A stretch of DNA of 64,000 bases, taken from contig JAGVVZ010000004.1 in the NCBI GenBank assembly GCA_018304545.1, positions 1-64,000 of the forward strand, read 5' to 3'. Position 1 is the first letter of the stretch. Every line of letters begins with the position of its first letter. Of the stretch, positions 1 to 64,000 are shown piece after piece. This DNA is from Candidatus Aenigmatarchaeota archaeon (GTDB taxonomy: Archaea > Aenigmatarchaeota > Aenigmatarchaeia > CG10238-14). Both the position numbers and the translations under genes were made by a program. Below the pieces are notes generated by a model. It had not been told where the DNA came from and searched no databases. It worked only from the letters and a program-made list of their open reading frames with translations.

Positions 1-51
1 CATTGAAAGATATCTCGGATGCATCTGATGCATCCGAGATATCTTTCAATG
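1..51. repeat. Perfect palindrome at the window edge
   Basis: Bases 1-25 are the exact reverse complement of 27-51, with one central base at 26. The arms begin CATTGAAAGATATC. The right arm carries the end of the open minus-strand frame that starts at 251, and that frame reads on through the left arm without a stop. It could be a real hairpin (a terminator or an element end) or a fold-back assembly artefact. The sequence alone cannot separate these. Confidence 0.9.
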
Positions 52-251
52 ACTCTTCTCTTGTCTATGATCACGCACGAGCAGTCTGAAAACATGATGA
101 AGCTGTAGTTGTACTCCCTGCATTTCGGGCACTGGAATCTTCCGAGAATCCAGTCTTCCCAAGTCTGGTATCTGCTCTTCCATACAAACTTGAGACAGAG
201 CAGGCCGAACAATGCCAGCACGAAGATCGTCAAAAATATTGTTATAAACAT
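1..251 (-). CDS. Small membrane protein with Cys-rich tail (partial)
   Basis: The frame starts with ATG at 251-249 and stays open to the window edge. It begins with one strongly hydrophobic segment (ITIFLTIFVLALFGLLCL, about residues 3-20), followed by a basic/aromatic stretch and a zinc-binding-like CPKC, then CSC and CIRC. This frame is preferred over the overlapping TTG frame at 255, which has neither a membrane segment nor paired cysteines. It follows the 256-465 gene by 4 nt and looks like the last visible gene of the minus-strand run. The last residues lie in the palindrome and may be artefactual. Family not recognised. Confidence 0.55.
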   Translation of the reverse strand, partial: MFITIFLTIFVLALFGLLCLKFVWKSRYQTWEDWILGRFQCPKCREYNYSFIMFSDCSCVIIDKRRVIERYLGCIRCIRDIFQ

Positions 252-255
252 TCAA

Positions 256-465
256 TCACCCGTACAAATCCTCGATGTGATTTCTTGCTTTGAGATCTGG
301 GTGTTTTATTCCGCAGATGTATCTCCTTTCGCCCGTGTCGACCTGATGTTCGCAGTAGATGACAAATGGGCAGAACAATCTTCTGTCACCCCTGATCAGA
401 TAAGAGAGATATGCACCGTTCTCTATGCAGTGTTCAACTATCTTCTTGTGTGTCAAGCCTGTCAT
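256..465 (-). CDS. Small Cys/His protein, unknown
   Basis: This 69-aa protein starts with ATG at 465. It has several spaced Cys and His residues (C32, C38, H40, C51, H54) that could bind a metal, in a mostly polar sequence. It sits between two small membrane-protein genes, 9 nt downstream of the 475-666 gene and 4 nt upstream of the next, so it is almost certainly co-transcribed. No family recognised. Confidence 0.5.
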   Translation of the reverse strand: MTGLTHKKIVEHCIENGAYLSYLIRGDRRLFCPFVIYCEHQVDTGERRYICGIKHPDLKARNHIEDLYG

Positions 466-474
466 ATCATCGCC

Positions 475-666
475 TCAATCAATCGATGTTGGAAATTCCA
501 GCGGACTTGGATTGTTGAAATTGTTTATCTGCATGATGCATCTCTCCAGCTCTGGCCTGTACGCCGATTCAGCATACCACATCCCCCCGACAAATCCAGC
601 CATCGATATCAAAACCATCAATATCAGCCACTGCCTGCTCGAAAGATTAATATTGAACCCTTGCAT
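475..666 (-). CDS. Small single-pass membrane protein
   Basis: This 63-aa protein has one membrane segment at about residues 13-31 (WLILMVLISMAGFVGGMWY) and a polar, proline-containing C-terminus. Its start overlaps the end of the 647-778 gene by 20 nt, which indicates tight operon packing. No family recognised. The membrane segment and start context support expression. Confidence 0.55.
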   Translation of the reverse strand: MQGFNINLSSRQWLILMVLISMAGFVGGMWYAESAYRPELERCIMQINNFNNPSPLEFPTSID

Positions 667-778
667 GCTCTATCTCCCTCAAATATTTTCTGTGGTTGCA
701 GTACGGGCACACGGCCTTTTCTACATATCTTCTCCTTATTCTCAGCTTCACAAAACACCATATGCACTCGACAAACAT
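647..778 (-). CDS. Tiny zinc-ribbon-like protein
   Basis: This 43-aa protein has CxxC near its N-terminus (residues 5-8) and CPYC at 24-27, separated by a basic stretch (KLRIRRRY). This is a four-cysteine zinc ribbon layout. The frame is open further upstream, but the preceding 32-aa membrane ORF uses another frame and stops just before this ATG, so the ATG at 778 is preferred. Possible roles are nucleic-acid or protein binding; function unknown. Confidence 0.55.
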   Translation of the reverse strand: MFVECIWCFVKLRIRRRYVEKAVCPYCNHRKYLREIEHARVQY

Positions 779-780
779 GT

Positions 781-879
781 TCAACCCAGCTTCAATTTCC
801 CGATTATCATCAATACCAAGATCGCCAAGATTATTCCAATCAAAAGCCATAACAAACCACTCTCTCCCTTTTTTTTCAT
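781..879 (-). CDS. 32-aa single-pass membrane peptide
   Basis: ATG at 879 opens a 32-codon frame: a charged KKKGES start, one hydrophobic helix (WLLIGIILAILVLMII) and a basic KLKLG end. The TGA lies 2 nt before the ATG of the zinc-ribbon gene at 778. A clean membrane topology in so short a frame, in register with the gene packing, is the evidence. No family recognised. Confidence 0.5.
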   Translation of the reverse strand: MKKKGESGLLWLLIGIILAILVLMIIGKLKLG

Positions 880-929
880 TAATCAATCACCCACAAATTT
901 TCGAATACCTGAGGATTCCAGTCATTAAT

Positions 930-1022
930 TTACGGTTGCCTGTGTGGTCTGACTATACCGCCAAGGACGAAGCCCAGCTAAATAAACCAAAAGAGAATCC
1001 TTTTCAGTTTCGTTATTTGCAT
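930..1022 (-). pseudogene. Membrane mini-ORF split by an in-frame TAG
   Basis: ATG at 1022 overlaps the end of the 1013-1315 gene and gives 14 codons, stopping at TAG (980-978). The same frame continues with LGFVLGGIVRPHRQP to TAA at 932-930. Read through the TAG, the product would be a basic start, one continuous hydrophobic helix and a basic tail, the same design as the neighbouring 32-aa peptide. It may be a broken gene, a readthrough product or chance. Confidence 0.3.
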
Positions 1023-1315
1023 GCCGCAGCGATAGACCTCAACGCATCCAGAAATGTATTCAGGACTCGCCATTCCTGAAACTTTATTATCAGATAAAAT
1101 AAGCTAATTCCAAAAAATATTCCCCCGACCAACATCATGAAAAAGAAAAAGTTCATTCTCTTTAATAATATTTTGAGCCGTTCATCATTCTCCAATGACC
1201 TGTTAAGCAAAGTTCGTATCACATCGAACATTTTCTTGCTTGTCGATGTGATTATCAGATCGTTGCCTTCTTCAGTCTTCCATTTCATAAGCTCTTTATC
1301 CTTTTTATTTTTCAT
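1013..1315 (-). CDS. Single-pass membrane protein, unknown
   Basis: The protein has about 100 residues. A charged, Lys-rich N-terminal half of roughly 60 residues is followed by a hydrophobic segment (FFFFMMLVGGIFFGISLFY) and a short C-terminal tail. ATG 1315 is chosen because a GTGAT-like Shine-Dalgarno element lies directly upstream. The predicted N-terminus is cytoplasmic from its charge. It is part of the compact minus-strand run. No family recognised. Confidence 0.5.
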   Translation of the reverse strand: MKNKKDKELMKWKTEEGNDLIITSTSKKMFDVIRTLLNRSLENDERLKILLKRMNFFFFMMLVGGIFFGISLFYLIIKFQEWRVLNTFLDALRSIAAACK

Positions 1316-1363
1316 TCTTATCACTTGATACTAGAAAAAATAAATTTGTTGTAATTCTCCTAT

Positions 1364-1618
1364 TCATATATTGTTTTTATTCCGCTCCGAAATTTTCAGC
1401 AGATCTTCGCACAAGCCGCTATGCTTCTGGTTGAAAGTTATGACTGCATTCCTCCCTGCTTTTTTCCTTGTTATGATGCCTAGATTCAATAAAATTTTTA
1501 TGATTTTGTACAGCATGTACTGGGATATATTTATTTCTCCTAATATCTCCTTCGCAGTCGTCAGTTTCTTTGAATAGATGTAAAGCAATACCCTTGATGA
1601 CATTCTCAGCAACATCAT
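1364..1618 (-). CDS. Winged-helix DNA-binding protein
   Basis: This 84-aa protein has a helix-turn-helix core: LTTAKEILGEINISQYMLYKIIK, then LLNLGIITRKKAGRNAVITF as recognition helix plus wing. The ATG at 1618 overlaps the TAA of the upstream gene, so the two are translationally coupled. The longer open frame upstream reads through the zinc-ribbon gene out of phase and is not used. It is the likely transcription regulator of the small-gene module. Confidence 0.6.
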   Translation of the reverse strand: MMLLRMSSRVLLYIYSKKLTTAKEILGEINISQYMLYKIIKILLNLGIITRKKAGRNAVITFNQKHSGLCEDLLKISERNKNNI

Positions 1619-2256
1619 TATCCCGACCTCTTCTTTTTTGATATGATGTAGCTTTGCTGGACATCCAGTATCGTTCCTGTGATCTGCCTGATTATCCTGT
1701 TGTAGCCTTTCCCCATTATCCTGAAGAATTTCCCGCATTTCCTGCACTTCATCCGTATTGACTTGGTTATCTGCATTTCCCCGCATGAGATGCATTTGGT
1801 TGAAGCCGTCCATTTCGGCGGCTCGGCTTCGGGAATGTAATAGCTGACCTGCCTTGCCATCTCCTCTATGATGAAGGCCACAAGCTTTGAGAGGTTGATG
1901 TTGTATCTCTTTAGGAACTGTTTATGCGGTTTGTCTAATCTGACGCATGTTTTTTCTTTGTCAACTGAAAATGGGTGGATGAAATTAACTTTATTGGTAA
2001 AATCAAAAAATGACAATTCTATCCGTATATCCGTATTGTTGTCAGTTTTTTCTCTGACTATGTCATCATCTGTAAGTAATGATTCTCCCATAACCCTCTT
2101 ATTATAAATATTATTATTATCCATGTTGTCAATACGGATATACGGATGCTGTTGCCGATTTTCGTCAGTATTTAACAGTAACAACTCTTCTCTATCCTTT
2201 TCAAACACATCTCTTTTGACTTTGTCACTATCTGCCGACATCTCATTTACCCCCAT
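1618..2256 (-). CDS. Protein with C-terminal zinc ribbon
   Basis: This protein of about 212 residues has an Asp/Asn-rich polar N-terminal half and a middle region with a helical segment (KLVAFIIEEMARQVSYYIPEA, shortened here to its ends KLVAF and IPEA). A four-cysteine zinc ribbon follows (CISC about 160, then CRKC). A basic C-terminus suggests nucleic-acid contact. The start is uncertain: GTG 2262, ATG 2256 or ATG 2241, the last having a GGGGGT element upstream. It is coupled to the wHTH gene at 1618. Function unknown; a replication- or transcription-related role is a guess. Confidence 0.5.
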   Translation of the reverse strand: MGVNEMSADSDKVKRDVFEKDREELLLLNTDENRQQHPYIRIDNMDNNNIYNKRVMGESLLTDDDIVREKTDNNTDIRIELSFFDFTNKVNFIHPFSVDKEKTCVRLDKPHKQFLKRYNINLSKLVAFIIEEMARQVSYYIPEAEPPKWTASTKCISCGEMQITKSIRMKCRKCGKFFRIMGKGYNRIIRQITGTILDVQQSYIISKKKRSG

Positions 2257-2330
2257 TTCCACTCGAACTTATCGGCAACCTAATCCGTATGGAATTGACA
2301 CTTATATTGTCAAAAATATCAATAGTTTGC

Positions 2331-2528
2331 ATGGATCTTTCAACTAAAGGCGGTGTCAACCTAAACTTATCCTTAGCAGGATCGTTGGCTTTCTGCGGAC
2401 TCTTGGTCGTTGTTGGAGCGTACATAAAATCAGAACCTCTTAAAATTCTTGGTGTTGCGTTTGGGCTTACTATTGTTCTCATTGACATAGTACATTTTAT
2501 ATACCAAGCGTATAATGCACGAAAGTAA
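2331..2528 (+). CDS. Small two-TM membrane protein
   Basis: ATG 2331 opens a 65-aa frame with two hydrophobic helices (LAGSLAFCGLLVVVGAYI and LKILGVAFGLTIVLIDIVHF) and a short basic end. It points against the minus-strand run. Its 3' half overlaps the opposite-strand membrane gene 2430-2606 by about 100 bp. Two clear helices favour a real protein, but this could be an antisense shadow of that gene. Confidence 0.4.
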   Translation: MDLSTKGGVNLNLSLAGSLAFCGLLVVVGAYIKSEPLKILGVAFGLTIVLIDIVHFIYQAYNARK

Positions 2529-2606
2529 CAAAACACATAATACAATAAATAACCAAAAAATAATAGTGAAAGCTATCCCAGCTCCGTATATAATAATTTC
2601 ACCCAT
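2430..2606 (-). CDS. Small single-pass membrane protein
   Basis: ATG 2606 overlaps the stop of the 2599-2871 gene (ATGGGTGA), and a GAGGTG Shine-Dalgarno element lies 7 nt upstream. The 58-aa product has a long hydrophobic stretch (AFTIIFWLFIVLCVLLL) and a basic, polar C-terminus ending at TGA 2432-2430. The coupled start is good evidence for translation. It overlaps the opposite-strand gene at 2331-2528. Confidence 0.5.
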   Translation of the reverse strand: MGEIIIYGAGIAFTIIFWLFIVLCVLLLSCIIRLVYKMYYVNENNSKPKRNTKNFKRF

Positions 2607-2871
2607 TTTTTAGCACCTCACATTTTTCATTGAACGATACACAAAACCACGTCGCATTTCGACCAGAAGAATATCGGAACACCTTCCTTTCCTCTCGAAG
2701 CTTTCTGACTAATCTTCCGATGCTTTGGGTGTTCCACCGCCTGCCATGATTGGCCTGAATTATACTTACTATGTCGTCGTATGTGGCGGATCTCTGTTCT
2801 TTCCTATTGATGTAACCGATGGCACCGATAATAACATCCCGCAGCCTGTCTAAGTCGTATGATTCAGTCAT
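2599..2871 (-). CDS. Winged-helix-like small protein
   Basis: This 90-aa protein begins at ATG 2871, overlapping the TGA of the preceding gene (ATGA). The segment ATYDDIVSIIQANHGRRWNT followed by SIGRLVRKLREERKVFRYSS looks like a winged helix with a basic recognition helix. It is probably a DNA-binding regulator or replication accessory of the element. No family recognised. Confidence 0.5.
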   Translation of the reverse strand: MTESYDLDRLRDVIIGAIGYINRKEQRSATYDDIVSIIQANHGRRWNTQSIGRLVRKLREERKVFRYSSGRNATWFCVSFNEKCEVLKNG

Positions 2872-3296
2872 TCCTTGTCCTCCTCGATTTTGATTCTGTT
2901 GTAGAGAACTGGTATTCTCACAAAAAGTTTTTCCAAGATTGGTTTGGCTAAGTTGATTTCCTGCTTGACCTCCCATTTCCCATCAATTTTCTCCTGCCTC
3001 TGCAACTGCACGTTGTTTTCCCACACAGTGGCCGATATTCCTTTTCCTTCACCAAGACTGTAATACTCCTTCATTAACGGTGCGTTTCCTTTAGGCTTTG
3101 TCGGAGCTTCCGTTTTTTTCTCTTTCACCCTTTGTATGTAGCCTTGCTTAGGCTCGAAAACCAAACCCTCCGATTTCAAGGCTTTAAGAAATTCTTCAGG
3201 ATCTTCTATCTCCCTTTTTATCTGCTGCAAAAAGACAGATTCAGGCAGTGCAAAAACATCAGGAAGATAAGTGTTTAAGATTTCGATTTTATTCAT
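2868..3296 (-). CDS. Hypothetical protein, helical
   Basis: This 142-aa protein starts at ATG 3296, overlapping the zinc-ribbon gene by 4 nt. Its N-terminal 60 residues are acidic and helical. A Lys/Pro-rich linker (about 57-70) and a second domain of beta-like character follow. No membrane segment or known motif. Second gene of the apparent operon that starts near 3400. Confidence 0.5.
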   Translation of the reverse strand: MNKIEILNTYLPDVFALPESVFLQQIKREIEDPEEFLKALKSEGLVFEPKQGYIQRVKEKKTEAPTKPKGNAPLMKEYYSLGEGKGISATVWENNVQLQRQEKIDGKWEVKQEINLAKPILEKLFVRIPVLYNRIKIEEDKE

Positions 3297-3400
3297 TCAA
3301 AACCCACCTCTTTATCTCCACAGACAGAACATATATCATATTCAAATATTGAGAACTCTCCACAGTCAATACACCATGAAAAATGTCTGTTCCTGTTCAA
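3293..3400 (-). CDS. 35-aa zinc-ribbon protein
   Basis: TTG 3400, preceded by a GAGGTG Shine-Dalgarno element, opens a 35-codon frame with CIDC and CSVC pairs spaced as in a rubredoxin-like zinc knuckle. The TGA overlaps the next ATG (ATGA). It is the first gene of the minus-strand run, directly downstream of the promoter region with the inverted repeat. Function unknown. Confidence 0.5.
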   Translation of the reverse strand: MNRNRHFSWCIDCGEFSIFEYDICSVCGDKEVGFE

Positions 3401-3722
3401 TCACAACACCTCCATAAATACGATTGCCGCCCTGAGAAGTCTCCTATAATGGAGTTGGCGATATAACAGGGCGGCATATTAAAAACTTTAGAAAATCTTC
3501 TGAAAAGATAAAAACATGGCTTGGAGAGTCTAGAGGTAGAGAAAAACGAACTTCTAGGATTTTCAACTGGAAATGTACCTCCAGTCCATTAACACCGTAT
3601 TATTGATTTGAATTGAAATGAAGTTAAGTATGGCATTATGGAGAATTCACTCGTATCTTTCAAGTAGTAACTATAGAAAACTATTTAAAGGTTAAGTTGA
3701 TATTATTCACAAGGTATTTTCA
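3401..3722. promoter_or_regulatory. Divergent intergenic region with GC-rich inverted repeat
   Basis: This non-coding stretch separates the minus-strand module from the plus-strand gene at 3723. Arms GCCGCCCTG (3426-3434) and CAGGGCGGC (3467-3475) form a perfect 9-bp inverted repeat with 32 bp between. It lies just upstream of the first minus-strand gene, where an operator would lie. I see no other clear feature in 3480-3680. Confidence 0.45.
3681..3690 (+). promoter_or_regulatory. TATA-box candidate
   Basis: CTATTTAAAG lies about 35 bp before ATG 3723, the spacing expected for an archaeal TATA box with a very short leader. Confidence 0.4.
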
Positions 3723-4157
3723 ATGGACGTAGCAGAATTATATTACGATTTTACTCCAGAGCTTATAGAAAAATGGGAAGCCGTTTTAAAAGAAAATCCT
3801 GATGCTGTGTGGAACGAAAATAGAATGGCAGATATTCTACCTTTTATTAGAGCCGTAATGCCAAGAATAGGTAGAAATCAAAGTTTGCTTGGCCTAAGCT
3901 TAATCTCTATTCGAGGACAAGTAGATGATATAGAAGGAGCTGTTAGATATGGCCTAGAACCTTTATTGACTTATGGAATCCTTAAACCAGAAGAAGCGGT
4001 TGAAATTGTGGAATGGTATAGACGAACAGTACCCGGGGATCCATCTACAGTAAGGGGTTATTCCAAAAATTTTCAAGTAGGAGGAGTAGGTTATGAAATG
4101 TGGGCAGATTGTTATGCTGGTTGTAGAGATTTAAACCTTCGTCGATCAAAACAATAG
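3723..4157 (+). CDS. Hypothetical protein (144 aa)
   Basis: Soluble, acidic, helix-rich protein with no recognised motif. ATG 3723 follows a TATA-like element at about -35 and is the first in-frame ATG. The C-terminus contains two cysteines (DCYAGC) and a basic tail. It stands alone between the minus-strand module and the metallopeptidase-like gene. Confidence 0.5.
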   Translation: MDVAELYYDFTPELIEKWEAVLKENPDAVWNENRMADILPFIRAVMPRIGRNQSLLGLSLISIRGQVDDIEGAVRYGLEPLLTYGILKPEEAVEIVEWYRRTVPGDPSTVRGYSKNFQVGGVGYEMWADCYAGCRDLNLRRSKQ

Positions 4158-4308
4158 TTATTACATTGTTGACAACTTTTATATGATTTTGAATTCTGTT
4201 ATATCTTAGCTTTTTCCAGTTAATTTAAAAGACTTCCGTAAAGTTTAAGTAACCCATTCTTTCAACTTTATATCCTCTCTTTCCTTACAACCAATTAGAG
4301 TGTTGGTC

Positions 4309-4950
4309 GTTATGTTACCAGATATAGCTGTCAAAAATACGGATATTGTCTTAGTCAGGAAACTAAAAAACGACTTAAAATCCGTAAAAAACACGTTGTT
4401 GAGGCACGCACCATCCAGTTTCTCTTCCAAAAAACTGAAGAATTTAAGGATAAGGATATTCAGATTCCCTAAAAGTGAAGATTGCAACGAGTATTTTTTT
4501 ACTTACGGCAAGAAAAAGTATGTTTGCCTGAATTCGTGCTTGTTGTCTAGGAGATACTATTCTGGCTTTCAACATTTATTGCATGGCATTTCCCATGCTT
4601 TTTGTCATTTGAAGGATGATATAGGAGAAGAGATCTTTGCCGAATACGTATCTTACTCAGTGCTGATAGAGCATTTGAAAAGCAAAGGCAAAAGATTGAC
4701 GAGAAGAATTATTAAGAGTATAATGAAAACGTCTACAAAGGAGTATAACACGTTCTTTAGGATAGCCAGAAGATTAAACGAAAAGGAGAACAACTATATA
4801 TTGAAGCTTAATTCCAAAGCTAAAAATAAAAAAATTTCAAAGAGAAAGCAGACGCTAATGTTTTCTAGGTATTCAAAGTCGAGAATTAGGACATCAAAAG
4901 AAACAGAGTTGAATATACCCGAATTAGAAAAAGGATTTAGAAGAATTTGA
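4309..4950 (+). CDS. Degenerate metallopeptidase-like protein
   Basis: This protein of about 213 residues has a segment LLHGISHAFCHL followed by an acidic helix (EEIFAEYVSYSVL). That arrangement matches the HExxH-plus-glutamate layout of zincin-like peptidases and the corresponding segment of the gene at 15663-16601 (FAHELMHLL). Here the catalytic Glu is Gly (HGISH), so hydrolysis is doubtful. The C-terminal 60 residues are Lys/Arg/Ser-rich and may bind nucleic acid. TTG 4300 is an alternative start. Directly upstream of the 23S rRNA gene. Confidence 0.45.
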   Translation, partial: VMLPDIAVKNTDIVLVRKLKNDLKSVKNTLLRHAPSSFSSKKLKNLRIRIFRFPKSEDCNEYFFTYGKKKYVCLNSCLLSRRYYSGFQHLLHGISHAFCHLKDDIGEEIFAEYVSYSVLIEHLKSKGKRLTRRIIKSIMKTSTKEYNTFFRIARRLNEKENNYILKLNSKAKNKKISKRKQTLMFSRYSKSRIRTSKETELNIPELEKGFRRI

Positions 4951-5200
4951 CAGGGAATTTCTCTAAAATACAGCAAAGATTTAAATAATCCTACAGTCAA
5001 AATATTTGACAGTGTTTTTATGCAATATTAGCCATTTCATTGGCAACTTCAAGGCAGTGATATTCGAACTGTCTCTCTGATTCTTAATGACGAGAAAGGA
5101 CACCTTTTGAGCCTTGTTTTAAAAACACTACATTGGTGCAACTCATCAAGATGCAATGATGAGCGAAGGAGTTAGCGTTTACGCTCTAAACGCAATGATA

Positions 5201-5235
5201 CCATCATAGGTTATCGTCAGCAAAAATTTAGGTCT
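5201..5235 (+). promoter_or_regulatory. 5' side of pre-23S processing stem
   Basis: 5201-5218 pairs with 8424-8441 (18 bp, one G-U). AGCA (5219-5222) pairs with TGCT (8417-8420), and 5226-5235 pairs with 8407-8416. AAA 5223-5225 and AAA 8421-8423 are left as 3-nt bulges on opposite strands. That is a canonical bulge-helix-bulge with a 4-bp central helix, the splicing-endonuclease substrate of archaeal pre-rRNA. Confidence 0.85.
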
Positions 5236-7139
5236 AAGATTCTGTTTGGCGAATGGTTAGGTTCTAGTAGCGACGAAGGACGTGGTAAGCTGCGATAAGC
5301 CTAGGGTATGCGCAAGCAGCATGTGAACCTAGGATCTCCGAATGGGAAATCCCCTTGTATTCCGAAAGGAAAGTCGACGCGGAAAACTGAAGCATCTTAT
5401 TAGCCGCAGGAAAAGAAATCAATTGAGATGTCGTTAGTAGTGGCGAACGAAAGCGATGTAGAGCAAACCGAATCTTTTGGTGATGAACTAAAAGAGATGT
5501 GGTGTTTTGGACTTGGGTCTTCTCTAACTCATGAACTCAAAGTCAGCTGGAACGCTGTGCCATAGAGTGTTATAGCCACGTAGAGGAATGTGAGGAGTGA
5601 AATGCCAAGTATCCAGAGTAATGGTCCTTGATTTTGGATCGTGAATTCGGGTGGCATTTACATCCAACTCTAAACATAACTAGAATCCGATAGCGCATTT
5701 AGTACCGTGAGGGAAAATTGAAAAGTATCCTTAACGGGAGGTAAAAAGAGCCTGAAGTCAAACAGATATTTTCAGTTGCGGCTTAAAAGCGAAAGCAGAG
5801 TTGCAATATCCGTTCTGAAAAATGGGTCAGGGAGTTTATTTCAGTGGTGAGATGAAAGTCGTAGCGAAAGCGACAAGACCGTACCGCAAGGATGGGTCGC
5901 CATACGAAAGTGTGGGAAATCACTGGGATAAGACCAGAAACCAGATGATCTATTCCTGGGCAGGACGAAGTCTGGTGAAAACTAGATGGAAGTCCGCTAC
6001 CGTTGATGGGAACCAACCTCTCGGGTGACCTGGGAATAGGGGTGAAAAGCCAATCGAATCTGGTAATAGCTGGTTCCTTTCGAAATGTATCTCAGTACAG
6101 CATAGCCCGAGATAGATAAGGGGGTAGAGCTACTAATTGGAAAGTCAAGGGGAGAAATCCTCAGCTTTTCTGTTAAACTCCGAATCCCTTATCGTTGTAG
6201 ACGGCTAAAAGTGAGGGGGTCCGGGAAAGCTGGGCTCCCGAGAGGGGAACAACCCCGATCAAGGCTAAGGTGCCTAAATACTAACTAAACGGTGAAGGAC
6301 GTCTGAATCCTCAGACAGTGGGAAGATGGGCTCAGAAGCAGCCATTCTTTAAAGAGTGCGTAATAGCTCACCCATCGAGGTTTCAGGCTCCCAAAATGGA
6401 AGGCACTAAGTTAGTTACCGAGACCTTGAACTTCGAAAGAAGTGGTAGGAAGGCGTCCCGAATGAGTCGAAGCACGGTCGTAAGATCGTGTGGATCGTTT
6501 GGGAATGAAAATCCTGATACAAGTAGCAGCATAGCTGGGTTAGAACCCCAGTCATCTTAAGGGCCAGGTTTTGTCAGCAATGTCGATCATCTGACAGTTA
6601 GTCGATCCTAACCATAAACGTTAACATAGTTTAGGGAAAGGGAAGTCTGTTAATATTCAGATGCCATGAAGATACGCGCGGCAACGCAAGTCAGAAACCA
6701 GACTCTTCGAGATAGGTCAGCGTAAGTTAAATACTGAAGCCCAAGGAGTCTTATAATGAGGAGAATTGGGTGAAAGTGTGAATAGCGTCCCTTATGGGAT
6801 GTCTGACTGAATCTTGGAGGCCATGAAAATGGTTTTTGAAAGGATTCTTCATGATCGTACTCAGAACCGACACTGGTGCCCCTTCCTGAGAAAGGAAAGA
6901 TGTGATGGGATAACCCTGTTTAGGGAATTCGGCAACAATGGCCATGTATCTTTGGTATAAATGGTGCCTGTGATCTTTAATCGGATCGCAGGTCGCAGTG
7001 ACAAGGAGGAAGCGACTGTTTAGCAAAAACATAGGGGACTGCTAGATAGAAATGTTTTGTATAGTCCCTGAGGCCTGCCCAGTGCCGGTGTGTTAAGCTC
7101 GAATCCAATCGGGTGAAGCCCCGGTCAACGGCGGCGGTA

Positions 7140-7290
7140 ATGGGTAGTGGTATATTATTTACATTATCAAAATGAATTAGCTACCTGGGCAGATATTTAA
7201 TAGTCGTTCTTGGCACTGTATTGTTGCAATAAAAGGAAGTTGGAGAGCTGTTGGATTATTAGTTGAACTAAAGACTACTATCCACCGCAT
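7140..7290 (+). other. BHB-type intron in 23S helix 69
   Basis: Helix 69 should read GGCGGUAACUCUGACCGUC. Here GGCGGUA and ACUCUGACCGUC are separated by about 151 nt. Intron ends pair (GGGUAGU 7142-7148 with ACUAUCC 7277-7283), next to a central helix GCGGU/ACCGC and short bulges AAU and AU(A), which is BHB-like. Exact cuts are uncertain by 1 nt, because either choice regenerates the expected loop only with a slightly irregular bulge. No endonuclease reading frame is present. The site is near E. coli 1912-1913. Confidence 0.75.
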
Positions 7291-7818
7291 ACTCTGACCG
7301 TCGTAAAGTAGCGTAATCCCTTGTCGATTAATTGTCGACCCGCATGAATGGCTTAACGACTTCCTCGCTGTCCCAAACAGGGACCCAGTGAACCTGCTTT
7401 CTGGTGAATAGGCCAGAGACCTCCAATGGGAAGTGAAGACCCCGTAGAGCTTTGCTGTAGTCTGGTGCTGTGTTATGGTTGTGGATGCAGAGCGTAGGTA
7501 GGAGTCACCATTAGTCTGGGCTTCCGGGTTCAGATGAGACAAAAGTGGAACACTACCCTTTCGCAAGCATAACGCTTACCGCGACAGCGGGACAATGCTT
7601 GATGGACAGCTCGGCTGGGGCGGTACACCCTTGACAATCGATCAAGGGTGCCCAAAGATCAGCTCATCCCGGTCAGAAATCGGGAGTAGAGTGTAAGCGC
7701 AAAAGCTGGTCTGACTGAATCCTGGACAACAAAGGATTCAGCCGCGAAAGCGTGGGCTAGCGATACATCAGTTACCTTTAATGGGTGCTGGTGGTATCAG
7801 AAAAGCTACCTCGGGGAT

Positions 7819-7942
7819 AGTATCTAATGCGAAGATATTATCCATCGCACCAAGAGTATGTCTATGCATATACCTAGGTCAAAGTTTCCCAAAAGATAAA
7901 ATTAAATCACGATTGGAAGCATATAGTATTAGATACCCTCAA
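7819..7942 (+). other. BHB intron in the 23S peptidyl-transferase loop
   Basis: The universal GGGGATAACAGG sequence is interrupted after GGGGAT (7818) and resumes with AACAGG (7943). GUAUCUAAU (7820-7828) pairs with AUUAGAUAC at the intron's 3' end. GGGG pairs with CCUC, leaving AUA (7817-7819) and AAA (7941-7943) as opposed 3-nt bulges. Cutting after the second base of each bulge restores the conserved sequence exactly. The insertion follows the equivalent of E. coli U2449. At 124 nt it encodes no homing endonuclease. Confidence 0.85.
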
Positions 7943-8069
7943 AACAGGGCCGTAGCTTCCGAGAGTCCAAATCGACGAAGCGTGTTGCTTCCTCGCTGTC
8001 GGCTCCCCCCCTCCTGGTTGCGCAGTAGCAGCCAAGGGTGCAGGTGTCCACTGATCAAAGGGGGACGCT

Positions 8070-8103
<34 letters not shown>

Positions 8104-8406
8104 ATTATCTATTGGAGGTGCTGTCGTCTGAGAGGAAGAAAGGGTGAGTACGAAAGGAACGCCCTTTCGTGGCCACTGGTGAATCGGTTGTACATGCAAC
8201 GCCGAGTAGCTACGCCATCATCAGATAACCGCTGAATGCATCTAAGCGGGAAGCTGTCCTCAAAAATAGACGATGAATCGTATAACTGATAGGCAACTAT
8301 CGGTGGTGCGTATAGGGCCCCTATAGACTATAGGATTGATAGGACAGAGGTGTACGCATCAAGAGTTCGCTCGAGATGTTCAGCCTACTGTTACTAATCG
8401 CCCAAA

Positions 8407-8441
8407 AGACCTAAATTGCTAAAGATGATAACCTATGATGG
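8407..8441 (+). promoter_or_regulatory. 3' side of pre-23S processing stem
   Basis: Complement of 5201-5235, with TGCT as central helix and AAA (8421-8423) as bulge. See the 5' half. The stem pairs the two flanks over 3.2 kb. Confidence 0.85.
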
Positions 8442-8509
8442 TAAACTCTTATTTTTTATAGAATATTTGATCTGATGTTTTTATGATATGTAAGTCTTGA
8501 TATAGTAAC

Positions 8510-8521
8510 TACTATATAGTA
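8510..8521. promoter_or_regulatory. Palindromic motif TACTATATAGTA
   Basis: Perfect 12-bp palindrome in the gap between 23S and eL31. The 10-bp core ACTATATAGT recurs at 47015 upstream of a hypothetical gene, and with one mismatch at 54173, which suggests a shared operator. In this gap it could belong to the eL31 promoter. Confidence 0.4.
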
Positions 8522-8658
8522 AATTTTAGAAACAAAAGAATTTTTGATTACAAAAATTTTGCACTTTTGTATAAAGAATCTAGAGATGACAATTCTTCTC
8601 GAAGAAGATAAAAAGTAAACTTTAATAAACATTATTGTTAATATCTTCTCTGATATCA

Positions 8659-9009
8659 ATGGAAGAAAGAGCTTATACAATCAACATAAGAAGAGGAACG
8701 CTAACTTCTCCGAAATGGGAGAAAAGCAATGATTCCGTAGTTTTCGTTAGAAAATTCTTGGAAAGACATATGAAAACGAAGGATGTGAAGATAGATAATT
8801 CAATTTCCGAGAAAATCTGGGAACATGGAAGCAAATATCCTACAGGGAAAATAAAAGTAAAAGTAAGAAAAGATGATGACGGTGTTGCTACGGCCTATCT
8901 ATGGGGAAAAGAACCTCTAATTTTAGAAGAACCTAAAAAGAAAGGTAAAGAAACGAAAATAGAAGAACCTGTAAAAGAAGAAGTATCGATTGAAGAGAAG
9001 AAAGAGTAG
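8659..9009 (+). CDS. rpl31e: Ribosomal protein eL31
   Basis: Residues 1-90 match eL31 (RAYTINIRRGT, KAxxFVRKFLERHMKT-type helix, KIWEHGSKYPTGKIKVKVRK). The C-terminal 25 residues form a Lys/Glu-rich tail longer than in most archaeal eL31. It is part of the large subunit near the peptide exit. ATG 8659 is chosen; the frame is open upstream but without family similarity. eL39, often adjacent in archaea, is not seen here. Confidence 0.9.
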   Translation: MEERAYTINIRRGTLTSPKWEKSNDSVVFVRKFLERHMKTKDVKIDNSISEKIWEHGSKYPTGKIKVKVRKDDDGVATAYLWGKEPLILEEPKKKGKETKIEEPVKEEVSIEEKKE

Positions 9010-9154
9010 TACGAGTTAAATCAGGACTATGTAAACTGAAAACTTATCGCGGACTGAAGATTTAGTTTTTCAAATAATATTGTTATAACCTTTTACTAGG
9101 TATGTTTGTCTAAATTTTTATAATTTATTTAGATTATAGTGATCAAAATTTTGT

Positions 9155-9595
9155 TCATTTCAATTTTTTATACAGAATTGCTAAAACCAATCCAGCAACC
9201 ATACTTCCTATGAGCCCGTTGAATAACTCTACTATATTTAGTATGTTGGGATAAGTATACATCAACCACATATAGTATGCACCTGGGAGTCTTGAGACAA
9301 GCCAGTACAAAACACCGAAAAATAAGCCCTTTTGCCAAACAGGTTTCAGTCCGATCCCTCTTTCTGTATAAGAATATAAAAATGCAAGTAACACTGTTGA
9401 AAACAAACCACCAAACAACATAAGTAATAGCCAATTACCGAGTCCACCAAAGGAACTCATAGGTCTTAAGCCAGGCCAATCACTGTATTTAGCGTAAATT
9501 TCGGAAACAAAGGGATTCATATAAAGAGCACTGCCAACAAAAAATGATACCAATCCAGCAACCAAACCAGATATTACAATCTTTTTCAGACTCAT
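9155..9595 (-). CDS. Four-TM membrane protein, unknown
   Basis: This 146-aa protein has hydrophobic segments at about 7-25, 55-78, 90-110 and 125-143. Short polar loops contain conserved-looking Pro/Tyr residues (ALYMNPFVSEIY, SRLPGAYYMW). The protein resembles small DUF-type integral proteins, but I cannot name a family. Monocistronic; its own AT-rich promoter region lies at 9600-9660. Confidence 0.6.
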   Translation of the reverse strand: MSLKKIVISGLVAGLVSFFVGSALYMNPFVSEIYAKYSDWPGLRPMSSFGGLGNWLLLMLFGGLFSTVLLAFLYSYTERGIGLKPVWQKGLFFGVLYWLVSRLPGAYYMWLMYTYPNILNIVELFNGLIGSMVAGLVLAILYKKLK

Positions 9596-9816
9596 TCAAT
9601 CATTTACCCTTTAATTTTTTTATTATTTACTATATAAATCTTTTAGAGTTTCTAAAAGTTCCAAACATAGCTCATGACAATATGATACAATGACAGAAGA
9701 AAGAGCTTCGTGGGTATGGTATTTGCTTACCATTTATTAATTTTTTGATAATTAAGGTATTAAAACACCCGATTTCCTAGTTCCATTCAAACTTTAAATG
9801 GACAAAATCTTCTTGA

Positions 9817-10233
9817 TTATCTATATATATTAATTCTCTCATGCACTATATTTCTCCCTTCTAAAAACATCTCCCACGAATCTCCCAAATCTTGTATTTT
9901 CTGAATGTCTTCTCGCTTGTCATTATGTTCCCTCATGTATATACCAAAAACATTCTTTTCCTCTAATGCTTTGACAGGAATTCCATGAAGCAACTGATAT
10001 TTGAAAGTTACATAATCGCCGTAAAAATACATATCCATTCTTGAATTACAGTCTTGTGTAGCGTGCCCATATTGCCTAGCAAAACTGTTGAAATCTAGTC
10101 CATTTCTTTCATCTTGTTGCTGATACCATTCGTATGCTATTCTCAATAACCATTCGTTTCTATCTCCTACTCCAGCAGGCAATGCATCGGGAGGCAATAT
10201 TTCAATAACAACTTGAGCATCCAATTCGGGCAT
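9817..10233 (-). CDS. Hypothetical protein (138 aa)
   Basis: Soluble protein with a Trp/Tyr-rich middle (WLLRIAYEWYQQQD, MDMYFYGDYVTF). No signal, membrane segment or recognised motif. ATG 10233 has no Shine-Dalgarno, fitting a leaderless transcript. Flanked by intergenic gaps on both sides, so monocistronic. Confidence 0.5.
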   Translation of the reverse strand: MPELDAQVVIEILPPDALPAGVGDRNEWLLRIAYEWYQQQDERNGLDFNSFARQYGHATQDCNSRMDMYFYGDYVTFKYQLLHGIPVKALEEKNVFGIYMREHNDKREDIQKIQDLGDSWEMFLEGRNIVHERINIYR

Positions 10234-10450
10234 AAAATAACTTCAATCCAAACCTTTAAAAGTTTAATTGTTCCTGAGTAGTGAATAAAAAATGATATAT
10301 ATGACATCAAGTATACTCTCAGCATATACAATGCGTGTAGTTCAGGGTGGAAGACCAAGACTCTAAATGGACAAAAGCTTCTTTAGGACATTACTATAGA
10401 AATCCTTATATATTAGTCATCATATAGTAGCAAATATATTGTGATATGTT

Positions 10451-10696
10451 ATGAAAGCCTTACAACTATATTTAAGAGACGTAGGAGATTTGTCTACCGG
10501 AAAAGAACCTCTTTATGCATATCTTAGAGAACATGCCGATGCCATGGTTCAAATTAACATAGAACCTAAACCAGATGAACTGTATGTTGGTCGGAAATTA
10601 GTTGGTCAAATAGAAAGAACTCCAGGAACAGGAGAATTATGGGGATATTACACCTTAACTTTTAAACCGATTTCCGAGTCAAGTCAATCTAGTTGA
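10451..10696 (+). CDS. Hypothetical protein (81 aa)
   Basis: Small soluble protein; the C-terminal half looks like a beta sheet (ELYVGRKLVGQI, GELWGYYTLTF). Upstream lie a TATA-like CTTATATATT (about 10404-10413) and a degenerate copy of the ACTATATAGT palindrome (about 10419-10430). That promoter layout is shared with the genes at 47028 and 54190. Function unknown. Confidence 0.5.
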   Translation: MKALQLYLRDVGDLSTGKEPLYAYLREHADAMVQINIEPKPDELYVGRKLVGQIERTPGTGELWGYYTLTFKPISESSQSS

Positions 10697-10830
10697 ATAT
10701 TGTGTTTTAATAATCTTTCTTTGAATCTTGGTTTAATTCAAACTATTAATGGTTAAACCAATTAAGATACTTTCTTTTAATCGTTTTGATGACATTAATT
10801 GATTAACAACAAGAAAAATTGTAGAATAAT

Positions 10831-11022
10831 TTATCCAACAAATAGCGCATATTTCCCTGGTACTGAAACACCAAGAAATTGTGCAATTTCGCTTGTCGTA
10901 GCATCGTTAACTACTACTAAACCTTTCCAGCTTGCTGACAAGTTGCTGGACTTACAGACTACACACTCTTTATTCATAGTAAATCTTCTGCATTGCCTGC
11001 ACACATAAAATCTCTTTGTCAT
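10831..11022 (-). CDS. spt4: Transcription elongation factor Spt4 (RpoE'')
   Basis: This 63-aa zinc protein has CRQC (8-11) and CVVC (20-23), followed by SxSWKGLVVVND and the GxxxPGKYALFVG ending typical of archaeal Spt4. It pairs with Spt5 to increase RNA polymerase processivity. Its start overlaps the stop of rpoE by one base, the standard rpoE-spt4 arrangement. The eS24 and eS27-type genes that commonly follow are absent. Confidence 0.92.
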   Translation of the reverse strand: MTKRFYVCRQCRRFTMNKECVVCKSSNLSASWKGLVVVNDATTSEIAQFLGVSVPGKYALFVG

Positions 11023-11591
11023 TACTTTTTCGCTCCAACAACCTTTGTTGCTTTTTTCTTTTCATCTTCAATCCAGTTAACAGAACCTAATCCGGGCTGC
11101 CTCATGGTTAAACCAATTTTATTCTCTTTTCCGCCGACTAGGTTCAACGATATTATTCTTCCAATGATAGAGTCACCTTCCTTTAATGTTTTCTTTGTGT
11201 CTCTACCACTGAAAATCGAGTTTCTTTCATCATAATTTATAAAGTCATCCAATATTTGCGACACATGCACTAATCCGTCTAACGGTCCGATTCTTACGAA
11301 CGCGCTAAATTCTGTATTATCAACCACGTCACCGACCACAACCTCTTGAATTTCAGGTTTATAGACCAATAAATCAAAGGTAACAGGATAATAAACTGAT
11401 GCATCGCCTGCGGTTATTTTCCCCTCACCTATTTCGTTTATTTTTAGAACCACTAGACCCACGCCATATCTCTTGTCAGCAACTCTTTCATATTTTTCTG
11501 CAATGCTTTCTTTAATTCCTTTTTGAAGCGGCATTCCAAAACGTGTCGGAGGCACACCAGCCTTCGTTTTTACTGTGACAATTCTATACAT
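11022..11591 (-). CDS. rpoE: RNA polymerase subunit Rpo7 (RpoE')
   Basis: This 189-aa protein opens with MYRIVTVKTKAGVPPTRFG, the tip domain of Rpo7. An S1/OB domain follows (VVVGDVVDNTEFSAFVRIGP, DGLVHVSQI, KIGLTMRQPGLG). With Rpo4 it forms the stalk of archaeal RNA polymerase. It lies 8 nt downstream of the pyrophosphatase gene, which suggests co-transcription. Confidence 0.93.
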   Translation of the reverse strand: MYRIVTVKTKAGVPPTRFGMPLQKGIKESIAEKYERVADKRYGVGLVVLKINEIGEGKITAGDASVYYPVTFDLLVYKPEIQEVVVGDVVDNTEFSAFVRIGPLDGLVHVSQILDDFINYDERNSIFSGRDTKKTLKEGDSIIGRIISLNLVGGKENKIGLTMRQPGLGSVNWIEDEKKKATKVVGAKK

Positions 11592-11599
11592 ATGATCTC

Positions 11600-12124
11600 C
11601 TATTTCTTGTTAGATTTCATTGCTGTACTTATAACTTCTCTTGCTTCTTTAGAACCTTTCCACTCACCCGTTTTAACCCACTTTCCAGGTTCGAGTTCTT
11701 TCATATGATCGAAAAAATGCTTGATTTTATCTCTAACGACCTGAGGCAAATCCTTGACATCTTTTATCTGTCCAAAAACCGGATCTATCTTAGCAGAAGG
11801 CACAGCTATTATTTTCGTGTCTATTCCGCCTTCATCCTTCATTTCTAAAAGACCAATCGGTTGGCTAGGAAGTATAACACCAGCTTGTACTGGCTGAGAA
11901 GACAAAATCATTATATCCAAAGGATCGTCATCCTCTCCTTTTGTTCCGCAGACAAACCCATAATTGAAAGGATAATTCATTGCCGTATAAAGAAATCTAT
12001 CTACGAACAACGCTCCTGTTTCTTCATCCACTTCATATTTGATTGATCCTCCTTGGGGTATTTCTACGAATACGTTAACTTTATCAGGTGCGTCTTTTCC
12101 TGTAGGAATGTCATTTGCTTGCAT
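11600..12124 (-). CDS. ppa: Inorganic pyrophosphatase (family I)
   Basis: At 174 aa it has the usual length for the family. It carries KYEVDEETGALFVDRFLYT, the signature DxDPxD as DDDPLDIMI, and ELEPGKWVKTGEW near the C-terminus. It hydrolyses PPi from polymerisation and aminoacylation using Mg2+. ATG 12124 begins the conserved MQANDIPTGKDAP region. First gene of the apparent ppa-rpoE-spt4 unit. Confidence 0.95.
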   Translation of the reverse strand: MQANDIPTGKDAPDKVNVFVEIPQGGSIKYEVDEETGALFVDRFLYTAMNYPFNYGFVCGTKGEDDDPLDIMILSSQPVQAGVILPSQPIGLLEMKDEGGIDTKIIAVPSAKIDPVFGQIKDVKDLPQVVRDKIKHFFDHMKELEPGKWVKTGEWKGSKEAREVISTAMKSNKK

Positions 12125-12237
12125 GATTTACCTCTTAATTAAATGAATTTAATGTTTATAAAGTATTATTTGTCCTGTTTAATTATTGTAAGCATTATAC
12201 TAATTCTTTATGCTTTTTAACATCAGTTTAGTCGACG

Positions 12238-12645
12238 TTACACGCTTTTCCAAAGGTGATGAAATCTTTTTAGATATTTTAGATCTTCGGCCAGTTTCGA
12301 CTCGTCATTGGTCTGGAAAAAACCAGGAAAATTGTCCCATTTTATTTCTATCAGTTCTTCAGGTTTTTTAATATCTACCTGACCCCCTGATATCTTGCAA
12401 ACAACAAATACTCTGTCAGTCTTATTCTCAATAAAAAAGTGGTTATGAAGTACTCTCTCAACAGTCACTTTAATGCCAAATAGCTCCTGTGCCGCTCGCA
12501 TGGATGCTTGTTCAGGTGTTTCCCCAGGTCTTAATGGATAAGAAGGCAGCGTCCAGAGATTAGGCATGACATCTTTCATTTTAGATCTTCTTCCAAATAA
12601 AATTCGTTCGTTCTGCTTTAGGATAAGAGCAACTTCTTTTGTCAT
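12238..12645 (-). CDS. Nudix-fold protein, box degenerate
   Basis: This 135-aa protein has a MutT-like fold: LILKQNERILFGRRS, then WTLPSYPLRPGETPEQASMR, then late strands. The Nudix box GxxxxxExxxxxxxREUxEExGU reads GETPEQA...RAAQELFGI. The upstream Glu and the Glu after Arg are both Ala, and one of the EE pair is Leu, so metal-dependent hydrolysis is doubtful. It may bind a nucleotide or act as an accessory like the C-terminal MutY domain. Monocistronic. Confidence 0.75.
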   Translation of the reverse strand: MTKEVALILKQNERILFGRRSKMKDVMPNLWTLPSYPLRPGETPEQASMRAAQELFGIKVTVERVLHNHFFIENKTDRVFVVCKISGGQVDIKKPEELIEIKWDNFPGFFQTNDESKLAEDLKYLKRFHHLWKSV

Positions 12646-12729
12646 GAATAATCATTAGCAGATAAAATATAATTAGTTTACCTGTTGGAAGAAAAAGAAA
12701 TTTAAAGATTGTAGTTTACAGTTTGTATT

Positions 12730-13005
12730 ATGGTAACACAAGATATTCAACCTCAAACCAGACTAACCCTGAATTTATTATATGCTGCGAGTAAATCTAT
12801 GACCTATGGATCAGATTTCGGTTCAGGCATTGCTTACTCGATTTATAATTCAACAATAGTTCAACTATTATTAAGACTCCCAATAGAAATTTCCTTACCT
12901 CTTTCTCAAGCATACGCTAGTGGTAGAAATCCTTCTGAAAGTGCTGAATTTTTATTAAAAGCGTTGAAAGATTATGAAGTTGGCGGAGAAAAACCAAGCA
13001 AGTAA
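12730..13005 (+). CDS. Hypothetical protein (91 aa)
   Basis: Mostly helical small protein without membrane segment (LLYAASKSM, VQLLLRLPIEISLPLSQAY). An ATG directly after a TATA-like region suggests a leaderless message. It converges on the PIN gene with about 15 bp between. No family recognised. Confidence 0.5.
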   Translation: MVTQDIQPQTRLTLNLLYAASKSMTYGSDFGSGIAYSIYNSTIVQLLLRLPIEISLPLSQAYASGRNPSESAEFLLKALKDYEVGGEKPSK

Positions 13006-13020
13006 TAAGATTCAATAACG

Positions 13021-13398
13021 TTAAAATATTTCCAACTTCTTTTTCGACCTCAAATAAATTATTTTAGTGCCTTTGTCTTTCAATTTTTTTTGAAGCGCTT
13101 TATCATTGGTTGCAACTATGATATTTTTATCAGCCAAATCTACAATTTCTTCATCCGTATTTTTTCCTTTGACATCAGCAATCTCCACATCATTTTTTTC
13201 TATCATATCTAAAGCAACTTTCGCCGCAGACGAATCCTTGCTATCACCTTTTGTAATTTTTTCCAGTTCTCTTTTGATGGAATTTGTAATAACAAATGTA
13301 ATTTCGCCTTCAATAATTTCTCTGATTTCATCAAATATGTCCACCTTGAATTGGCCTGGAACCAAAAGCATGTTTGTATCTAAAATTATTTTTTTCAT
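13021..13398 (-). CDS. PIN-domain protein (Fcf1/Utp24-like)
   Basis: A protein of about 125 residues with the PIN layout: LDTNMLL (acidic residue 1), KREL with the following acidic helix, DEEIVDLA, and VATNDKALQKKLK. It lies downstream of aIF2-gamma, as in the conserved archaeal eS6-aIF2g-PIN cluster. There the PIN protein is related to eukaryotic Fcf1/Utp24 and may act in rRNA processing. ATG 13398 begins the conserved strand; ATG 13413 is possible. Confidence 0.75.
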   Translation of the reverse strand: MKKIILDTNMLLVPGQFKVDIFDEIREIIEGEITFVITNSIKRELEKITKGDSKDSSAAKVALDMIEKNDVEIADVKGKNTDEEIVDLADKNIIVATNDKALQKKLKDKGTKIIYLRSKKKLEIF

Positions 13399-13457
13399 TT
13401 TCGTCTCGCTCATTGAATTAAGATACCTTCTATTAAAAATAATATTGATAAGATCAT

Positions 13458-14690
13458 TTATCCGATCAGTGTTCCGTGTCCAATTAGTCTCCATCTGCCA
13501 AGAACCTGCCTTGAAATGACAACCCTGTCTCCGTCATCACCGCAAATCGGTATTTTTAAGTTCATTTCTACCTTCCTTCCTTTTATTGAACCAACAATTC
13601 CAACAGATCTCATTGAACCAATATTTACCATGAGCATTTCATTTGGTTTGATTTCTTGTATACCTTCCATTTCTTTTGTTCCAACAACTCTTTCCAAAAG
13701 CTTAGAGTCAACTCTGATTTTGTCTCTTACTTTAGGTAGTTTTCCAGGTAATCCTACAACATTACCTGCGAGGACGTCTGCTTTAGTTACATAAGGATCT
13801 AGTTTTGTCATCAAGCCAAGCAACCCACCGGGTCCGGCTTCTTCTATTTCAAAACTCGCCTTTCTCAACGAAACTATTCTTGTAAATATTGGTTTCCATT
13901 CATTATCAATTCTCATCCCGGGTCTTATTTCAATTTCTCCATCAACCTTCAAAACTCCCTGGACAACAGAACCGCCCAATATGCCACCAACTAACTGGTC
14001 GGCAGATGAGCCGGGTTTGTTAATGTCAAAACTTCTTGCAATATACATCTTAGGATTTTTTGCCTCATCTCTTTTTGGCGTGGGTATGAATTCATTGATA
14101 GCTTCGATTATATATTCAATGTTTATTTTTTGCTGAGCCGAGATAGGAATTATCGGTGAATTTTCTGCTATGGTTCCCTTTACAAATTCTTTTATCTCTT
14201 CATAGTGTTCTTTCACTCTCTCCTGAGATACCAAATCAATTTTATTTTGAATTATAACAATATTTTTTATCCCTACAACTTCTAAAGCAGTTAAATGTTC
14301 GCGGGTCTGTGGCAACGGACATTTCTCATTAGCTGCTATTAATAGCAACGCACCGTCTAGTATAGCTGATCCTGTCAAAACAGTTGCCATTAGGCTTTCA
14401 TGTCCGGGGGCGTCAACAAAAGACACTGTTCGTAGAGGTTTTGTATCAGTGAAACATGATTGACATTTGTTCGTTGACGCGTGTTTTTTACATTTTGGAC
14501 ATTCATAAAAAGTAGCGTCAGCATATCCCAACTTTATTGTAATACCTCTTTTGATTTCTTCAGAATGAGTGTCTGTCCATTTTCCAGTTAAAGCATCAAC
14601 AAGAGTGGTTTTGCCGTGATCAACGTGTCCTAATAAGCCTATGTTAACCTCGGGGATAAATTTTAGATTCAACTTTTTATTGAAATTACT
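13458..14690 (-). CDS. eif2g: Translation initiation factor aIF2 gamma
   Basis: GTPase of about 410 residues: G1 GHVDHGKTT, switch region RGITIKLGYAD, a four-Cys zinc knuckle (CPKC...CQSC), DAPGHE, NKIDL, and domains II and III ending in GRWRLIGHGTLIG. It carries Met-tRNAi to the small subunit. GTG 14690 overlaps the eS6 stop and begins just before the conserved region. The longer TTG frame at 14732 lies inside eS6 and is less likely. Confidence 0.95.
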   Translation of the reverse strand, partial: SNFNKKLNLKFIPEVNIGLLGHVDHGKTTLVDALTGKWTDTHSEEIKRGITIKLGYADATFYECPKCKKHASTNKCQSCFTDTKPLRTVSFVDAPGHESLMATVLTGSAILDGALLLIAANEKCPLPQTREHLTALEVVGIKNIVIIQNKIDLVSQERVKEHYEEIKEFVKGTIAENSPIIPISAQQKINIEYIIEAINEFIPTPKRDEAKNPKMYIARSFDINKPGSSADQLVGGILGGSVVQGVLKVDGEIEIRPGMRIDNEWKPIFTRIVSLRKASFEIEEAGPGGLLGLMTKLDPYVTKADVLAGNVVGLPGKLPKVRDKIRVDSKLLERVVGTKEMEGIQEIKPNEMLMVNIGSMRSVGIVGSIKGRKVEMNLKIPICGDDGDRVVISRQVLGRWRLIGHGTLIG

Positions 14691-15102
14691 CACCTTGTTT
14701 AGGTTTTGGTTCGTCTCCACCTTTCTTGCCAAGTAATTCTTCCAGCGGCTTGTTGCCTTCTTTGATAACCTTTGTGTTTATCTGAGTTATGTCTCTGGAT
14801 ATTGTGTTCCCCCGTATCATCATTCTCTTTCTCTGTCCTTTTATTTTCGGGTTGAATCCGGGCGGATGAGATAATACCGTTTTCTTCTTAACTGGCCCAT
14901 GAACACTCGGAATCATAGGAAAACCGTCTTTATCTGTTCCTCCAGTTATTTGCAATTCATAACTAGACAAACCCAATATATCTCCATTGAAATTTTCTCC
15001 AATTCTTTTTCCTACAATGCCAGCTGCTTTGTCCTGGTCGACAATAACTGAATATGATCTCCTTGTTTTTGGATCCGAAACTACAACTTTGAAATCTGCC
15101 AT
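14686..15102 (-). CDS. rps6e: Ribosomal protein eS6
   Basis: At 138 aa it matches archaeal eS6 (FKVVVSDPKTRRSYSV, GKRIGENFNGDILGL, ELQITGGTDKDGFPMIPSV, then basic KIKGQRKRMMIRGNTI). Small-subunit protein. Translationally coupled to aIF2-gamma by overlap, the usual archaeal order. Confidence 0.94.
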   Translation of the reverse strand: MADFKVVVSDPKTRRSYSVIVDQDKAAGIVGKRIGENFNGDILGLSSYELQITGGTDKDGFPMIPSVHGPVKKKTVLSHPPGFNPKIKGQRKRMMIRGNTISRDITQINTKVIKEGNKPLEELLGKKGGDEPKPKQGE

Positions 15103-15214
15103 ACTTTCACCTTTTAATATTTCAATATTTTGATTTTTATTCTTTAATTTTAGAATAGTTAAATCTTACAAACTTAAATGTTTGCTCATATAGGATTATT
15201 GTGCTGAATATTTT

Positions 15215-15622
15215 CTATCTATGAATTGGAACTTCACAAACTTTATTGCCATTAACATCTAGAATTATACCCACATCTGATCCAATAGGAATATACAGTT
15301 CATATGTTACTCCTGAGTCATCTTGAAATTGTACAACGGTTTCTATTGGTGTATTAGGTCCCTGTTGTCTGGCGTATGCATATAAATCATATTTTGAAGG
15401 CCTGAACCTACAATTTTCTTCTAATTTTCCCGCGTTTACAAGTGCACCATCAAGAGATCTCGTATCAATAGTGTCGCCTCCTTCTTGTGGTATGCTATAT
15501 CGTGTTGTTGCAGCATATGTCGGAGTAGCTGCGACTGTAGTAGGAGACACAGGAAGTAAAAGACTACATGCATACGTAAACAAAGCTGTTGTTGCAGCAA
15601 GTAAAGCATATCTTGTTTTCAT
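15215..15622 (-). CDS. Secreted or membrane-anchored protein, unknown
   Basis: A protein of about 135 residues beginning MKTRYALLAATTALFTYACS, a signal peptide with a possible lipobox-like cysteine (C19). An Ala/Thr-rich linker and a soluble beta-rich domain with two cysteines (NCRF and KVCEV) follow. ATG 15622 places the basic residues right before the hydrophobic stretch. Function unknown. Confidence 0.6.
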   Translation of the reverse strand: MKTRYALLAATTALFTYACSLLLPVSPTTVAATPTYAATTRYSIPQEGGDTIDTRSLDGALVNAGKLEENCRFRPSKYDLYAYARQQGPNTPIETVVQFQDDSGVTYELYIPIGSDVGIILDVNGNKVCEVPIHR

Positions 15623-15662
15623 ATAAACAACGTTAATAATCATATAAGAATTTAAATATGAT

Positions 15663-16601
15663 CTATAGTTTTTTGCAAAAATATTCTACAGTCTTATAAT
15701 AGTTATTGATTGCCAAAATAAGCAGTTTTCTTATAGTTTTTCTGTCCTTTCCAGATCTTAAATTCATCATATCCTCTATTACTGGTTTGCCGTTTTTTCT
15801 AATTACATCAGGAATTTTCATGTTAACCATATTTTTTAATTCGAGATATCTTTTATTCTGAAACATTTTGAAAGTTACCCATGTCATATTCAATCCTATA
15901 TATGCTAAAAACGCATCATCCAACACATGTTTTTTGTCCTTTTTTAGATCATTTAAAATTCCGTTTTCTGTATAGAATATTTTATTAGCATTTTCCAAGA
16001 CAACTTTATAATTTTCATAAAGCTGATTGTCAAATCCAAAGGCCATGACACGGGAGTTAGCCAGTATGTCTTTTATAAGTAGCGTCATTGTCGATCCTAC
16101 TCTTGTAAATGATACCAATAATCTTTCAATCGTAAACGGTTTTTTCGGTTTATGCCTGTCTAACAAATAAAAAATTCTGTCTGCAGCATTCTCCATCTCT
16201 TCATTCAGTATATCTTCTATTCCGTCTTGTTTATTCAACAAGTGCATCAGCTCATGGGCAAAAAGACCGGATATAGCTTGAATATTATTTGTCCGAAATA
16301 TTTCCTCATTCGCATTTAACATTATAATGGGCGATTTTCCTTTCTCCCAGTATGAAAAGTTAGGCTTGTTGCCGCATACCCATTCTCTCATCTCACCGTG
16401 TCTCTTTACTTTCAGCCTTTTTCCAGAGTTTAGAATTATTTTACAAACAGCAATAGGATTTGTTGTTACATAAACATCTAACTTCTTTAAACTCTTCACA
16501 TGCGCTCTCTCCTCAAATTCTCTTATGACATTAGAAATAGCAATCGATACGATGCCCTTTTGCTTACCCTTAATATCAATGTGTTTTATCACCTGGAGCA
16601 T
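15663..16601 (-). CDS. HExxH zinc peptidase-like protein
   Basis: This 312-aa protein carries FAHELMHLLNKQ at about residues 116-127, followed by EEMENAADRIFYLLD. That gives two zinc histidines, the catalytic Glu and a downstream acidic ligand, as in zincins. No signal peptide, so intracellular. The C-terminal half is helical with no known domain. The protein at 4309 has the same layout but HGISH instead of HELMH. Confidence 0.6.
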   Translation of the reverse strand: MLQVIKHIDIKGKQKGIVSIAISNVIREFEERAHVKSLKKLDVYVTTNPIAVCKIILNSGKRLKVKRHGEMREWVCGNKPNFSYWEKGKSPIIMLNANEEIFRTNNIQAISGLFAHELMHLLNKQDGIEDILNEEMENAADRIFYLLDRHKPKKPFTIERLLVSFTRVGSTMTLLIKDILANSRVMAFGFDNQLYENYKVVLENANKIFYTENGILNDLKKDKKHVLDDAFLAYIGLNMTWVTFKMFQNKRYLELKNMVNMKIPDVIRKNGKPVIEDMMNLRSGKDRKTIRKLLILAINNYYKTVEYFCKKL

Positions 16602-16696
16602 AATAGAATATGGAATATATTTAATAAAACATTTTATTTTGCACTTATGGAAATTCGTTTAAAGATTCTTGCTTAAGTTTTCTGCAGAGGAATAAT

Positions 16697-17023
16697 ATGA
16701 GCCTGGAGCTAACAGAAGAAATGCTTCTATCCATGAAACCAGATGATCTGAAATCAGTTTTAGTGATTTATGCATATGGTATGACGTGTCCTCAAACAAC
16801 AATTGACAGGTTAAGAGAATACGGTATAGGGGACGTGTATGCCTTTGAAATAATTCATAACTACTATTTGGCTATTCTTGGATCCGCGTTTCCCCGAGCA
16901 AGAGAAGCCATATTGGAAGCATATAAAGAGGGTTATGATAAAATTAAAAAACAAATGGTATCAATCGTAGAGTATGAACCAATAAAACCACATATGATAA
17001 TCAGGCATATTTTGCTTCAATAG
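16697..17023 (+). CDS. Hypothetical protein (108 aa)
   Basis: Helical soluble protein: an acidic N-terminus, then IDRLREYGIGDVYAFEIIHN, which could be a helix-hairpin or HTH-like unit. A GAGG-like element precedes ATG 16697. Located upstream of the pseudo-synthetase cassette but separated from it by its own TATA region. No family recognised. Confidence 0.5.
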   Translation: MSLELTEEMLLSMKPDDLKSVLVIYAYGMTCPQTTIDRLREYGIGDVYAFEIIHNYYLAILGSAFPRAREAILEAYKEGYDKIKKQMVSIVEYEPIKPHMIIRHILLQ

Positions 17024-17044
17024 ATTTGCATCGATCGAAAGTGA

Positions 17045-17050
17045 TTTATA
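17045..17050 (+). promoter_or_regulatory. TATA-box candidate of the 17-21 kb cassette
   Basis: TTTATA lies about 30 bp before ATG 17081, which would give a nearly leaderless transcript. This fixes ATG 17081 as the likely first codon of the frame-disrupted HTH gene. Confidence 0.4.
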
Positions 17051-17080
17051 AGTAACAATTGTATAATACTGTTGAGTCAA

Positions 17081-17315
17081 ATGGCTGGCGAAGACGTTTG
17101 GACTTTCGAAGTCCGCTAGAAAGATATTGTTAGTTTTGTCTAGTTCTGATTCTCATGGTATAAATCAAAAGGAAATTAGAAATAGAACAGGTTTGTCGGT
17201 TAGAAATATTAAATATTGCCTTTCTTTTCTTAAACAAAGGAACATTGTTCTTGAAAATCTTGTTTTTAGGGACATGAGATGTAAAACCTATAAATTGAGA
17301 GGCGAGTCAGGATGA
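17081..17315 (+). CDS. Winged-helix regulator needing a +1 frameshift
   Basis: ATG 17081 gives 12 codons (MAGEDVWTFEVR) then TAG at 17117. The HTH coding frame is +1 to this and contains SARKILLVLSSS, INQKEIRNRTGLSVRNIKYC and LKQRNIVLENLVF, a clear winged helix ending at TGA 17315. It has no ATG; the first usable codon is TTG 17127, which would cut off the first helix. CGC-TAG-A resembles the shifty stop of +1 recoding sites. Translation may shift there, or the gene may be broken. It lies 3 nt before the racemase gene, so it is probably the cassette's regulator. Confidence 0.5.
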
Positions 17316-17318
17316 CTG

Positions 17319-18026
17319 GTGAACCTGTTTGGAAAGAAAGAGAAGAAACGGATAGTAGGAATTGTGGGAGGGTTGGGACCAGAGACAACATCCCAATTTT
17401 ATTTAAAACTCATAGAACTAGCTAGAAAATATGATGACTCATACCCCTCTTTGATCATAGATAACGTGGCTTTTCCATTCCGTTTAGAAAGAGAAATAAT
17501 AATACACTCGAAAAACGAAGAGGAGATATTACCCTTCATAAAAGATTGCATTATTCGGCTAAACAAGGCAGGCGCAGATTATATAGTGATACCTTGCAAT
17601 ACTGTTCATGTTTTCATAGAAGATTTCAGAAAACTCTCGTCTGTTCCTGTTATTAGCATAGTCGAAGAATCTGTGAAGGATATAATTTCCCATGATTTTA
17701 AAAACGTAGGAATATTGGGCACGACAAAAACAATAGAGAGTGAAATTTATCAAAAGGAATTAAAAAGAAATGGAATAAAATTCACAATACCACCAACTAA
17801 GAGACAAAGAACGCTCTCTTCATTGATAGTAGATATACTTGAGGGTAAGAAAGATCCAGATTCAATAGATCTGATATGTAGTGAATTAATTTTACAGGGT
17901 TCTGATTGTCTCCTTCTTGCATGTACCGAGTTACAACTTGTAACATCCGAAATAGACTTTAATGTCAGTGTTTTGGATACAACAAATATTTTGATCAAAA
18001 AAACCTTTGAAATTTTGAAAGGATGA
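17319..18026 (+). CDS. Aspartate/glutamate racemase family protein
   Basis: This 235-aa protein has the family landmarks: GIVGGLGPETTSQFY at the N-terminus, the first catalytic cysteine in IPCNTVH (about 90), and the second in LACTELQL (about 205). PLP-independent racemases interconvert L and D forms of Asp/Glu using this Cys pair, so activity is plausible. Some members act on hydantoins or other amino acids. GTG 19 bases before GGxKKEKKR is the start. It is 3 nt after the HTH gene and 4 nt before the pseudo-synthetase gene. Confidence 0.85.
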   Translation: MNLFGKKEKKRIVGIVGGLGPETTSQFYLKLIELARKYDDSYPSLIIDNVAFPFRLEREIIIHSKNEEEILPFIKDCIIRLNKAGADYIVIPCNTVHVFIEDFRKLSSVPVISIVEESVKDIISHDFKNVGILGTTKTIESEIYQKELKRNGIKFTIPPTKRQRTLSSLIVDILEGKKDPDSIDLICSELILQGSDCLLLACTELQLVTSEIDFNVSVLDTTNILIKKTFEILKG

Positions 18027-18030
18027 TTGT

Positions 18031-19008
18031 ATGTCGAATTTTTTATATGGCTCAATACCATTAATGGCAGAAAAAATTAGCAGGTTACCATTAAGACCAG
18101 CAGAAGAATTACCCGATTTGTATAATGAAAGTTTAATTATTAGAAGAGGGCACTTAATAGGTTACATACCATTCCATCCAGATGCAACAATCCTTACCTG
18201 CATGTGTTTTGAAAGTGGTGGTATTGGGTTATCTGTTTACCCATCTTTAGAAATAGCAGATTCGTTGAAAAATATTCATCCTGTTAGATTTCTCATACCT
18301 ACATATGAATACAGAACCTACAGACTACTGCCAGATAAAGATATAAAAAGAAATGAAAGGGAAGCAAGAAAGTTACTTAATAACAGAGAATTTGAAGTAA
18401 TAGATGTTTCAGAAGAACCTTATATGTCTAGAAGATTGAAAATGTTTTCGAGAATATTGCCTTACATGAAATATGGAAATTCTCTAAATGCTTATCCTCT
18501 TGGAGATGGGTACCTTCAACTTGCATTAGGAGCTTTAGAAATATCAGATATCCTTCTATGCGTAGAAGATCATGGAAATACTGTTGTGGTGTCTGATGAA
18601 GGATGCGCTGGTCCTGTAATAACAGCTAAAAGAATTGCAAAATATTTTGGATACAAAAGTGAAAATTTAGGAGTATTAGCATACTGCGAAGCTGTGAGTT
18701 TGGATGAAGAAAGTACAATGTATGCTGCTAGTGAAACAAATAAACTTCATTTAATGAGTGATGATCCTGATAAAATAAAATATTCAATTACAACTGGCGG
18801 TAGAACAAAAGAAGAACATGCGTCACAAGGCGGTAAGCCATATCAATGTCCAGTACAAGTAGTGCATTCTATGATTGCATATAATGATGCGATACTCGCT
18901 ACTTGTGCTGAAGAATGTATGAAAGGCACTCTTGGATGTACAGATCATAAATCACTAGTTATGGAAGAGTATGGACTCTTTATGCGAGGAACGGAGAGAA
19001 GGCCATGA
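18031..19008 (+). CDS. Degenerate TrpRS-like protein
   Basis: This 325-aa protein matches class Ic tryptophanyl-tRNA synthetases in its C-terminal 100 residues: DDPDKIKYSITTGGRTKEEH, then GGKP, then a cysteine series C-x22-C-x6-C-x2-H. As I recall, Thermotoga TrpRS has C-x22-C-x6-C-x2-C binding a 4Fe-4S cluster; here the last ligand is His. The middle (DILLCVEDHGN, ITAKRIAKYFGY) resembles the class I nucleotide-binding region. No HIGH motif is visible, and the KMSKS position reads TMYAAS. It is probably not a normal synthetase; it may activate or bind an amino acid without charging tRNA. ATGA overlap with the amidase gene. Confidence 0.6.
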   Translation: MSNFLYGSIPLMAEKISRLPLRPAEELPDLYNESLIIRRGHLIGYIPFHPDATILTCMCFESGGIGLSVYPSLEIADSLKNIHPVRFLIPTYEYRTYRLLPDKDIKRNEREARKLLNNREFEVIDVSEEPYMSRRLKMFSRILPYMKYGNSLNAYPLGDGYLQLALGALEISDILLCVEDHGNTVVVSDEGCAGPVITAKRIAKYFGYKSENLGVLAYCEAVSLDEESTMYAASETNKLHLMSDDPDKIKYSITTGGRTKEEHASQGGKPYQCPVQVVHSMIAYNDAILATCAEECMKGTLGCTDHKSLVMEEYGLFMRGTERRP

Positions 19009-19871
19009 AAAAAATAGAAGAATTTAGTTATGCATTCGAAGAAAAAGAACCTGTAATTACTATAAACCCAGGTGAAATAATAAAGCTCAAAATAGAAGAC
19101 TGTTTTTCGGGAATGATTAAAAAGAAATCTGATTGGCCAAACGAGAAAATAATGGAATACGCTAATCCCTGTACGGGTCCTATTTATGTAAATGGGGCAG
19201 AGCCGGGAATGAGCTTATCCGTGGATGTATTAGATATAAAAGTAGGCCATAAAGGGACGAATATAGCAAAAGATTGGGGGATGCTCAATGGTCGTGTATA
19301 TGGAATAAAGATAATGAAGATTGAAAAAAAGAAGCTCGTACTCAACGACAAAATAAAAATACAACTAGATCCCATGATAGGATGTATAGGCACCGCACCG
19401 AAAAATCCTGTTTCAACACTAAAAGCGGGTTATTTTGGAGGTAACATGGACATAAATCTTGTTAGAAAAGGAAGCACCGTTCATTTACCCGTATTTGTTT
19501 CAGGTGGATTGCTATATATTGGAGATTTGCACGCATTGATGGGTGAGAGTGAACCCACGCTTTGTGCTATAGAAACTTATGGCGAGGTTTTAGTTAAAAT
19601 AAATCTGACCTCACAAAAGATTTTACGACCAAGAATAGAAACGGGAGAGGAATTTGTAACGGTTGCTATAGAAAAGAATATGGAAACTGCCACTAAGATT
19701 GCTGTAAATGATATGTTCGATTTTTTAGTATATGAAGTTGGCATTGATAAAATGGACGCTCATGTCTTGATAAGCGCGGCCTGTAATGTGAGATTGGGTG
19801 TACATGATGAAGTCGTGGCAATTGCTTTAATTAAGAGGGATATCATAAAAAATTATATAAGGAGTGATTAA
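19005..19871 (+). CDS. Acetamidase/formamidase family protein
   Basis: This 288-aa protein carries the FmdA/AmdA pattern: NPGEIIKLKIED, NPCTGPIYVNGAEPGM, the metal-site region GCIGTAP, GYFGGNMD, and LYIGDLHALMGESE. Family members hydrolyse formamide, acetamide or related primary amides to acid and ammonia; the substrate here is unknown. It overlaps the pseudo-synthetase gene by 4 nt and abuts the B3/B4 gene (TAAATG), so expression is coupled. Confidence 0.85.
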   Translation: MKKIEEFSYAFEEKEPVITINPGEIIKLKIEDCFSGMIKKKSDWPNEKIMEYANPCTGPIYVNGAEPGMSLSVDVLDIKVGHKGTNIAKDWGMLNGRVYGIKIMKIEKKKLVLNDKIKIQLDPMIGCIGTAPKNPVSTLKAGYFGGNMDINLVRKGSTVHLPVFVSGGLLYIGDLHALMGESEPTLCAIETYGEVLVKINLTSQKILRPRIETGEEFVTVAIEKNMETATKIAVNDMFDFLVYEVGIDKMDAHVLISAACNVRLGVHDEVVAIALIKRDIIKNYIRSD

Positions 19872-20540
19872 ATGCAGCTATCAATTAACCAAAATCTAAA
19901 GTCCTCCTATCCCGATTTAAAGGTTTCAGTTTTTGAAGCCAAAACAAAAAGCAAGTTGGAATTAAATCAGGATCTAATTACAAAGAAGAGAGAATTAGAA
20001 AAGATGATAAGAGAGAGCTATAAAGATACAGAAAGATTGGATAGAATAATAAAATATAACGCATTCTACAAAAAATTTGATTCCAAAGTACCCATGGAGT
20101 TTCAAATAAAATCTGTTATAGAAAACAAGGAAATCCCTCTTGTAAATTCTGTTGTCACTTGTATGTTTATGGCCGAATTGAAAAATATAATTTTAACGGC
20201 CGGCCATGATACGGGTAGACTTGGAGAAAAAATAAGAGTTTCTTGTTCAGATGGCACAGATGAGTATGTAAAAATAAATGGTAAACAGCAAAAACTAAAA
20301 AAAGGTGACATATTCGCTTCTGATAACAATGGAATAATATCTAGCGTATTTTATGGCCCAGACTTAAGAACAAAAATTACAGACGGAACAAAAAATTTTA
20401 TGTTTATGTGTTACTGCCCATTTAGTATATCAGATAACGAAATCAGAGGCCATATGCAAGATATCGTCGATTACTTGAAAATTTTGGGAGAGAACAAATT
20501 AGAGTTTGGCGATATTGAAGTTTTTAACGTAAAAAAATAA
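19872..20540 (+). CDS. B3/B4 tRNA-synthetase-like domain protein
   Basis: At 222 aa, the central part FYKKFDSKVPMEFQIKSVI, NSVVTCMFMAELK, TAGHDTGRL and FASDNNGIISSVFYGPD fits the stand-alone B3/B4 domain. That domain is related to the editing module of the PheRS beta subunit. The N-terminal 60 residues are helical. Family function is unsettled; hydrolysis of a mischarged or activated amino acid is the natural inference beside a synthetase-like protein. 16 nt before trpS. Confidence 0.8.
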   Translation: MQLSINQNLKSSYPDLKVSVFEAKTKSKLELNQDLITKKRELEKMIRESYKDTERLDRIIKYNAFYKKFDSKVPMEFQIKSVIENKEIPLVNSVVTCMFMAELKNIILTAGHDTGRLGEKIRVSCSDGTDEYVKINGKQQKLKKGDIFASDNNGIISSVFYGPDLRTKITDGTKNFMFMCYCPFSISDNEIRGHMQDIVDYLKILGENKLEFGDIEVFNVKK

Positions 20541-20556
20541 TAGTATAGATGATTAT

Positions 20557-21684
20557 ATGAGAGATAAATTTATTGTCACACCATGGGAAGTCAGAGGAAA
20601 TATAGACTACAGTAAATTAATAAAACAATTTGGTGTCCAACACCTTGACAATAAGCTATTAGAAAGAATGAAGAAACACACTGGAGAGGTGCATTATTTT
20701 TTAAGAAGGGGGATTTTCTTCGCTCATATGTACTTTGATGTAATTTTAAATGATTTAGAAAAAGGTAAGAAATTTTATTTGTATACTGGAAGAGCACCGT
20801 CAGGTCCTGTTCATATAGGTCATTTGATCCCGTGGATATTTACAAAATGGCTTCAGGATAAATTTAAAGCAACATTATTGTTTGAAATTCCAGACGAGGA
20901 AAAGTTTCTGTTCAAAGATAATTTTTCGATGGATGATGCTAAAAAATGGGCATATGAAAATATATTGGACATAATTGCTCTAGGTTTTGACCCGAAAAGA
21001 ACGAAGATATTCCTGAATACCGAGTACGCTAAGACTCTCTATAAAAACGCATGTTTTGTAGCGAAAAAAATTACTGTTTCGACTGCTAAATCAACATTCG
21101 GCTTTACAGACTCTAATAATATTGGAGAGTATTTTTACACATCCATGCAATCCGTCCCTGCATTTTTGCCAACAATTCTAGAGAAAAGGGAGACACACTG
21201 CTTAATTCCATGCGCGATAGATCAAGACGTTCACTTCAGATTAACGAGAGACGTTGCCATATCTTTAGGTTATCCAAAACCCGCAACGTTGCTTTGCAGA
21301 TTTCTGCCAGGTCTACAAGGCATAGAACATGAAGGCAAGATGTCGTCATCTGAATCACATACTGCAATTTTTACTACTGATGACCCCAAACAAGTGCATG
21401 ATAAAGTAATGAAGTATGCTTATTCTGGTGGCCAGGCAACTATAGAGGAACACAGGAAGAAAGGAGGAAACCCTGATGTAGATGTATCTTATCAATGGCT
21501 CACATTCTTCGAAGAGAATGACAAAAAACTAAAGAAAATACATGATGATTATAAATCCGGAAAACTGTTAACAGGAGAATTAAAACAGATACTGATAGAT
21601 AAACTAAACAAATTCTTAAAAGAACATCAGGCAAGGAGAGAAAAGGCAAGGAATGAAATTGAGAAATTCATGCTTAGAGATTGA
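20557..21684 (+). CDS. trpS: Tryptophanyl-tRNA synthetase
   Basis: This 375-aa archaeal/eukaryotic-type TrpRS begins with the conserved TPWEVRGNIDYSKLI. It has the class I HIGH motif in SGPVHIGHLIPW (about 80) and KMSSS in EGKMSSSESH. The C-terminal part has GGQATIEEHRKKGGNP, the intact counterpart of the segment in the degenerate paralogue at 18031. It charges tRNA-Trp. It follows the B3/B4 gene by 16 nt and may share its transcript. Confidence 0.95.
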   Translation: MRDKFIVTPWEVRGNIDYSKLIKQFGVQHLDNKLLERMKKHTGEVHYFLRRGIFFAHMYFDVILNDLEKGKKFYLYTGRAPSGPVHIGHLIPWIFTKWLQDKFKATLLFEIPDEEKFLFKDNFSMDDAKKWAYENILDIIALGFDPKRTKIFLNTEYAKTLYKNACFVAKKITVSTAKSTFGFTDSNNIGEYFYTSMQSVPAFLPTILEKRETHCLIPCAIDQDVHFRLTRDVAISLGYPKPATLLCRFLPGLQGIEHEGKMSSSESHTAIFTTDDPKQVHDKVMKYAYSGGQATIEEHRKKGGNPDVDVSYQWLTFFEENDKKLKKIHDDYKSGKLLTGELKQILIDKLNKFLKEHQARREKARNEIEKFMLRD

Positions 21685-21691
21685 AACATCG

Positions 21692-21940
21692 ATGATTTTA
21701 ATCTCTTTAGTTTCATTTTATATTATGACAACTTTGTCCTATTATGCTGCTAGAACAGCAGGATGTTTACTTACTTTAGGAGGACTTGGACTTTATACTT
21801 TATCTAACGATACATATCATATTATTCCCTTACTATTCGTTGCTGCTGGTTTGTATGCATTGTTTTGTAAGTTTGAAAATGAGAATAAAAATAAACATCA
21901 TACCTGGAATCGTGTGGAAAGGGAACTTCGTTCATATTAA
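21692..21940 (+). CDS. Small two-TM membrane protein
   Basis: A protein of about 82 residues with hydrophobic helices LISLVSFYIMTTLSYYAAR, then GCLLTLGGLGLYTL and HIIPLLFVAAGLYALF, and a Lys/Asn-rich C-terminus. ATG 21692 follows trpS directly. The open frame extends back into trpS without support, and ATG 21725 is an alternative. Unknown function. Confidence 0.5.
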   Translation: MILISLVSFYIMTTLSYYAARTAGCLLTLGGLGLYTLSNDTYHIIPLLFVAAGLYALFCKFENENKNKHHTWNRVERELRSY

Positions 21941-21989
21941 CTAAGATATCCAAAAAGCAGTTTTAAGCATAAGTTCTATTATATTATTG

Positions 21990-22298
21990 ATGAAACGTAA
22001 AAAACCAGAATGGCAATTAGAAATTGCAAAGGAGAGAATAGAGAAACTCTTCTCTTTAGCTGGATCTACTTACGATTCAACTCCTAATAGAAGCAGAAGA
22101 TATGTTGAGCTTGCCAGAAAAATAGGTTTGAGGTATAATGTTAGGCTCGATAAAGAACAGAAAAGGAATTTTTGTAAGAAATGCAATACTATTTTGATGC
22201 CTGGCAAAACATCCCAAACTCACTTGGATTCTAGAACAAAGGCTATAATTATAAAATGTCAGAACTGCAATTATATTTCCAGATATCCATACAAGTGA
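21990..22298 (+). CDS. rnp4: RNase P protein component 4 (Rpp21)
   Basis: This protein of about 102 residues starts KRKKPEWQLEIAKERIEKLF. It has two long helices (YVELARKIGLRYNVRL) and a zinc ribbon with CKKC and CQNC, the Rpp21/Rpr2 architecture. It works with Rpp29 on the specificity domain of RNase P RNA in tRNA 5' processing. ATG 21990 is preferred over the TTG one codon earlier. Confidence 0.92.
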   Translation: MKRKKPEWQLEIAKERIEKLFSLAGSTYDSTPNRSRRYVELARKIGLRYNVRLDKEQKRNFCKKCNTILMPGKTSQTHLDSRTKAIIIKCQNCNYISRYPYK

Positions 22299-22302
22299 GT
22301 CG

Positions 22303-22551
22303 ATGGCTTTAAGCATAAAAATAATAGCTTTAGGTATTTTAGTGGTTTTCATATCAACCTTTGCCATATTGTTTATTTTGGATTCTTTATATAAGGCGAA
22401 GGCATCATGCGATAAAAATAAAAATATTAAAATATGTAAAATAGGTACAGCTCAAATAGTCGTTTTGATGCTGATATTATTAGTAGGTGGGTTATTTATA
22501 GTAATTATAACCACTGGTTATGTATTAATATCAGGTCAAGAATCGGTGTAA
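22303..22551 (+). CDS. Small two-TM membrane protein
   Basis: This 82-aa protein has membrane helices at about 4-27 and 51-76 and a Lys/Cys-rich loop (ASCDKNKNIKICKIG) between. It sits 4 nt after the Rpp21 gene and 3 nt before eS19, so it belongs to the same operon. Unknown function. Confidence 0.55.
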   Translation: MALSIKIIALGILVVFISTFAILFILDSLYKAKASCDKNKNIKICKIGTAQIVVLMLILLVGGLFIVIITTGYVLISGQESV

Positions 22552-22554
22552 AAT

Positions 22555-22983
22555 ATGGTAAGAACATTGATAAGAGAAATGGATACGAAAAGCTTCATTG
22601 ATAAATGTGCAGAAGAATTTTTAAAAATGAAAGAAATGCAGATGCCAGAAAATTTTATATATTCAAAAACAGGACCACACAAAAAATATTCGCCAAGCAA
22701 TCCAAATTGGTGGTATATTAGGGCCGCTTCCTTGCTGAGAAGAGTTTATTTGAATGGTCCAGTTGGTGTTTCAAGATTAAGGTCATATTATGGTGGTAGG
22801 AAAGAGAGAGGTCATAAACCAGAAAAAACAGTTAGATCAGGTGGCGGATCAATCAGAGAGATACTACAGCAATTGGAGACAGTAGGTTTTGTGGAAAAGA
22901 ACAAGGGTAAAAAACCGGGCAGAATCATTAGCCAGAAAGGCGATAATTTTGTCAAAAAGATTGTCTCTGAGGCCAATAAATGA
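22555..22983 (+). CDS. rps19e: Ribosomal protein eS19
   Basis: This 142-aa protein shows PNWWYIRAASLLRRVYLNGPVG, the winged-helix region with YGGRKERGHKPEKT and SIREILQQLETVGFVEK of eS19. Small-subunit head protein. It overlaps the PDCD5 gene by 4 nt, a common archaeal arrangement (eS19-PDCD5-eL39 or eL31). Confidence 0.94.
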   Translation: MVRTLIREMDTKSFIDKCAEEFLKMKEMQMPENFIYSKTGPHKKYSPSNPNWWYIRAASLLRRVYLNGPVGVSRLRSYYGGRKERGHKPEKTVRSGGGSIREILQQLETVGFVEKNKGKKPGRIISQKGDNFVKKIVSEANK

Positions 22984-23240
22984 ATGACGAACTGAATGAA
23001 GAAGAATCAAGAGAAATGGAAAACTTAAAAAGAACTGTAATGAATAGAGTATTGGAAAAAGAAGCGTATGAAAGATTGGCAAGATTAAGACTGGTGAATC
23101 CAAATCTGGCAAACCATCTTGAAATGTATTTGCTGCAATTGTATCAGAATGATCAAATAAAAGGTATTATAACGGATGATCAACTCAAAAAAATATTGTC
23201 TAGTATAAACACAAAAAGAGATTTTAAAATAATAAGATGA
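22980..23240 (+). CDS. PDCD5/TFAR19 family DNA-binding protein
   Basis: This 86-aa protein is short and helical: [34 protein letters not shown], and the ending [10 protein letters not shown]...TKRDFKIIR are diagnostic. Archaeal homologues bind double-stranded DNA; function is not settled. Coupled to eS19 by ATGA overlap. Confidence 0.9.
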
Positions 23241-23244
23241 TAAC

Positions 23245-23475
23245 ATGGGAAGAACAAAAAAAGTTGGAATAACAGGCAGGTATGGCGTCAGATACGGTAG
23301 AAAAGTAAAAGTAGCAATAAATAAAATTGAACAAAAACAAAAACAAAAACATACATGCCCTGTTTGCAAAAAAGATTCTGTGAAAAGAGTAGTTGCAGGT
23401 ATTTGGCAATGTAGGAAATGCTCGGCTAAATTTAGCGGTGGAGCGTATGAGCCTAAAACATCAGGTGATATATAA
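23245..23475 (+). CDS. rpl37ae: Ribosomal protein eL43 (L37Ae)
   Basis: This 76-aa protein has [18 protein letters not shown]-like start and a zinc ribbon with CPVC and CRKC, then KFSGGAYEP. Large-subunit protein. It follows PDCD5 by 4 nt, and its TAA overlaps the rpoP ATG. Confidence 0.95.
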
Positions 23476-23606
23476 TGGGTTTTAAATGCTTAAGCTGTAA
23501 AAAAATTATCGAAAAATTAGATAACAGGATAAGATGTCCTTATTGCGGGTACAGGATATTTTTAAAACAAAGACCGGTTACCGTTAAAAGAGTCCAAGCA
23601 AAGTAA
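23475..23606 (+). CDS. rpoP: RNA polymerase subunit Rpo12 (RpoP)
   Basis: This 43-aa protein starts at ATG 23475 inside the eL43 stop (TAATG). It has CLSC and CPYC zinc pairs followed by GYRIFLKQRP, the Rpo12 signature. It helps anchor the Rpo3/Rpo10 side of the enzyme. eL43-rpoP is a conserved archaeal pair. Confidence 0.92.
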   Translation: MGFKCLSCKKIIEKLDNRIRCPYCGYRIFLKQRPVTVKRVQAK

Positions 23607-23647
23607 GCATAATTTATTATAAGTTATAATAATTATCTAGTGATTTC

Positions 23648-24244
23648 TTGAAAAAGATAGCAGGATTATTATTGGTTATTTTAGTATTGTACACATTATT
23701 GCCAGCAGTTGTTTTTAGTGTTTGCACCAATCACGAAGTCAGGGTTAATGGGACATCATTTTATTTTTATAACGGGAGTAAAATAAACCTTGGGAATGTT
23801 ACTGCAATAACTGTTGAAAAACAGGAGAAGAGTATAGGGCTAATAAATAATGGTGACTGGTCGCTTGTTTTTAGTGCATGTACTGAAGAATCAGAATCTA
23901 TAGGATTGAAAGTGACAGACAATTCAAAGGTTGTCGGGTTTGATCAGTTAAAAATAGTTACAGATAATCCTTCTACAGCGACAGTCGCGTGTACTGTTCA
24001 AAACGTTTCTTTATCTGGATACGGAATAGATGCGGATAACGGATCGTTAATAACAGGCGGAGTAGTTAAGACATCAATATCCGATACTGCATACATAAAC
24101 AGTACGGCATTCACGGGTAGCAATTGGTCTATTGACTTTTATCCTTGTTTAACGAGCGGCAAGTACTATACATTGCATATAGTATTGTCCAATGCAGGCG
24201 GAACAAAGGCAGGAGAATATTCAACAAGTTATTTAGCCGGATAA
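23648..24244 (+). CDS. Secreted beta-rich protein
   Basis: This 198-aa protein starts at TTG 23648 with a signal peptide (KKIAGLLLVILVLYTLLPAVVFS). It continues with two repeated-looking beta domains rich in N-x-S/T sequons and containing several cysteines. The sequons suggest surface display with glycosylation. Last gene before the prefoldin promoter. No family recognised. Confidence 0.6.
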   Translation: MKKIAGLLLVILVLYTLLPAVVFSVCTNHEVRVNGTSFYFYNGSKINLGNVTAITVEKQEKSIGLINNGDWSLVFSACTEESESIGLKVTDNSKVVGFDQLKIVTDNPSTATVACTVQNVSLSGYGIDADNGSLITGGVVKTSISDTAYINSTAFTGSNWSIDFYPCLTSGKYYTLHIVLSNAGGTKAGEYSTSYLAG

Positions 24245-24320
24245 AATATTGATCGAATAAAGATAAACCATTTAAAGACTGTTTCTAATTCATATTTGAT
24301 ATAGTTTAAGAGGCAATCAA

Positions 24321-24662
24321 ATGGCTAACATGGTAACAGCGGAAGACAGAGATGTTATTAATCAATTTCAAGTATTACAGCAACAATTGCAGGAGATACT
24401 TATCCAGAAAGAAAATGTTAAATTGCAAAAATTGGAATTTGAAAAGGCACTAGAGGAGTTGAATAAAACAGGCTCAAAAGAGGCTTATAAAATCGCAGGA
24501 CCTATAATGATTAAAAGAAATTCTGATGAAATCAAAAAAGAAATGCAGGAAAAACTGGATGATATAGAAATCAGATTAAAAACTTTAAATTCTACAGAAG
24601 ATAAAATAACGAATAAGTTAAAAGAAATTGAACCAAAGATTAAAAAGATGATAGGGCAATGA
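24321..24662 (+). CDS. pfdB: Prefoldin beta subunit
   Basis: This 113-aa coiled-coil protein begins VTAEDRDVINQFQVLQQQLQ. It has a central beta-hairpin (KEAYKIAGPIMIKRNSDEI) and a second coiled coil ending LKEIEPKIKKM. Forms the hexameric jellyfish-shaped chaperone with prefoldin alpha, which is not in this window. Followed closely by the UPF0147 gene, its usual neighbour. Confidence 0.93.
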   Translation: MANMVTAEDRDVINQFQVLQQQLQEILIQKENVKLQKLEFEKALEELNKTGSKEAYKIAGPIMIKRNSDEIKKEMQEKLDDIEIRLKTLNSTEDKITNKLKEIEPKIKKMIGQ

Positions 24663-24674
24663 GTGGCGGTCATT

Positions 24675-24932
24675 ATGGTAGATGTAGAACCTATAGTAAA
24701 AATATTATCGGAGATTATAGATGACAGAAGTGTTCCTAGGAATATTCGAACCGCTGCAGAATCAGCTAAAAAAAGTCTGATTGAAGATATGATAAATGAG
24801 TGGGATGTTAAATTAAGCTCGGCAATATCCGTTCTTGACGAAATTACAAATGATCCCAATATGCCAGGCTATACTAGAACGCAAATTTGGAACGTCGTGA
24901 GCATGCTAGAATTGGTGAAAAATAAGCTTTAA
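24675..24932 (+). CDS. UPF0147 family protein
   Basis: This 85-aa helical protein matches UPF0147 (KILSEIIDDRSVPRNIRTAA, SSAISVLDEITNDPNMPGYTR-like core, LWNVVSMLE). Function unknown; conserved next to prefoldin beta. ATG 24675 is chosen with a GGCGGT element upstream; GTG 24663 is an alternative. Confidence 0.85.
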   Translation: MVDVEPIVKILSEIIDDRSVPRNIRTAAESAKKSLIEDMINEWDVKLSSAISVLDEITNDPNMPGYTRTQIWNVVSMLELVKNKL

Positions 24933-25763
24933 TTATTTGAATATATCCAAACCTGTGTATTTGCTTTCTTCAACAGCTACTAGCCAATCAACACCCTGTG
25001 CAACTCTATTTTTTACATACTGATATACAGCATGATATCCTAGAACATGTTTTACTGATGTTATATGTTCTACTCCAACTACAACAATCAGAACTCTGCC
25101 ATATGCCCATGAACCGTTTACTGTACGACGATCCGATTTAGAGACGATATCCATAGCAGGTTTGTAAGCGTTTATATATGCTAAATGCAGAGATTCTGCA
25201 TACGTTCGTTCTTCTGCATTACCATTCATCATGCAGTGATTTTCAATTAGAATAGTTCTGCCTTCTTCTAATGAAATTTCAACATCAGACATTAACGAAC
25301 CATCGTTTCTGCGTAACTCAGCTTCTCTATCGTGATTAAGTTCATGAAGGGCTTTGGCTTTCTCTTCAGCTAAGGTTGTTTCTGATTGTAATAGATATCT
25401 GGGATCCACGTTTTGAGTATCCACTTCTTGAGTAATAACAACAGAATCATAATCAAAGATAATACTACCACCATTTTCAGGAAAATATCTGGCCCCACCA
25501 CCAGGTTCAGGCTTGACTCTTATTGTTGGTTCAGATTGAAAATTATAACCGGTGCAGCTTTCTAAAAATCTAACATAATTAGGAAATCTACCTTTAAGTT
25601 CTCTTTGAGCATTTTGGGTTTGAGAAAGCATTACTCTTGAAATAGTTTGTGTATCATATCCATTAACGGTATTGTTTATTGGTTTTGAGGATGACGGAGA
25701 GAAAATCATAGCTAGAGAAAGTAACGCAAAAACTAATCTAAAAATCAATGATTTAGATTTCAT
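24933..25763 (-). CDS. Secreted protein with HELNH motif
   Basis: A protein of about 276 residues starting with a signal peptide (KSKSLIFRLVFALLSLAMIF). The segment KALHELNHDREAELRR (about 135-150) has the HExxH form of zinc peptidases, with Glu residues downstream (SLEEGRTI). No pro-peptide or other known domain is visible. Possibly a surface metallopeptidase. ATG 25763 places the basic residues before the hydrophobic stretch. Converges on the UPF0147 gene with no gap. Confidence 0.5.
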   Translation of the reverse strand: MKSKSLIFRLVFALLSLAMIFSPSSSKPINNTVNGYDTQTISRVMLSQTQNAQRELKGRFPNYVRFLESCTGYNFQSEPTIRVKPEPGGGARYFPENGGSIIFDYDSVVITQEVDTQNVDPRYLLQSETTLAEEKAKALHELNHDREAELRRNDGSLMSDVEISLEEGRTILIENHCMMNGNAEERTYAESLHLAYINAYKPAMDIVSKSDRRTVNGSWAYGRVLIVVVGVEHITSVKHVLGYHAVYQYVKNRVAQGVDWLVAVEESKYTGLDIFK

Positions 25764-25949
25764 AAAGTCTAAAAACACAAATAAACTTTAAATTGCTTTC
25801 CATTTAGTATCAATATTTTGATAAATATACTGCCATTGATAAATCTGCACAATTTTTATCATATCATGCAGTAAAATAAAAGCTTTTTATCTAGATTTAC
25901 CATAATTATTTAAGTTTAATATACAAAACCTGAATAGAGGTGAAACTTA

Positions 25950-26300
25950 ATGCCTTTTAGAGGACTTTTTGGGAGAGAAGAGGACGAAGAAGAATTTGTT
26001 GAAATAGAAAAAACAGCAGACGACAGCAAAAAAGTACAAGTTATGATTGAAAGTTTAGAGGATTATAGAGACGTCGAAAGAGTTCAAAAATTGTTAAGAG
26101 AAGGGAATATTGTATTACTGAAAATTAAACCATTGAAAGATAAAGATTTAGGTGAACTAAAGAGATCTGTTCAAAGACTCAAGAAAACATGTACAGCAAT
26201 GAACGGCGATATAGTCGGAGTAGACGAACACTTCTTGATATTGACTCCCCCGACAGCTTCGGTATATAGAGGAGAACAAGCCAGATTGACACAGGTTTAG
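25950..26300 (+). CDS. sepF: SepF-like cell-division protein
   Basis: This 116-aa protein has an acidic N-terminal linker beginning MPFRGLFGR, an amphipathic membrane-binding start. The SepF/DUF552 core follows (VQVMIESLEDYRDVERVQKL, GNIVLLKIKPLKDKDLGEL, KRSVQRLKKTC, GDIVGVDEHFLILTP). In archaea SepF anchors FtsZ to the membrane. A GAGGTGA Shine-Dalgarno precedes ATG. Monocistronic. Confidence 0.9.
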   Translation: MPFRGLFGREEDEEEFVEIEKTADDSKKVQVMIESLEDYRDVERVQKLLREGNIVLLKIKPLKDKDLGELKRSVQRLKKTCTAMNGDIVGVDEHFLILTPPTASVYRGEQARLTQV

Positions 26301-26381
26301 ATTTTTTTGTTTTAAATCTAACTTATTTACATACTAATTGTTTTAAGTTCAATATAACTAGATTAACTATTCTCAAATAAC

Positions 26382-26618
26382 TTATTGTCTTGTTACTCCC
26401 CTATCATATTCGTATCCGAATAAAAGACCCAAAGTAATCACAAATGGAAGTGTACCCAAATAATTAACAGCATTTATAGAAGGATCTCTACTTACATATC
26501 CAATTGCCGCTATAGCTGTTAACATGCAGGTCCCTGATAAGGCACCAATAACTCTACCAATATAGAACATAATTATAATTAATATCGGTACCGTAAATAC
26601 TAATTTATGGTCTAACAA
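26382..26618 (-). CDS. Small membrane protein (78 aa)
   Basis: Two or three hydrophobic helices (KLVFTVPILIIIMFYIGRVI, CMLTAIAAIGYV, FVITLGLLFGYEY). TTG 26618 overlaps the end of the upstream hydrolase gene by 14 nt, so the two are coupled. Unknown function. Confidence 0.5.
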   Translation of the reverse strand: MLDHKLVFTVPILIIIMFYIGRVIGALSGTCMLTAIAAIGYVSRDPSINAVNYLGTLPFVITLGLLFGYEYDRGVTRQ

Positions 26619-27246
26619 TAGGTTTTAATGTTTTCGCCTCAATCAAAGACTGATCTTGTATATTTCTCTCAAAAATTTCCGGATTTGCTTTTGTTCCTTT
26701 AATAAAATTGAAATGCATGGGAATAGCTATTTTTGGCTGAATTAGAATTGCCGCATTAGCAGCCTCCTCTTCATTCATAGTGTATGTACCTCCAATCGGA
26801 AGAAGTGCTACGTCAGTTTTGTAATTTGCCATTTCTTGTATCAAGTCCGTATCTCCAGCATGATATATTCTTGTGCCGTCAACATCTATGATAAAACCGA
26901 TTCCAAACCCCTTTGGATGAAAAGGTTTGCCAACATTATAGGCGTTTACAGCCCTCACTTTAATACTTTTTTCAATAATTTCTTTACCTTCTTCTATCAT
27001 CTTGACATTGCCTGATAATTTTTTAGCGCTAGAAACATTAGTCACGATGATTGTATCAGACTTATTTATCATATGAACCTTTTCATTGTCACAATGATCA
27101 AAATGCTCATGAGTTATTAGTATAAGGTCGGCCTTTTCAGGATCTTTATCTAGTATGTATGGATCAAAATAAATTACTGTATTTTTATATTTAATTTTAA
27201 ACGTTGAGTGACCAACCCATTCAATATTTAAATTGCCGATATCCAT
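26605..27246 (-). CDS. Metallo-beta-lactamase fold hydrolase (UPF0173)
   Basis: This 213-aa protein has LITHEHFDHCD as its metal motif, YHAGDTDLI as the second site and a third histidine in MHFNFIKG. The N-terminal WVGHSTFKI is the UPF0173 hallmark. Predicted zinc-dependent hydrolase of unknown substrate. Confidence 0.88.
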   Translation of the reverse strand: MDIGNLNIEWVGHSTFKIKYKNTVIYFDPYILDKDPEKADLILITHEHFDHCDNEKVHMINKSDTIIVTNVSSAKKLSGNVKMIEEGKEIIEKSIKVRAVNAYNVGKPFHPKGFGIGFIIDVDGTRIYHAGDTDLIQEMANYKTDVALLPIGGTYTMNEEEAANAAILIQPKIAIPMHFNFIKGTKANPEIFERNIQDQSLIEAKTLKPIVRP

Positions 27247-27303
27247 TTAAACCTAAAAAGCTTATGTGCTTTGAATTATAAAAATATTGAACAAGGAGAT
27301 GAA

Positions 27304-27768
27304 ATGAATAAACTTAAATTAGATTCAAAGAAAATTCTTGCCTTATTTTTTATAATAATTATGCTGGGATCTACAGCGACATTTGCTATATTGAGCGTGT
27401 TCACTCCTAGACAACAAGTTGAGGATATATTAAAGCAAAAAATTGTAAAAACCAAATTTGCTCCTGAGGTTCATGATTATTTACTGCAGAGCGGGTTCAC
27501 AATGATTGAATATCATTATGGTACTGGTTGCCCGGAATGCGAATCAATTAAGAAAGAACTGGAAGACATAACAACAAACAAAGCTGAAGGGCAAATCTAT
27601 CTTCAGGAAATAGAATCCGTGAAAGAATATGAGAGTAGATTGGAAATCAGAAATTTCTACACAAAAACTCAAGATTCTCTTAACAACCCGACAATAAATG
27701 ATATAAATGCAGAAGTTTGCAAGGCACTAACAACAACGCCTTTTTGGTGCATAAGTGGCGAAATTTAG
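27304..27768 (+). CDS. Membrane-anchored thioredoxin-like protein
   Basis: A protein of about 154 residues with one N-terminal membrane segment (ILALFFIIIMLGSTATFAIL). An extracytoplasmic domain carries CPEC in YHYGTGCPECESIKKEL, a thioredoxin-like redox pair followed by its helix, and two more cysteines near the C-terminus. ATG 27304 follows GGAGATG. It may act in disulfide chemistry outside the membrane. Its stop overlaps the convergent 51-aa gene. Confidence 0.65.
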   Translation: MNKLKLDSKKILALFFIIIMLGSTATFAILSVFTPRQQVEDILKQKIVKTKFAPEVHDYLLQSGFTMIEYHYGTGCPECESIKKELEDITTNKAEGQIYLQEIESVKEYESRLEIRNFYTKTQDSLNNPTINDINAEVCKALTTTPFWCISGEI

Positions 27769-27920
27769 CCCTTTATTTTTTTATCCATTTCTTCTATCTC
27801 ATCCATGAATCTTTTTACGACTCTTGGAACATCTTTCTCTTCCACTCTTAATATTTCAGCTGTTCTTTTAAGCAGCATCTCTTTCCTTTTCAAATCTTTC
27901 CATTCCTTTTCTGTTAGCAT
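27765..27920 (-). CDS. 51-aa highly charged helical protein
   Basis: ATG 27920 opens a 51-codon frame: MLTEKEWKDLKRKEMLLKR, then RVEEKDVPRVVKRFMDEI and a Lys-rich end. It is almost wholly helical and looks like a protein-binding or ribosome-associated peptide. It lies 30 bp downstream of mbf1 on the same strand, and its last codon overlaps the stop of the convergent thioredoxin-like gene. Confidence 0.55.
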   Translation of the reverse strand: MLTEKEWKDLKRKEMLLKRTAEILRVEEKDVPRVVKRFMDEIEEMDKKIKG

Positions 27921-27950
27921 AAACTCACTTGTAGATATAAAATTAAATAT

Positions 27951-28391
27951 CTATTTGACTTCGACTACGTCGCCCATTGTCAGTTCTGCTTTTTTCGTGT
28001 CCTTTTTCTGAAGTTTCTGTTCGTTTTTTTCCTTCAGGTTAATATTCAAGAAGATCTCTATTTTATCCAGTAATTTATTATCTGGTTTTAGATCACTCAT
28101 TTCTATTCTTCTAATAATATTTTCCTTCTCCATTATTTTTTGTGCAAATTCCGTTCTTGAGAGTTTCATTTTTTCTCTGGTATTTTTTATTATATTTCCA
28201 TAATTCTCAAGTAAAATGATTTCGTTTAATTCAACTTTAGCTAGAAGTTTTATGTTTTTCGCTGCTCGTTGAGGCAGATCAATTTTTTCTCCAAAATGAA
28301 CACATTTATCGCATACGTTGAGTATGCTTTCTTCTATTTTTGCTTTAATAGGAATGGGGACTTCTTTGCCGCAAATTTCACATTCTGACAT
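27951..28391 (-). CDS. mbf1: Multiprotein-bridging factor 1 (MBF1)
   Basis: This 146-aa protein has an N-terminal zinc ribbon (CEICGKEV...CDKC) and a Cro/C1-type HTH (IIKNTREKMKLSRTEFAQKI, ENIIRRIEMSDLKP), the archaeal MBF1 architecture. Archaeal MBF1 associates with the small ribosomal subunit. The HTH ends in an acidic/basic tail and GDVVEVK. Confidence 0.9.
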   Translation of the reverse strand: MSECEICGKEVPIPIKAKIEESILNVCDKCVHFGEKIDLPQRAAKNIKLLAKVELNEIILLENYGNIIKNTREKMKLSRTEFAQKIMEKENIIRRIEMSDLKPDNKLLDKIEIFLNINLKEKNEQKLQKKDTKKAELTMGDVVEVK

Positions 28392-28516
28392 GTAGGTACC
28401 CTTACCTGATATAGAATTAATATGTATTGGAAATTAAAAAAGTTGTTATTGCGATATTAAACATCACAATAAGGTTTTAATTATTTCAAATACCATTTTT
28501 TCTATAAGGTGTTTAT

Positions 28517-31423
28517 TTGGATAACACATCAGAAATAGAAAAGAAGATAATGAAATTTTGGAAGGACAATAAAATACCCCTAAAAGCCAAGAATTTAAGG
28601 AAAGGAAAGAAAAAGTGGTACTTTTTAGATGGTCCGCCTTATGCAACGGGTTATATTCATATAGGCACGGCATGGAACAAAATTCTCAAGGATACGTACA
28701 TTCGTCTCATGAGAATGCGTGGTCATGATGTCTGGGACAGACCAGGTTATGATACTCACGGCTTGCCGATCGAAAATAAGGTTGAACAAAAACTAGGCTT
28801 TAAATCTAAGTCAGATATTGAAAATCTAGGTGTTAAGAAGTTTAATCAGGAGTGTAGAAATTATGTTACCCAATTTATCGGTATTATGAACGAACAGTTC
28901 TGGGATTTGGGGGTGTGGATGAACTGGGACAGTCCGTATCTGACACTAAACAATGAATATATTGAAGGTGCGTGGCATACGTTCAAGGTAGGGTTTGAAA
29001 AGGGCTTCTTGTATAAGGACGTGTATTCTGTTCATGTCTGCCCGCACTGCGAAACAAGTGTGGCTTATAACGAGATAGAATACACACAATTGAATGATCC
29101 TTCTATATACATTAAATTTCCTGTTAAGGGGAGCGATAATGAATACTTTCTGATTTGGACAACAACGCCGTGGACTTTGCCATCGAACACAGGTATTATG
29201 GCTAAACCAGATGCTGATTATGCATACGTGCAAGTGGAAGGAGAAGTTTTGATCATGGCTAACAATCTTGTGGAGAAAGTGATGGAAAAGGTAGGCGCAA
29301 CAGATTACAGAATTATAAGAACTGTTAAAGGAAGGGATCTGGAGGGCAAGAAATATACACAGCCGTTATCTGACGTTTTTCTGTTTATCGATTCTTTACA
29401 GAATGCCCATAGAGTTGTACTCTCAGATCAGTATGTCACATTAGAAGAGGGAACGGGGTTAGTTCATACTGCTCCCGGTCATGGCCAGGAGGATTATAAA
29501 GTAGGTAAAGAGACAGGCCTCCCAATAGTATCGCCTCTCAAGATGAATGGAAGATATGATCAGAAATGTGGAAGATTTAGTGGAATGAAGGCTAAAGAAG
29601 CGGATAAAGAGATCATTGACGAATTTAAGGCCAAAGGATTGCTGTTCCATCAAGAAAGAATAGCACATGATTATCCGCAATGTTGGCGTTGTAGCACGCC
29701 TTTATTGTTTATGGCTGTTCCACAATGGTTCTTCAAAGTTACCAAAATCAGGAATAAGCTCATTGAAGAAAATAAAAAAGTGAAATGGTATCCTGATTGG
29801 GCTGGAAAGAGAATGGATAATTGGCTGCAGACATTGGGTGATTGGCCTATATCTAGGCAGAGATACTGGGGTATACCGTTGCCCATATGGGAATGCGAAA
29901 GATGCGGTTTACAGAAAGTAATAGGATCAAAAGAAGAATTGCCTAAACCGGCGCCCAAAGATTTTCACAGACCGTTTATAGACGAAGTCTTACTGAATTG
30001 CAAATGTGGAAATAAGATGAAAAGAATCCCGGATGTTTTGGATGTGTGGTTTGATGCTGGATTGGCTGGATGGGCAAGTTTGGAATATCCCACAAATAAA
30101 GAAACCTTCAAAAGATTTTGGCCGTCAGACCTGCAGATCGAAGGGCCTGATCAGATTAGAGGATGGTGGAACGCAGAACTTATAACAAGCGTCATAACAT
30201 TTGATGAGAAACCATTTCAAAGAATACTTTTTCATGGATTTGTTTTGGATGCGCATGGAAATAAAATGTCAAAAAGTAAAGGTAATATAGTTGAACCGAA
30301 AGACGTTGTTCAGAAATATGGCATAGACACTTTGAGATATTATTTGCTCTCTAGCCCCGCTTGGGATGACTTTTACTTCAATTGGACTGATGCTGAAAAC
30401 GTATCAAAAACATTAAATATACTGAAAAACTCTTTTGAATTTGTAAAAACATATTTAACAAAAATTCCGTCCAAAAGACCCATACTGAAGATTGAAGATA
30501 GGTGGATATTGTCAAAACTTAATTCATTAATTTTGGAGTATGATATACAATTTAATGAGTATAATCATCATAAAGTTTTGGAAAAACTATCTGATTTCAT
30601 TTTAAATGATTTCTCAAGATGGTATATAAAATTAATAAGAGATAGAGTTTGGCCAACCTATACGGGAAGCGATAAAGATGCGGCTTACTACACTTTATTC
30701 ACAATTACTGAAAATTTAGTTAAGATGCTGGCCCCAATAACGCCGGTCATTGCAGAGCATATATATCAAGAAATCGTCAAACCCGTTAAGAAAAAGATAG
30801 AATCTGTTCATATGCTCGACCTCCCAGTAGCAGACAAGAAAATGATAAACAAAGATTTGGAAGACCAGATGGAATTAGCAAAACAGATGTTTGAAGCTTG
30901 CTCATCTGCAAGGCAAGAAGCGAAAATTAAATTAAAATGGCCAATCAAAGCAATGCTCTTACAGACAAATGAGAAAAGAGTTAGACAGACTGTAAAGAGT
31001 TTGCAGAAAGTTTTATTGTCAATGTGCAATGTAAAGAAAATAGAATTTGTCAGAAAATTGCCTAAAGGCAAATTTGTAGAAGGCACGTTTGATAAATATA
31101 AACTATACCTGAACCTTATAGAAGATGAAGAAATATATCAAGAGAGACTTTATAGGGAATTGACCAGAGAGATACAAGAAATGAGAAAGAAAGGTAATTT
31201 TATTGTTTCGGATGAAATATTTTTAACTTTAAGATCGGATGACGAAACGCAGAAGATTTTAAACAAATATTCTAAAAACTTGCAGTTGGAAGTAGGAGCA
31301 AATAAAATCCAAATAGGCGAACTGAAAGGCAAACATGCAGGCGAACTTAATTTTAATAAAAAGAAAATAAGTATAGCTTTTGATAAGGAAACTCCAGCTA
31401 AAAAAGTTGAATCAAAAAAATGA
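28517..31423 (+). CDS. ileS: Isoleucyl-tRNA synthetase
   Basis: This 968-aa class Ia synthetase carries DGPPYATGYIHIGT as the HIGH region and GYDTHGLPIE. The CP1 editing domain has WTTTPWTLPSNT and TAPGHGQEDY. A zinc knuckle (CWRC, CERC...CKC) and KMSKSKGN near residue 590 follow. TTG 28517 with AAGGTG upstream is the start. Monocistronic and transcribed divergently from mbf1. Confidence 0.96.
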   Translation: MDNTSEIEKKIMKFWKDNKIPLKAKNLRKGKKKWYFLDGPPYATGYIHIGTAWNKILKDTYIRLMRMRGHDVWDRPGYDTHGLPIENKVEQKLGFKSKSDIENLGVKKFNQECRNYVTQFIGIMNEQFWDLGVWMNWDSPYLTLNNEYIEGAWHTFKVGFEKGFLYKDVYSVHVCPHCETSVAYNEIEYTQLNDPSIYIKFPVKGSDNEYFLIWTTTPWTLPSNTGIMAKPDADYAYVQVEGEVLIMANNLVEKVMEKVGATDYRIIRTVKGRDLEGKKYTQPLSDVFLFIDSLQNAHRVVLSDQYVTLEEGTGLVHTAPGHGQEDYKVGKETGLPIVSPLKMNGRYDQKCGRFSGMKAKEADKEIIDEFKAKGLLFHQERIAHDYPQCWRCSTPLLFMAVPQWFFKVTKIRNKLIEENKKVKWYPDWAGKRMDNWLQTLGDWPISRQRYWGIPLPIWECERCGLQKVIGSKEELPKPAPKDFHRPFIDEVLLNCKCGNKMKRIPDVLDVWFDAGLAGWASLEYPTNKETFKRFWPSDLQIEGPDQIRGWWNAELITSVITFDEKPFQRILFHGFVLDAHGNKMSKSKGNIVEPKDVVQKYGIDTLRYYLLSSPAWDDFYFNWTDAENVSKTLNILKNSFEFVKTYLTKIPSKRPILKIEDRWILSKLNSLILEYDIQFNEYNHHKVLEKLSDFILNDFSRWYIKLIRDRVWPTYTGSDKDAAYYTLFTITENLVKMLAPITPVIAEHIYQEIVKPVKKKIESVHMLDLPVADKKMINKDLEDQMELAKQMFEACSSARQEAKIKLKWPIKAMLLQTNEKRVRQTVKSLQKVLLSMCNVKKIEFVRKLPKGKFVEGTFDKYKLYLNLIEDEEIYQERLYRELTREIQEMRKKGNFIVSDEIFLTLRSDDETQKILNKYSKNLQLEVGANKIQIGELKGKHAGELNFNKKKISIAFDKETPAKKVESKK

Positions 31424-31687
31424 TTAATCCATCATAGATTTCATCATAGGACAATCAGTCATGTGCTCTTTCATCTTATCTCGCATTTCTTTATTATTCA
31501 TCATTTCTTGCATTCTTTCTATCATTCCGTTATTCATATTCCCATTCATTTCGCGCATCATTGAATTCATGTTCATGCTATCGTCATTATCATTCGTGTC
31601 AGATTGTGCTATAGCAGATCCTGCAGTTAATAATATTATCAATCCGACAGAACCGATCAATAGCAATTCTTCTGTCTTAATTTTCAT
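31424..31687 (-). CDS. Secreted methionine-rich protein
   Basis: This 87-aa protein has a signal peptide (LLLIGSVGLIILLTAGSAIAQ) and a mature part of about 60 residues with over 15 methionines (MNMNSMMREMNGNMNNGM, then KEHMTDCPMMKSMM). Met-rich extracellular sequences often bind Cu(I) or Ag(I); that function is inference. It lies beside the membrane HTH gene at 31774, which could regulate it. Confidence 0.6.
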   Translation of the reverse strand: MKIKTEELLLIGSVGLIILLTAGSAIAQSDTNDNDDSMNMNSMMREMNGNMNNGMIERMQEMMNNKEMRDKMKEHMTDCPMMKSMMD

Positions 31688-31773
31688 AAAATCACCAAAA
31701 TTAGATAAGTCAGATAGAATATATTTCTTGCCATTTAAACGGTTTAAAACTGTATTTTTCTATCTAAATAAAA

Positions 31774-32310
31774 TTATTTTTTGGATAACCACACTTTATA
31801 CGTTTTACCCTGTCTTTCTCTTTGTATCAAGTTCATCTTATCAAGATTAGTTAAGATCGTAGAAACTTTAGCTTTGTTCCATTCAAGTCTAAAACGTAAA
31901 GAATCCTGTGTTATTTTTCCAGTTTTTCCTATTTCATCTAGCATCCTTTTTTCATCATCAGATAAGCTTTTTCTGACTATTTTGAAAGCCATTTCTCTTA
32001 TATTATCTTTGAGTTTTAATTTTGGTCTTAGTAAGTATGATACTATTACACCTACACCGGCAGCAAATATCATAGAAACTAATGCAAGTGTATTAAAATA
32101 TGAATTTCCGGACATGCCCTGCATCATTCTCATCATATTGTTTTCTAAGTAATTTGCTGGCTTGAAGAATATTTTTAAAATAAACATGAAAACAACATAG
32201 GAGACAAGTATAACAAAAATTACAAATACGAATTTGGTTATAGGATCTATTTTTTTCAGGTTCATTTTATCTAAAATATGTTTATAGTTCATATATAAGA
32301 AATCCGTCAT
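31774..32310 (-). CDS. Membrane-anchored winged-helix protein
   Basis: This 178-aa protein has two N-terminal membrane helices (FVFVIFVILVSYVVFMFILK and TLALVSMIFAAGVGVIVSYL) and a Met-rich extracellular loop (MMRMMQGMSG). A C-terminal winged helix follows (KITQDSLRFRLEWNKAKVST, ILTNLDKMNLIQRERQG). The design couples an outside signal, perhaps a metal, to DNA binding at the membrane. Leaderless start at 32310 assumed. Confidence 0.65.
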   Translation of the reverse strand: MTDFLYMNYKHILDKMNLKKIDPITKFVFVIFVILVSYVVFMFILKIFFKPANYLENNMMRMMQGMSGNSYFNTLALVSMIFAAGVGVIVSYLLRPKLKLKDNIREMAFKIVRKSLSDDEKRMLDEIGKTGKITQDSLRFRLEWNKAKVSTILTNLDKMNLIQRERQGKTYKVWLSKK

Positions 32311-32363
32311 TATCTGATATACCAGCAGAACATTTAATAATATAGACTTCCAGATAATTTGTT

Positions 32364-32798
32364 ATGAATATGCAAGTAAAGGATGTGATGAAGACCCAAG
32401 TTGTTATAGCTAGACCAGATGCAAATATAAGAGAAGCTGCAAAAATAATGACAGATTTGGATATAGGATGTTTAGTAGTTTTAGATAAAGATAAAATAGT
32501 TGGCATATTGTCTGAAACTGATGTTTTAAAAAAAATTGTAGCTCAAGGAGCTGATCCAGAAAAAACAAAGGTAGAAGATATAATGACTAAGGATGTAGTG
32601 ACGATAGATATGGATAAAAATATAGAAGATGTTGCGGAAATGATGGTTGAGAAGAAATTAAAAAGATTGCCTGTCGTAAACGATGGCAAATTGGTTGGCA
32701 TAATAACAGCTACAGATCTTATTTCTTATGAACCAAAAATGATAGAAGCTTTAAGTCAGTTATTCATGTTAAAACAACAGCAAACAGTAGCGGGATAA
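32364..32798 (+). CDS. CBS-domain protein
   Basis: This 144-aa protein is a tandem CBS pair: VKDVMKTQVVIARPDANIRE...IVGILSETDVL, then VEDIMTKDVVTIDMDKNIED...LVGIITATDLI. Such stand-alone pairs bind adenine nucleotides as energy sensors. Effector and partner unknown. Confidence 0.88.
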   Translation: MNMQVKDVMKTQVVIARPDANIREAAKIMTDLDIGCLVVLDKDKIVGILSETDVLKKIVAQGADPEKTKVEDIMTKDVVTIDMDKNIEDVAEMMVEKKLKRLPVVNDGKLVGIITATDLISYEPKMIEALSQLFMLKQQQTVAG

Positions 32799-32828
32799 GC
32801 TTTTATTTGTTTCCATGTAAATTATTTT

Positions 32829-33011
32829 ATGAGTAATAATTATAGGGGAACTATAGGAGATCAACAAGCAAGAATGGGAGCATACTCAAATAGAATATCA
32901 GGGAACCCAATACTGAGTGCTTGGTATAATAGTTCAACTTATGCAAAAATAGGTTTGATATTATCAGGTTTGACAGCTGGTTCTTTAGTGCTTTATGTAT
33001 TTATTAAATAA
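32829..33011 (+). CDS. Small C-tail-anchored protein
   Basis: This 60-aa protein has a polar N-terminal 35 residues and one hydrophobic C-terminal helix (IGLILSGLTAGSLVLYVFI). No family recognised. It lies 31 bp downstream of the CBS gene and has its own ATG with AT-rich upstream sequence. Confidence 0.5.
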   Translation: MSNNYRGTIGDQQARMGAYSNRISGNPILSAWYNSSTYAKIGLILSGLTAGSLVLYVFIK

Positions 33012-33078
33012 ATTTATTTTCTTGTTATTTATACAGTTTATTAAAAGACAAATTAGATAAATTATAATACGTGATTTT

Positions 33079-35424
33079 ATGTCTATAGATAAAAAGCAAG
33101 TGATGAAGAAATTCCAGCAAAATCCAGACAGATATTGGAGAGTAAAATTATTTGAAGAGAAGGGATTTGTTAGAAAACAATGCAAAAACTGTGGTAAATT
33201 TTTTTGGACATTAACACCTGATAAAGAATTGTGTCAGGATCAACCATGCCAAACCTATCAGTTTATAGGTGATCCTCCAACAAACAAAAAATTAAGTTAC
33301 ATGGATACGTGGAAAACTGTTGAAAAATTTTTTGTAAAAAAAGGTCATGCATCTGTCAGGAGATATCCCGTTGTTTGTAGATGGTACCCTCTATTTTTCA
33401 ACATTGCTTCTATAATAGATTTCTATAGAATAGAAAATGGTAATCTGAGTTTTGAATTTCCATCAAATCCGTTAATAGTCCCGCAATTTTGTTTGAGATT
33501 CAATGATATACCCAATGTTGGCATTACTGGCAAACATTCAACATGCTTTTGCATGATAGGTCAACATAGTCTCTATGATGGTAAAAATGGATACTGGAAA
33601 GATAGATGCATAGAATTGGATTTTGACTTGTTGACAAAAGAATTTGGGATAAAGAATGACGAAATAATTTTTATTGAAGATATGTGGCTAGGTCCAGCTG
33701 CTTTTGGTACATCTTTAGAATATTTTGTCAGAGGATTAGAAGTCGGTAACGCGGTTTTTACAGAATTCAACGGAACTCCAGATAATTATACTGAAATGAA
33801 AGAAAAGGTTATTGATATGGGAGCAGGCTTGGAAAGATTAGCATGGATAACTAACGGTACTCCAACACAATATGATGTGGTTTTTGAACCTGTAGTCAAA
33901 CATTTGATAAATGAATTAAACATAAATCCGGATTGGGAGTTTTTCAGTAAATATGCAAAGCTTGCGGGCAATCTAAATTTAGATGAAGTAAAGGATATTA
34001 AAAAAGCAAGAGATCTGATAGCAAAGCAACTAAACGTCTCTGTTGATGTTTTGAATCAAAAAGTAAAACCGATGGAGGCAATATACGCAATAGCTGATCA
34101 CACAATGGCATTAACATTTGCAATATCCGATGGAGCACTACCTTCTAATGTTGGTGGTGGATATAATCTTCGCGTTATATTAAGGAGAGCTTTCAGCTTC
34201 ATAGATGAAAACAAGTGGGCATTGGACTTAACAAAAATTTGTGAGTTACATGCTAAACATTTAAAATATGTCGCACCTGAACTAGTGAATCATATTGATG
34301 ATATAAACAAGATACTAGATGTAGAAAGAAAAAGATTCAGTAATACTAAACAAAGAACCCAAAGAATAGTTGAAGATATTGTCCAAAAAGGTGAAAATAT
34401 TGATGAAAACAAATTGATTGAGTTGTACGATTCTGATGGGATAACACCTGAATTAATAAGAGAATATAATCCTGACATTAAGGTACCGTCTGATTTTTAT
34501 ATTAAAGTTACAAGCAAACACATGAAAGAAGATAAATTTGAAAAACAGACAGTAGATGTTTCTGGCTTGCCGCAAACACCATTATTATTTTACGATGATC
34601 AAAACAAATTTGAATTTAGTGCAAAAATTTTGAAATTTGTAGATAATCAGTGGATAGTTCTTGATAAAACATATTTTTATCCTGAAGGAGGAGGGCAAAA
34701 ATCAGACATGGGATTCATTGGGTCAAATCCAGTTATGGACATACAAAAAATAGGAAATGTTGTGTTGCATAAAATAGTTGGCAGCGTAAAAGAAGGAGAA
34801 GATGTAAGCTGCAGAATAAATAAAGCTAGAAGAGAAATTCTGATGAGGCATCATACAGCAACACACATTATTAACGCAGCTTCCAGATTTGTTCTAGGTT
34901 CTCATATATGGCAGCATTCAACAGAAAAAAACACAGATAAGGCAAGACTGGACATAACACATTACGACAATCTAACAGAACAAGAAATTGAGAAAATAGA
35001 GGAGAAAGCGAACGAAATCATGCTGAAAAATTATTCAGTTAAGATTGAATGGTTACCTAGAGTCGAGGCAGAGAAGAGATATGGGTTTGGAATCTATCAA
35101 GGCGGGGCTGCCCCTAATAAAAATATTAGAGTTGTTTCTATAGGGAAAGATATAGACGTGGAAGCATGCGGTGGGACACATGTTGAAAAAACTAAAGACG
35201 TCGGCTTCATATTAATATTAAGAACGAAACGAATACAAGACGGGATAGTGAGATTGGAATATTGTTCTGGAGATGTAGCAGAGAAATATTTGAAAGAAAA
35301 ATCAGATATATTAAAAGAAGCTGCCGATCTGTTAAAAACAAGTGAAGATAATGTTGCTCATAATGCTTTAGAATTGTTTGAAAAATGGAAAGAAAGAAAG
35401 AAAGAATTAAAGAAGATGAAATAA
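33079..35424 (+). CDS. alaS: Alanyl-tRNA synthetase, short archaeal type
   Basis: This 781-aa protein has the archaeal N-terminal zinc knuckle (CKNC...CQDQPC), the class II catalytic core (RYPVVCRWYP, GMGAGLERLAW-like MGAGLERLAW) and an editing domain with HHTATH and CGGTH. It ends about 80 residues after CGGTH in a Lys-rich helix. The C-Ala/DHHA1 oligomerisation domain found in most archaeal AlaRS is therefore missing. A GTGATTTT element precedes ATG. First gene of an alaS-aminopeptidase-ybaK-pfkB run. Confidence 0.95.
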   Translation: MSIDKKQVMKKFQQNPDRYWRVKLFEEKGFVRKQCKNCGKFFWTLTPDKELCQDQPCQTYQFIGDPPTNKKLSYMDTWKTVEKFFVKKGHASVRRYPVVCRWYPLFFNIASIIDFYRIENGNLSFEFPSNPLIVPQFCLRFNDIPNVGITGKHSTCFCMIGQHSLYDGKNGYWKDRCIELDFDLLTKEFGIKNDEIIFIEDMWLGPAAFGTSLEYFVRGLEVGNAVFTEFNGTPDNYTEMKEKVIDMGAGLERLAWITNGTPTQYDVVFEPVVKHLINELNINPDWEFFSKYAKLAGNLNLDEVKDIKKARDLIAKQLNVSVDVLNQKVKPMEAIYAIADHTMALTFAISDGALPSNVGGGYNLRVILRRAFSFIDENKWALDLTKICELHAKHLKYVAPELVNHIDDINKILDVERKRFSNTKQRTQRIVEDIVQKGENIDENKLIELYDSDGITPELIREYNPDIKVPSDFYIKVTSKHMKEDKFEKQTVDVSGLPQTPLLFYDDQNKFEFSAKILKFVDNQWIVLDKTYFYPEGGGQKSDMGFIGSNPVMDIQKIGNVVLHKIVGSVKEGEDVSCRINKARREILMRHHTATHIINAASRFVLGSHIWQHSTEKNTDKARLDITHYDNLTEQEIEKIEEKANEIMLKNYSVKIEWLPRVEAEKRYGFGIYQGGAAPNKNIRVVSIGKDIDVEACGGTHVEKTKDVGFILILRTKRIQDGIVRLEYCSGDVAEKYLKEKSDILKEAADLLKTSEDNVAHNALELFEKWKERKKELKKMK

Positions 35425-36372
35425 ATGATTCAAATTCAGAAACTAATAAAAGGATCTGACAATGCAGTAGTTAATTGCATGGGAGTAAAACAAAACGAAC
35501 ATGTGCTTATTTTAACAGATAAAAACATGCCAGAACAAATAGCAGAAGCTTTGAAAAAATCGTGTCTAAAAGTAAAGGCAAAACCCGACATTGTATTTAT
35601 GGAACCATTAAAACAGGATGCAGAAGAACCAAGAGTCGATATCACAAAATTGATGATGGAATATGATGTTTATTTTTTTGCGACTTCCAAATCTTTGTCT
35701 CATACAAAAGCAAGACGAAACGCCAGTAAAGCCGGTATAAGAGGGGCGTCCATGCCCCATGTGTTAATAGAATCTTTCACAAGAGGCGGCCTGACCGCTG
35801 ATTATAATATTGTGAAAAAAAATTGCGAAGGAATGAATAAGAAAATATCAAATGCAAAAATATTGAATATAACATCTAAAAACGGCACAAATCTAACACT
35901 GAATATTGGTAATTATAAATGGGATATGGACACTGGAATATTTCATGAATGTGGTGATTTTGGAAATTTGCCTGCTGGTGAAACAGAAACTGCGCCAAAT
36001 TATGGCGAATCTAATGGTATACTGATAATAGATAAATGGGGGAGATACGGAAACAATATAAAAGTGTTGATTAAAGACGGCTTCGCTATAGAAATAAACG
36101 GATCTGAATCTTTAGAAAATGATGTAAATGCTGTTGGGAAATTTGGCAGAAATATTGCTGAAATCGGTATAGGATGCAATCCCAAAGCATTGCTTATAGG
36201 AAATATTTTGGAGGATGAAAAAGTGTTTGGTACAGTGCACATTGCGTTAGGTAATAACGTGTCATATGGTGGTGATGTAGATGTTCCACTCCATTTAGAC
36301 GGTATTATTGCTAAACCAACACTGAAAGCCGATAATAAATTTTTGATTCAAGACGGTAAATGGGTAATTTAA
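35425..36372 (+). CDS. M29-like metallo-aminopeptidase
   Basis: This 315-aa protein shows the M29 landmarks: NLPAGETETAP (metal-binding Glu), GTVHIALGNNVSYGG, and HLDGIIAKPT near the C-terminus. These are leucyl aminopeptidases using a di-metal centre. The start directly follows the alaS stop (TAAATG), so expression is coupled. Confidence 0.82.
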   Translation: MIQIQKLIKGSDNAVVNCMGVKQNEHVLILTDKNMPEQIAEALKKSCLKVKAKPDIVFMEPLKQDAEEPRVDITKLMMEYDVYFFATSKSLSHTKARRNASKAGIRGASMPHVLIESFTRGGLTADYNIVKKNCEGMNKKISNAKILNITSKNGTNLTLNIGNYKWDMDTGIFHECGDFGNLPAGETETAPNYGESNGILIIDKWGRYGNNIKVLIKDGFAIEINGSESLENDVNAVGKFGRNIAEIGIGCNPKALLIGNILEDEKVFGTVHIALGNNVSYGGDVDVPLHLDGIIAKPTLKADNKFLIQDGKWVI

Positions 36373-36424
36373 ACCATAAATAAGAAAAATAGCAATATTA
36401 ACATTGAACTCATATGATGATATC

Positions 36425-36895
36425 ATGAATGACAATATAATAAGAGTCGTTAAAAAATTAAAAAAATTAAATATTCCTTATAGAATTATTGAACTTGGCG
36501 GAACTGGAAGAACATCACAAGATGTAGCTAGATTAACAAATATCAATCTAAGAGAAGTTTGTAAAACGCTTATAGTGAGGGCTGATAACGATACTATGGC
36601 TGTGGTTATATTGCCCGGGCCATTCAAAATAGACAATAAAAAACTGAAAGAATTGTTAAAAACCAAAAACACGAGATTTCTTAATGAGGATGAATTAAAA
36701 CAGAACACGCCGTTTTCTCCCGGCGAAGTTTGTCCAATAATTATTGAAAAAATTCCTATATACATTGATAAAAGAGTTTTCGATACTAAAAAAGTAAATT
36801 TTGGGTCGGGTGATCTTTATTTTGGGATCGAAATAAATTCTAATGATATAAATAAATGCATAAAAGGAGAGGTTGTTGATATAGCTGTTGAGTAA
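36425..36895 (+). CDS. YbaK/ProX-type aminoacyl-tRNA deacylase
   Basis: A protein of about 156 residues with the YbaK/EbsC fold. It shows the conserved catalytic lysine in REVCKTLIVRAD, AVVILPGPFKIDNKKLK, LNEDELKQNTPFSPGEVCPI and YFGIEINSND. It hydrolyses mischarged tRNA in trans; specificity (Cys/Ala-tRNAPro or other) is not readable. Downstream of alaS, which fits a quality-control role. Confidence 0.88.
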   Translation: MNDNIIRVVKKLKKLNIPYRIIELGGTGRTSQDVARLTNINLREVCKTLIVRADNDTMAVVILPGPFKIDNKKLKELLKTKNTRFLNEDELKQNTPFSPGEVCPIIIEKIPIYIDKRVFDTKKVNFGSGDLYFGIEINSNDINKCIKGEVVDIAVE

Positions 36896-36896
36896 T

Positions 36897-37850
36897 ATGA
36901 AGAAACTGCCAAAAAAATATATAGTTGTATTAGGAGCAATAAATTTAGATATTGTGACAAAGGTACCAAGAATACCTAAAGAAAATGAAACAGTGATAAG
37001 CGAAGGCCTAAAATTCATTCCTGGAGGTAAAGCTACGAACGCTGCAGTAACCATGTCAAGACTAGAAGGTAATGCTATACTACTAGGAAAAATAGGTGAT
37101 GATTCTTTTGGAAAAGAAGTTAAGAAACTGTTGAACGGTGACGGTATAAACACAGATTTTATTGACATAGATTCGTTTTCTCCAACCGGAACTGTCATCG
37201 TCAGCGTAAATCATAAGGGAAAAAATACGATAATAGTGAATGAAAACGCAAATATTCGAATAACTAAAGATCATATTTCTGATTTTCTGAGAAAGGTTGA
37301 CAGAAATTTGATAAAGGTTGACTTATTTTATACAACACTAGAACCACTACTTGAAATAATAGAATTTGCTATAACGGAATTCAACAAAAGAAATATACCA
37401 ATTTTTTGTGATGCCGCACCACAAGCAAGGCCTCTTCCAGAAAATTTTTATAGGCATATAGATTTTTTATCGTCTAATGAATATGAAATGTCGGCTATGA
37501 CTGGAATTAACGTAACTGATGTTGAAACTGCAGAATATGCTGCAAAGCAACTAGTGAAAAAAGGTGCGAATAATATTATTGTAACTTTAGGAAAATTAGG
37601 TGCTATTTACCTCAAAAAAAATTCAACTAAATCTACATATTTTCCAGGTAACAAAGTTAAAGCTATTGACGAAACTGCTGCCGGAGATGCTTTTAGAGGA
37701 GCTTTTGTTGTAGAATATTTAAAAACGAGAGATTTGCACAAATCAATGGAGTTTGCCAACAGAGCTGGTGCTTTTGCTACAACAAAATTAGGAACCTATA
37801 ATGCAATGCCAACAAGAAAGGAATTGGATTTCTTAGAAATTTTAAAATGA
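36897..37850 (+). CDS. PfkB-family sugar kinase (ribokinase-like)
   Basis: A protein of about 317 residues beginning VVLGAINLDIVTKVPRIPKE. It has the first PfkB signature GGKATNAAVTMSRLEG and the second DETAAGDAFRGAFVVEYL with the catalytic Asp (anion hole as AAGD). Closest in feel to ribokinase; phosphorylates a sugar or nucleoside at the expense of ATP. Follows ybaK by 1 nt. Confidence 0.88.
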   Translation: MKKLPKKYIVVLGAINLDIVTKVPRIPKENETVISEGLKFIPGGKATNAAVTMSRLEGNAILLGKIGDDSFGKEVKKLLNGDGINTDFIDIDSFSPTGTVIVSVNHKGKNTIIVNENANIRITKDHISDFLRKVDRNLIKVDLFYTTLEPLLEIIEFAITEFNKRNIPIFCDAAPQARPLPENFYRHIDFLSSNEYEMSAMTGINVTDVETAEYAAKQLVKKGANNIIVTLGKLGAIYLKKNSTKSTYFPGNKVKAIDETAAGDAFRGAFVVEYLKTRDLHKSMEFANRAGAFATTKLGTYNAMPTRKELDFLEILK

Positions 37851-37950
37851 TTTATTATGAAACTCATATCACTCTAACTTTTCCTGTACAACAAGCTTAA
37901 AAGTTTTCAAACTATTAATTTGATAAAACTTTGATACAAATAAAGTGGTT

Positions 37951-38261
37951 ATGATGCCAATCCAATTCAAAAGCCTCTTGTAAATAAGAAAGAGATAATA
38001 TCTATTCCTGAGTCTGAACTTGTTGAATGTATTAGAAAGTTACTTGAAAACAGACTAACAAAAAAACAAAGAAATATATTACAATATTTAAACGAGAATA
38101 GAGATGAAAGCGTAACAAGAAGCGTAAAAAATATTTCTTACTTGCTTAATTGTTCTCAATCATGTATTTGGAACAATATAAATTCCTTGAAAAAATGTGG
38201 ATTAATTGAGGTAAACGGTTATGTAAGATTATCAAAAATTTTTAAAGTTCTTATCAGGTGA
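37951..38261 (+). CDS. HTH protein with start frame disrupted (copy 1)
   Basis: ATG 37951 and ATG 37954 give only MMPIQFKSLL then TAA. The long frame is offset by -1 and reads DANPIQKPLVNKKEII, RLTKKQRNILQYLNENRD, ISYLLNCSQSCIWNNINSLK and KCGLIEVNGYVRLSK, a winged helix ending at TGA 38261. It contains no usable initiation codon before its recognition helix; the upstream stop is TAA 37942. Either a -1 shift near the start, an unusual initiation, or a broken gene. It overlaps the Shine-Dalgarno of the small gene at 38267. Paired with a second, similar cassette at 38570. Confidence 0.5.
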
Positions 38262-38266
38262 TTCTA

Positions 38267-38476
38267 TTGAGTTTCATTCTTATATGCAGAGAAATAACAG
38301 AAGCATATAATCAAGTTGGGATATCGCCTGATGGAAAATTTCATCTTGATGTATATAGACTCCTTAAAGGATATGCGAGAGAACTTTATTCTGGTTTTCC
38401 ACCGTCAGATATGGATCTAAAAAGTGGTGTGGAACAATGTCCGGGTAATGCGCCGGCATATTTGGTTTATGATTAA
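38267..38476 (+). CDS. Hypothetical protein downstream of HTH copy 1
   Basis: TTG 38267, five bases after GGTGA, opens a 69-aa frame: SFILICREITEAYNQVGISPD then HLDVYRLLKGYARELYSG and a Pro/Gly-rich end. Soluble, helix then coil. It partners the HTH gene in a two-gene cassette; the second cassette has an unrelated-looking partner. Unknown function. Confidence 0.5.
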   Translation: MSFILICREITEAYNQVGISPDGKFHLDVYRLLKGYARELYSGFPPSDMDLKSGVEQCPGNAPAYLVYD

Positions 38477-38569
38477 TTTAATATAAAAATTGAATAATTA
38501 CAATAGATACGTTAACATGTCCAATAGGTTTATATAGTATTCTTCTATAATAATATCTCTGTGAAAGTG

Positions 38570-38901
38570 ATGCCGATCCAATATGTTTGTCAGATCGAAA
38601 CAGGGAAGACCTGAGGAAAGTATTGGTTAGAGCACTCAATAAAAATCAGATTCTGATTCTTCAGAGCATTGATCATAATCCTATTTCTCTAAGTTTTGTA
38701 TTAGCGTCAATATCAAAAGATTTCAATATACCTCTTTCTACTTTAAAGTTAAACGCACGTATACTGAGAAATTTAAGATTAATTGATTTTGGTAATTCTT
38801 CTGATTTTAAAAAGCCATTTGTGACTGAAATGGGAAAGTTGATAATTGGTTTAATTTCCACAAATAGGAGTGATACTAATGACGAACGAACAATCAGATA
38901 A
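38570..38901 (+). CDS. HTH protein with start frame disrupted (copy 2)
   Basis: GTG 38561/ATG 38570 give MPIQYVCQIETGKT then TGA. The long frame is offset by -1 and runs DADPICLSDRNREDLRKVL, NQILILQSIDHNPISLSF, then STLKLNARILRNLRLIDFG, a winged helix. Its only start is TTG 38587. A TATA element (about 38529-38536) places the transcript start near 38560, so the GTG/ATG is the expected initiation site. Shares TGATGCCRATCCAAT with copy 1. Confidence 0.5.
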
Positions 38902-39088
38902 AATAACATTATATGAATGGGTTTTAGACAGAATACCGAGGCCATATGAGTTGTCCATAGACGTTCCTGGTCATTGGGAACAAATAGAAGTAGCACGAGA
39001 AAAAGCCCAGAGATTATTAAGAGGTGGCGCATCATGGAAATACAGAACTTCTTTAGAGTTACCACAAAATGGTGTCTATAGTGAATGA
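38879..39088 (+). CDS. Hypothetical protein downstream of HTH copy 2
   Basis: ATG 38879 with GGAGTGAT upstream gives 69 aa: an N-terminal helix (ITLYEWVLDRIPRPYEL), then HWEQIEVAREKAQRLLRGG. Soluble. It overlaps the end of HTH copy 2 by 23 nt and stops 2 nt before the tRNA-Tyr gene. Unknown function. Confidence 0.5.
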   Translation: MTNEQSDKITLYEWVLDRIPRPYELSIDVPGHWEQIEVAREKAQRLLRGGASWKYRTSLELPQNGVYSE

Positions 39089-39090
39089 AA

Positions 39091-39203
39091 CCCGCGGTAG
39101 CTCAATCGCAGAGCAGTCGGCTGTAGATGAATACTATGTATTTGTTACCGGCAGCTGTTCTATAGAGACCGAAAGATTGGGAGTTCAACTCTCCCCCGTG
39201 GGA
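39091..39203 (+). tRNA. tRNA-Tyr (GTA) with 41-nt intron
   Basis: Acceptor CCCGCGG pairs with CCGTGGG (discriminator A). D stem is GCTC/GAGC, T stem GGGAG/CTCCC, and anticodon GTA is at 39123-39125. The anticodon loop is opened after position 37 by about 41 nt (39127-39167), the canonical archaeal site; the 3' half resumes with A then CCGAA. The lowest anticodon-stem pair is G-A. Located two genes upstream of tyrS on the same strand. The reading frame that crosses it is spurious. Confidence 0.88.
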
Positions 39204-39236
39204 TACTTAACCAAAATTGGAAAAATGGTGATTAAA

Positions 39237-40253
39237 ATGAATTTTTTCAGAGAATGTATAGAAAACAAAAACAGGAAAGAATTTTACTGGATGAAAAGAA
39301 AGGGAAAAATTAAGTTAGACATGACTGCAAATCCCATACAACCAGAAATAAATTGGAACGAAGTAATAAAATTTTCCACTGAAGAACTAAGAAAATATCC
39401 AAATAATTCTGAGTTGTATGAATTAAAAAGAGAGATAGCCAGAGATCATAAGATAGACACTAATAGCATTATGGTAACTACTGGAGCAGATGACGCCATT
39501 GAAATAATACTATTGCATTTGTTAAATCCAAAAGATAAAATAGGTATACACATACCAACCTTTCCTAGATTTCTCATTGTAGCAAAGCAGCTTTGTGATG
39601 CAGATGTAATCACATTTAAAAATATAAATGATATACCAGAATCGAAAGTTGTAGTTTTATGTACGCCAAATAACCCAACAACTAAGGAAATATCAAGAGG
39701 TGATTTGATAAAACTGCTCGAGGAAAATCAAAATAAGATGTTTGTAATTGATTGTGTATTTAGTGATTTTGGCAGATTCGACCCAACATCAATGATAAAA
39801 AAGTTCGACAATTTAATTGTAATAAAATCCACATCAAAGATTGGTATAGCAGGCGTCAGAGTTGGGTTTATTATATCTAAGAGGAAAAATATACGCAGTC
39901 TCAGAGAAGGAATATCACCATTTAGCGTGTCATTGGTGAATCAAAAAATAGCTTTTGAGGCAATAAAGGACAAAGAACATATGAAGAAGAGCTTAAATTT
40001 TTTAAAGAAGGAATGGTCCTTCATTAAAAGAAAAATGCCTGAAGCAGAAAGGGAAACTAACGTGCCGTTTTTCTTAGTAAAGACAAGACAAGATTCGGCA
40101 ACCGTTTGCAGAAAATTGTTAAGTAGAGGCATTCAAGTAGCAAATGGAGAAGATTTCATAGGTCTCGGTAATAATTGGATAAGAGTTTCAATAGGCAGCA
40201 GAGAAGAAAATGAAGAGTTTGTAAAAAATTTTAAAATCATCAATTGTGATTAA
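39237..40253 (+). CDS. Class I/II PLP aminotransferase (HisC-like)
   Basis: A protein of about 338 residues beginning MNFFRECIENK. It has the fold-I pattern VTTGADDAIEIIL, LCTPNNPTT (the CxPNNP motif), DCVFSDFG and the PLP lysine in STSKIGIAGVRVGF. It resembles histidinol-phosphate or related aminotransferases, but no other histidine gene is near. ATG 39237 follows GGTGATT. Between tRNA-Tyr and the YbaK fusion, so an aromatic or phosphoserine substrate is possible. Confidence 0.82.
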   Translation: MNFFRECIENKNRKEFYWMKRKGKIKLDMTANPIQPEINWNEVIKFSTEELRKYPNNSELYELKREIARDHKIDTNSIMVTTGADDAIEIILLHLLNPKDKIGIHIPTFPRFLIVAKQLCDADVITFKNINDIPESKVVVLCTPNNPTTKEISRGDLIKLLEENQNKMFVIDCVFSDFGRFDPTSMIKKFDNLIVIKSTSKIGIAGVRVGFIISKRKNIRSLREGISPFSVSLVNQKIAFEAIKDKEHMKKSLNFLKKEWSFIKRKMPEAERETNVPFFLVKTRQDSATVCRKLLSRGIQVANGEDFIGLGNNWIRVSIGSREENEEFVKNFKIINCD

Positions 40254-40254
40254 A

Positions 40255-41169
40255 ATGGATAAAGTGAACGAGATTAAGAGGTTCATAGCAAACAAAGGAA
40301 TTGAAGCTGATATAATAGAGCATAAATTATTAGGATTAAAAAGTGAGGATGCTGCAAAGGCTACAGGATTTTATATAGGAAACATTATAAAAACACTGCT
40401 TTTTGTAAGCGAAGATAATACTATTGTTACTATATGTTTAGGTGTAGATAAAATTGATATCGAAAAACTTTCCGGAATATCTGGATTAAAAAAACCAAGA
40501 CTAGCAACAAAAGATGAATTGAAAACTATTTTAAATACAAAACCTGGCGGGACCCCTCCTATATGTTTACCAGAAAAAACTGCAGTTTTGATTGATGGAA
40601 AAGTGTTAGAAAAGAATTTTGTCATTGGATTTGGGGGATCTGAGTTTATCGGATTGAAAATTAAACCAAATGAAATAGTTAAACATTCAAATGCTAAAAT
40701 TGCAGATATAACCATTGATTGTATGAACGAAGAAACAAAAACGCATACAGCCCTGCATATTGTAAAAGGAGCTACGCAAAAAGTTTTAGGAACAGTATTA
40801 ACTACAAGCGTTTATGTAGACGATTCTAATGGCAGACTAACGGTTCAATGTGGTAATAAACCAACAAATGAAGAAATACAAAGAATAGAACTAGAAGCTA
40901 ATAATTGCATAAACGAGAATAACGAAGTAAAGATTTTAGAAATAGATAGAAAAGAAGCGGAAGATATATTTGGTAATATTATATACGACGTCTTTCCAGT
41001 GCCATCACATATAACTAAGCTTAAAATCTTAGAAATTGAAAATTGGAATATAAATTGTTGTAATAAAGAACATACTAGAACAACTAGAGAAGTTGGGAAA
41101 ATAGAAATTGATAAGATAAGATTTAGAGATGTTAAACAGTTATTGGAGATATCATTTAAGGTGATTTAA
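40255..41169 (+). CDS. YbaK-AlaX-like fusion, trans-editing protein
   Basis: This protein of about 304 residues has two editing modules. Residues 1-150 are a YbaK domain with lysine in NIIKTLLFV, RLATKDELK and FGGSEFIGLKI. Residues 165-300 resemble the AlaX/AlaRS editing domain: HTALHIVKGATQKVL gives HxxxH, and CNKEHTRTTREVGKIEI gives CxxxH in the CGGTH position. Each class clears mischarged aminoacyl-tRNA. SD GTGATT precedes ATG 40255. Overlaps tyrS by one base. Confidence 0.75.
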   Translation: MDKVNEIKRFIANKGIEADIIEHKLLGLKSEDAAKATGFYIGNIIKTLLFVSEDNTIVTICLGVDKIDIEKLSGISGLKKPRLATKDELKTILNTKPGGTPPICLPEKTAVLIDGKVLEKNFVIGFGGSEFIGLKIKPNEIVKHSNAKIADITIDCMNEETKTHTALHIVKGATQKVLGTVLTTSVYVDDSNGRLTVQCGNKPTNEEIQRIELEANNCINENNEVKILEIDRKEAEDIFGNIIYDVFPVPSHITKLKILEIENWNINCCNKEHTRTTREVGKIEIDKIRFRDVKQLLEISFKVI

Positions 41170-42251
41170 TGGATCTAGAAAGAAGAATTGACTTAATAAG
41201 GGCGCCACCAACAGAAGAAATAATTACTGAAGGAGATCTAAGAACGTTATTAGAAACTAAAAGCCATCCCACTGCTTATGACGGGTTTGAAACGTCTGGC
41301 CAAATGCATTTAGGCTCCGCTGTTTTACGTGCAATAAAAATTCAAGACATGCTAGATGCTCAATGCGAATTCATTTTATGGATAGCAGATTGGTTTGCTT
41401 ACATTAACAACAAAATGGGCGGTAATTTAGATCTGATCAAAAAGACAGGCGAATATTATCTAGAGGGTTGGAAGGCATGCGGAATTGATATGAAAAAGGT
41501 TAAAATTTTATGGACTAGTGATGCTGTTAAAGATTCTGATTATTGGAAAGGTGTTATTGACATCGCAAAAAATTCAACAGTGCAAAGAACAATAAGAGCA
41601 GCTACAATCATGGGAAGAAAGGAAGCAGAAATGCAATATACAGCTCAGCTAATCTATCCGATGATGCAGGCGTGGGATCCGTTCTACTTTAAAGCAGACA
41701 TATTGCAGTTGGGTATGGACCAAAGAAAAGCGACTATATTATCAAGAGAACTTGCTCCCAAGTTAGAACAATCTACAAGAGTCTGCGTTCATCACCATCT
41801 TCTTGCTGGTTTACAAGGTCCTGATGAAGGTAGAATGGGTCAAGAGACGGCAACGATGCAAATAGAAGCTAAAATGAGCAAATCTAAACCACAAACAGCT
41901 GTATTCATTCATGATTCTAGAAGAGAAATAGAAGAAAAAATAAACAAAGCATTTTGCCCTGAGAAAATTGTTGACGGAAATCCTATATTGGAAATATGGA
42001 AATACATTATTTTAAGAAAATTCAAATCTAGAACAATAGAAAGGTCTCCAAAATTTGGAGGGAACATGGAAATACATGATTATTCAGATATTGAGCTAGA
42101 ATTCAAGAACGGTAAACTTCATCCGCTTGATTTAAAAAAAGAAACTATTCAGGCATTAGATGAAATATTAAGTCCAATAAGAAGGCATTTTGAGAAAGGA
42201 AAGGCAAAAGAACTATTTGATACAGTAAGAAATGCGCAGATAACTAGATAA
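41169..42251 (+). CDS. tyrS: Tyrosyl-tRNA synthetase
   Basis: This 360-aa archaeal/eukaryotic-type TyrRS has AYDGFETSGQMHLGS (HIGH equivalent), the Tyr-binding QLIYPMMQAWD and MDQRKA, and KMSKSKPQTAVF. GGTGATTTA precedes ATG. Its tRNA-Tyr gene lies 2 kb upstream on the same strand, so synthetase and substrate are near neighbours. Confidence 0.95.
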   Translation: MDLERRIDLIRAPPTEEIITEGDLRTLLETKSHPTAYDGFETSGQMHLGSAVLRAIKIQDMLDAQCEFILWIADWFAYINNKMGGNLDLIKKTGEYYLEGWKACGIDMKKVKILWTSDAVKDSDYWKGVIDIAKNSTVQRTIRAATIMGRKEAEMQYTAQLIYPMMQAWDPFYFKADILQLGMDQRKATILSRELAPKLEQSTRVCVHHHLLAGLQGPDEGRMGQETATMQIEAKMSKSKPQTAVFIHDSRREIEEKINKAFCPEKIVDGNPILEIWKYIILRKFKSRTIERSPKFGGNMEIHDYSDIELEFKNGKLHPLDLKKETIQALDEILSPIRRHFEKGKAKELFDTVRNAQITR

Positions 42252-42311
42252 GAATAAGCTATACAGATAAAGAGCAAAAATTTATATGACCAAGCAACAA
42301 AAAACAATACT

Positions 42312-42614
42312 TTAACAAATTTCTCCGTTTTTTTCTTCTAACCAATTTTTAATACTTTTCTTTATGTCGATTGTTTCAGTACTATTGTCTGGCATGGGTC
42401 TTTTTATTGTCATAGGAATTTTTATTTCTTTAAATTCGCTTTCAGCAATATTTATTGGATCAAAATCGTTCTTTTCTGTTTTTATTAGAATAGGAGCACC
42501 TAATGAAATCTGTAAGGCTCTTGCCCCAATAACTCTAGCAACTTCAAAACGAGTCAATCTATCCTTGGGCCATCCGCTCTTTTTTTCGTCTAAATCTTTT
42601 GAAATCTTATCCAT
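42312..42614 (-). CDS. rpoK: RNA polymerase subunit Rpo6 (RpoK)
   Basis: This 100-aa protein has [19 protein letters not shown] and GAPILIK, the conserved Rpo6/omega core. A C-terminal KRPMPD and a basic end follow. Ends the eL18-uL13-uS9-Rpo10-x-Rpo6 run; a membrane-protein gene separates it from rpoN. Confidence 0.93.
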
Positions 42615-42645
42615 CTCCTAGAATTGTATTGTTGTATTTATATTT

Positions 42646-43107
42646 TTAAGCTTTTAATGCTTTCTTTCTTTTCAACCACATCGGATCAAAAAATATTATG
42701 ATCAAGTATATCAAAATTATTATCACAATAAAATCATATGTCAATCTAGACCAATAATTACACACAAAATTTTCTGAAGTACATGTAAGCAAAAGACCTA
42801 TTTCATCAGTCATCAAGCCTAATCCTATACCAAACATTACAGAAGCGAGTTTTATTTTTTTAAGTGTGTGTGATATCAGTGCCGTTATTCCTGCAATTGA
42901 AATGAAGGATATACCGAAAAAGAAATGATGAATGTGATAGCCGTTAATAATTATAATTTTCTGCGGCAAGAATAATGCAAAACCTCTTCCGACAAGAAAA
43001 GATGTTATAAACGAAACAAAAATTAAAAACGGCACAATTTTTCTTTCATGTAAAGAATCTATGTAAAAAAATTCTTTTATTTTGTTTTTTAGATTCAATT
43101 CATTCAC
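42646..43107 (-). CDS. Multi-TM protein with HxHHF motif
   Basis: This 153-aa protein has four membrane helices (about 25-45, 60-85, 94-110 and 125-145). Conserved-looking motifs are GYHIHHFFFG at a helix start and GLGLMTDEIG in the third helix. The His and Asp/Glu pair suggest a metal site in the membrane. It interrupts the usual rpoN-rpoK adjacency. I do not recognise a named family. Confidence 0.6.
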   Translation of the reverse strand: MNELNLKNKIKEFFYIDSLHERKIVPFLIFVSFITSFLVGRGFALFLPQKIIIINGYHIHHFFFGISFISIAGITALISHTLKKIKLASVMFGIGLGLMTDEIGLLLTCTSENFVCNYWSRLTYDFIVIIILIYLIIIFFDPMWLKRKKALKA

Positions 43108-43113
43108 TTAAGT

Positions 43114-43305
43114 TTAAGCGAATTTAGATATTTTTTTCAGAAGATCCACGTGGGATAAAAGTATTCCTCTGCAGCAATATCTTTGTAACCCAAAATCATT
43201 CAGAATCTTTTCTCCACTTTCACCAGTATTTATTCTTCTTTGAAAATCTTCCCAAAAGTGAGCAACAACCTTTCCACAACTGAAACAGCGAACTGGAATT
43301 ATTAT
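43114..43305 (-). CDS. rpoN: RNA polymerase subunit Rpo10 (RpoN), AUA start
   Basis: The 63-aa frame is unmistakable: IIPVRCFSCGKVV, then GLQRYCCRGILLSHVDL, with the CxxC...CC zinc site. No ATG, GTG or TTG precedes it. Shine-Dalgarno AGGAGGT lies upstream of ATT AAA ATA ATA ATT CCA, and the first ATA (43305) aligns with the usual MIIPVRC start. An AUA (or AUU) initiation codon is the simplest reading. Follows uS9 by 13 nt. Confidence 0.9.
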   Translation of the reverse strand: MIIPVRCFSCGKVVAHFWEDFQRRINTGESGEKILNDFGLQRYCCRGILLSHVDLLKKISKFA

Positions 43306-43318
43306 TTTAATCTACCTC

Positions 43319-43753
43319 CTATCTCTTCGAACGTTGTTTATGGCGTCTTGCGCCTTGACTCGATCTAGAGGGTTTATGAGGCTCTGTTCTTCTAGAATCA
43401 TATACGAGCAAATTTCTGTCATATTCCAAATACTTATCTTTCAAATTCTTATTATCAAAATATTCTACTAATCCTTTTGCAATTGCTTGTCTAGTAGCAT
43501 CTGCTTGTCCTGCTATACCTCCTCCTCTTGCATCAACATTTACATCAACTTGATTAATTAAATTTTCAGCTAATAATATTGACTCTCTAATCTTTAATCT
43601 GGAGTATTCCGGTTGAACTAAATCGAGTGGTGTATTATTTATTAATATTCTGCCAGAACCAGATTTGATTCTCGCACGCGCAACTGCGTTTTTTCTTTTA
43701 CCCACGCCGAATATTATTTTCTCTTTCTTTATTTCTTCCTTTTGTTTTACCAT
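43319..43753 (-). CDS. rps9: Ribosomal protein uS9
   Basis: This 144-aa protein has FGVGKRKNAVARARI and ARGGGIAGQADATRQAIAKG, and the C-terminal basic tail SRSSQGARRHKQRSKR reaching the P-site tRNA. Follows uL13 by 1 nt, the universal order. Confidence 0.95.
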   Translation of the reverse strand: MVKQKEEIKKEKIIFGVGKRKNAVARARIKSGSGRILINNTPLDLVQPEYSRLKIRESILLAENLINQVDVNVDARGGGIAGQADATRQAIAKGLVEYFDNKNLKDKYLEYDRNLLVYDSRRTEPHKPSRSSQGARRHKQRSKR

Positions 43754-43754
43754 A

Positions 43755-44177
43755 TTACCATCTTTTCTTGGTTCCTAATGCAAGAGATAATTCTCCAATT
43801 GTAATATATTTAGTTCTAAGCTTTTTAACGTCTGCATCATCATAACTTATTGATTCTATATTTTTTAATTCTTCTGGAACATCTATCCAAACCTTTAATT
43901 TGGACAATGCTTTCTTGCCTCTGTTCAACTTGTATGGGATCATTCCTCTTGCTATTCTTTTCACTATGCCTTGTGGCGTTTTTGGATAAAATGGTCCGTG
44001 ATGTTTGTCTCCTCTCTGGACCTTTTCTAAATAATGATTTTTTGTATATTTAGGATTGCCAGCGATTAAACCCTTTTCACAATTTATTATATGCACCATC
44101 TCTCCTTTTAGTAGATCTTTAGTGACTCTTGTTAGTGTCCTTCCTATTATTTTATTTGAGATATCATAAACTTTCAT
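43755..44177 (-). CDS. rpl13: Ribosomal protein uL13
   Basis: A protein of about 140 residues beginning MKVYDISNKIIGRTLTRV, with HGPFYPKTPQGIVKRIARGM and GKKALSKLKVWIDVP. ATG 44177 is the family start; four codons upstream is another ATG. It lies 5 nt after eL18. Confidence 0.94.
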   Translation of the reverse strand: MKVYDISNKIIGRTLTRVTKDLLKGEMVHIINCEKGLIAGNPKYTKNHYLEKVQRGDKHHGPFYPKTPQGIVKRIARGMIPYKLNRGKKALSKLKVWIDVPEELKNIESISYDDADVKKLRTKYITIGELSLALGTKKRW

Positions 44178-44182
44178 ATTTA

Positions 44183-44548
44183 TCAACACACTATTCTAAC
44201 ATTTGTGCCTTTTGGATTATTTTTGACTAATTCTTCAATCGTTAATACAGTTCCTTTCGCTTGCTTTATTTTGTCTACAGCTGACTTTGAAAATTTCCAT
44301 CCGCTAACAGTAATAGGCTTGGATAAATCACCATAGCCTAGGATAACGCCGGGAACAATAATGGTCTCTCCTTCTTGTGAATGTCTTTCTATGTGCGCTA
44401 TATTCACTTCTACTCTTTGTCTTCTGGGCTTATTTAATTTTTCAGCAATATCTCTGAGAAATGGACTTTTATTTTCAAGGGATTGTTTTTTCAAACTTTC
44501 TATTAATTTTTTTAATATCGGATTTGTTGGTCCGGTGCGCTTTGACAT
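44183..44548 (-). CDS. rpl18e: Ribosomal protein eL18
   Basis: This 121-aa protein starts SKRTGPTNPILKKLIESLK. It has NKPRRQRVEVNIAHIER, VVPGVILGYGDLSKPITV-like sequence and the C-terminal GTNVRIVC. First gene of the eL18-uL13-uS9-Rpo10 operon; promoter lies at about 44560-44620. Confidence 0.94.
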   Translation of the reverse strand: MSKRTGPTNPILKKLIESLKKQSLENKSPFLRDIAEKLNKPRRQRVEVNIAHIERHSQEGETIIVPGVILGYGDLSKPITVSGWKFSKSAVDKIKQAKGTVLTIEELVKNNPKGTNVRIVC

Positions 44549-44653
44549 TCGCTACACCTCTTGTTAACTTACAAATTAACGATGTATAGATTTATAAAGC
44601 TTTAAATTTTCTTAAAGGTTAAAGAAAAAAATAAAGAAAAAACAAATCAAAAA

Positions 44654-44836
44654 TTACTTGCTCTTTAAGTAAAGTAGTGCACCTAATAGTGCCACCAACC
44701 CTCCAGCGATTAAATGCTGCAATTGGTGATAATCGGATAGCATAAGAGGACCTCCCGGCATTGCTAATACCACTAAGAGACCTAAAGCTACCAGCACTAA
44801 ATGGTATACCTTTGTATTCATTTCTTTTTTTGCCAT
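44654..44836 (-). CDS. Small two-TM membrane protein (60 aa)
   Basis: Lys-rich start, then two helices (HLVLVALGLLVVLAMPGG and HLIAGGLVALLGALLYLK). Monocistronic. Unknown function. Confidence 0.5.
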   Translation of the reverse strand: MAKKEMNTKVYHLVLVALGLLVVLAMPGGPLMLSDYHQLQHLIAGGLVALLGALLYLKSK

Positions 44837-44906
44837 TTACATCTAATAGAATTTGTTTAAGTCTTAATATAAAGATTATTTTGCACTAAGAAGTAGGAAA
44901 AAATAA

Positions 44907-44978
44907 TGCGCCAGTCGGGATTCGAACCCGAATAGCTAGCTTGGGAAGCTAGAATCTTGGCCGTTGGATCACTGACGC
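44907..44978 (-). tRNA. tRNA-Gly (CCC)
   Basis: Reading the complement from 44978: acceptor GCGTCAG pairs with CTGGCGC (one G-U). Anticodon stem CTAGC/GCTAG has loop TTCCCAA, giving anticodon CCC. T arm is CGGG-TTCGAAT-CCCG and the discriminator is A. No intron. Divergent from the nuclease gene at 45003. Confidence 0.9.
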
Positions 44979-45002
44979 ACAAAGATTAATATATTTAATA
45001 GA

Positions 45003-46301
45003 GTGTTTATGTATAACTTTATTCTATTGGCGATTAAATTGAAAGTTTCATTTTTAGGCGGAGCAAAAGAGGTAGGAAGATCAGCAGTTTTGGTCGATAC
45101 TAATTCTGAGAGTATCATGATGGATTATGGATTAAAGATAGAAACAGAACCTCCGAGATTTCCAAGATTACCTGACACTAAACTATCAGCTGTTATTCTG
45201 ACGCATGCGCATTTAGATCATGTCGGTGCTGTGCCTTTATTATTCAGAAAGGGGCAGAACTGTCCGATCTATTCGATGGAAATAACCTCTCCTTTGTCAC
45301 GAATTCTTTTCTTTGACTCGATAAAAATTGCAAAGCATGAAAATTATTCATTGGGTTACAGCGAAAAAGATGCGAAAGCAGCTTTGAAAAATTTTAAATC
45401 GTTCAATTACAGGAAACCTTTCAATATCGGCAATTCAAAGATAACTGCATATGATGCCGGTCACATAGCAGGTTCTTCTATGATATTGTTAGAAAATCAG
45501 AAAAAACTTCTTTATACAGGCGATTTTAAACTAGAAGACACAAGATTGATGAAGGGAGCGGATACTGATATTGAAGACGTGGATGCGCTAGTTATAGAAA
45601 GTACATACTCGGATAGAGATCACCCAAATAGAAGTGAAGAAGAAAGAAAATTTATTGAACATATAAGAAGCACGTTAAATAATGAAGGTGTTGCACTCGT
45701 CGCCTCGTTTGCAATTTCCAGGTCACAAGAAACACTCTTAGTATTAGATGAGTTCGAGGTCAATTATCCTGTATATTTAGATGGGATGTCTGCAAATGCA
45801 ACGGAAATTTTAGATGCTTATCCGGAACTGCAAAGAGAGTATAATATATTGAAAAAAGTGCTGCAAAGAATGAATGTGCAATTTGTTGATAACGTTAATA
45901 TGAGAAAAAAAATAATAAAAAAGCCGTGCGTCATCATATGTGGTTCTGGCATGTTATCGGGTGGACCTGTAGTAGGTTACATTAAAAAAATGTTTGGTAG
46001 AGAAGACTGTTCTTTATCTCTTACTGGATTTCAAAGCCCAGGAACAGGTGGAGCACGTTTACTAGAAACCGGCAAATTTACTGACGAAGAAGTGGATTTG
46101 ACTGTAAAAATGTCTGTGAAAAGATTCAATTTCAGCTCTCATGCATCACGAACAGAGTTACTAAAACTTTGTAAAAAAATAAGTCCAGAAAAGATATTCT
46201 GTATACACGGAGATAAGACAGAAGAGTTTGCTAATGAGTTAAAAGAAGTGCACGGATTTGACGCTATTTCTCCTGACATACAAAAGAAATATGAAATTTA
46301 A
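45003..46301 (+). CDS. Beta-CASP ribonuclease (aCPSF2/RNase J type)
   Basis: A protein of about 420-432 residues with the metallo-beta-lactamase motifs THAHLDHVGAV (HxHxDH), AGHIAGSS and YTGDFK. The beta-CASP half ends in SSHASRTELLKL (motif C). No N-terminal KH domains, so it matches the archaeal aCPSF2 class rather than aCPSF1. Start uncertain: ATG 45003 or TTG 45039, where the conserved KVSFLGGAKEVGRS begins. Confidence 0.9.
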   Translation: MFMYNFILLAIKLKVSFLGGAKEVGRSAVLVDTNSESIMMDYGLKIETEPPRFPRLPDTKLSAVILTHAHLDHVGAVPLLFRKGQNCPIYSMEITSPLSRILFFDSIKIAKHENYSLGYSEKDAKAALKNFKSFNYRKPFNIGNSKITAYDAGHIAGSSMILLENQKKLLYTGDFKLEDTRLMKGADTDIEDVDALVIESTYSDRDHPNRSEEERKFIEHIRSTLNNEGVALVASFAISRSQETLLVLDEFEVNYPVYLDGMSANATEILDAYPELQREYNILKKVLQRMNVQFVDNVNMRKKIIKKPCVIICGSGMLSGGPVVGYIKKMFGREDCSLSLTGFQSPGTGGARLLETGKFTDEEVDLTVKMSVKRFNFSSHASRTELLKLCKKISPEKIFCIHGDKTEEFANELKEVHGFDAISPDIQKKYEI

Positions 46302-46355
46302 GTTTTTATTGAAAGACTGGGGTAGGATTAAAAGTTTATTGTTTTATATGGTTTT

Positions 46356-46988
46356 GTGAACCAAAGATCTTACGAATGGAAATCTAAATTTGACAGAATA
46401 GACAAGTATCTGACAAATGCTTTAAGATTGCATAGCGGAGATACATTTGATCATTCTGAAAGGGTAGAGAGATATTGTAATGAAATAATTTGTTGTTCTG
46501 GTTTGAATGTATACAGTCCTATGAATGAGCCACAAAAATATATAGTTAAAGAAGTTGCCAGGCTTCATGACATTGGGAAGATTATTATTCCTTCGTCTTG
46601 GATAGATAATGATGGGCCTCTAAACCCGTTCCAGCACGCCTGGATAAAAACGCATTCTTTTGTCGGATATTTGATTGTAATTTCTTTTGGATACATGCTC
46701 TCTAGAGATTTGAATTTTATGAATGATATGGTTTTGCCGATAGCTCGTGGAGTTTTATATAGTCACGAAACTTATGAAGGAAAAGGTTATCCTAGAAGGT
46801 TGAAAGGAGAGGAAATTCCAATAGAAGCAAGAATAGTAAGAGTTGCAGATGATTATGATGCTTCTGTAACTAGAAAGAATATGTTGGATCGTACTAAGGC
46901 TCTAGAAGGTCTTAAAAGTGCTTCCGGAACCAGACTGGATCCTCGAATCGTCCAGTTAGTATTCGATAACGATTTATTTACTACTTAA
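46356..46988 (+). CDS. HD-GYP domain phosphohydrolase-like protein
   Basis: This 210-aa protein has HSERVERYCNEII, HDIGKIIIPSSW (the HD pair) and SHETYEGKGYPRRLKGEEIP followed by ARIVRVADDYDASVT. This is close to the HD-GYP signature HHExxDGxGYPxxLxG...ARIxxVADxxDA. HD-GYP enzymes are bacterial c-di-GMP phosphodiesterases and are rare in archaea. GTG 46356 starts just before the conserved region. No receiver domain or GGDEF gene is seen nearby. Confidence 0.8.
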   Translation: MNQRSYEWKSKFDRIDKYLTNALRLHSGDTFDHSERVERYCNEIICCSGLNVYSPMNEPQKYIVKEVARLHDIGKIIIPSSWIDNDGPLNPFQHAWIKTHSFVGYLIVISFGYMLSRDLNFMNDMVLPIARGVLYSHETYEGKGYPRRLKGEEIPIEARIVRVADDYDASVTRKNMLDRTKALEGLKSASGTRLDPRIVQLVFDNDLFTT

Positions 46989-47014
46989 TAGTAATGTTTA
47001 TATATATTGTAACC

Positions 47015-47024
47015 ACTATATAGT
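47015..47024. promoter_or_regulatory. Palindrome ACTATATAGT before gene at 47028
   Basis: Perfect 10-bp palindrome 3 bp upstream of ATG 47028. A TATA box (TTTATATATATT, about 46997) precedes it. It would overlap the transcription start of a leaderless message, an operator position. Compare 8510 and 54173. Confidence 0.45.
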
Positions 47025-47027
47025 AAT

Positions 47028-47306
47028 ATGAAATTAGAACCCTCTGATATAGTAGCCACTTGCTCTAAACATTACACTGTTTGGAAAGAAGAAGCCCTAA
47101 AGGCTAAAAGTACTGAAGATATGAAAAAATACTTAGAAAAGGCTTTCTTTTGGCTAGAACTCCAGAATAATTTACTTGTTTTATGGACAGTTGAAAAGAC
47201 AATGGGCAAGGACGAAATAATAAGAGAAAGAATAGAACAAGCTCATTTGAACATAAATAAGAAAATAGTTGATTATGCCAATAATGTATTGAAAGATTTA
47301 GAATAA
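47028..47306 (+). CDS. Hypothetical helical protein (92 aa)
   Basis: All-helical, charged protein (KKYLEKAFFWLELQNNLLVL, NINKKIVDYANNVLKDLE) that may form a helical bundle. Leaderless start suggested by TATA spacing, with a palindromic element across the start region. Followed by a small Cys protein gene 17 nt on. Confidence 0.5.
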   Translation: MKLEPSDIVATCSKHYTVWKEEALKAKSTEDMKKYLEKAFFWLELQNNLLVLWTVEKTMGKDEIIRERIEQAHLNINKKIVDYANNVLKDLE

Positions 47307-47323
47307 TTAAATAGAATGAGAAA

Positions 47324-47542
47324 ATGACTGATGCTAATGACGATGCGATTTATTTAAAAGTAATAAATTTATGTGTCGGCAATAATGGCTCTGATGCGTA
47401 TAATCAAAAAGATCCTGATGGCAAAGGAACATGGTTCTGCCCTTATACTCAAAGATTGTGTCAACATCAAGTAGATTTAAAACTCAGAAGATATGGTTGC
47501 GGATTAAAGACAAATGAAGAAACTGCTCCTGATAAACATTAA
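47324..47542 (+). CDS. Small Cys-containing protein (72 aa)
   Basis: Four cysteines (C18, C45, C52, C66) and a WFCPYTQRLCQHQVDLKLRR segment could bind a metal. Soluble. Lies between the helical protein gene and rtcA. No family recognised; the Cys pattern resembles that of the 256-465 protein only loosely. Confidence 0.5.
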   Translation: MTDANDDAIYLKVINLCVGNNGSDAYNQKDPDGKGTWFCPYTQRLCQHQVDLKLRRYGCGLKTNEETAPDKH

Positions 47543-47568
47543 TATACTGCCTCGTTTAATTTTATTTC

Positions 47569-48615
47569 ATGATAAAAATTGATGGTTCGAATAGCGGCGG
47601 TCAAGTATTAAGAACGGCCATTGCTCTTTCTGCTCTGACGAATTATCCTGTTAAAATAATGAATATCAGGAAAGGAAAGATTGATTCTAAGCCGGGATTG
47701 AGACCACAACACATGACTGGAATCGAGGTAATGAAAAAGTTTTGCGATGCAGAAGTGGAAGGTTTGCATGAATGGTCAACAGAAATACTGTTTAAGCCGT
47801 CTAAAATAGATGTAAAATCTCATAGAATTGATATAGGAACTGCCGGTAGCGTTACTCTTTTACTGCAAACACTTTTACCTGTTTTGATTTTTTCCAAAAA
47901 ATCCTTATCATTAGAAATAATTGGTGGGACAGATGTCAAGTGGTCGCCCACAATCCATTATACCAGTTCTGTTTTATTACCATTTTTAAAAAAAATGGGT
48001 GTCGATGTGCATATAGAAATTGAAAATTACGGATTCTACCCCCTTGGAGGAGGCAATATAAAAATAGCAGTAAATCCTATAAAAAAACTCGAGTGTGTTA
48101 GTTTAGTTCAAAGAGGAAACGTTCTAGGCATAAACATACAGTCTATTTGTGGAAACTTGCCAGCGGAAATTGCAGAAAGACAAAATAAAACTGCTATGGA
48201 AATACTAGCGAAAAAATATCCTAAAGCCAAATTTTCTCTTGTGAGCACGTCAACCAAATCAAAAAGTCATGGGAGCAGCATAACCTGTATTGGTGTTTGT
48301 GAAAAATCGTTACTGGGTGGAAGTGCTTTAGGTGAAAGAGGCGTAAGAGCTGAAGACGTGGCAACAAACGCCGCTAACGAGCTTATAGAATCTTTGCAGT
48401 CAAATAATGCAGTGGACAAATATATGGCTGACCAGCTTTTAATTTTCATGGCATTGGCTAAAGGAAAATCAAAGATAACTGTTGAAAAAATAACCGATCA
48501 CGTGCTTACGAATATAGATGTTATTGAAAGGTTCTTGCCTGTTAAATTTGAAGTGGAAGGATCAAAAAATCATGAAGGAATCATTTCTGTGGAAGGCGTA
48601 TACTTTAATCAATAA
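47569..48615 (+). CDS. rtcA: RNA 3'-terminal phosphate cyclase
   Basis: This 348-aa protein begins IKIDGSNSGGQVLRTAIALS. It has KPGLRPQHMTGI, the class signature GTAGSVTLLLQTLLP, and the histidine-bearing region EKITDHVLTNIDVI near the C-terminus where RtcA is adenylylated. Converts RNA 3'-phosphate to 2',3'-cyclic phosphate using ATP. That may matter here because BHB splicing leaves such ends, but coupling is inference. Confidence 0.93.
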   Translation: MIKIDGSNSGGQVLRTAIALSALTNYPVKIMNIRKGKIDSKPGLRPQHMTGIEVMKKFCDAEVEGLHEWSTEILFKPSKIDVKSHRIDIGTAGSVTLLLQTLLPVLIFSKKSLSLEIIGGTDVKWSPTIHYTSSVLLPFLKKMGVDVHIEIENYGFYPLGGGNIKIAVNPIKKLECVSLVQRGNVLGINIQSICGNLPAEIAERQNKTAMEILAKKYPKAKFSLVSTSTKSKSHGSSITCIGVCEKSLLGGSALGERGVRAEDVATNAANELIESLQSNNAVDKYMADQLLIFMALAKGKSKITVEKITDHVLTNIDVIERFLPVKFEVEGSKNHEGIISVEGVYFNQ

Positions 48616-48655
48616 TACATAGAAGTTAAATCTCTCAATTTTTATCTTGCATTTA

Positions 48656-48889
48656 ATGGCAAGATATAGCATATCCTCAAACTATATTAAAAACGCAGAT
48701 TTGCCTGAAGTTTTGAGCAATTACTTGAGACTATTTGGGTTCAGAGATATGTCAGATGGTGGATTAGGCGATTTTGTGTTTTCTCATGATGAAAAAAGAA
48801 ATTATGAAATATGCACTTCTAATAGATTGGTATTACTTTTTCTCTATGTACCTTGTATTTTAGGAAGAATAAATGTAAGTAGAATATAA
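48656..48889 (+). CDS. Hypothetical protein (77 aa)
   Basis: Small mixed alpha/beta protein (NADLPEVLSNYLRLFGFRDM, then VLLFLYVPCILGRI). The last hydrophobic stretch could be a beta sheet or a membrane segment. Unknown. Confidence 0.4.
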   Translation: MARYSISSNYIKNADLPEVLSNYLRLFGFRDMSDGGLGDFVFSHDEKRNYEICTSNRLVLLFLYVPCILGRINVSRI

Positions 48890-48933
48890 AATACATTAAT
48901 AAAACATTTCTTTTGATAAAACAAAATATATTC

Positions 48934-50244
48934 ATGCAAGAACTAGAACCCCTTTTCTACCCACAATCTATCTGTCTGATTGGAAATACGAATATAAATG
49001 AAAATATTTCGTCTCCAGAAAATTTTGACAACATAAAGAATAATCTTTGTGGATTCGGGGGGAAAACATTCTTTGTGGATTTAAAAAAAGGCCAGTATTT
49101 TCCTCAAGCAGATTTGTACGTAGTTCTGTTAAATGAAAGAGATCTGCTAGAAAATGTAGATAAGTTTTCCTGCAAATTTTGTGTTATATTGCCAGGCAAC
49201 TACTCCCAAAAAAGACTGATAATTTCAAGGTTCAAGGAGAGAGGAATAAGGTTTCTGGGACCAAACAGCGTATGTGGCATAATAAATACGGATAATGGAT
49301 TGAATTTGACCTTTGAAAAAAATGCATTTCCAAGAAGAGGCAACCACTCCATAGTTTCGCAATCTGGAGGTGTTGGAGCAGCTCTATTAGATATTGCAAG
49401 CCAAAATTCATCTATAGGTGGAATAGGCAAGTTGATTTGGCTAGGCAATGCATGGGATATAGGATTTTCTGATATAATTCATTTTTTAAACTCAGATAAG
49501 CAAACCCGTTCTATTGGTTTATATATAGAAGGCTTGCAAAATGGAAAGGATTTTATAAACATTGTGAGAAAAATAAAAAAACCCATAGTTGCTCTGAAAA
49601 GTGGTATATATCAGCAATCTGCCAAAAGAGCGCTAACTCATACATCAAGCATTGCAGGTGAATCCAGAATCTATTCGTCTGCTTTCAAACAGTTAGGAGT
49701 AAAGGAAGTTAATGATATAGACGAACTCTATTACACATCGTATTTTTTGTCTTTGAATAATGACGTGAGAGGCAAAAGAGTAGCTATAATTTCAAATGTC
49801 GGCGGCCCTTCTATATTGGCAGCTGACATATTACTGGGTTCCGAATTGGAATTAGCAGAACTTGAAAATAAAACAGTAGAAAGAATAAAGAAAAAATATC
49901 CTATGATCTCTGTTTTGAATCCTTTAGATATTATTGCTGATGCTGACGGATCCAGATTTGAATATTGCCTAACGAGTGTTATAAATGACAAAAACGTCGA
50001 TGCTGTTTTATTGATAAATATGCTCAAAAGTTGTACATTAAAATTGGAAGACGTTAAGATAATATCAGATTTTATTAGAAAAAGCCAAAAACTGATAATT
50101 GATGTTGTTCCTGGAATCGGAGATTGGAAAAAGGTCAGAAGCATGATGAAGGAGAATGATATATACGTATTTAACAATCTTCACCAAGCCGTAAAAATCA
50201 TCAAATCTATGTACGATTATTATATTTACAAAAATCGAAAATAA
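48934..50244 (+). CDS. acdA: ADP-forming acyl-CoA synthetase alpha subunit
   Basis: A protein of about 436 residues with the CoA-binding Rossmann domain (FYPQSICLIGN, GPNSVCGIIN) and the succinyl-CoA ligase-like domain (SIVSQSGGVGAALLDIA). THTSSIAGE contains the catalytic His, followed by VGGPSILAADIL. It makes ATP from acyl-CoA plus ADP and Pi. The beta subunit gene is 5.3 kb away on the other strand (55504). Start ATG 48934; TTG upstream gives a longer form. Confidence 0.88.
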   Translation: MQELEPLFYPQSICLIGNTNINENISSPENFDNIKNNLCGFGGKTFFVDLKKGQYFPQADLYVVLLNERDLLENVDKFSCKFCVILPGNYSQKRLIISRFKERGIRFLGPNSVCGIINTDNGLNLTFEKNAFPRRGNHSIVSQSGGVGAALLDIASQNSSIGGIGKLIWLGNAWDIGFSDIIHFLNSDKQTRSIGLYIEGLQNGKDFINIVRKIKKPIVALKSGIYQQSAKRALTHTSSIAGESRIYSSAFKQLGVKEVNDIDELYYTSYFLSLNNDVRGKRVAIISNVGGPSILAADILLGSELELAELENKTVERIKKKYPMISVLNPLDIIADADGSRFEYCLTSVINDKNVDAVLLINMLKSCTLKLEDVKIISDFIRKSQKLIIDVVPGIGDWKKVRSMMKENDIYVFNNLHQAVKIIKSMYDYYIYKNRK

Positions 50245-50257
50245 CATTTGTGAGACA

Positions 50258-51196
50258 ATGAAGAAAGACTTTCTGACATTGGATGATATAAAAAGATCGA
50301 AGATGCTAGAGATATTTGAATTAGCAAGTAAACTAAAAAAGAAACCCTTTAGCAAAGTTCTTGCAAATAAGTCCTTTGTTCTCCTATTTTTCAAACACTC
50401 AACACGTACCCGTCTTTCTTTTGAAATCGGAATTGAACAATTAGGAGGAAATAGTTTCTATGTTGACGGCGAAAAAACACAGATGTTCAGAAGCGAAACA
50501 CCTGAAGATACAGCAAATTCTATAGAAAGATATGTTGATTGTTTAATTGTTAGACTTTATTCGCATATAACACTTCAAAGAATATCCTCTAATCTAGATA
50601 AACCTGTGATCAACGCTCTCAGTGACTTGTCTCATCCCTGCCAGATTTTATCTGATTTATTTACCATAAGAGAAGTCTTTAAAGATCTGAAAGGATTGAA
50701 ATTAGCGTATATTGGAGATGGTAATAACGTCTGCAACTCCCTTCTTCTGGGATGCTCAAAGATGGGCATGGATATAACCGTGGCTTGCCCTCAAGGCTAC
50801 GAACCTAACGAAGAGATGATTAAAATTGCTAAAGGCTACTCTCAGATCACGAAATCAAAAATCGAAATTGTAATAGACCCTGAAAAAGCTGTTAAAAATG
50901 CGAATGTGGTATATACAGATGCGTTTTATAGCATGGGACAGGAAGAAGAAAAGGAGAAGAGAATGAAAGTGTTCCTCCCAAAATATCAGGTTAATTTGGA
51001 ATTAATGGAGAAGGCAGAACCTGGAGCAATATTCATGCATTGTCTACCAGCGCATAGAGAGAATGAAGTGACGAGCGAGTTGCTAGACAGCAATCGCTCA
51101 GTGGTGTTTGACCAGGCCGAAAACCGTCTGCATGTACAAAAGGCGTTACTAATTAAGATTTTAGGATTAGATAAGGTATATCCTATTTTAAGCTAA
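50258..51196 (+). CDS. argF: Ornithine carbamoyltransferase
   Basis: This 312-aa protein has carbamoyl-phosphate site FKHSTRTRLSFE, then SHPCQILSDL, and the ornithine-side FMHCLPAHRENEVT. It catalyses carbamoyl phosphate + ornithine to citrulline. No carbamate kinase or other arginine gene is adjacent. It is 13 nt after acdA, so the two may share a transcript for ATP-yielding catabolism or arginine synthesis. Confidence 0.93.
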   Translation: MKKDFLTLDDIKRSKMLEIFELASKLKKKPFSKVLANKSFVLLFFKHSTRTRLSFEIGIEQLGGNSFYVDGEKTQMFRSETPEDTANSIERYVDCLIVRLYSHITLQRISSNLDKPVINALSDLSHPCQILSDLFTIREVFKDLKGLKLAYIGDGNNVCNSLLLGCSKMGMDITVACPQGYEPNEEMIKIAKGYSQITKSKIEIVIDPEKAVKNANVVYTDAFYSMGQEEEKEKRMKVFLPKYQVNLELMEKAEPGAIFMHCLPAHRENEVTSELLDSNRSVVFDQAENRLHVQKALLIKILGLDKVYPILS

Positions 51197-51199
51197 GAT

Positions 51200-51946
51200 T
51201 TACTGCTTATATCTCCTTTGGTATATATCTTTCTCAATTGCAACATATTTTTCTAAAAACGCTCTACTTATTACTTCTAAGTCTCTTGGTAATGCTTCCC
51301 AGTTTGGAAGATCTTCAACTCCTATTCTTAATAGATGTGACTTTACAAGACCATCCAATTGATCTTTTATTTTACCGCCTATAAGAGGAGTCTTGATCTT
51401 ACCTGCTAAAAATTGTGTTAAAGATAAAATCAATCGAAATTCTTGTTGCAATAAGTCGTTAAATCCATTGATATCAGCTTTATATGCAGATTCGGATAAC
51501 GGCCTAATACTATAGAATCCTTGACCTACAAGACCGCTTTCGTCAATAGCGGACGAAGATAATGAAAGAAGAGCTTTTGTTTCTCTTTCACCTCTATCTA
51601 TTAATCCGTTCTTTACCCTGGTGGCCGCTCTAGCTGCTTCATAAATTTTATCATAGGGCGGATTCATCAATGCAAGTCCCGCAGAAACTCTTACATCAGC
51701 AGCTTTCGCTTCTTCTATTGCTCTTCTAATCATTAATTCATAATCATGTCGTTTGAACTCTTGTATATCGATACTAGCTTCTCCCAATTTTACGGGATCA
51801 AAAGCATCCACATATCTGCTAGCTGCATCCAATGCCCATTTGTTTGCTATTTGGTCACCATAAGTTTGCTGTACATAAGAAAAGGCTTTTTTAAGATGAG
51901 CTGCATATCTAGAAATTAGAACTGCTAATAATTTATCTTGATCCAT
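51200..51946 (-). CDS. Hypothetical protein (about 248 aa)
   Basis: Soluble helix-rich protein beginning MDQDKLLAVLISRY. Segments such as IQEFKRHDYELMIRRAIEEA and FRLILSLTQFLAGKIKTP show no known motif. The longer frame upstream overlaps the divergent gene at 51998 and is rejected. Unknown. Confidence 0.5.
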   Translation of the reverse strand: MDQDKLLAVLISRYAAHLKKAFSYVQQTYGDQIANKWALDAASRYVDAFDPVKLGEASIDIQEFKRHDYELMIRRAIEEAKAADVRVSAGLALMNPPYDKIYEAARAATRVKNGLIDRGERETKALLSLSSSAIDESGLVGQGFYSIRPLSESAYKADINGFNDLLQQEFRLILSLTQFLAGKIKTPLIGGKIKDQLDGLVKSHLLRIGVEDLPNWEALPRDLEVISRAFLEKYVAIEKDIYQRRYKQ

Positions 51947-51997
51947 CCTCTTTTTATTAAACTTCAAGTTTAAATTTTTGTAGCGAACAGTATTCTC

Positions 51998-52273
51998 ATG
52001 AATGGCCACATATATGGAGATGGATCACCTCCTACTATCTGGTACATAAACTATGTAGGAAGACCACTATACAGATTAGGAAGAAAGTTAAATATTCCAA
52101 AAATAGGCTCATTGGCAATGGCTTGCGCTCCAGGTGCCTTTATTCACACTGTTCCTTTTTTATTTTACGGGAACGTAGTTGTAGACTTTTTTGTATTCGC
52201 TATTAGCGAACTTATTATAACCGGATTAATTTATTCAAATCATAGGACGTATGAAACACGTTTAAGTCAATAA
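51998..52273 (+). CDS. Membrane protein (91 aa)
   Basis: Polar N-terminus with IWYINYVGRPLYRLGRKLN, then two hydrophobic segments (AMACAPGAFIHTVPFLFYG and VVVDFFVFAISELIITGLIY). Divergent from the 51946 gene. Unknown. Confidence 0.5.
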   Translation: MNGHIYGDGSPPTIWYINYVGRPLYRLGRKLNIPKIGSLAMACAPGAFIHTVPFLFYGNVVVDFFVFAISELIITGLIYSNHRTYETRLSQ

Positions 52274-52283
52274 AAATAAGTTT

Positions 52284-52661
52284 TTAAGCCATTCCTACAA
52301 TCAAAACTATACCTAAGAGGCAACGAGCTATACGAGGAACATCTTCCTTCCAGCTCTTGGTAACAGTCAATTCAAATCTGTGTCTGTAAATAGAATAAAG
52401 ACCATCTATAGCCAGGAACAATCCCACGAACGCTCCGCTTATTAGTTTTATAACGAAGGCCAGTCCTATAAACAGTTTCATGAATCTCATCATATGATCT
52501 GGAAACTCGTCTGCTATATAACTATCCCAAAAGACAGATGCCCAAGAAGCAGGTGACTTTAATGCATTAATTATGCATTTTTGGATCCACCCCCTTGCTC
52601 CTGCAAAGAGATGTTTTATTTTTTTGAGGACCGGCATTTTCCTCTCTGGCTTCAGTGCCAT
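52284..52661 (-). CDS. Membrane protein (125 aa)
   Basis: Basic, amphipathic N-terminus, then hydrophobic segments KLFIGLAFVIKLISGAFVGLF and a C-terminal LLGIVLIVGM. Unknown; no known motif. Start ATG 52661. The intergenic stretch 52662-52863 shows AT-rich sequence only. Confidence 0.5.
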   Translation of the reverse strand: MALKPERKMPVLKKIKHLFAGARGWIQKCIINALKSPASWASVFWDSYIADEFPDHMMRFMKLFIGLAFVIKLISGAFVGLFLAIDGLYSIYRHRFELTVTKSWKEDVPRIARCLLGIVLIVGMA

Positions 52662-52863
52662 AATACAGAATTCTATATTTTCTGAGTTCTTAAACCTATC
52701 TTTTTAGGCACCAAACTAGGAACAAAAGAAGACTTTATATTACTTTAAATCATGTTTACAGTGTTTATTTGATCTTTCTTAATTAAAAAACAATATTAAA
52801 ACTTGTTTTCACTATAAAATAGTTAAATAATTCAACTAAGCATAAAAAACGGTATTTAATGAC

Positions 52864-54093
52864 TTAATTAATCTTTTTTATGGCACTCTCTAAAATTCGT
52901 ATGCCCATGTCCACTTCTTCTTCATTTATAATAAGTGGCGGCACTATTCTGATACTTTTAGATCCGCAACCTAGGAGCAGCAACCCGTTCCTAAATGCTC
53001 TTTCCTCAACCTTGTCTCTTATCTCAGTTGATTGGAGATCGATAGCAAGCATTAATCCCAGTCCTCTTGCGTTAAACACTTTGTCTGGATAAACATTCTC
53101 CAACTCCTTTAATCTTGATAAAATGTACTTGCCTGTTTTACTGGCCTTTGAAATGAGTTTCTCTTTCTCAATCACTTCAATCATTTTCAATCCAACAGCT
53201 AGATCTATTCTATCCCCTCCTCCCCAAGTGCTGGATACCGCGCCTGCCTCATTAGGATCGTATTCTTTGGAGGATATAGTAGCACCTATCTGGAGCGACT
53301 TGGCTGAGCCTATTATATCCGGTTTGATATTGTAGTTCTCAAAGGCCCACCACTTCCCTGTTCTTCCTATGCCCGACTGCACCTCGTCTATGATTAACGG
53401 TACGTCATACTCTCTCGTCGTTTCTCTTAGGTTCCTTATGAATTTTTGGCTGGCTATATTATAACCGCCTTCCCCTTGAACTATTTCTGTCATTACAAAT
53501 GCTACTTTTCTTTTAGCCAGTAAATCTTTGATGTCATCTATTTTCGGGTCGGAATCACTAGTACAAAAATTTATCCTAATATGAGGTAGCTCGGGATAAT
53601 TTTTCTTCTGTACAGGTTTGCTGAAAGTGTAGGTTAAAGCTCCAAGAGTCCTGCCATGAAAAGCACCGGTACAAGAAATTCCTGACAAAGGGCCTTTCTT
53701 CCTATAAGCAAATTTTATTGAGTTTTCCATCGCTTCTGCGCCCGAGTTGCTAAGAAAAACTTTTGTTAGGTTTGAGGGTGTTATTTTGATCAGTTTTTCA
53801 GCCATTTTCATTTGTTCTTCAGAATAGAAGTCTTGACCAGCAATTTTATGAGCACTGGAAGAACAATATTCTTTCAATACTTTTGCAATTTCCGGGTGAT
53901 TATATCCAATATTAGCACTGCAGACATTAGAGTTGAAATCCAAATACCAGTTATTGTCAACGTCCTGAATAAAAACGCTCTTTCCGCTCTTTATAACTAG
54001 TGGATAGGTGAACGTGCCCTTGACAACGTATCTATTGGTTTTATCAACTATTTTTTTAGACTTAGAAGTCAGTTTTATTGGTTTTATTTGCAT
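52864..54093 (-). CDS. Class III PLP aminotransferase
   Basis: This 409-aa protein shows SNSGAEAMENSIKFAYRK, GAFHGRTLGALTYT, IVQGEGGYN, LIIDEVQSGIGRTG and the PLP lysine in GSAKSLQIGATIS. It resembles 4-aminobutyrate, lysine-epsilon or acetylornithine aminotransferases; the substrate cannot be fixed. Ornithine aminotransferase activity would fit the nearby OTC. Confidence 0.88.
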   Translation of the reverse strand: MQIKPIKLTSKSKKIVDKTNRYVVKGTFTYPLVIKSGKSVFIQDVDNNWYLDFNSNVCSANIGYNHPEIAKVLKEYCSSSAHKIAGQDFYSEEQMKMAEKLIKITPSNLTKVFLSNSGAEAMENSIKFAYRKKGPLSGISCTGAFHGRTLGALTYTFSKPVQKKNYPELPHIRINFCTSDSDPKIDDIKDLLAKRKVAFVMTEIVQGEGGYNIASQKFIRNLRETTREYDVPLIIDEVQSGIGRTGKWWAFENYNIKPDIIGSAKSLQIGATISSKEYDPNEAGAVSSTWGGGDRIDLAVGLKMIEVIEKEKLISKASKTGKYILSRLKELENVYPDKVFNARGLGLMLAIDLQSTEIRDKVEERAFRNGLLLLGCGSKSIRIVPPLIINEEEVDMGIRILESAIKKIN

Positions 54094-54172
54094 ATAATAA
54101 TAAAGGATTTTGTAATTGAAAAGATTGATATCACTACCATCCGATAGAAATATTTATATATTCAAAATAGCT

Positions 54173-54182
54173 ACTATACAGT
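54173..54182. promoter_or_regulatory. Near-palindrome ACTATACAGT before gene at 54190
   Basis: One mismatch to the ACTATATAGT palindrome. It lies 8-17 bp before ATG 54190 and downstream of TATA-like TTTATATA (about 54154). Same layout as at 47028. Confidence 0.4.
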
Positions 54183-54189
54183 GACTAAA

Positions 54190-55008
54190 ATGATTACACG
54201 AGCAGATTTAACAATGGGACTAAGTGAAGTTCTGGAAGCTTCTCATCCAACAGCGAGTTATTTTTTAAGAAGAACTGTACCAGAATCACAACAAACTACA
54301 TACGACGCGTGGAGAAATTATAGAGAGACTCGTGCAACTGTTGATAAATATTTAGATTATGGTAAATTTGATAAAGATGGTCTTCCTCAAATAATTGGAA
54401 TTGCGTTTGATGATAAATATGATCTTCCACAACAACCAGTTATTCTAGATTTAACAAGTGTCGGTGGAAGGTTAGACAGAATTGGGAAATCTAACAGATT
54501 TGTTGAAGAAGATAGAAAAAGAGATATTAGAAGTGGTTATGGGAATATGAAGGAAGGCGGATTCGATGTCTATGACTTATACAAAAAGGTTTTGAGCACC
54601 TTCGTAATACGTCATTCAGGAGATTTATATTCGATGATTGTGGATGGACCAGATATTGGAAGAGAACCCTCATCTGCAGCAGAATTTATTCGTTATTCAA
54701 TGCCAAGTAGAATCGACGCTCTTTTAGGATTTACTAGCAGAGTTTTTGCATATCTAGATACGCGTGAATCCATTGTGTTGAGTAATATTCGAAGATCAGC
54801 TATCCAAAATGTAAGTAATGCCTGTTATAAAAAAGTAGAGGCGATGGTTAATGACCCGCTTGCTACCGAACAATTACCAACTGCTCTGGATTTGATAAAT
54901 GCTGCATTAGATTTGGCAAATACACATAAAGTTGAATTAAGAAACAGAGAAAGTTTTGAGGAACTAAGAGCAAAGGTAGAAACAGAGAAACGACGCTTAT
55001 TGGGGTAA
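54190..55008 (+). CDS. Hypothetical protein (272 aa)
   Basis: Soluble helix-rich protein: SEVLEASHPTASYFLRRTVP, then IIGIAFDDKYDLPQQ and a C-terminal charged coiled coil (FEELRAKVETEKRRLLG). No known motif. ATG 54190 is preferred over GTG 54181, which lies inside the palindromic promoter element. Monocistronic. Confidence 0.5.
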   Translation: MITRADLTMGLSEVLEASHPTASYFLRRTVPESQQTTYDAWRNYRETRATVDKYLDYGKFDKDGLPQIIGIAFDDKYDLPQQPVILDLTSVGGRLDRIGKSNRFVEEDRKRDIRSGYGNMKEGGFDVYDLYKKVLSTFVIRHSGDLYSMIVDGPDIGREPSSAAEFIRYSMPSRIDALLGFTSRVFAYLDTRESIVLSNIRRSAIQNVSNACYKKVEAMVNDPLATEQLPTALDLINAALDLANTHKVELRNRESFEELRAKVETEKRRLLG

Positions 55009-55016
55009 ACTGCTTT

Positions 55017-55499
55017 TTAATCTTGAATTTTAATGATTCTATCCAGTATCAAATGCGAGCTATAACAAACGAACAATATAATAAAAGTCATAAAAGAGGT
55101 CAAAATATCTGTTCTAAGAAAGAAGTAAGTAATAAAAAACAAAATAAGAGAGAGGATAAAGGAAAAGTTTAGAGTATGAGTAAAGCCTCTATGATGCGTC
55201 GGGAAGAATCTTATTACGCAGTAAGAAACAGTAAAAAATAATGCTACGCTGTACCATTCACTTAGATTGAAATTTATTAAATATAGGATCGTCATCATCA
55301 CAGCTAAAATTAATGCCAACCAGTTCCTTACCCTGCTTTTGTTCGTGTCAATATCAGGAAAAACCGATACTATCACCGCAAATAATGAAATCACAACAAC
55401 ATAAAAGATGCCAGTCTCTGGTCTTAAAAGGAACAACAACTTCAGCCAGAAAAGAAAGATGATAAGATTAATGAATATGTGCGTTTTCCAAGATGGCAT
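55017..55499 (-). CDS. YdjM/DUF457-like membrane metal-dependent hydrolase
   Basis: This 160-aa protein starts MPSWKTHIFINL. It has FPDIDTNKS and HHRGFTHTLNF between membrane helices and a final HLILDRI. The His/Asp pattern is that of the LexA-regulated YdjM family of predicted membrane hydrolases. It follows acdB by 4 nt. Confidence 0.82.
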   Translation of the reverse strand: MPSWKTHIFINLIIFLFWLKLLFLLRPETGIFYVVVISLFAVIVSVFPDIDTNKSRVRNWLALILAVMMTILYLINFNLSEWYSVALFFTVSYCVIRFFPTHHRGFTHTLNFSFILSLILFFITYFFLRTDILTSFMTFIILFVCYSSHLILDRIIKIQD

Positions 55500-55503
55500 C
55501 AGT

Positions 55504-56196
55504 TCACTCTATAATTATTCTTGCATCCGTTGCTATCGCTCCTTGACTCATTGCGAAGACGGGATTGATATCTAATTCCCTGATCTCCGGATTTTCTTGG
55601 AGCATTTTAGAAGTTTTCATTATTATATCAACTAGCGCAGGTATATCAGCAGGCTTCTTGCCTCTATATCCTTTCAATATCTTAACTGCCTTCACTTCCT
55701 CAATCATATCCTCTGCATCGTTTTTTGAGATCGGCACTATCCTGAAGCTTATATCGTCATACACTTCAACAAATATGCCGCCAAAACCAAACGCCAAAAC
55801 TTGACCGAACGTCTGATCGTACTTGCCACCTACTATTACTTCATATCCACCACTAAGCATCTGCTGAACTAGAATCCCGTCTAATACAGCATCCGGTCTT
55901 TTTGATTTGACATTTCTAAGAAGCTGATGATAGGCCAGTCTCAACTCTTTGTCATTTCTTACGTTTAATATCACGCCGCCTGCTTCTGTTTTATGTATTA
56001 TCTGAGGGGAAATGGCTTTCAAAACCAGTGGATAGCCGATCCTTTCGCCAAACCTTAAGGCATCTTCAAAACTTCTGACAAGCTCTGCCTTGGCAACAGG
56101 TATTCCATAATGGATAAGGACTTCTCTTGCCTCTGCCTCAGTGAGATTGTTTCTATTTTGCAATTTCAGTTTTGCAAAAATTTCCTTTGGTTTCAT
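55504..56196 (-). CDS. acdB: ADP-forming acyl-CoA synthetase beta subunit
   Basis: This 230-aa ATP-grasp protein has LTEAEAREVLIHYGIPVAKA, GYPLVLKAISPQIIHKTEAGGV, VGGKYDQTFGQVLAFGFGGI and ELDINPVFA. Usual beta-subunit length. It complements acdA at 48934, which is on the opposite strand. Confidence 0.92.
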   Translation of the reverse strand: MKPKEIFAKLKLQNRNNLTEAEAREVLIHYGIPVAKAELVRSFEDALRFGERIGYPLVLKAISPQIIHKTEAGGVILNVRNDKELRLAYHQLLRNVKSKRPDAVLDGILVQQMLSGGYEVIVGGKYDQTFGQVLAFGFGGIFVEVYDDISFRIVPISKNDAEDMIEEVKAVKILKGYRGKKPADIPALVDIIMKTSKMLQENPEIRELDINPVFAMSQGAIATDARIIIE

Positions 56197-56232
56197 ATAT
56201 TAATTAATATACTTCTACAATAAATTAATTTT

Positions 56233-56826
56233 ATGTTTGAGAGCATAGTTGCCAGCTTGGAAACTTTCTCATTAGCATTTGGTCCTCTAGGAATTTTCAT
56301 TGGAATGGCTTTAGAATCCAGTATCATACCTGTTCCTGCTGAAGCTGTTTTAGCAGCAGCCACTCTACTAGGATATACACCTTTAGAAGTGGCTATATGG
56401 GGCGGCTTAGGTGCGACATTTGGCGGAGTAATAGGATATTATATAGGCAGTTTGGGCGGGAGACCTATACTCAACAAATACGGCAAATATATCTTTATAA
56501 CAGAAGAAAAATTGAACGGGCTCGATAGTCTTTTCAAGAAACGCGGCAACTTTGTCGTTCTGGCAGGAAGGTTAATACCATTTATTCCATTCAAAATATT
56601 TTCAATAACAGCCGGGATAGCAAAAATGGATATTAAAGGATTTACTCTGTTCACCCTAATAGGATCTATACCCAGAGCATTCATGCTTTCTTATCTCGGA
56701 TACAAGCTTCTAGAGATAGGCAATGTGCCATTGATGATCTTATCCATGTTCTTGCTGTTGATAATTCCTTTTGCTGTTGAAGGATGGATAACACGAAAAG
56801 GAAAAAAAGACAAAAACAACAAATAG
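56233..56826 (+). CDS. DedA-family (VTT) membrane protein
   Basis: This 197-aa protein has several membrane helices with SSIIPVPAEAVLAAATLLG, FGGVIGYYIGSLGG, and the family motif FVVLAGRLIPFIPFKIFSITAG. A basic tail closes it. DedA proteins are proposed lipid scramblases or transporters. The stop overlaps the tRNA-Gln end on the other strand. Confidence 0.9.
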   Translation: MFESIVASLETFSLAFGPLGIFIGMALESSIIPVPAEAVLAAATLLGYTPLEVAIWGGLGATFGGVIGYYIGSLGGRPILNKYGKYIFITEEKLNGLDSLFKKRGNFVVLAGRLIPFIPFKIFSITAGIAKMDIKGFTLFTLIGSIPRAFMLSYLGYKLLEIGNVPLMILSMFLLLIIPFAVEGWITRKGKKDKNNK

Positions 56827-56911
56827 CCCCGCCCAGATTCGAACTGGGGTCTAGAGCTCCAGAGGCTCTTATGCTTGACCATTCTGCGTTTGCACTCTAC
56901 ACCACGGGGCT
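56824..56911 (-). tRNA. tRNA-Gln (CTG) with 15-nt D-loop insertion
   Basis: From 56911: acceptor AGCCCCG/CGGGGCT, anticodon stem AGAGC/GCTCT with loop CTCTGGA (anticodon CTG), T arm CCCAG-TTCGAAT-CTGGG, discriminator A. The D loop between GTGT and GCAT has 24 nt rather than the usual 9 (AG...GGTCAA). Removing 15 nt (about 56882-56896, containing TGC-AAAC-GCA) restores a normal loop. A short non-canonical intron is the best guess; a large D loop is the alternative. Confidence 0.85.
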
Positions 56912-56951
56912 ATGACTAGAATTGGGATTTTGAAAATTAAAATGATGTGAT

Positions 56952-57161
56952 TTATTTAGCTTCCTTAATGCCTTTCTGCGTAATAGCAAAAGTAGTATGC
57001 GAGCCATATAAAGGTGTTATAAGTTCGTTTTCAACTAACGAACTAATGGCATTATCTATATTTCCATTATCTTTAGCTACTTCAATCAACTCTGATCTAT
57101 TAGCCACTAAAGATTCGCTTAATTTCTTCAATATCTTTTTTTCAGTATTCCCGTTTTTCAT
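56952..57161 (-). CDS. Small winged-helix-like protein
   Basis: This 69-aa protein: KKILKKLSESLVANRSELI, then NIDNAISSLVENELITPLYG and a short wing (TTFAITQKGIKEAK). Overlaps the DJ-1-like gene by 20 nt on the same strand. Could be a regulator or the HTH subunit of a two-part protein. Confidence 0.55.
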   Translation of the reverse strand: MKNGNTEKKILKKLSESLVANRSELIEVAKDNGNIDNAISSLVENELITPLYGSHTTFAITQKGIKEAK

Positions 57162-57690
57162 GTATAGCTAACTCCTTCTTTAACCTTAATACTTCATTAT
57201 CACCCTTAAGCTTTTTAACTATTGCTAATGCAAACTCCAAGGCAGTTCCAGGTCCTTGTGAAGTTATGAGGTTGTCCACTATCACTACGGGTTGGTCTCG
57301 AGGATAATCTAAAAGCTTCTCCATGCCAGGAGTTATTGTAGCCTTTTTACCTTCCAGTAAACCCAAGTTAGCTAATATAGAAACAGACTCGCCTATCGCC
57401 GCAATATTTCTTCCGGCTTGGGAGAATCGTTTGATAATCTCATTTATAGTGGCGGTTTTAGATAAAATATTATATCCGGGGCCGCCCGGCAAGACTATAG
57501 TTGTATATTCAGAAGGATTTATTTGTGGGAGTCTTTTATCAACATGAATCTTAATCCCGCTCTTACTTGTAATCATCGAGCCTATGACACCAACTGCATC
57601 CACGGGAACATTTGATCTCTTTAAAACATTAATAATCGTGAATGCTTCGATTTCGTCAAAACCGTCTGCCAACATAAGTAAAGTTTTCAT
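57142..57690 (-). CDS. DJ-1/PfpI-like protein lacking the nucleophile Cys
   Basis: This 182-aa protein begins LLMLADGFDEIEAF, with the conserved Glu. It continues IVLPGGPGYNIL, then IAAIGESVSILANLGLL, and ATITPGMEKLL, with SQGPGTALEFALAI. In the family the segment is AxICAxPxxLAxxGLL; here IC is IG, so the catalytic cysteine is absent. Probably non-catalytic or with changed chemistry. Confidence 0.85.
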   Translation of the reverse strand: MKTLLMLADGFDEIEAFTIINVLKRSNVPVDAVGVIGSMITSKSGIKIHVDKRLPQINPSEYTTIVLPGGPGYNILSKTATINEIIKRFSQAGRNIAAIGESVSILANLGLLEGKKATITPGMEKLLDYPRDQPVVIVDNLITSQGPGTALEFALAIVKKLKGDNEVLRLKKELAIHEKREY

Positions 57691-57761
57691 GTAATCACCT
57701 AATTAATATAATCTTAAGAAAAAGATATATACAATTATTGCAAGCTATTAATAGTGATTTA

Positions 57762-58112
57762 ATGGATACAGAATACAAGCAAGTAATTGTGCTGAGAACG
57801 GATATAGAAATGAGCGATGGAAAAAAGTGTGCGCAATCCTGCCATGCTAGCTTGGGATCATATAAAACTGCAAAAAAGATTATAGCCAAGAAATGGGAAA
57901 CAGAAGGCTGCAAAAAAATAGTGTTGACGATTTCTTCAGAAAAAAAGTTATTGACATTATATGAAAAGGCAAAAGAGCTAAAGCTGCCATGTTATTTAGT
58001 TAGAGATGGCGGTCACACAGAAGTTCCTGCTGGCACTCTGACGGCACTGGGCATAGGTCCGGAAAAAAATGAAATAATAGATCAAATAACAGGCAGATTA
58101 CAGTTATTATAA
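57762..58112 (+). CDS. pth2: Peptidyl-tRNA hydrolase 2
   Basis: A protein of about 116 residues with KQVIVLRTDIEMSDGKKCAQ, CHASLGSYKTAKK, VRDGGHTEVPAGTLTALGIGP and DQITGRLQLL, the Pth2 motifs including the active-site Asp region. GTGATTTA precedes ATG 57762. Releases peptide from peptidyl-tRNA. Confidence 0.94.
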   Translation: MDTEYKQVIVLRTDIEMSDGKKCAQSCHASLGSYKTAKKIIAKKWETEGCKKIVLTISSEKKLLTLYEKAKELKLPCYLVRDGGHTEVPAGTLTALGIGPEKNEIIDQITGRLQLL

Positions 58113-58136
58113 TTAATAAGAAACACAACAATTGTT

Positions 58137-58661
58137 ATGAAAAAAATCACATTATATATTGCAATAAGTCTCGACGGTTTTATAGCAAGAAAAGATGGTA
58201 GAATTGACTGGTTGTCTCCTTTTGAAAACAGCGAAGAAGATTATGGATATAAAGAATTTTACAAAAACGTAGACACAGTAATAATGGGAAATAAAACATA
58301 CAAACAAACTTTGTCCTTTTCTGAATTTCCGTTCAAAGACAAAAAATGCTATGTATTTACTAGAGACAAGAAAAAAACAAAGGATGAAAATGCGATTTTT
58401 GTAAATAAGAAAACAAAGAATTTTATAAAAAAACTAGATAAAGAAGATAAAAACATGTGGCTTGTTGGCGGCGCATCAATAGTAAAAGAATTTTTAAAAC
58501 TGGATTTGATAGATGAATTCATAATAAGCGTGATACCTATTTTGCTCGGTGATGGCATACGTCTTTTTAATGGAAAGTTAAATGAAAAAATATTGAGATT
58601 AATAGATATCAAATCATTTGATTCTGGGTTAGCACAGATATATTATAAAAGAATTAGATAG
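58137..58661 (+). CDS. DHFR-like / RibD C-terminal reductase
   Basis: This 174-aa protein: ITLYIAISLDGFIARKDGRI, VIMGNKTYKQTLSFSEFP, MWLVGGASIVKEFLKLDLID and SVIPILLGDGIRLF, matching the RibD C-terminal/YyaP subfamily. An NADPH-dependent reductase; the substrate is unclear. Confidence 0.85.
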   Translation: MKKITLYIAISLDGFIARKDGRIDWLSPFENSEEDYGYKEFYKNVDTVIMGNKTYKQTLSFSEFPFKDKKCYVFTRDKKKTKDENAIFVNKKTKNFIKKLDKEDKNMWLVGGASIVKEFLKLDLIDEFIISVIPILLGDGIRLFNGKLNEKILRLIDIKSFDSGLAQIYYKRIR

Positions 58662-58677
58662 GGCGATTATATTTTGC

Positions 58678-59253
58678 TTAGGTAACTAGTTCATACTTCC
58701 GCATTGCTGTCAATATTGTCTTGATCACAGCGAGGTCAAAATCCCTGTAATTCTTTGCATATATCCAGATCCTGTTTCCACCGACTCTGACATAAGTTTC
58801 GTTTGCCAAACCTGGGGGAACAAATATTATCTTTAATACTTCATCCTCTCTTGTTACATTTTCAAAAGAAGTTATCTGCTCAGCATCAAAATTCTTCACA
58901 ATGATTATGGGTCTTCTGGTGTTATACATCTGTGTTAACTTGTTCGTCAGCTCAAATATCTCTACTTTGTAATATCCGTTAGTTTTAGCATCAAGGGGTG
59001 CATAATAATAAGTTATATTCGTCATCCGATAATTCCAGAATGCCTTATTCAATTGGCTTTCATCAGGAACTATTTTTATTTTCTCTGCGTCTCTTACATT
59101 GTCTCTGAATGTGAATATAGATCTGTGGTGTTTTACTTGTGTTATAGGTTTATTTTTGATCGTCAAATACAAAAATCCAGATAACAAAGCTATAATTATT
59201 ACAGTGATAAGAATTGGTTTTATAAATTTTTTTGGTTTTAAAACAACTTTCAT
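58678..59253 (-). CDS. Membrane-anchored extracellular protein
   Basis: This 191-aa protein has a basic N-terminus with one membrane helix (ILITVIIIALLSGFLYLTI). A soluble domain with beta strands follows (YYAPLDAKTNGYYKVEIF, PIIIVKNFDAEQI, YVRVGGNRIWIYAKNYRD). Downstream of the S-layer gene, so an envelope role is likely. Family not named. Confidence 0.6.
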   Translation of the reverse strand: MKVVLKPKKFIKPILITVIIIALLSGFLYLTIKNKPITQVKHHRSIFTFRDNVRDAEKIKIVPDESQLNKAFWNYRMTNITYYYAPLDAKTNGYYKVEIFELTNKLTQMYNTRRPIIIVKNFDAEQITSFENVTREDEVLKIIFVPPGLANETYVRVGGNRIWIYAKNYRDFDLAVIKTILTAMRKYELVT

Positions 59254-59333
59254 AAACGCTCACAATTCTCTTAGAATTTTATATAAAAATAAAAGAAAAA
59301 AGAAGGCCTAAAGTCCGTAAGACTTCAGCTTCC

Positions 59334-61580
59334 CTAAGCACCGGAAACTACAGGAGATGTAGCACTTCCAGTAACTTTGACTGCTGTTTGTCCGTCCAAT
59401 TTACTTACGAATGAAGCAAATTGTTGTAAGACGGATGCTGCGGCTCTTGTATTTTCAGCGGACCATCCTTGAACTGTTACAACATCTTGTCCGGTTGCAA
59501 AACCATTTGCATGGTAAGATACGTAACCTTCTCCCTCAGCGTATGGCAATCCACCTTGTCCACCGTAGTGCGGGAAAGTTAATCCCATGACTTGAGCTGT
59601 TAATCTGTTAACAGCCGGTCCACCTACTAAGACTAGGTCTTTACCAACTGATGCTGGGGCAGGTACTTCTGTATCTAATTTGGCAACTGCACTTGTAACA
59701 GGAACGACTTGTTTAACTTTGCCGCCTGTTCCAGATGTTGCTGTTGTTCCAGGACCGTATGCTACTACTGTAACCTCGAAATCTGTACCGAAATCTGCTG
59801 GTAGTTTCAATTTGTATGTATCACTTGGGGAGTTTGAATCTGGATCGAGTAAAACGACACCGTCACCGGTTCTTACATCTTCTTCGTAACCAGATACGTC
59901 TCTCTCTGCACCTGCTGTATCACCGTATAATAGATCACTTGCTTGTGTTGAATCGCTATCAGAGTGGCCTACATATGTAAATCCACTTGATGTAGCAGAA
60001 CTCTCTTCAAAGTAGAATAAAACATCGTCACCTGTATCAGATTCCAATGTTAAATTCATCTTCAATTGAGATGTACCTGCTAGGTTTGTTGTTGTTACTG
60101 TTAATGTTGGTTGTGCATCTTGGTAGTTTAATTTAAGAGCACCTGAACTTGTTACGTTGTTCAAAGCTTTCTTAAATTTGTTTCCGTTCTCGTGGTCTTT
60201 GTAGTAAACATTTACACCAGAACCACCGGAACCACTGTTGTTGACTTGTATTGCTACTTGGTCAGATTCGTATGTAGTAGATCCTACTGTCAATTTGAAG
60301 CCATCTTTTGTTCCACCCATAGATTTTAACAATACTACGGATGCAGATGAACTCAAAGTAACGCTTCCACCTTCATCAAACAATTCTTCTGTAGAGTCTT
60401 TAAACTCGTATGTTTGATAGTCTGTCGTGGATACTTTGTCTAGGCAAACTTTTGCGAAATCGTTGGGGAAGTGGTAGCATGGATCTGATCCACCTAACAT
60501 TGGAGCACCATCTTCAGGATCATCTTTATTTTGATCCCAAAGTATACCCAATCTTGGTGAAGCGCCGTTTAAACTGGCTAAATCCCATACCCAATCTGGA
60601 TCGTCTTCGTCTTGGCCGATGTATTCATCACCATCTGAATAGGTTTTTGTTGCATCTACACCTACTATTAAAACAGCTTGTCTCTCTGAGAATGTATCAG
60701 AGTAGAAAGTGTCTTTGTTTTTAACTTCGACACCATTAACTGTTTTAGATGAGTCTGCACCTATTGTGGCTGTAACACCGTCAACACTGACCAATACAGA
60801 TCCACCAGAACCTACGTTTTCTAATTTCACTGCCTTTGAACCAACTGTGACAGAGTCACCTGCGTTCAAAGATACTTCATCTCCTACTTGTGCAGTAAGA
60901 GATGTTGCTGTTGCTGCTGTTATTTCTAATGTTTTACCTAAGAAGTCCAGTGTTATTGGATCATCTTCTGTTGCGTTAGCTAAATAGTTACCTGCTACTA
61001 GTGTGTCATCGAATACATAGTAATATCCCATGGAACCAGATTTAGAAGCCAAGACAACACTGTCTTTCCAATCTTCATCTACACTTGCTACTGCACCGGT
61101 TAATGCTGTGTCCACTGCCAGTAAAGCAGTTACAGGACTACCTGCATTATTACCAAGTCTAACTTCATCGTGAACGTCGTAGTCATTATCTACGCTTCCG
61201 ATATCGATTGTTACTTGTGCATCTTGAAGACCTGCTAAATCATCGTCCTCTAGAGTGTTCCCAAAATTATCGGTGTCATTTAATCTGTCACCTAAATCCA
61301 AATCTTGAGATTCACCGCCGGATACAGATGTTCCACCAGAAGTTGAAACTTCTGTGTAGGATTCACCAGCGAGTCTTACTGCTATGTCGATAGCTCCTGC
61401 AACATCAGAAGCTAAACCAGCAGCATCTGCGCCAGCTGCACCTGTACCAACGACTACATATGCATCTAGATTACCTTTTTCAAATAGGAAACTTGGATAG
61501 TCTCCTAGATCTACTGCCATCGCTATTGGTCCTAAAAGAGCCATCACAGTCAAAAATGCTGCAATGACTTTTTGTTTCAT
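59334..61580 (-). CDS. S-layer protein
   Basis: A protein of about 748 residues beginning with a signal peptide (KQKVIAAFLTVMALLGPIAMA), then DLGDYPSFLFEKGNLDAYVV. The end LVGGPAVNRLTAQVMGL, SVTVQGWSAENTR-like region and basic-poor tail match methanococcal S-layer N and C domains. Acidic (many Asp), with several repeats of SGGSG-type loops. ATG 61580 follows AGGTGA. Base use is more even and GC-rich than in neighbours, as for a highly expressed gene. Confidence 0.88.
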   Translation of the reverse strand: MKQKVIAAFLTVMALLGPIAMAVDLGDYPSFLFEKGNLDAYVVVGTGAAGADAAGLASDVAGAIDIAVRLAGESYTEVSTSGGTSVSGGESQDLDLGDRLNDTDNFGNTLEDDDLAGLQDAQVTIDIGSVDNDYDVHDEVRLGNNAGSPVTALLAVDTALTGAVASVDEDWKDSVVLASKSGSMGYYYVFDDTLVAGNYLANATEDDPITLDFLGKTLEITAATATSLTAQVGDEVSLNAGDSVTVGSKAVKLENVGSGGSVLVSVDGVTATIGADSSKTVNGVEVKNKDTFYSDTFSERQAVLIVGVDATKTYSDGDEYIGQDEDDPDWVWDLASLNGASPRLGILWDQNKDDPEDGAPMLGGSDPCYHFPNDFAKVCLDKVSTTDYQTYEFKDSTEELFDEGGSVTLSSSASVVLLKSMGGTKDGFKLTVGSTTYESDQVAIQVNNSGSGGSGVNVYYKDHENGNKFKKALNNVTSSGALKLNYQDAQPTLTVTTTNLAGTSQLKMNLTLESDTGDDVLFYFEESSATSSGFTYVGHSDSDSTQASDLLYGDTAGAERDVSGYEEDVRTGDGVVLLDPDSNSPSDTYKLKLPADFGTDFEVTVVAYGPGTTATSGTGGKVKQVVPVTSAVAKLDTEVPAPASVGKDLVLVGGPAVNRLTAQVMGLTFPHYGGQGGLPYAEGEGYVSYHANGFATGQDVVTVQGWSAENTRAAASVLQQFASFVSKLDGQTAVKVTGSATSPVVSGA

Positions 61581-61626
61581 AATTTTTTTCACCTAATATA
61601 TATTGTGTCCGTATTGCTACAGACTT

Positions 61627-61646
61627 AATAGGCTCTACTGCCTATT
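61627..61646 (-). promoter_or_regulatory. 5'-UTR hairpin of the S-layer mRNA
   Basis: AATAGGC (61627-61633) and GCCTATT (61640-61646) form a perfect 7-bp stem with a 6-nt loop, about 50 nt upstream of the S-layer start. The TATA-like CATATATATACG (about 61675-61686) lies upstream, so the hairpin is in the leader. It may stabilise a very abundant mRNA. Confidence 0.5.
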
Positions 61647-61830
61647 TTCTTAAATTACTATGATTTGACTACGTATATATATGTTTCATGAAACTGTTTC
61701 ACAGCGAAATAAACACATATAAAAACATAGTTTTTTTTGATAAACAAAACATAATAAGTTAGATAATTGTTCCAATAAGATTTAACAGCCTTATTTTTTA
61801 AAACAGAACGTTTAAAATTTATATAGAAAG

Positions 61831-62727
61831 TTATCCTTCTACAAATTTCTTTTTTAGAATAATTTTATTTTTTCTACCAGTTCTTTCGCTTTCAATCAAT
61901 CCTCTTTCTTCAAGACTTCTAATAACCCTACTTACCTTTGCTTTTGAGAAACCAGAATTGCCAACGATTAATCTTTGATCTACTTTCTGATCGCCTTGTG
62001 ATCTTATGATATCAACCACCATTCTTTCACTTTCATTCAATACGGACAACACAACAGGCTTGCCTTTACTTACCTTCCAATAAACAAGTGCAACTAAAAA
62101 TACGATTGATATTAATATAACTATGATAAGAGGCGAATAAACTTTTTGTATTATAGTTCCTCCGCTTAATGATTCGAAATAAACTCTTACCGGTATAATA
62201 TTCTCTGGTTCCATATCCCTAAAATTCCATTTCAGAATGATTTTTCGCCCATCGCTAACTATGTTTACATCTGAAGGTGAAACTGGCAGAACAACATCAC
62301 TCGATATTGCCATGCCTTCTGGTAATTGCAGGACTACTACTACATTATCCGTCAACCATAGAACAGGGATATCGAAAAATACTTTGCTGACATTCCTTTC
62401 TTTAACTATGAAATCTCTTGTTGTGAACTGAATTTTAATTTCTGTTTCTCCGACTAAGAATGGTGATGAAGGTTTGCACAACAAATACTGCTGTATGTCT
62501 TTTTTTACAATACATGATCCGTTGTCTACATTAAGATTATTGAGAGCGTACTGAAATGGGAATCTTATTTCTCTGATTTCTTCAGCATCATATTTAAAAT
62601 ATAAGTTTACCTGTGCTTCATTTTGATTTTTCATATTTATGTTTACATCCATGTTTCTCATTGGAGAATAGGATAAAACAATAGGCAAGCTAAACAATAG
62701 AAATACCAAAATTATGAAACGTTTCAT
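61831..62727 (-). CDS. Membrane-anchored winged-helix protein with ectodomain
   Basis: This 298-aa protein has a signal/anchor (FIILVFLLFSLPIVLS), an ectodomain of about 180 beta-rich residues, a membrane helix (SPLIIVILISIVFLVALVYW) and a C-terminal winged helix (LIVGNSGFSKAKVSRVIRSL, then RGLIESERTGRKNKI). Layout of archaeal one-component membrane regulators. Next to the S-layer gene, which it might control. Confidence 0.75.
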   Translation of the reverse strand: MKRFIILVFLLFSLPIVLSYSPMRNMDVNINMKNQNEAQVNLYFKYDAEEIREIRFPFQYALNNLNVDNGSCIVKKDIQQYLLCKPSSPFLVGETEIKIQFTTRDFIVKERNVSKVFFDIPVLWLTDNVVVVLQLPEGMAISSDVVLPVSPSDVNIVSDGRKIILKWNFRDMEPENIIPVRVYFESLSGGTIIQKVYSPLIIVILISIVFLVALVYWKVSKGKPVVLSVLNESERMVVDIIRSQGDQKVDQRLIVGNSGFSKAKVSRVIRSLEERGLIESERTGRKNKIILKKKFVEG

Positions 62728-62759
62728 GAAAGTTAGTTATATTCTGGTTTTAAAAAGCT

Positions 62760-63755
62760 TTACTCTAACACTAAATTTAGCTTAAACCCACAACCTGGAC
62801 ATCTGTCTTTCTCGAGACTGATTTTTGATACTAAACCATGATCTCTTACAATCATCGGTTGCATGCAGTTGTAGCAGAACGTGGTTTCGTATTCAGGTTC
62901 AACTTCTCCATGAATATAAGGGAATCTCAAGCCAACTCTTTGGGCTTCATTCGCAAAATGTTCTAGTGTTTTTGCAGGCACAGGCACACTTCTCAATTTA
63001 TCGTTAGGTTTGAAATCCATCAAATGAAAAGGAACACTGGAATCCAAGTTGTTAACTACCCAATCTGTTAGACGACGATAAGCATCTTCATTATCACCAT
63101 AATGAGGAATAATTGTATTCGTGATCTCAATAAATACCCTGTGTTTTTTAAAATTTTTTAAAGCATGAAAAATGGGAGATGAATCAGGTGCGTCAAGATA
63201 TTTCTTGTAAAGTTCATTATCTCCGGAACCAACAAATTTCACATTAACTGCATCTAGATATTTTCCTATCTTTTTTATTCCTTCGGATGTTATATAACCG
63301 TTTGTTGATAGAACAGTTTTAATGTTATATCTTTTTGCAACCCTGGCCAGTTTGTATGCAAACTCAAAAAACATTGTTGGCTCATTTCCAGAAAGAGCAA
63401 TTATTCTGATTTTCTTTTTGTTAACCATCTTCACAACATCTTCAGGTGTGGCAGGATCCCCTTTGATTTTATCCGTTCTTCCTTCATCCCAGTCAAAATT
63501 GTTTCCGTTAGATTTAATAAATAAAGCTTGCGCCCCAGGAAAGAAATGATACAACGGCATCTTCTCTATATTATTGATCTTTGTTCCGATTACTTTTCCA
63601 TAACTTTTCGACTTTAATGATCCCTTTTCGTTTACTCTGACCTTGCATACTCCACTCTCTCCCTCAGCAATTAAACAATTATAAGCACAAAGAAAACATC
63701 TTATCTTCTTTCCTTCTCTAGACCATAACAAAGCTTCTTCCATGTAGTTATTCAT
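62760..63755 (-). CDS. AmrS-like radical-SAM homologue without cluster cysteines
   Basis: A protein of about 331 residues with the AmmeMemoRadiSam frame: N-terminal zinc knuckle (CFLCAYNC...GVCKVR), KSYGKVIG, EKMPLYHFFPG, then TPEDVV, ALSGNEPTMF, VLSTNGYI, and a C-terminal knuckle (CYNC...CPGCGF). Between PG and TPEDVV, family members carry GCNFRCPFCQN. Here it reads GNNFDWDEGRT, so all three cluster cysteines are replaced (N, W, G). Reductive SAM cleavage is not expected. Start ATG 63755 or 63743. Confidence 0.85.
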   Translation of the reverse strand: MNNYMEEALLWSREGKKIRCFLCAYNCLIAEGESGVCKVRVNEKGSLKSKSYGKVIGTKINNIEKMPLYHFFPGAQALFIKSNGNNFDWDEGRTDKIKGDPATPEDVVKMVNKKKIRIIALSGNEPTMFFEFAYKLARVAKRYNIKTVLSTNGYITSEGIKKIGKYLDAVNVKFVGSGDNELYKKYLDAPDSSPIFHALKNFKKHRVFIEITNTIIPHYGDNEDAYRRLTDWVVNNLDSSVPFHLMDFKPNDKLRSVPVPAKTLEHFANEAQRVGLRFPYIHGEVEPEYETTFCYNCMQPMIVRDHGLVSKISLEKDRCPGCGFKLNLVLE

Positions 63756-63811
63756 ATTGTATTCCAGAGTATTAAACTTAAGTTTACATAAAAAAGAAAA
63801 TTTTTTATTAT

Positions 63812-63895
63812 GCCTCGATAGCTCAGTTGGTAGAGCACCTGTCTCGTAAGTTGCAAGAAAACAGGAGGTCACGAGTTCGATCCTCGTTCGAGGCT
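63812..63895 (+). tRNA. tRNA-Thr (CGT) with about 11-nt intron
   Basis: Acceptor GCCTCGA/TCGAGGC, D stem GCTC/GAGC, anticodon stem CCTGT/ACAGG, T arm ACGAG-TTCGATC-CTCGT, discriminator T. The anticodon region CTCGTA is followed by 11 extra nt (63849-63859) before the 3' stem, at position 37/38, the canonical intron site. Anticodon CGT at 63845-63847. Confidence 0.88.
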
Positions 63896-63962
63896 CATAT
63901 TAACTTTAAAGTGATAACTTTATATATAATAATTCTTTATAGGAATAGATTAAGTGAGGATA

Positions 63963-64000
63963 ATGGTAAAATATAATGACCCAAATCAAACTGTGATTGT
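63963..64000 (+). CDS. Start of a gene cut by the window edge
   Basis: ATG 63963 opens MVKYNDPNQTVIV and runs off the end. GTGAGGA lies about 8 nt upstream and a TATA-like TTTATATATAA at about 63920. Too short to identify. Confidence 0.35.
   Translation, partial: MVKYNDPNQTVI

Follow-up and report, generated by a model that had tools for sequence, protein, structure and literature searches.

Tryptophanyl-tRNA synthetase (TrpRS) requires the HIGH and KMSKS motifs for adenylate formation, and its C-terminal domain reads the anticodon of tRNA-Trp. The enzyme of Thermotoga maritima carries a [4Fe-4S] motif, C-x22-C-x6-C-x2-C, within the anticodon-binding domain, and the wider form of this motif is C-x(21-24)-C-x6-C-x2-C (PMC2954223). 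Cyclodipeptide synthases, such as AlbC and NozA (TIGR04539/PF16715), are class Ic synthetase-like proteins without the ATP motifs, in which residues Y178 and E182 anchor the aminoacyl group (PMC5935735). Most known examples come from bacteria, with a few from eukaryotes, and an origin in TrpRS has been suggested for the Trp-specific members, in TyrRS for most of the rest (PMC4159871); a 2014 review knew of none in archaea. One cyclodipeptide pathway includes NozR, an isomerase of the Asp/Glu racemase family that turns cyclo-L-Trp-L-Trp into isomers with D-residues; mutants affected in its two cysteines no longer do so (PMC10156859). Other synthetase copies have also left canonical aminoacylation. 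SbzA, an IleRS-like copy, uses charged tRNA for a small molecule (PMC12945691), while the archaeal paralogues LeuRS-I (Sulfolobaceae) and LeuRS2 (Halobacteria) have lost or reduced aminoacylation and kept tRNA binding, LeuRS-I being an inactive paralogue (PMC9437257). Our literature searches found nothing on the module described below or on synthetase paralogues in Aenigmatarchaeota, and for cyclodipeptide synthases together with DPANN archaea only a general review.

A probable TrpRS-derived protein in a five-gene run

The window, by which we mean the whole 64,000-nucleotide stretch of DNA analysed, comes from an archaeal genome of 0.96 Mb and contains a tight run of five plus-strand genes separated by 4, -4, 0 and 16 nt (Table 1). 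The racemase stop codon lies 4 nt upstream of the start of the gene under study (the target), and the ATG of the amidase-family gene overlaps the target's TGA as ATGA. Pfam and NCBIfam matches confirm the neighbours named in the original prediction. The genuine TrpRS at the end of the run has intact motifs (HIGH as HIGH, KMSKS as KMSSS) and is the sole TrpRS detected in the genome, where the search returned a single match. The amidase-family gene has no second copy across the phylum, and no typical product-tailoring or export genes adjoin the run.

Table 1. Features of the window at and near the target gene
Feature	Position	Strand	Evidence
Metallopeptidase-like gene	15663..16601		
Asp/Glu-family amino-acid racemase	17319..18026	+	PF01177 E=2.4e-37; TIGR00035 above cut-off
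Target: pseudo-synthetase of 325 aa, a degenerate paralogue of TrpRS	18031..19008	+	NF008927 E=5.4e-10; own profile 28.7 bits
Part of target homologous to TrpRS, residues 202-320	18634..18990	+	hmmsearch alignment
KMSKS position of target, TMYAAS, residues 229-234	18715..18732	+	profile alignment
C273-x22-C296-x6-C303-x2-H306 of target	18847..18948	+	pattern scan; PMC2954223
Acetamidase/formamidase-family protein	19005..19871	+	PF03069 E=2.3e-26; 3tkk E=1.2e-44
Stand-alone B3/4 domain protein, aminoacyl-tRNA editing-type	19872..20540	+	PF03483 E=3.5e-7
Genuine TrpRS	20557..21684	+	NF008927 E=8e-161, above cut-off

The target is an intact, ATG-initiated frame, and the original prediction had called it a degenerate TrpRS paralogue on the strength of its C-terminal third. 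This likeness is borne out: seven NCBIfam TrpRS models match, the best of them (NF008927) over residues 222-321 only, at 38.9 bits compared with the 478 bits that mark the functional TrpRS family. Our own profile of archaeal TrpRS (45 rows, some of them duplicates) aligns with residues 202-320, which correspond to the end of the catalytic domain, the KMSKS loop and the anticodon-binding domain, and none of 2000 composition shuffles scored as well. Homology to TrpRS is demonstrable for this segment only. Although hhalign runs residues 25-324 along the TrpRS profile (pairwise E 2e-6), the confidence comes from the C-terminal part; residues 1-225 or 1-150 alone do no better than shuffles against TrpRS, TyrRS or F profiles (F is a family described below), and Pfam gives no match to the target. 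Because residues 1-200 have no significant match and AlphaFold reached a pLDDT of only 31 on a shallow alignment in which five TrpRS sequences accompanied the target, we infer the catalytic fold rather than observe it. By eye, the N-terminal part might be fitted to the synthetase order, with a strand, GIGL in place of HIGH, a second strand with a Glu and YPLGDGYLQLA as a candidate for the amino-acid-binding helix.

Both ATP-binding signatures are lost. The profile alignment places TMYAAS at the KMSKS position, and HIGH is absent from the translation, as had been read earlier, with GIGL the best by-eye candidate only. The earlier suggestion of an amino-acid-activating protein is therefore unsupported, while a possible tRNA-dependent role, proposed alongside it, holds up. 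Judged by the homology of its anticodon-binding domain, the target is a TrpRS-derived paralogue, and with HIGH and KMSKS lost and the C-terminal domain kept, we predict a protein that binds tRNA-Trp and is unable to charge it.

The metal-ligand spacing of the target is exactly that of the Thermotoga motif with the last Cys changed to His, as the first reading had noted, and it also fits the wider Fe-S TrpRS pattern apart from this fourth ligand. The Cys motif occurs in 10 of the 45 TrpRS rows collected; the window's own TrpRS lacks it, and a Cys4 motif is visible in the aligned 3jxe TrpRS. The TrpRSs closest to the target come from other genomes and belong to the Cys-motif type (28-33% identity; the three most similar are those of G001, G043 and G050). 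The window TrpRS reaches only 24%, so the target did not arise recently from its neighbour, and we rejected an origin by duplication of the adjacent gene. The target thus appears to descend from, or at least resembles, the Cys-type TrpRS lineage, and its Cys3-His set is a putative equivalent of the [4Fe-4S] motif. It shares with the Thermotoga enzyme this spacing and the anticodon-binding domain (E 5e-10), and differs in the His ligand, the loss of HIGH and KMSKS and an unrecognisable N-terminal 200 residues.

Searches for relatives of the target found none in some 530 DPANN genomes, among them 156 Aenigmatarchaeota genomes and two overlapping sets (371 and 236 genomes) drawn around other (Woesearchaeota) matches to family F, and none in a plasmid collection or in a close-relative scan that covered about 85,000 GTDB species genomes. 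One viral match (L006) was dismissed as chance, as 23 residues of a phage portal-like protein were matched.

A recurring pseudo-synthetase neighbourhood in DPANN archaea

The original prediction proposed a search for co-occurrence of the five genes. The complete set does not recur, since the target and the amidase are found in this genome only within the phylum, but linkages among the racemase, B3/4 and TrpRS genes do, and another pseudo-synthetase family, F, occupies the same slot in 26 DPANN genomes. These comprise 10 Aenigmatarchaeota and 16 further genomes, Woesearchaeota where named; a short G106 match with stop codons was excluded from the count. The founders of F are a 285-aa protein of G003 and its G087 relative, 32% identical. 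The best 50 PDB matches listed by Foldseek for an AlphaFold model of F (pLDDT 91.5, pTM 0.88) are archaeal-type TyrRS and engineered forms of them, plus a small number of other tyrosyl-tRNA synthetases, with E-values from 1.6e-9 to 2.6e-7 and TM-scores by query length of 0.56-0.72. The predicted fold of F is thus that of archaeal TyrRS. Like the target, F is without HIGH and KMSKS, and conserved or nearly so are Y-x-x-x-E, D-E-F and K-x-G-P-x-x-E-x-x-Y-D.

Profile matches and the frames read at each locus show an Asp/Glu-type racemase adjoining F in 16 of the 26 genomes (in G003, a protein designated X lies between). TrpRS shares the gene run with F in 13, across both phyla, and HisRS stands beside F in two (G123, G039). 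Three F-racemase loci (L083, L084, L089) have no adjoining synthetase. For a genome of about 1000 genes, we estimate the chance of lying within two genes of one given gene at ~0.4%, so that the F-TrpRS linkage is not accidental, with the reservation that related genomes are not independent. The window run (17319-21684) has the same context as these F loci, namely the racemase and/or TrpRS. This neighbourhood of pseudo-synthetase, racemase and TrpRS in DPANN archaea is the wider find, of which the window locus is an aberrant example. Direct homology between the target and F was sought and not found: hhalign and hmmsearch with shuffles detected no similarity, and the F profile does not match the target.

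Two further features of these loci may be recorded. In L122 (G123) and L123 (G039), a distant F relative is followed by a racemase and by HisRS in place of TrpRS. Protein X, of ~130 aa, recurs beside the racemase and F (L083:4609-5070, L085:1448-1897, L062:5717-6106, L061:8973-9341) and was not found in the window.

The window racemase contains both catalytic cysteines (PCNT, ACTE), and its closest solved structure is the aspartate racemase 1jfl (E=1.5e-34). It groups with the racemases of G078, G003, G008 and G010, with local supports of 0.82-0.99 and 41-44% alignment identity; the G039 racemase was left out of this grouping. The racemases of G078 and G003 adjoin F, and the G003 order is F, X, racemase, TrpRS. 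G008 has racemase, GNAT, a CxxCxxCC protein, X, a YbaK-type deacylase and TrpRS, and G010 has racemase, X, a YbaK-like protein and B3/4 fused to TrpRS; in both, the racemase is kept and no pseudo-synthetase was found. Relatives of the metallopeptidase-like gene of the window lie near the locus in G003, G004, G008 and G010, and these loci therefore look like one chromosomal site. Since the window racemase groups with F-adjoining racemases, the target occupies the F slot of a known locus. It is either an independent TrpRS-derived replacement of F or a protein diverged beyond recognition, and the match of its C-terminal domain to TrpRS favours the former.

The B3/4 protein and TrpRS are separate adjoining genes in the window, and a relative of this B3/4 protein is fused to TrpRS in G010 (E=6.9e-41). 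B3/4 was seen at the TrpRS N-terminus in open frames of 565-604 aa in L050:4602-6410 (G010), L051 (G119) and L052 (G137). Its presence in three genomes points to tRNA-Trp as the molecule on which B3/4 acts, irrespective of the role of the target. In sequences read from Aenigmatarchaeota, B3/4 is also fused to MetRS-like (L012, L014, L015, L018) and ArgRS-like (L017) proteins.

Possible roles of the target

The explanation we prefer, at a probability of roughly 0.35, is that the TrpRS-derived pseudo-synthetase diverts Trp-tRNA from the adjacent TrpRS to a non-ribosomal product, together with the racemase. Having lost ATP-dependent activation and kept its anticodon-binding domain, the target most likely would still bind tRNA-Trp, and the neighbouring TrpRS, the cell's only one, would supply the charged form. 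The target would then accept Trp-tRNA and hand its tryptophanyl group on to a non-ribosomal acceptor, in a reaction comparable to those of cyclodipeptide synthases and SbzA. A stereocentre, either of the product or of an amino acid used as substrate, would be inverted by the racemase in the way that NozR acts on cyclo-Trp-Trp. The amidase-family protein may modify the product or break it down, and the removal of wrongly charged tRNA-Trp would fall to the B3/4 protein, so that all would presumably share one pathway.

Consistent with such a transfer are the restriction of the target's TrpRS homology to the tRNA-recognition half, a metal motif kept with one Cys-to-His change, the tight operon with its ATGA overlap, the recurrence of F with racemase and TrpRS in two phyla, and a window racemase of the lineage that adjoins F in G003 and G078. 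The Y-x-x-x-E of F has the cyclodipeptide synthase spacing, and one F member has a sub-threshold profile match to TIGR04539 (E=4e-4). Here the parallels with NozA/NozR, SbzA and the cyclodipeptide synthases are analogies. A racemase-family operon partner recalls NozA with NozR, and the window racemase shares with NozR and the aspartate racemases a family sequence match and the two cysteines; its closest solved structures are those of aspartate racemases. The suggested origins of cyclodipeptide synthases in TrpRS and TyrRS may likewise parallel the two pseudo-synthetases. In contrast to cyclodipeptide synthases, both pseudo-synthetases retain a synthetase domain at the C-terminus, and the target matches neither PF16715 nor TIGR04539 in Pfam and NCBIfam. 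SbzA keeps HYGH and AMSKA motifs and IleRS architecture, which the target does not, and LeuRS-I and LeuRS2, to which the target may be likened, derive from a different synthetase and have no racemase linkage reported in the review (PMC9437257). Against the transfer reading, F does not conserve the Ser that is catalytic in cyclodipeptide synthases: the position of AlbC S37, placed by eye, is variable in F and not Ser (in the target it is not placeable). The likeness of the racemase to aspartate racemase, the G008 and G010 loci with a racemase and no pseudo-synthetase, the lack of adjoining product-tailoring or export genes, the unmatched first 200 residues of the target and the low pLDDT of its model also count against it. 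As no sequence similarity was detected between them, the target and F may do different things.

The missing Ser in F and the nearness of the racemase to aspartate racemases make accessory and editing roles serious rivals. It is possible, though on balance somewhat unlikely, that the target dimerises with TrpRS, or senses uncharged tRNA-Trp or tryptophan, and in this way modulates either TrpRS or the racemase. Dimers are the working form of class Ic synthetases, and HisZ, a HisRS-like subunit that serves HisG, is a model for an accessory role of this kind, as is the inactive LeuRS-I of the Sulfolobaceae. The linkage to an essential TrpRS in 13 F genomes and the window would fit, as would the two HisRS-linked loci, where the link is to a synthetase and not to biosynthetic genes, and inactive archaeal synthetase paralogues bind tRNA and affect growth (PMC9437257). 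What such a role leaves unexplained is the racemase, the commonest partner of F, which also occurs at the three synthetase-free loci. Rather unlikely is quality control of tRNA-Trp, in which the target would be a tRNA-Trp-binding adaptor that presents tRNA mischarged with D-Trp, Tyr or another amino acid to B3/4 for hydrolysis, while the racemase would remove the wrong amino acid or keep it in balance. The TrpRS fusions of B3/4 in G010, G119 and G137, its position beside TrpRS in the window and the YbaK-type aminoacyl-tRNA deacylase that G008 and G010 carry at this locus speak for editing. However, F is absent from precisely these two YbaK loci, no B3/4 or YbaK gene was seen in the F loci read, TrpRS editing activity is not established here, and a racemase would be an odd partner.

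Finally, the target could be a decaying or lineage-specific gene without conserved function, an improbable reading that draws on the lack of relatives in the Aenigmatarchaeota, Woesearchaeota-region and species-wide searches and on the very low similarity to any TrpRS. Against decay stand the 325 uninterrupted codons, a synonymous codon usage that fits local genes best in the annotated frame (the differences are small), the four-base spacing from the racemase, the overlap with the next gene and the preserved metal-ligand spacing.

Returning to the diversion of Trp-tRNA, the racemase-TrpRS slot of the target hints at an undescribed use of Trp-tRNA outside protein synthesis. Genomes of about 1 Mb keep few dispensable genes, yet two phyla keep pseudo-synthetases tied to racemase and TrpRS. 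If these proteins do divert charged tRNA, DPANN archaea would have a metabolite pathway that depends on tRNA, and synthetases would twice have turned into other enzymes, a natural experiment in how such a change comes about. The broadest version, that disabled synthetases (F from TyrRS, the target independently from TrpRS) work with a racemase to pass Trp or His from charged tRNA into a D-amino-acid small molecule across DPANN, we regard as rather doubtful. The module is compact and lends itself to direct tests on purified proteins.

Other diverged proteins also appear at loci of this type. Second TrpRS-like proteins of 455-477 aa, with HFGH and KASSS-type motifs kept, adjoin both F-like proteins and a normal TrpRS in L113:4521-5885, L114:3597-5027 and L115:4791-6170, and in L076:2202-3308 (G059) an F-like protein is followed by a HisC-like aminotransferase instead of a racemase.
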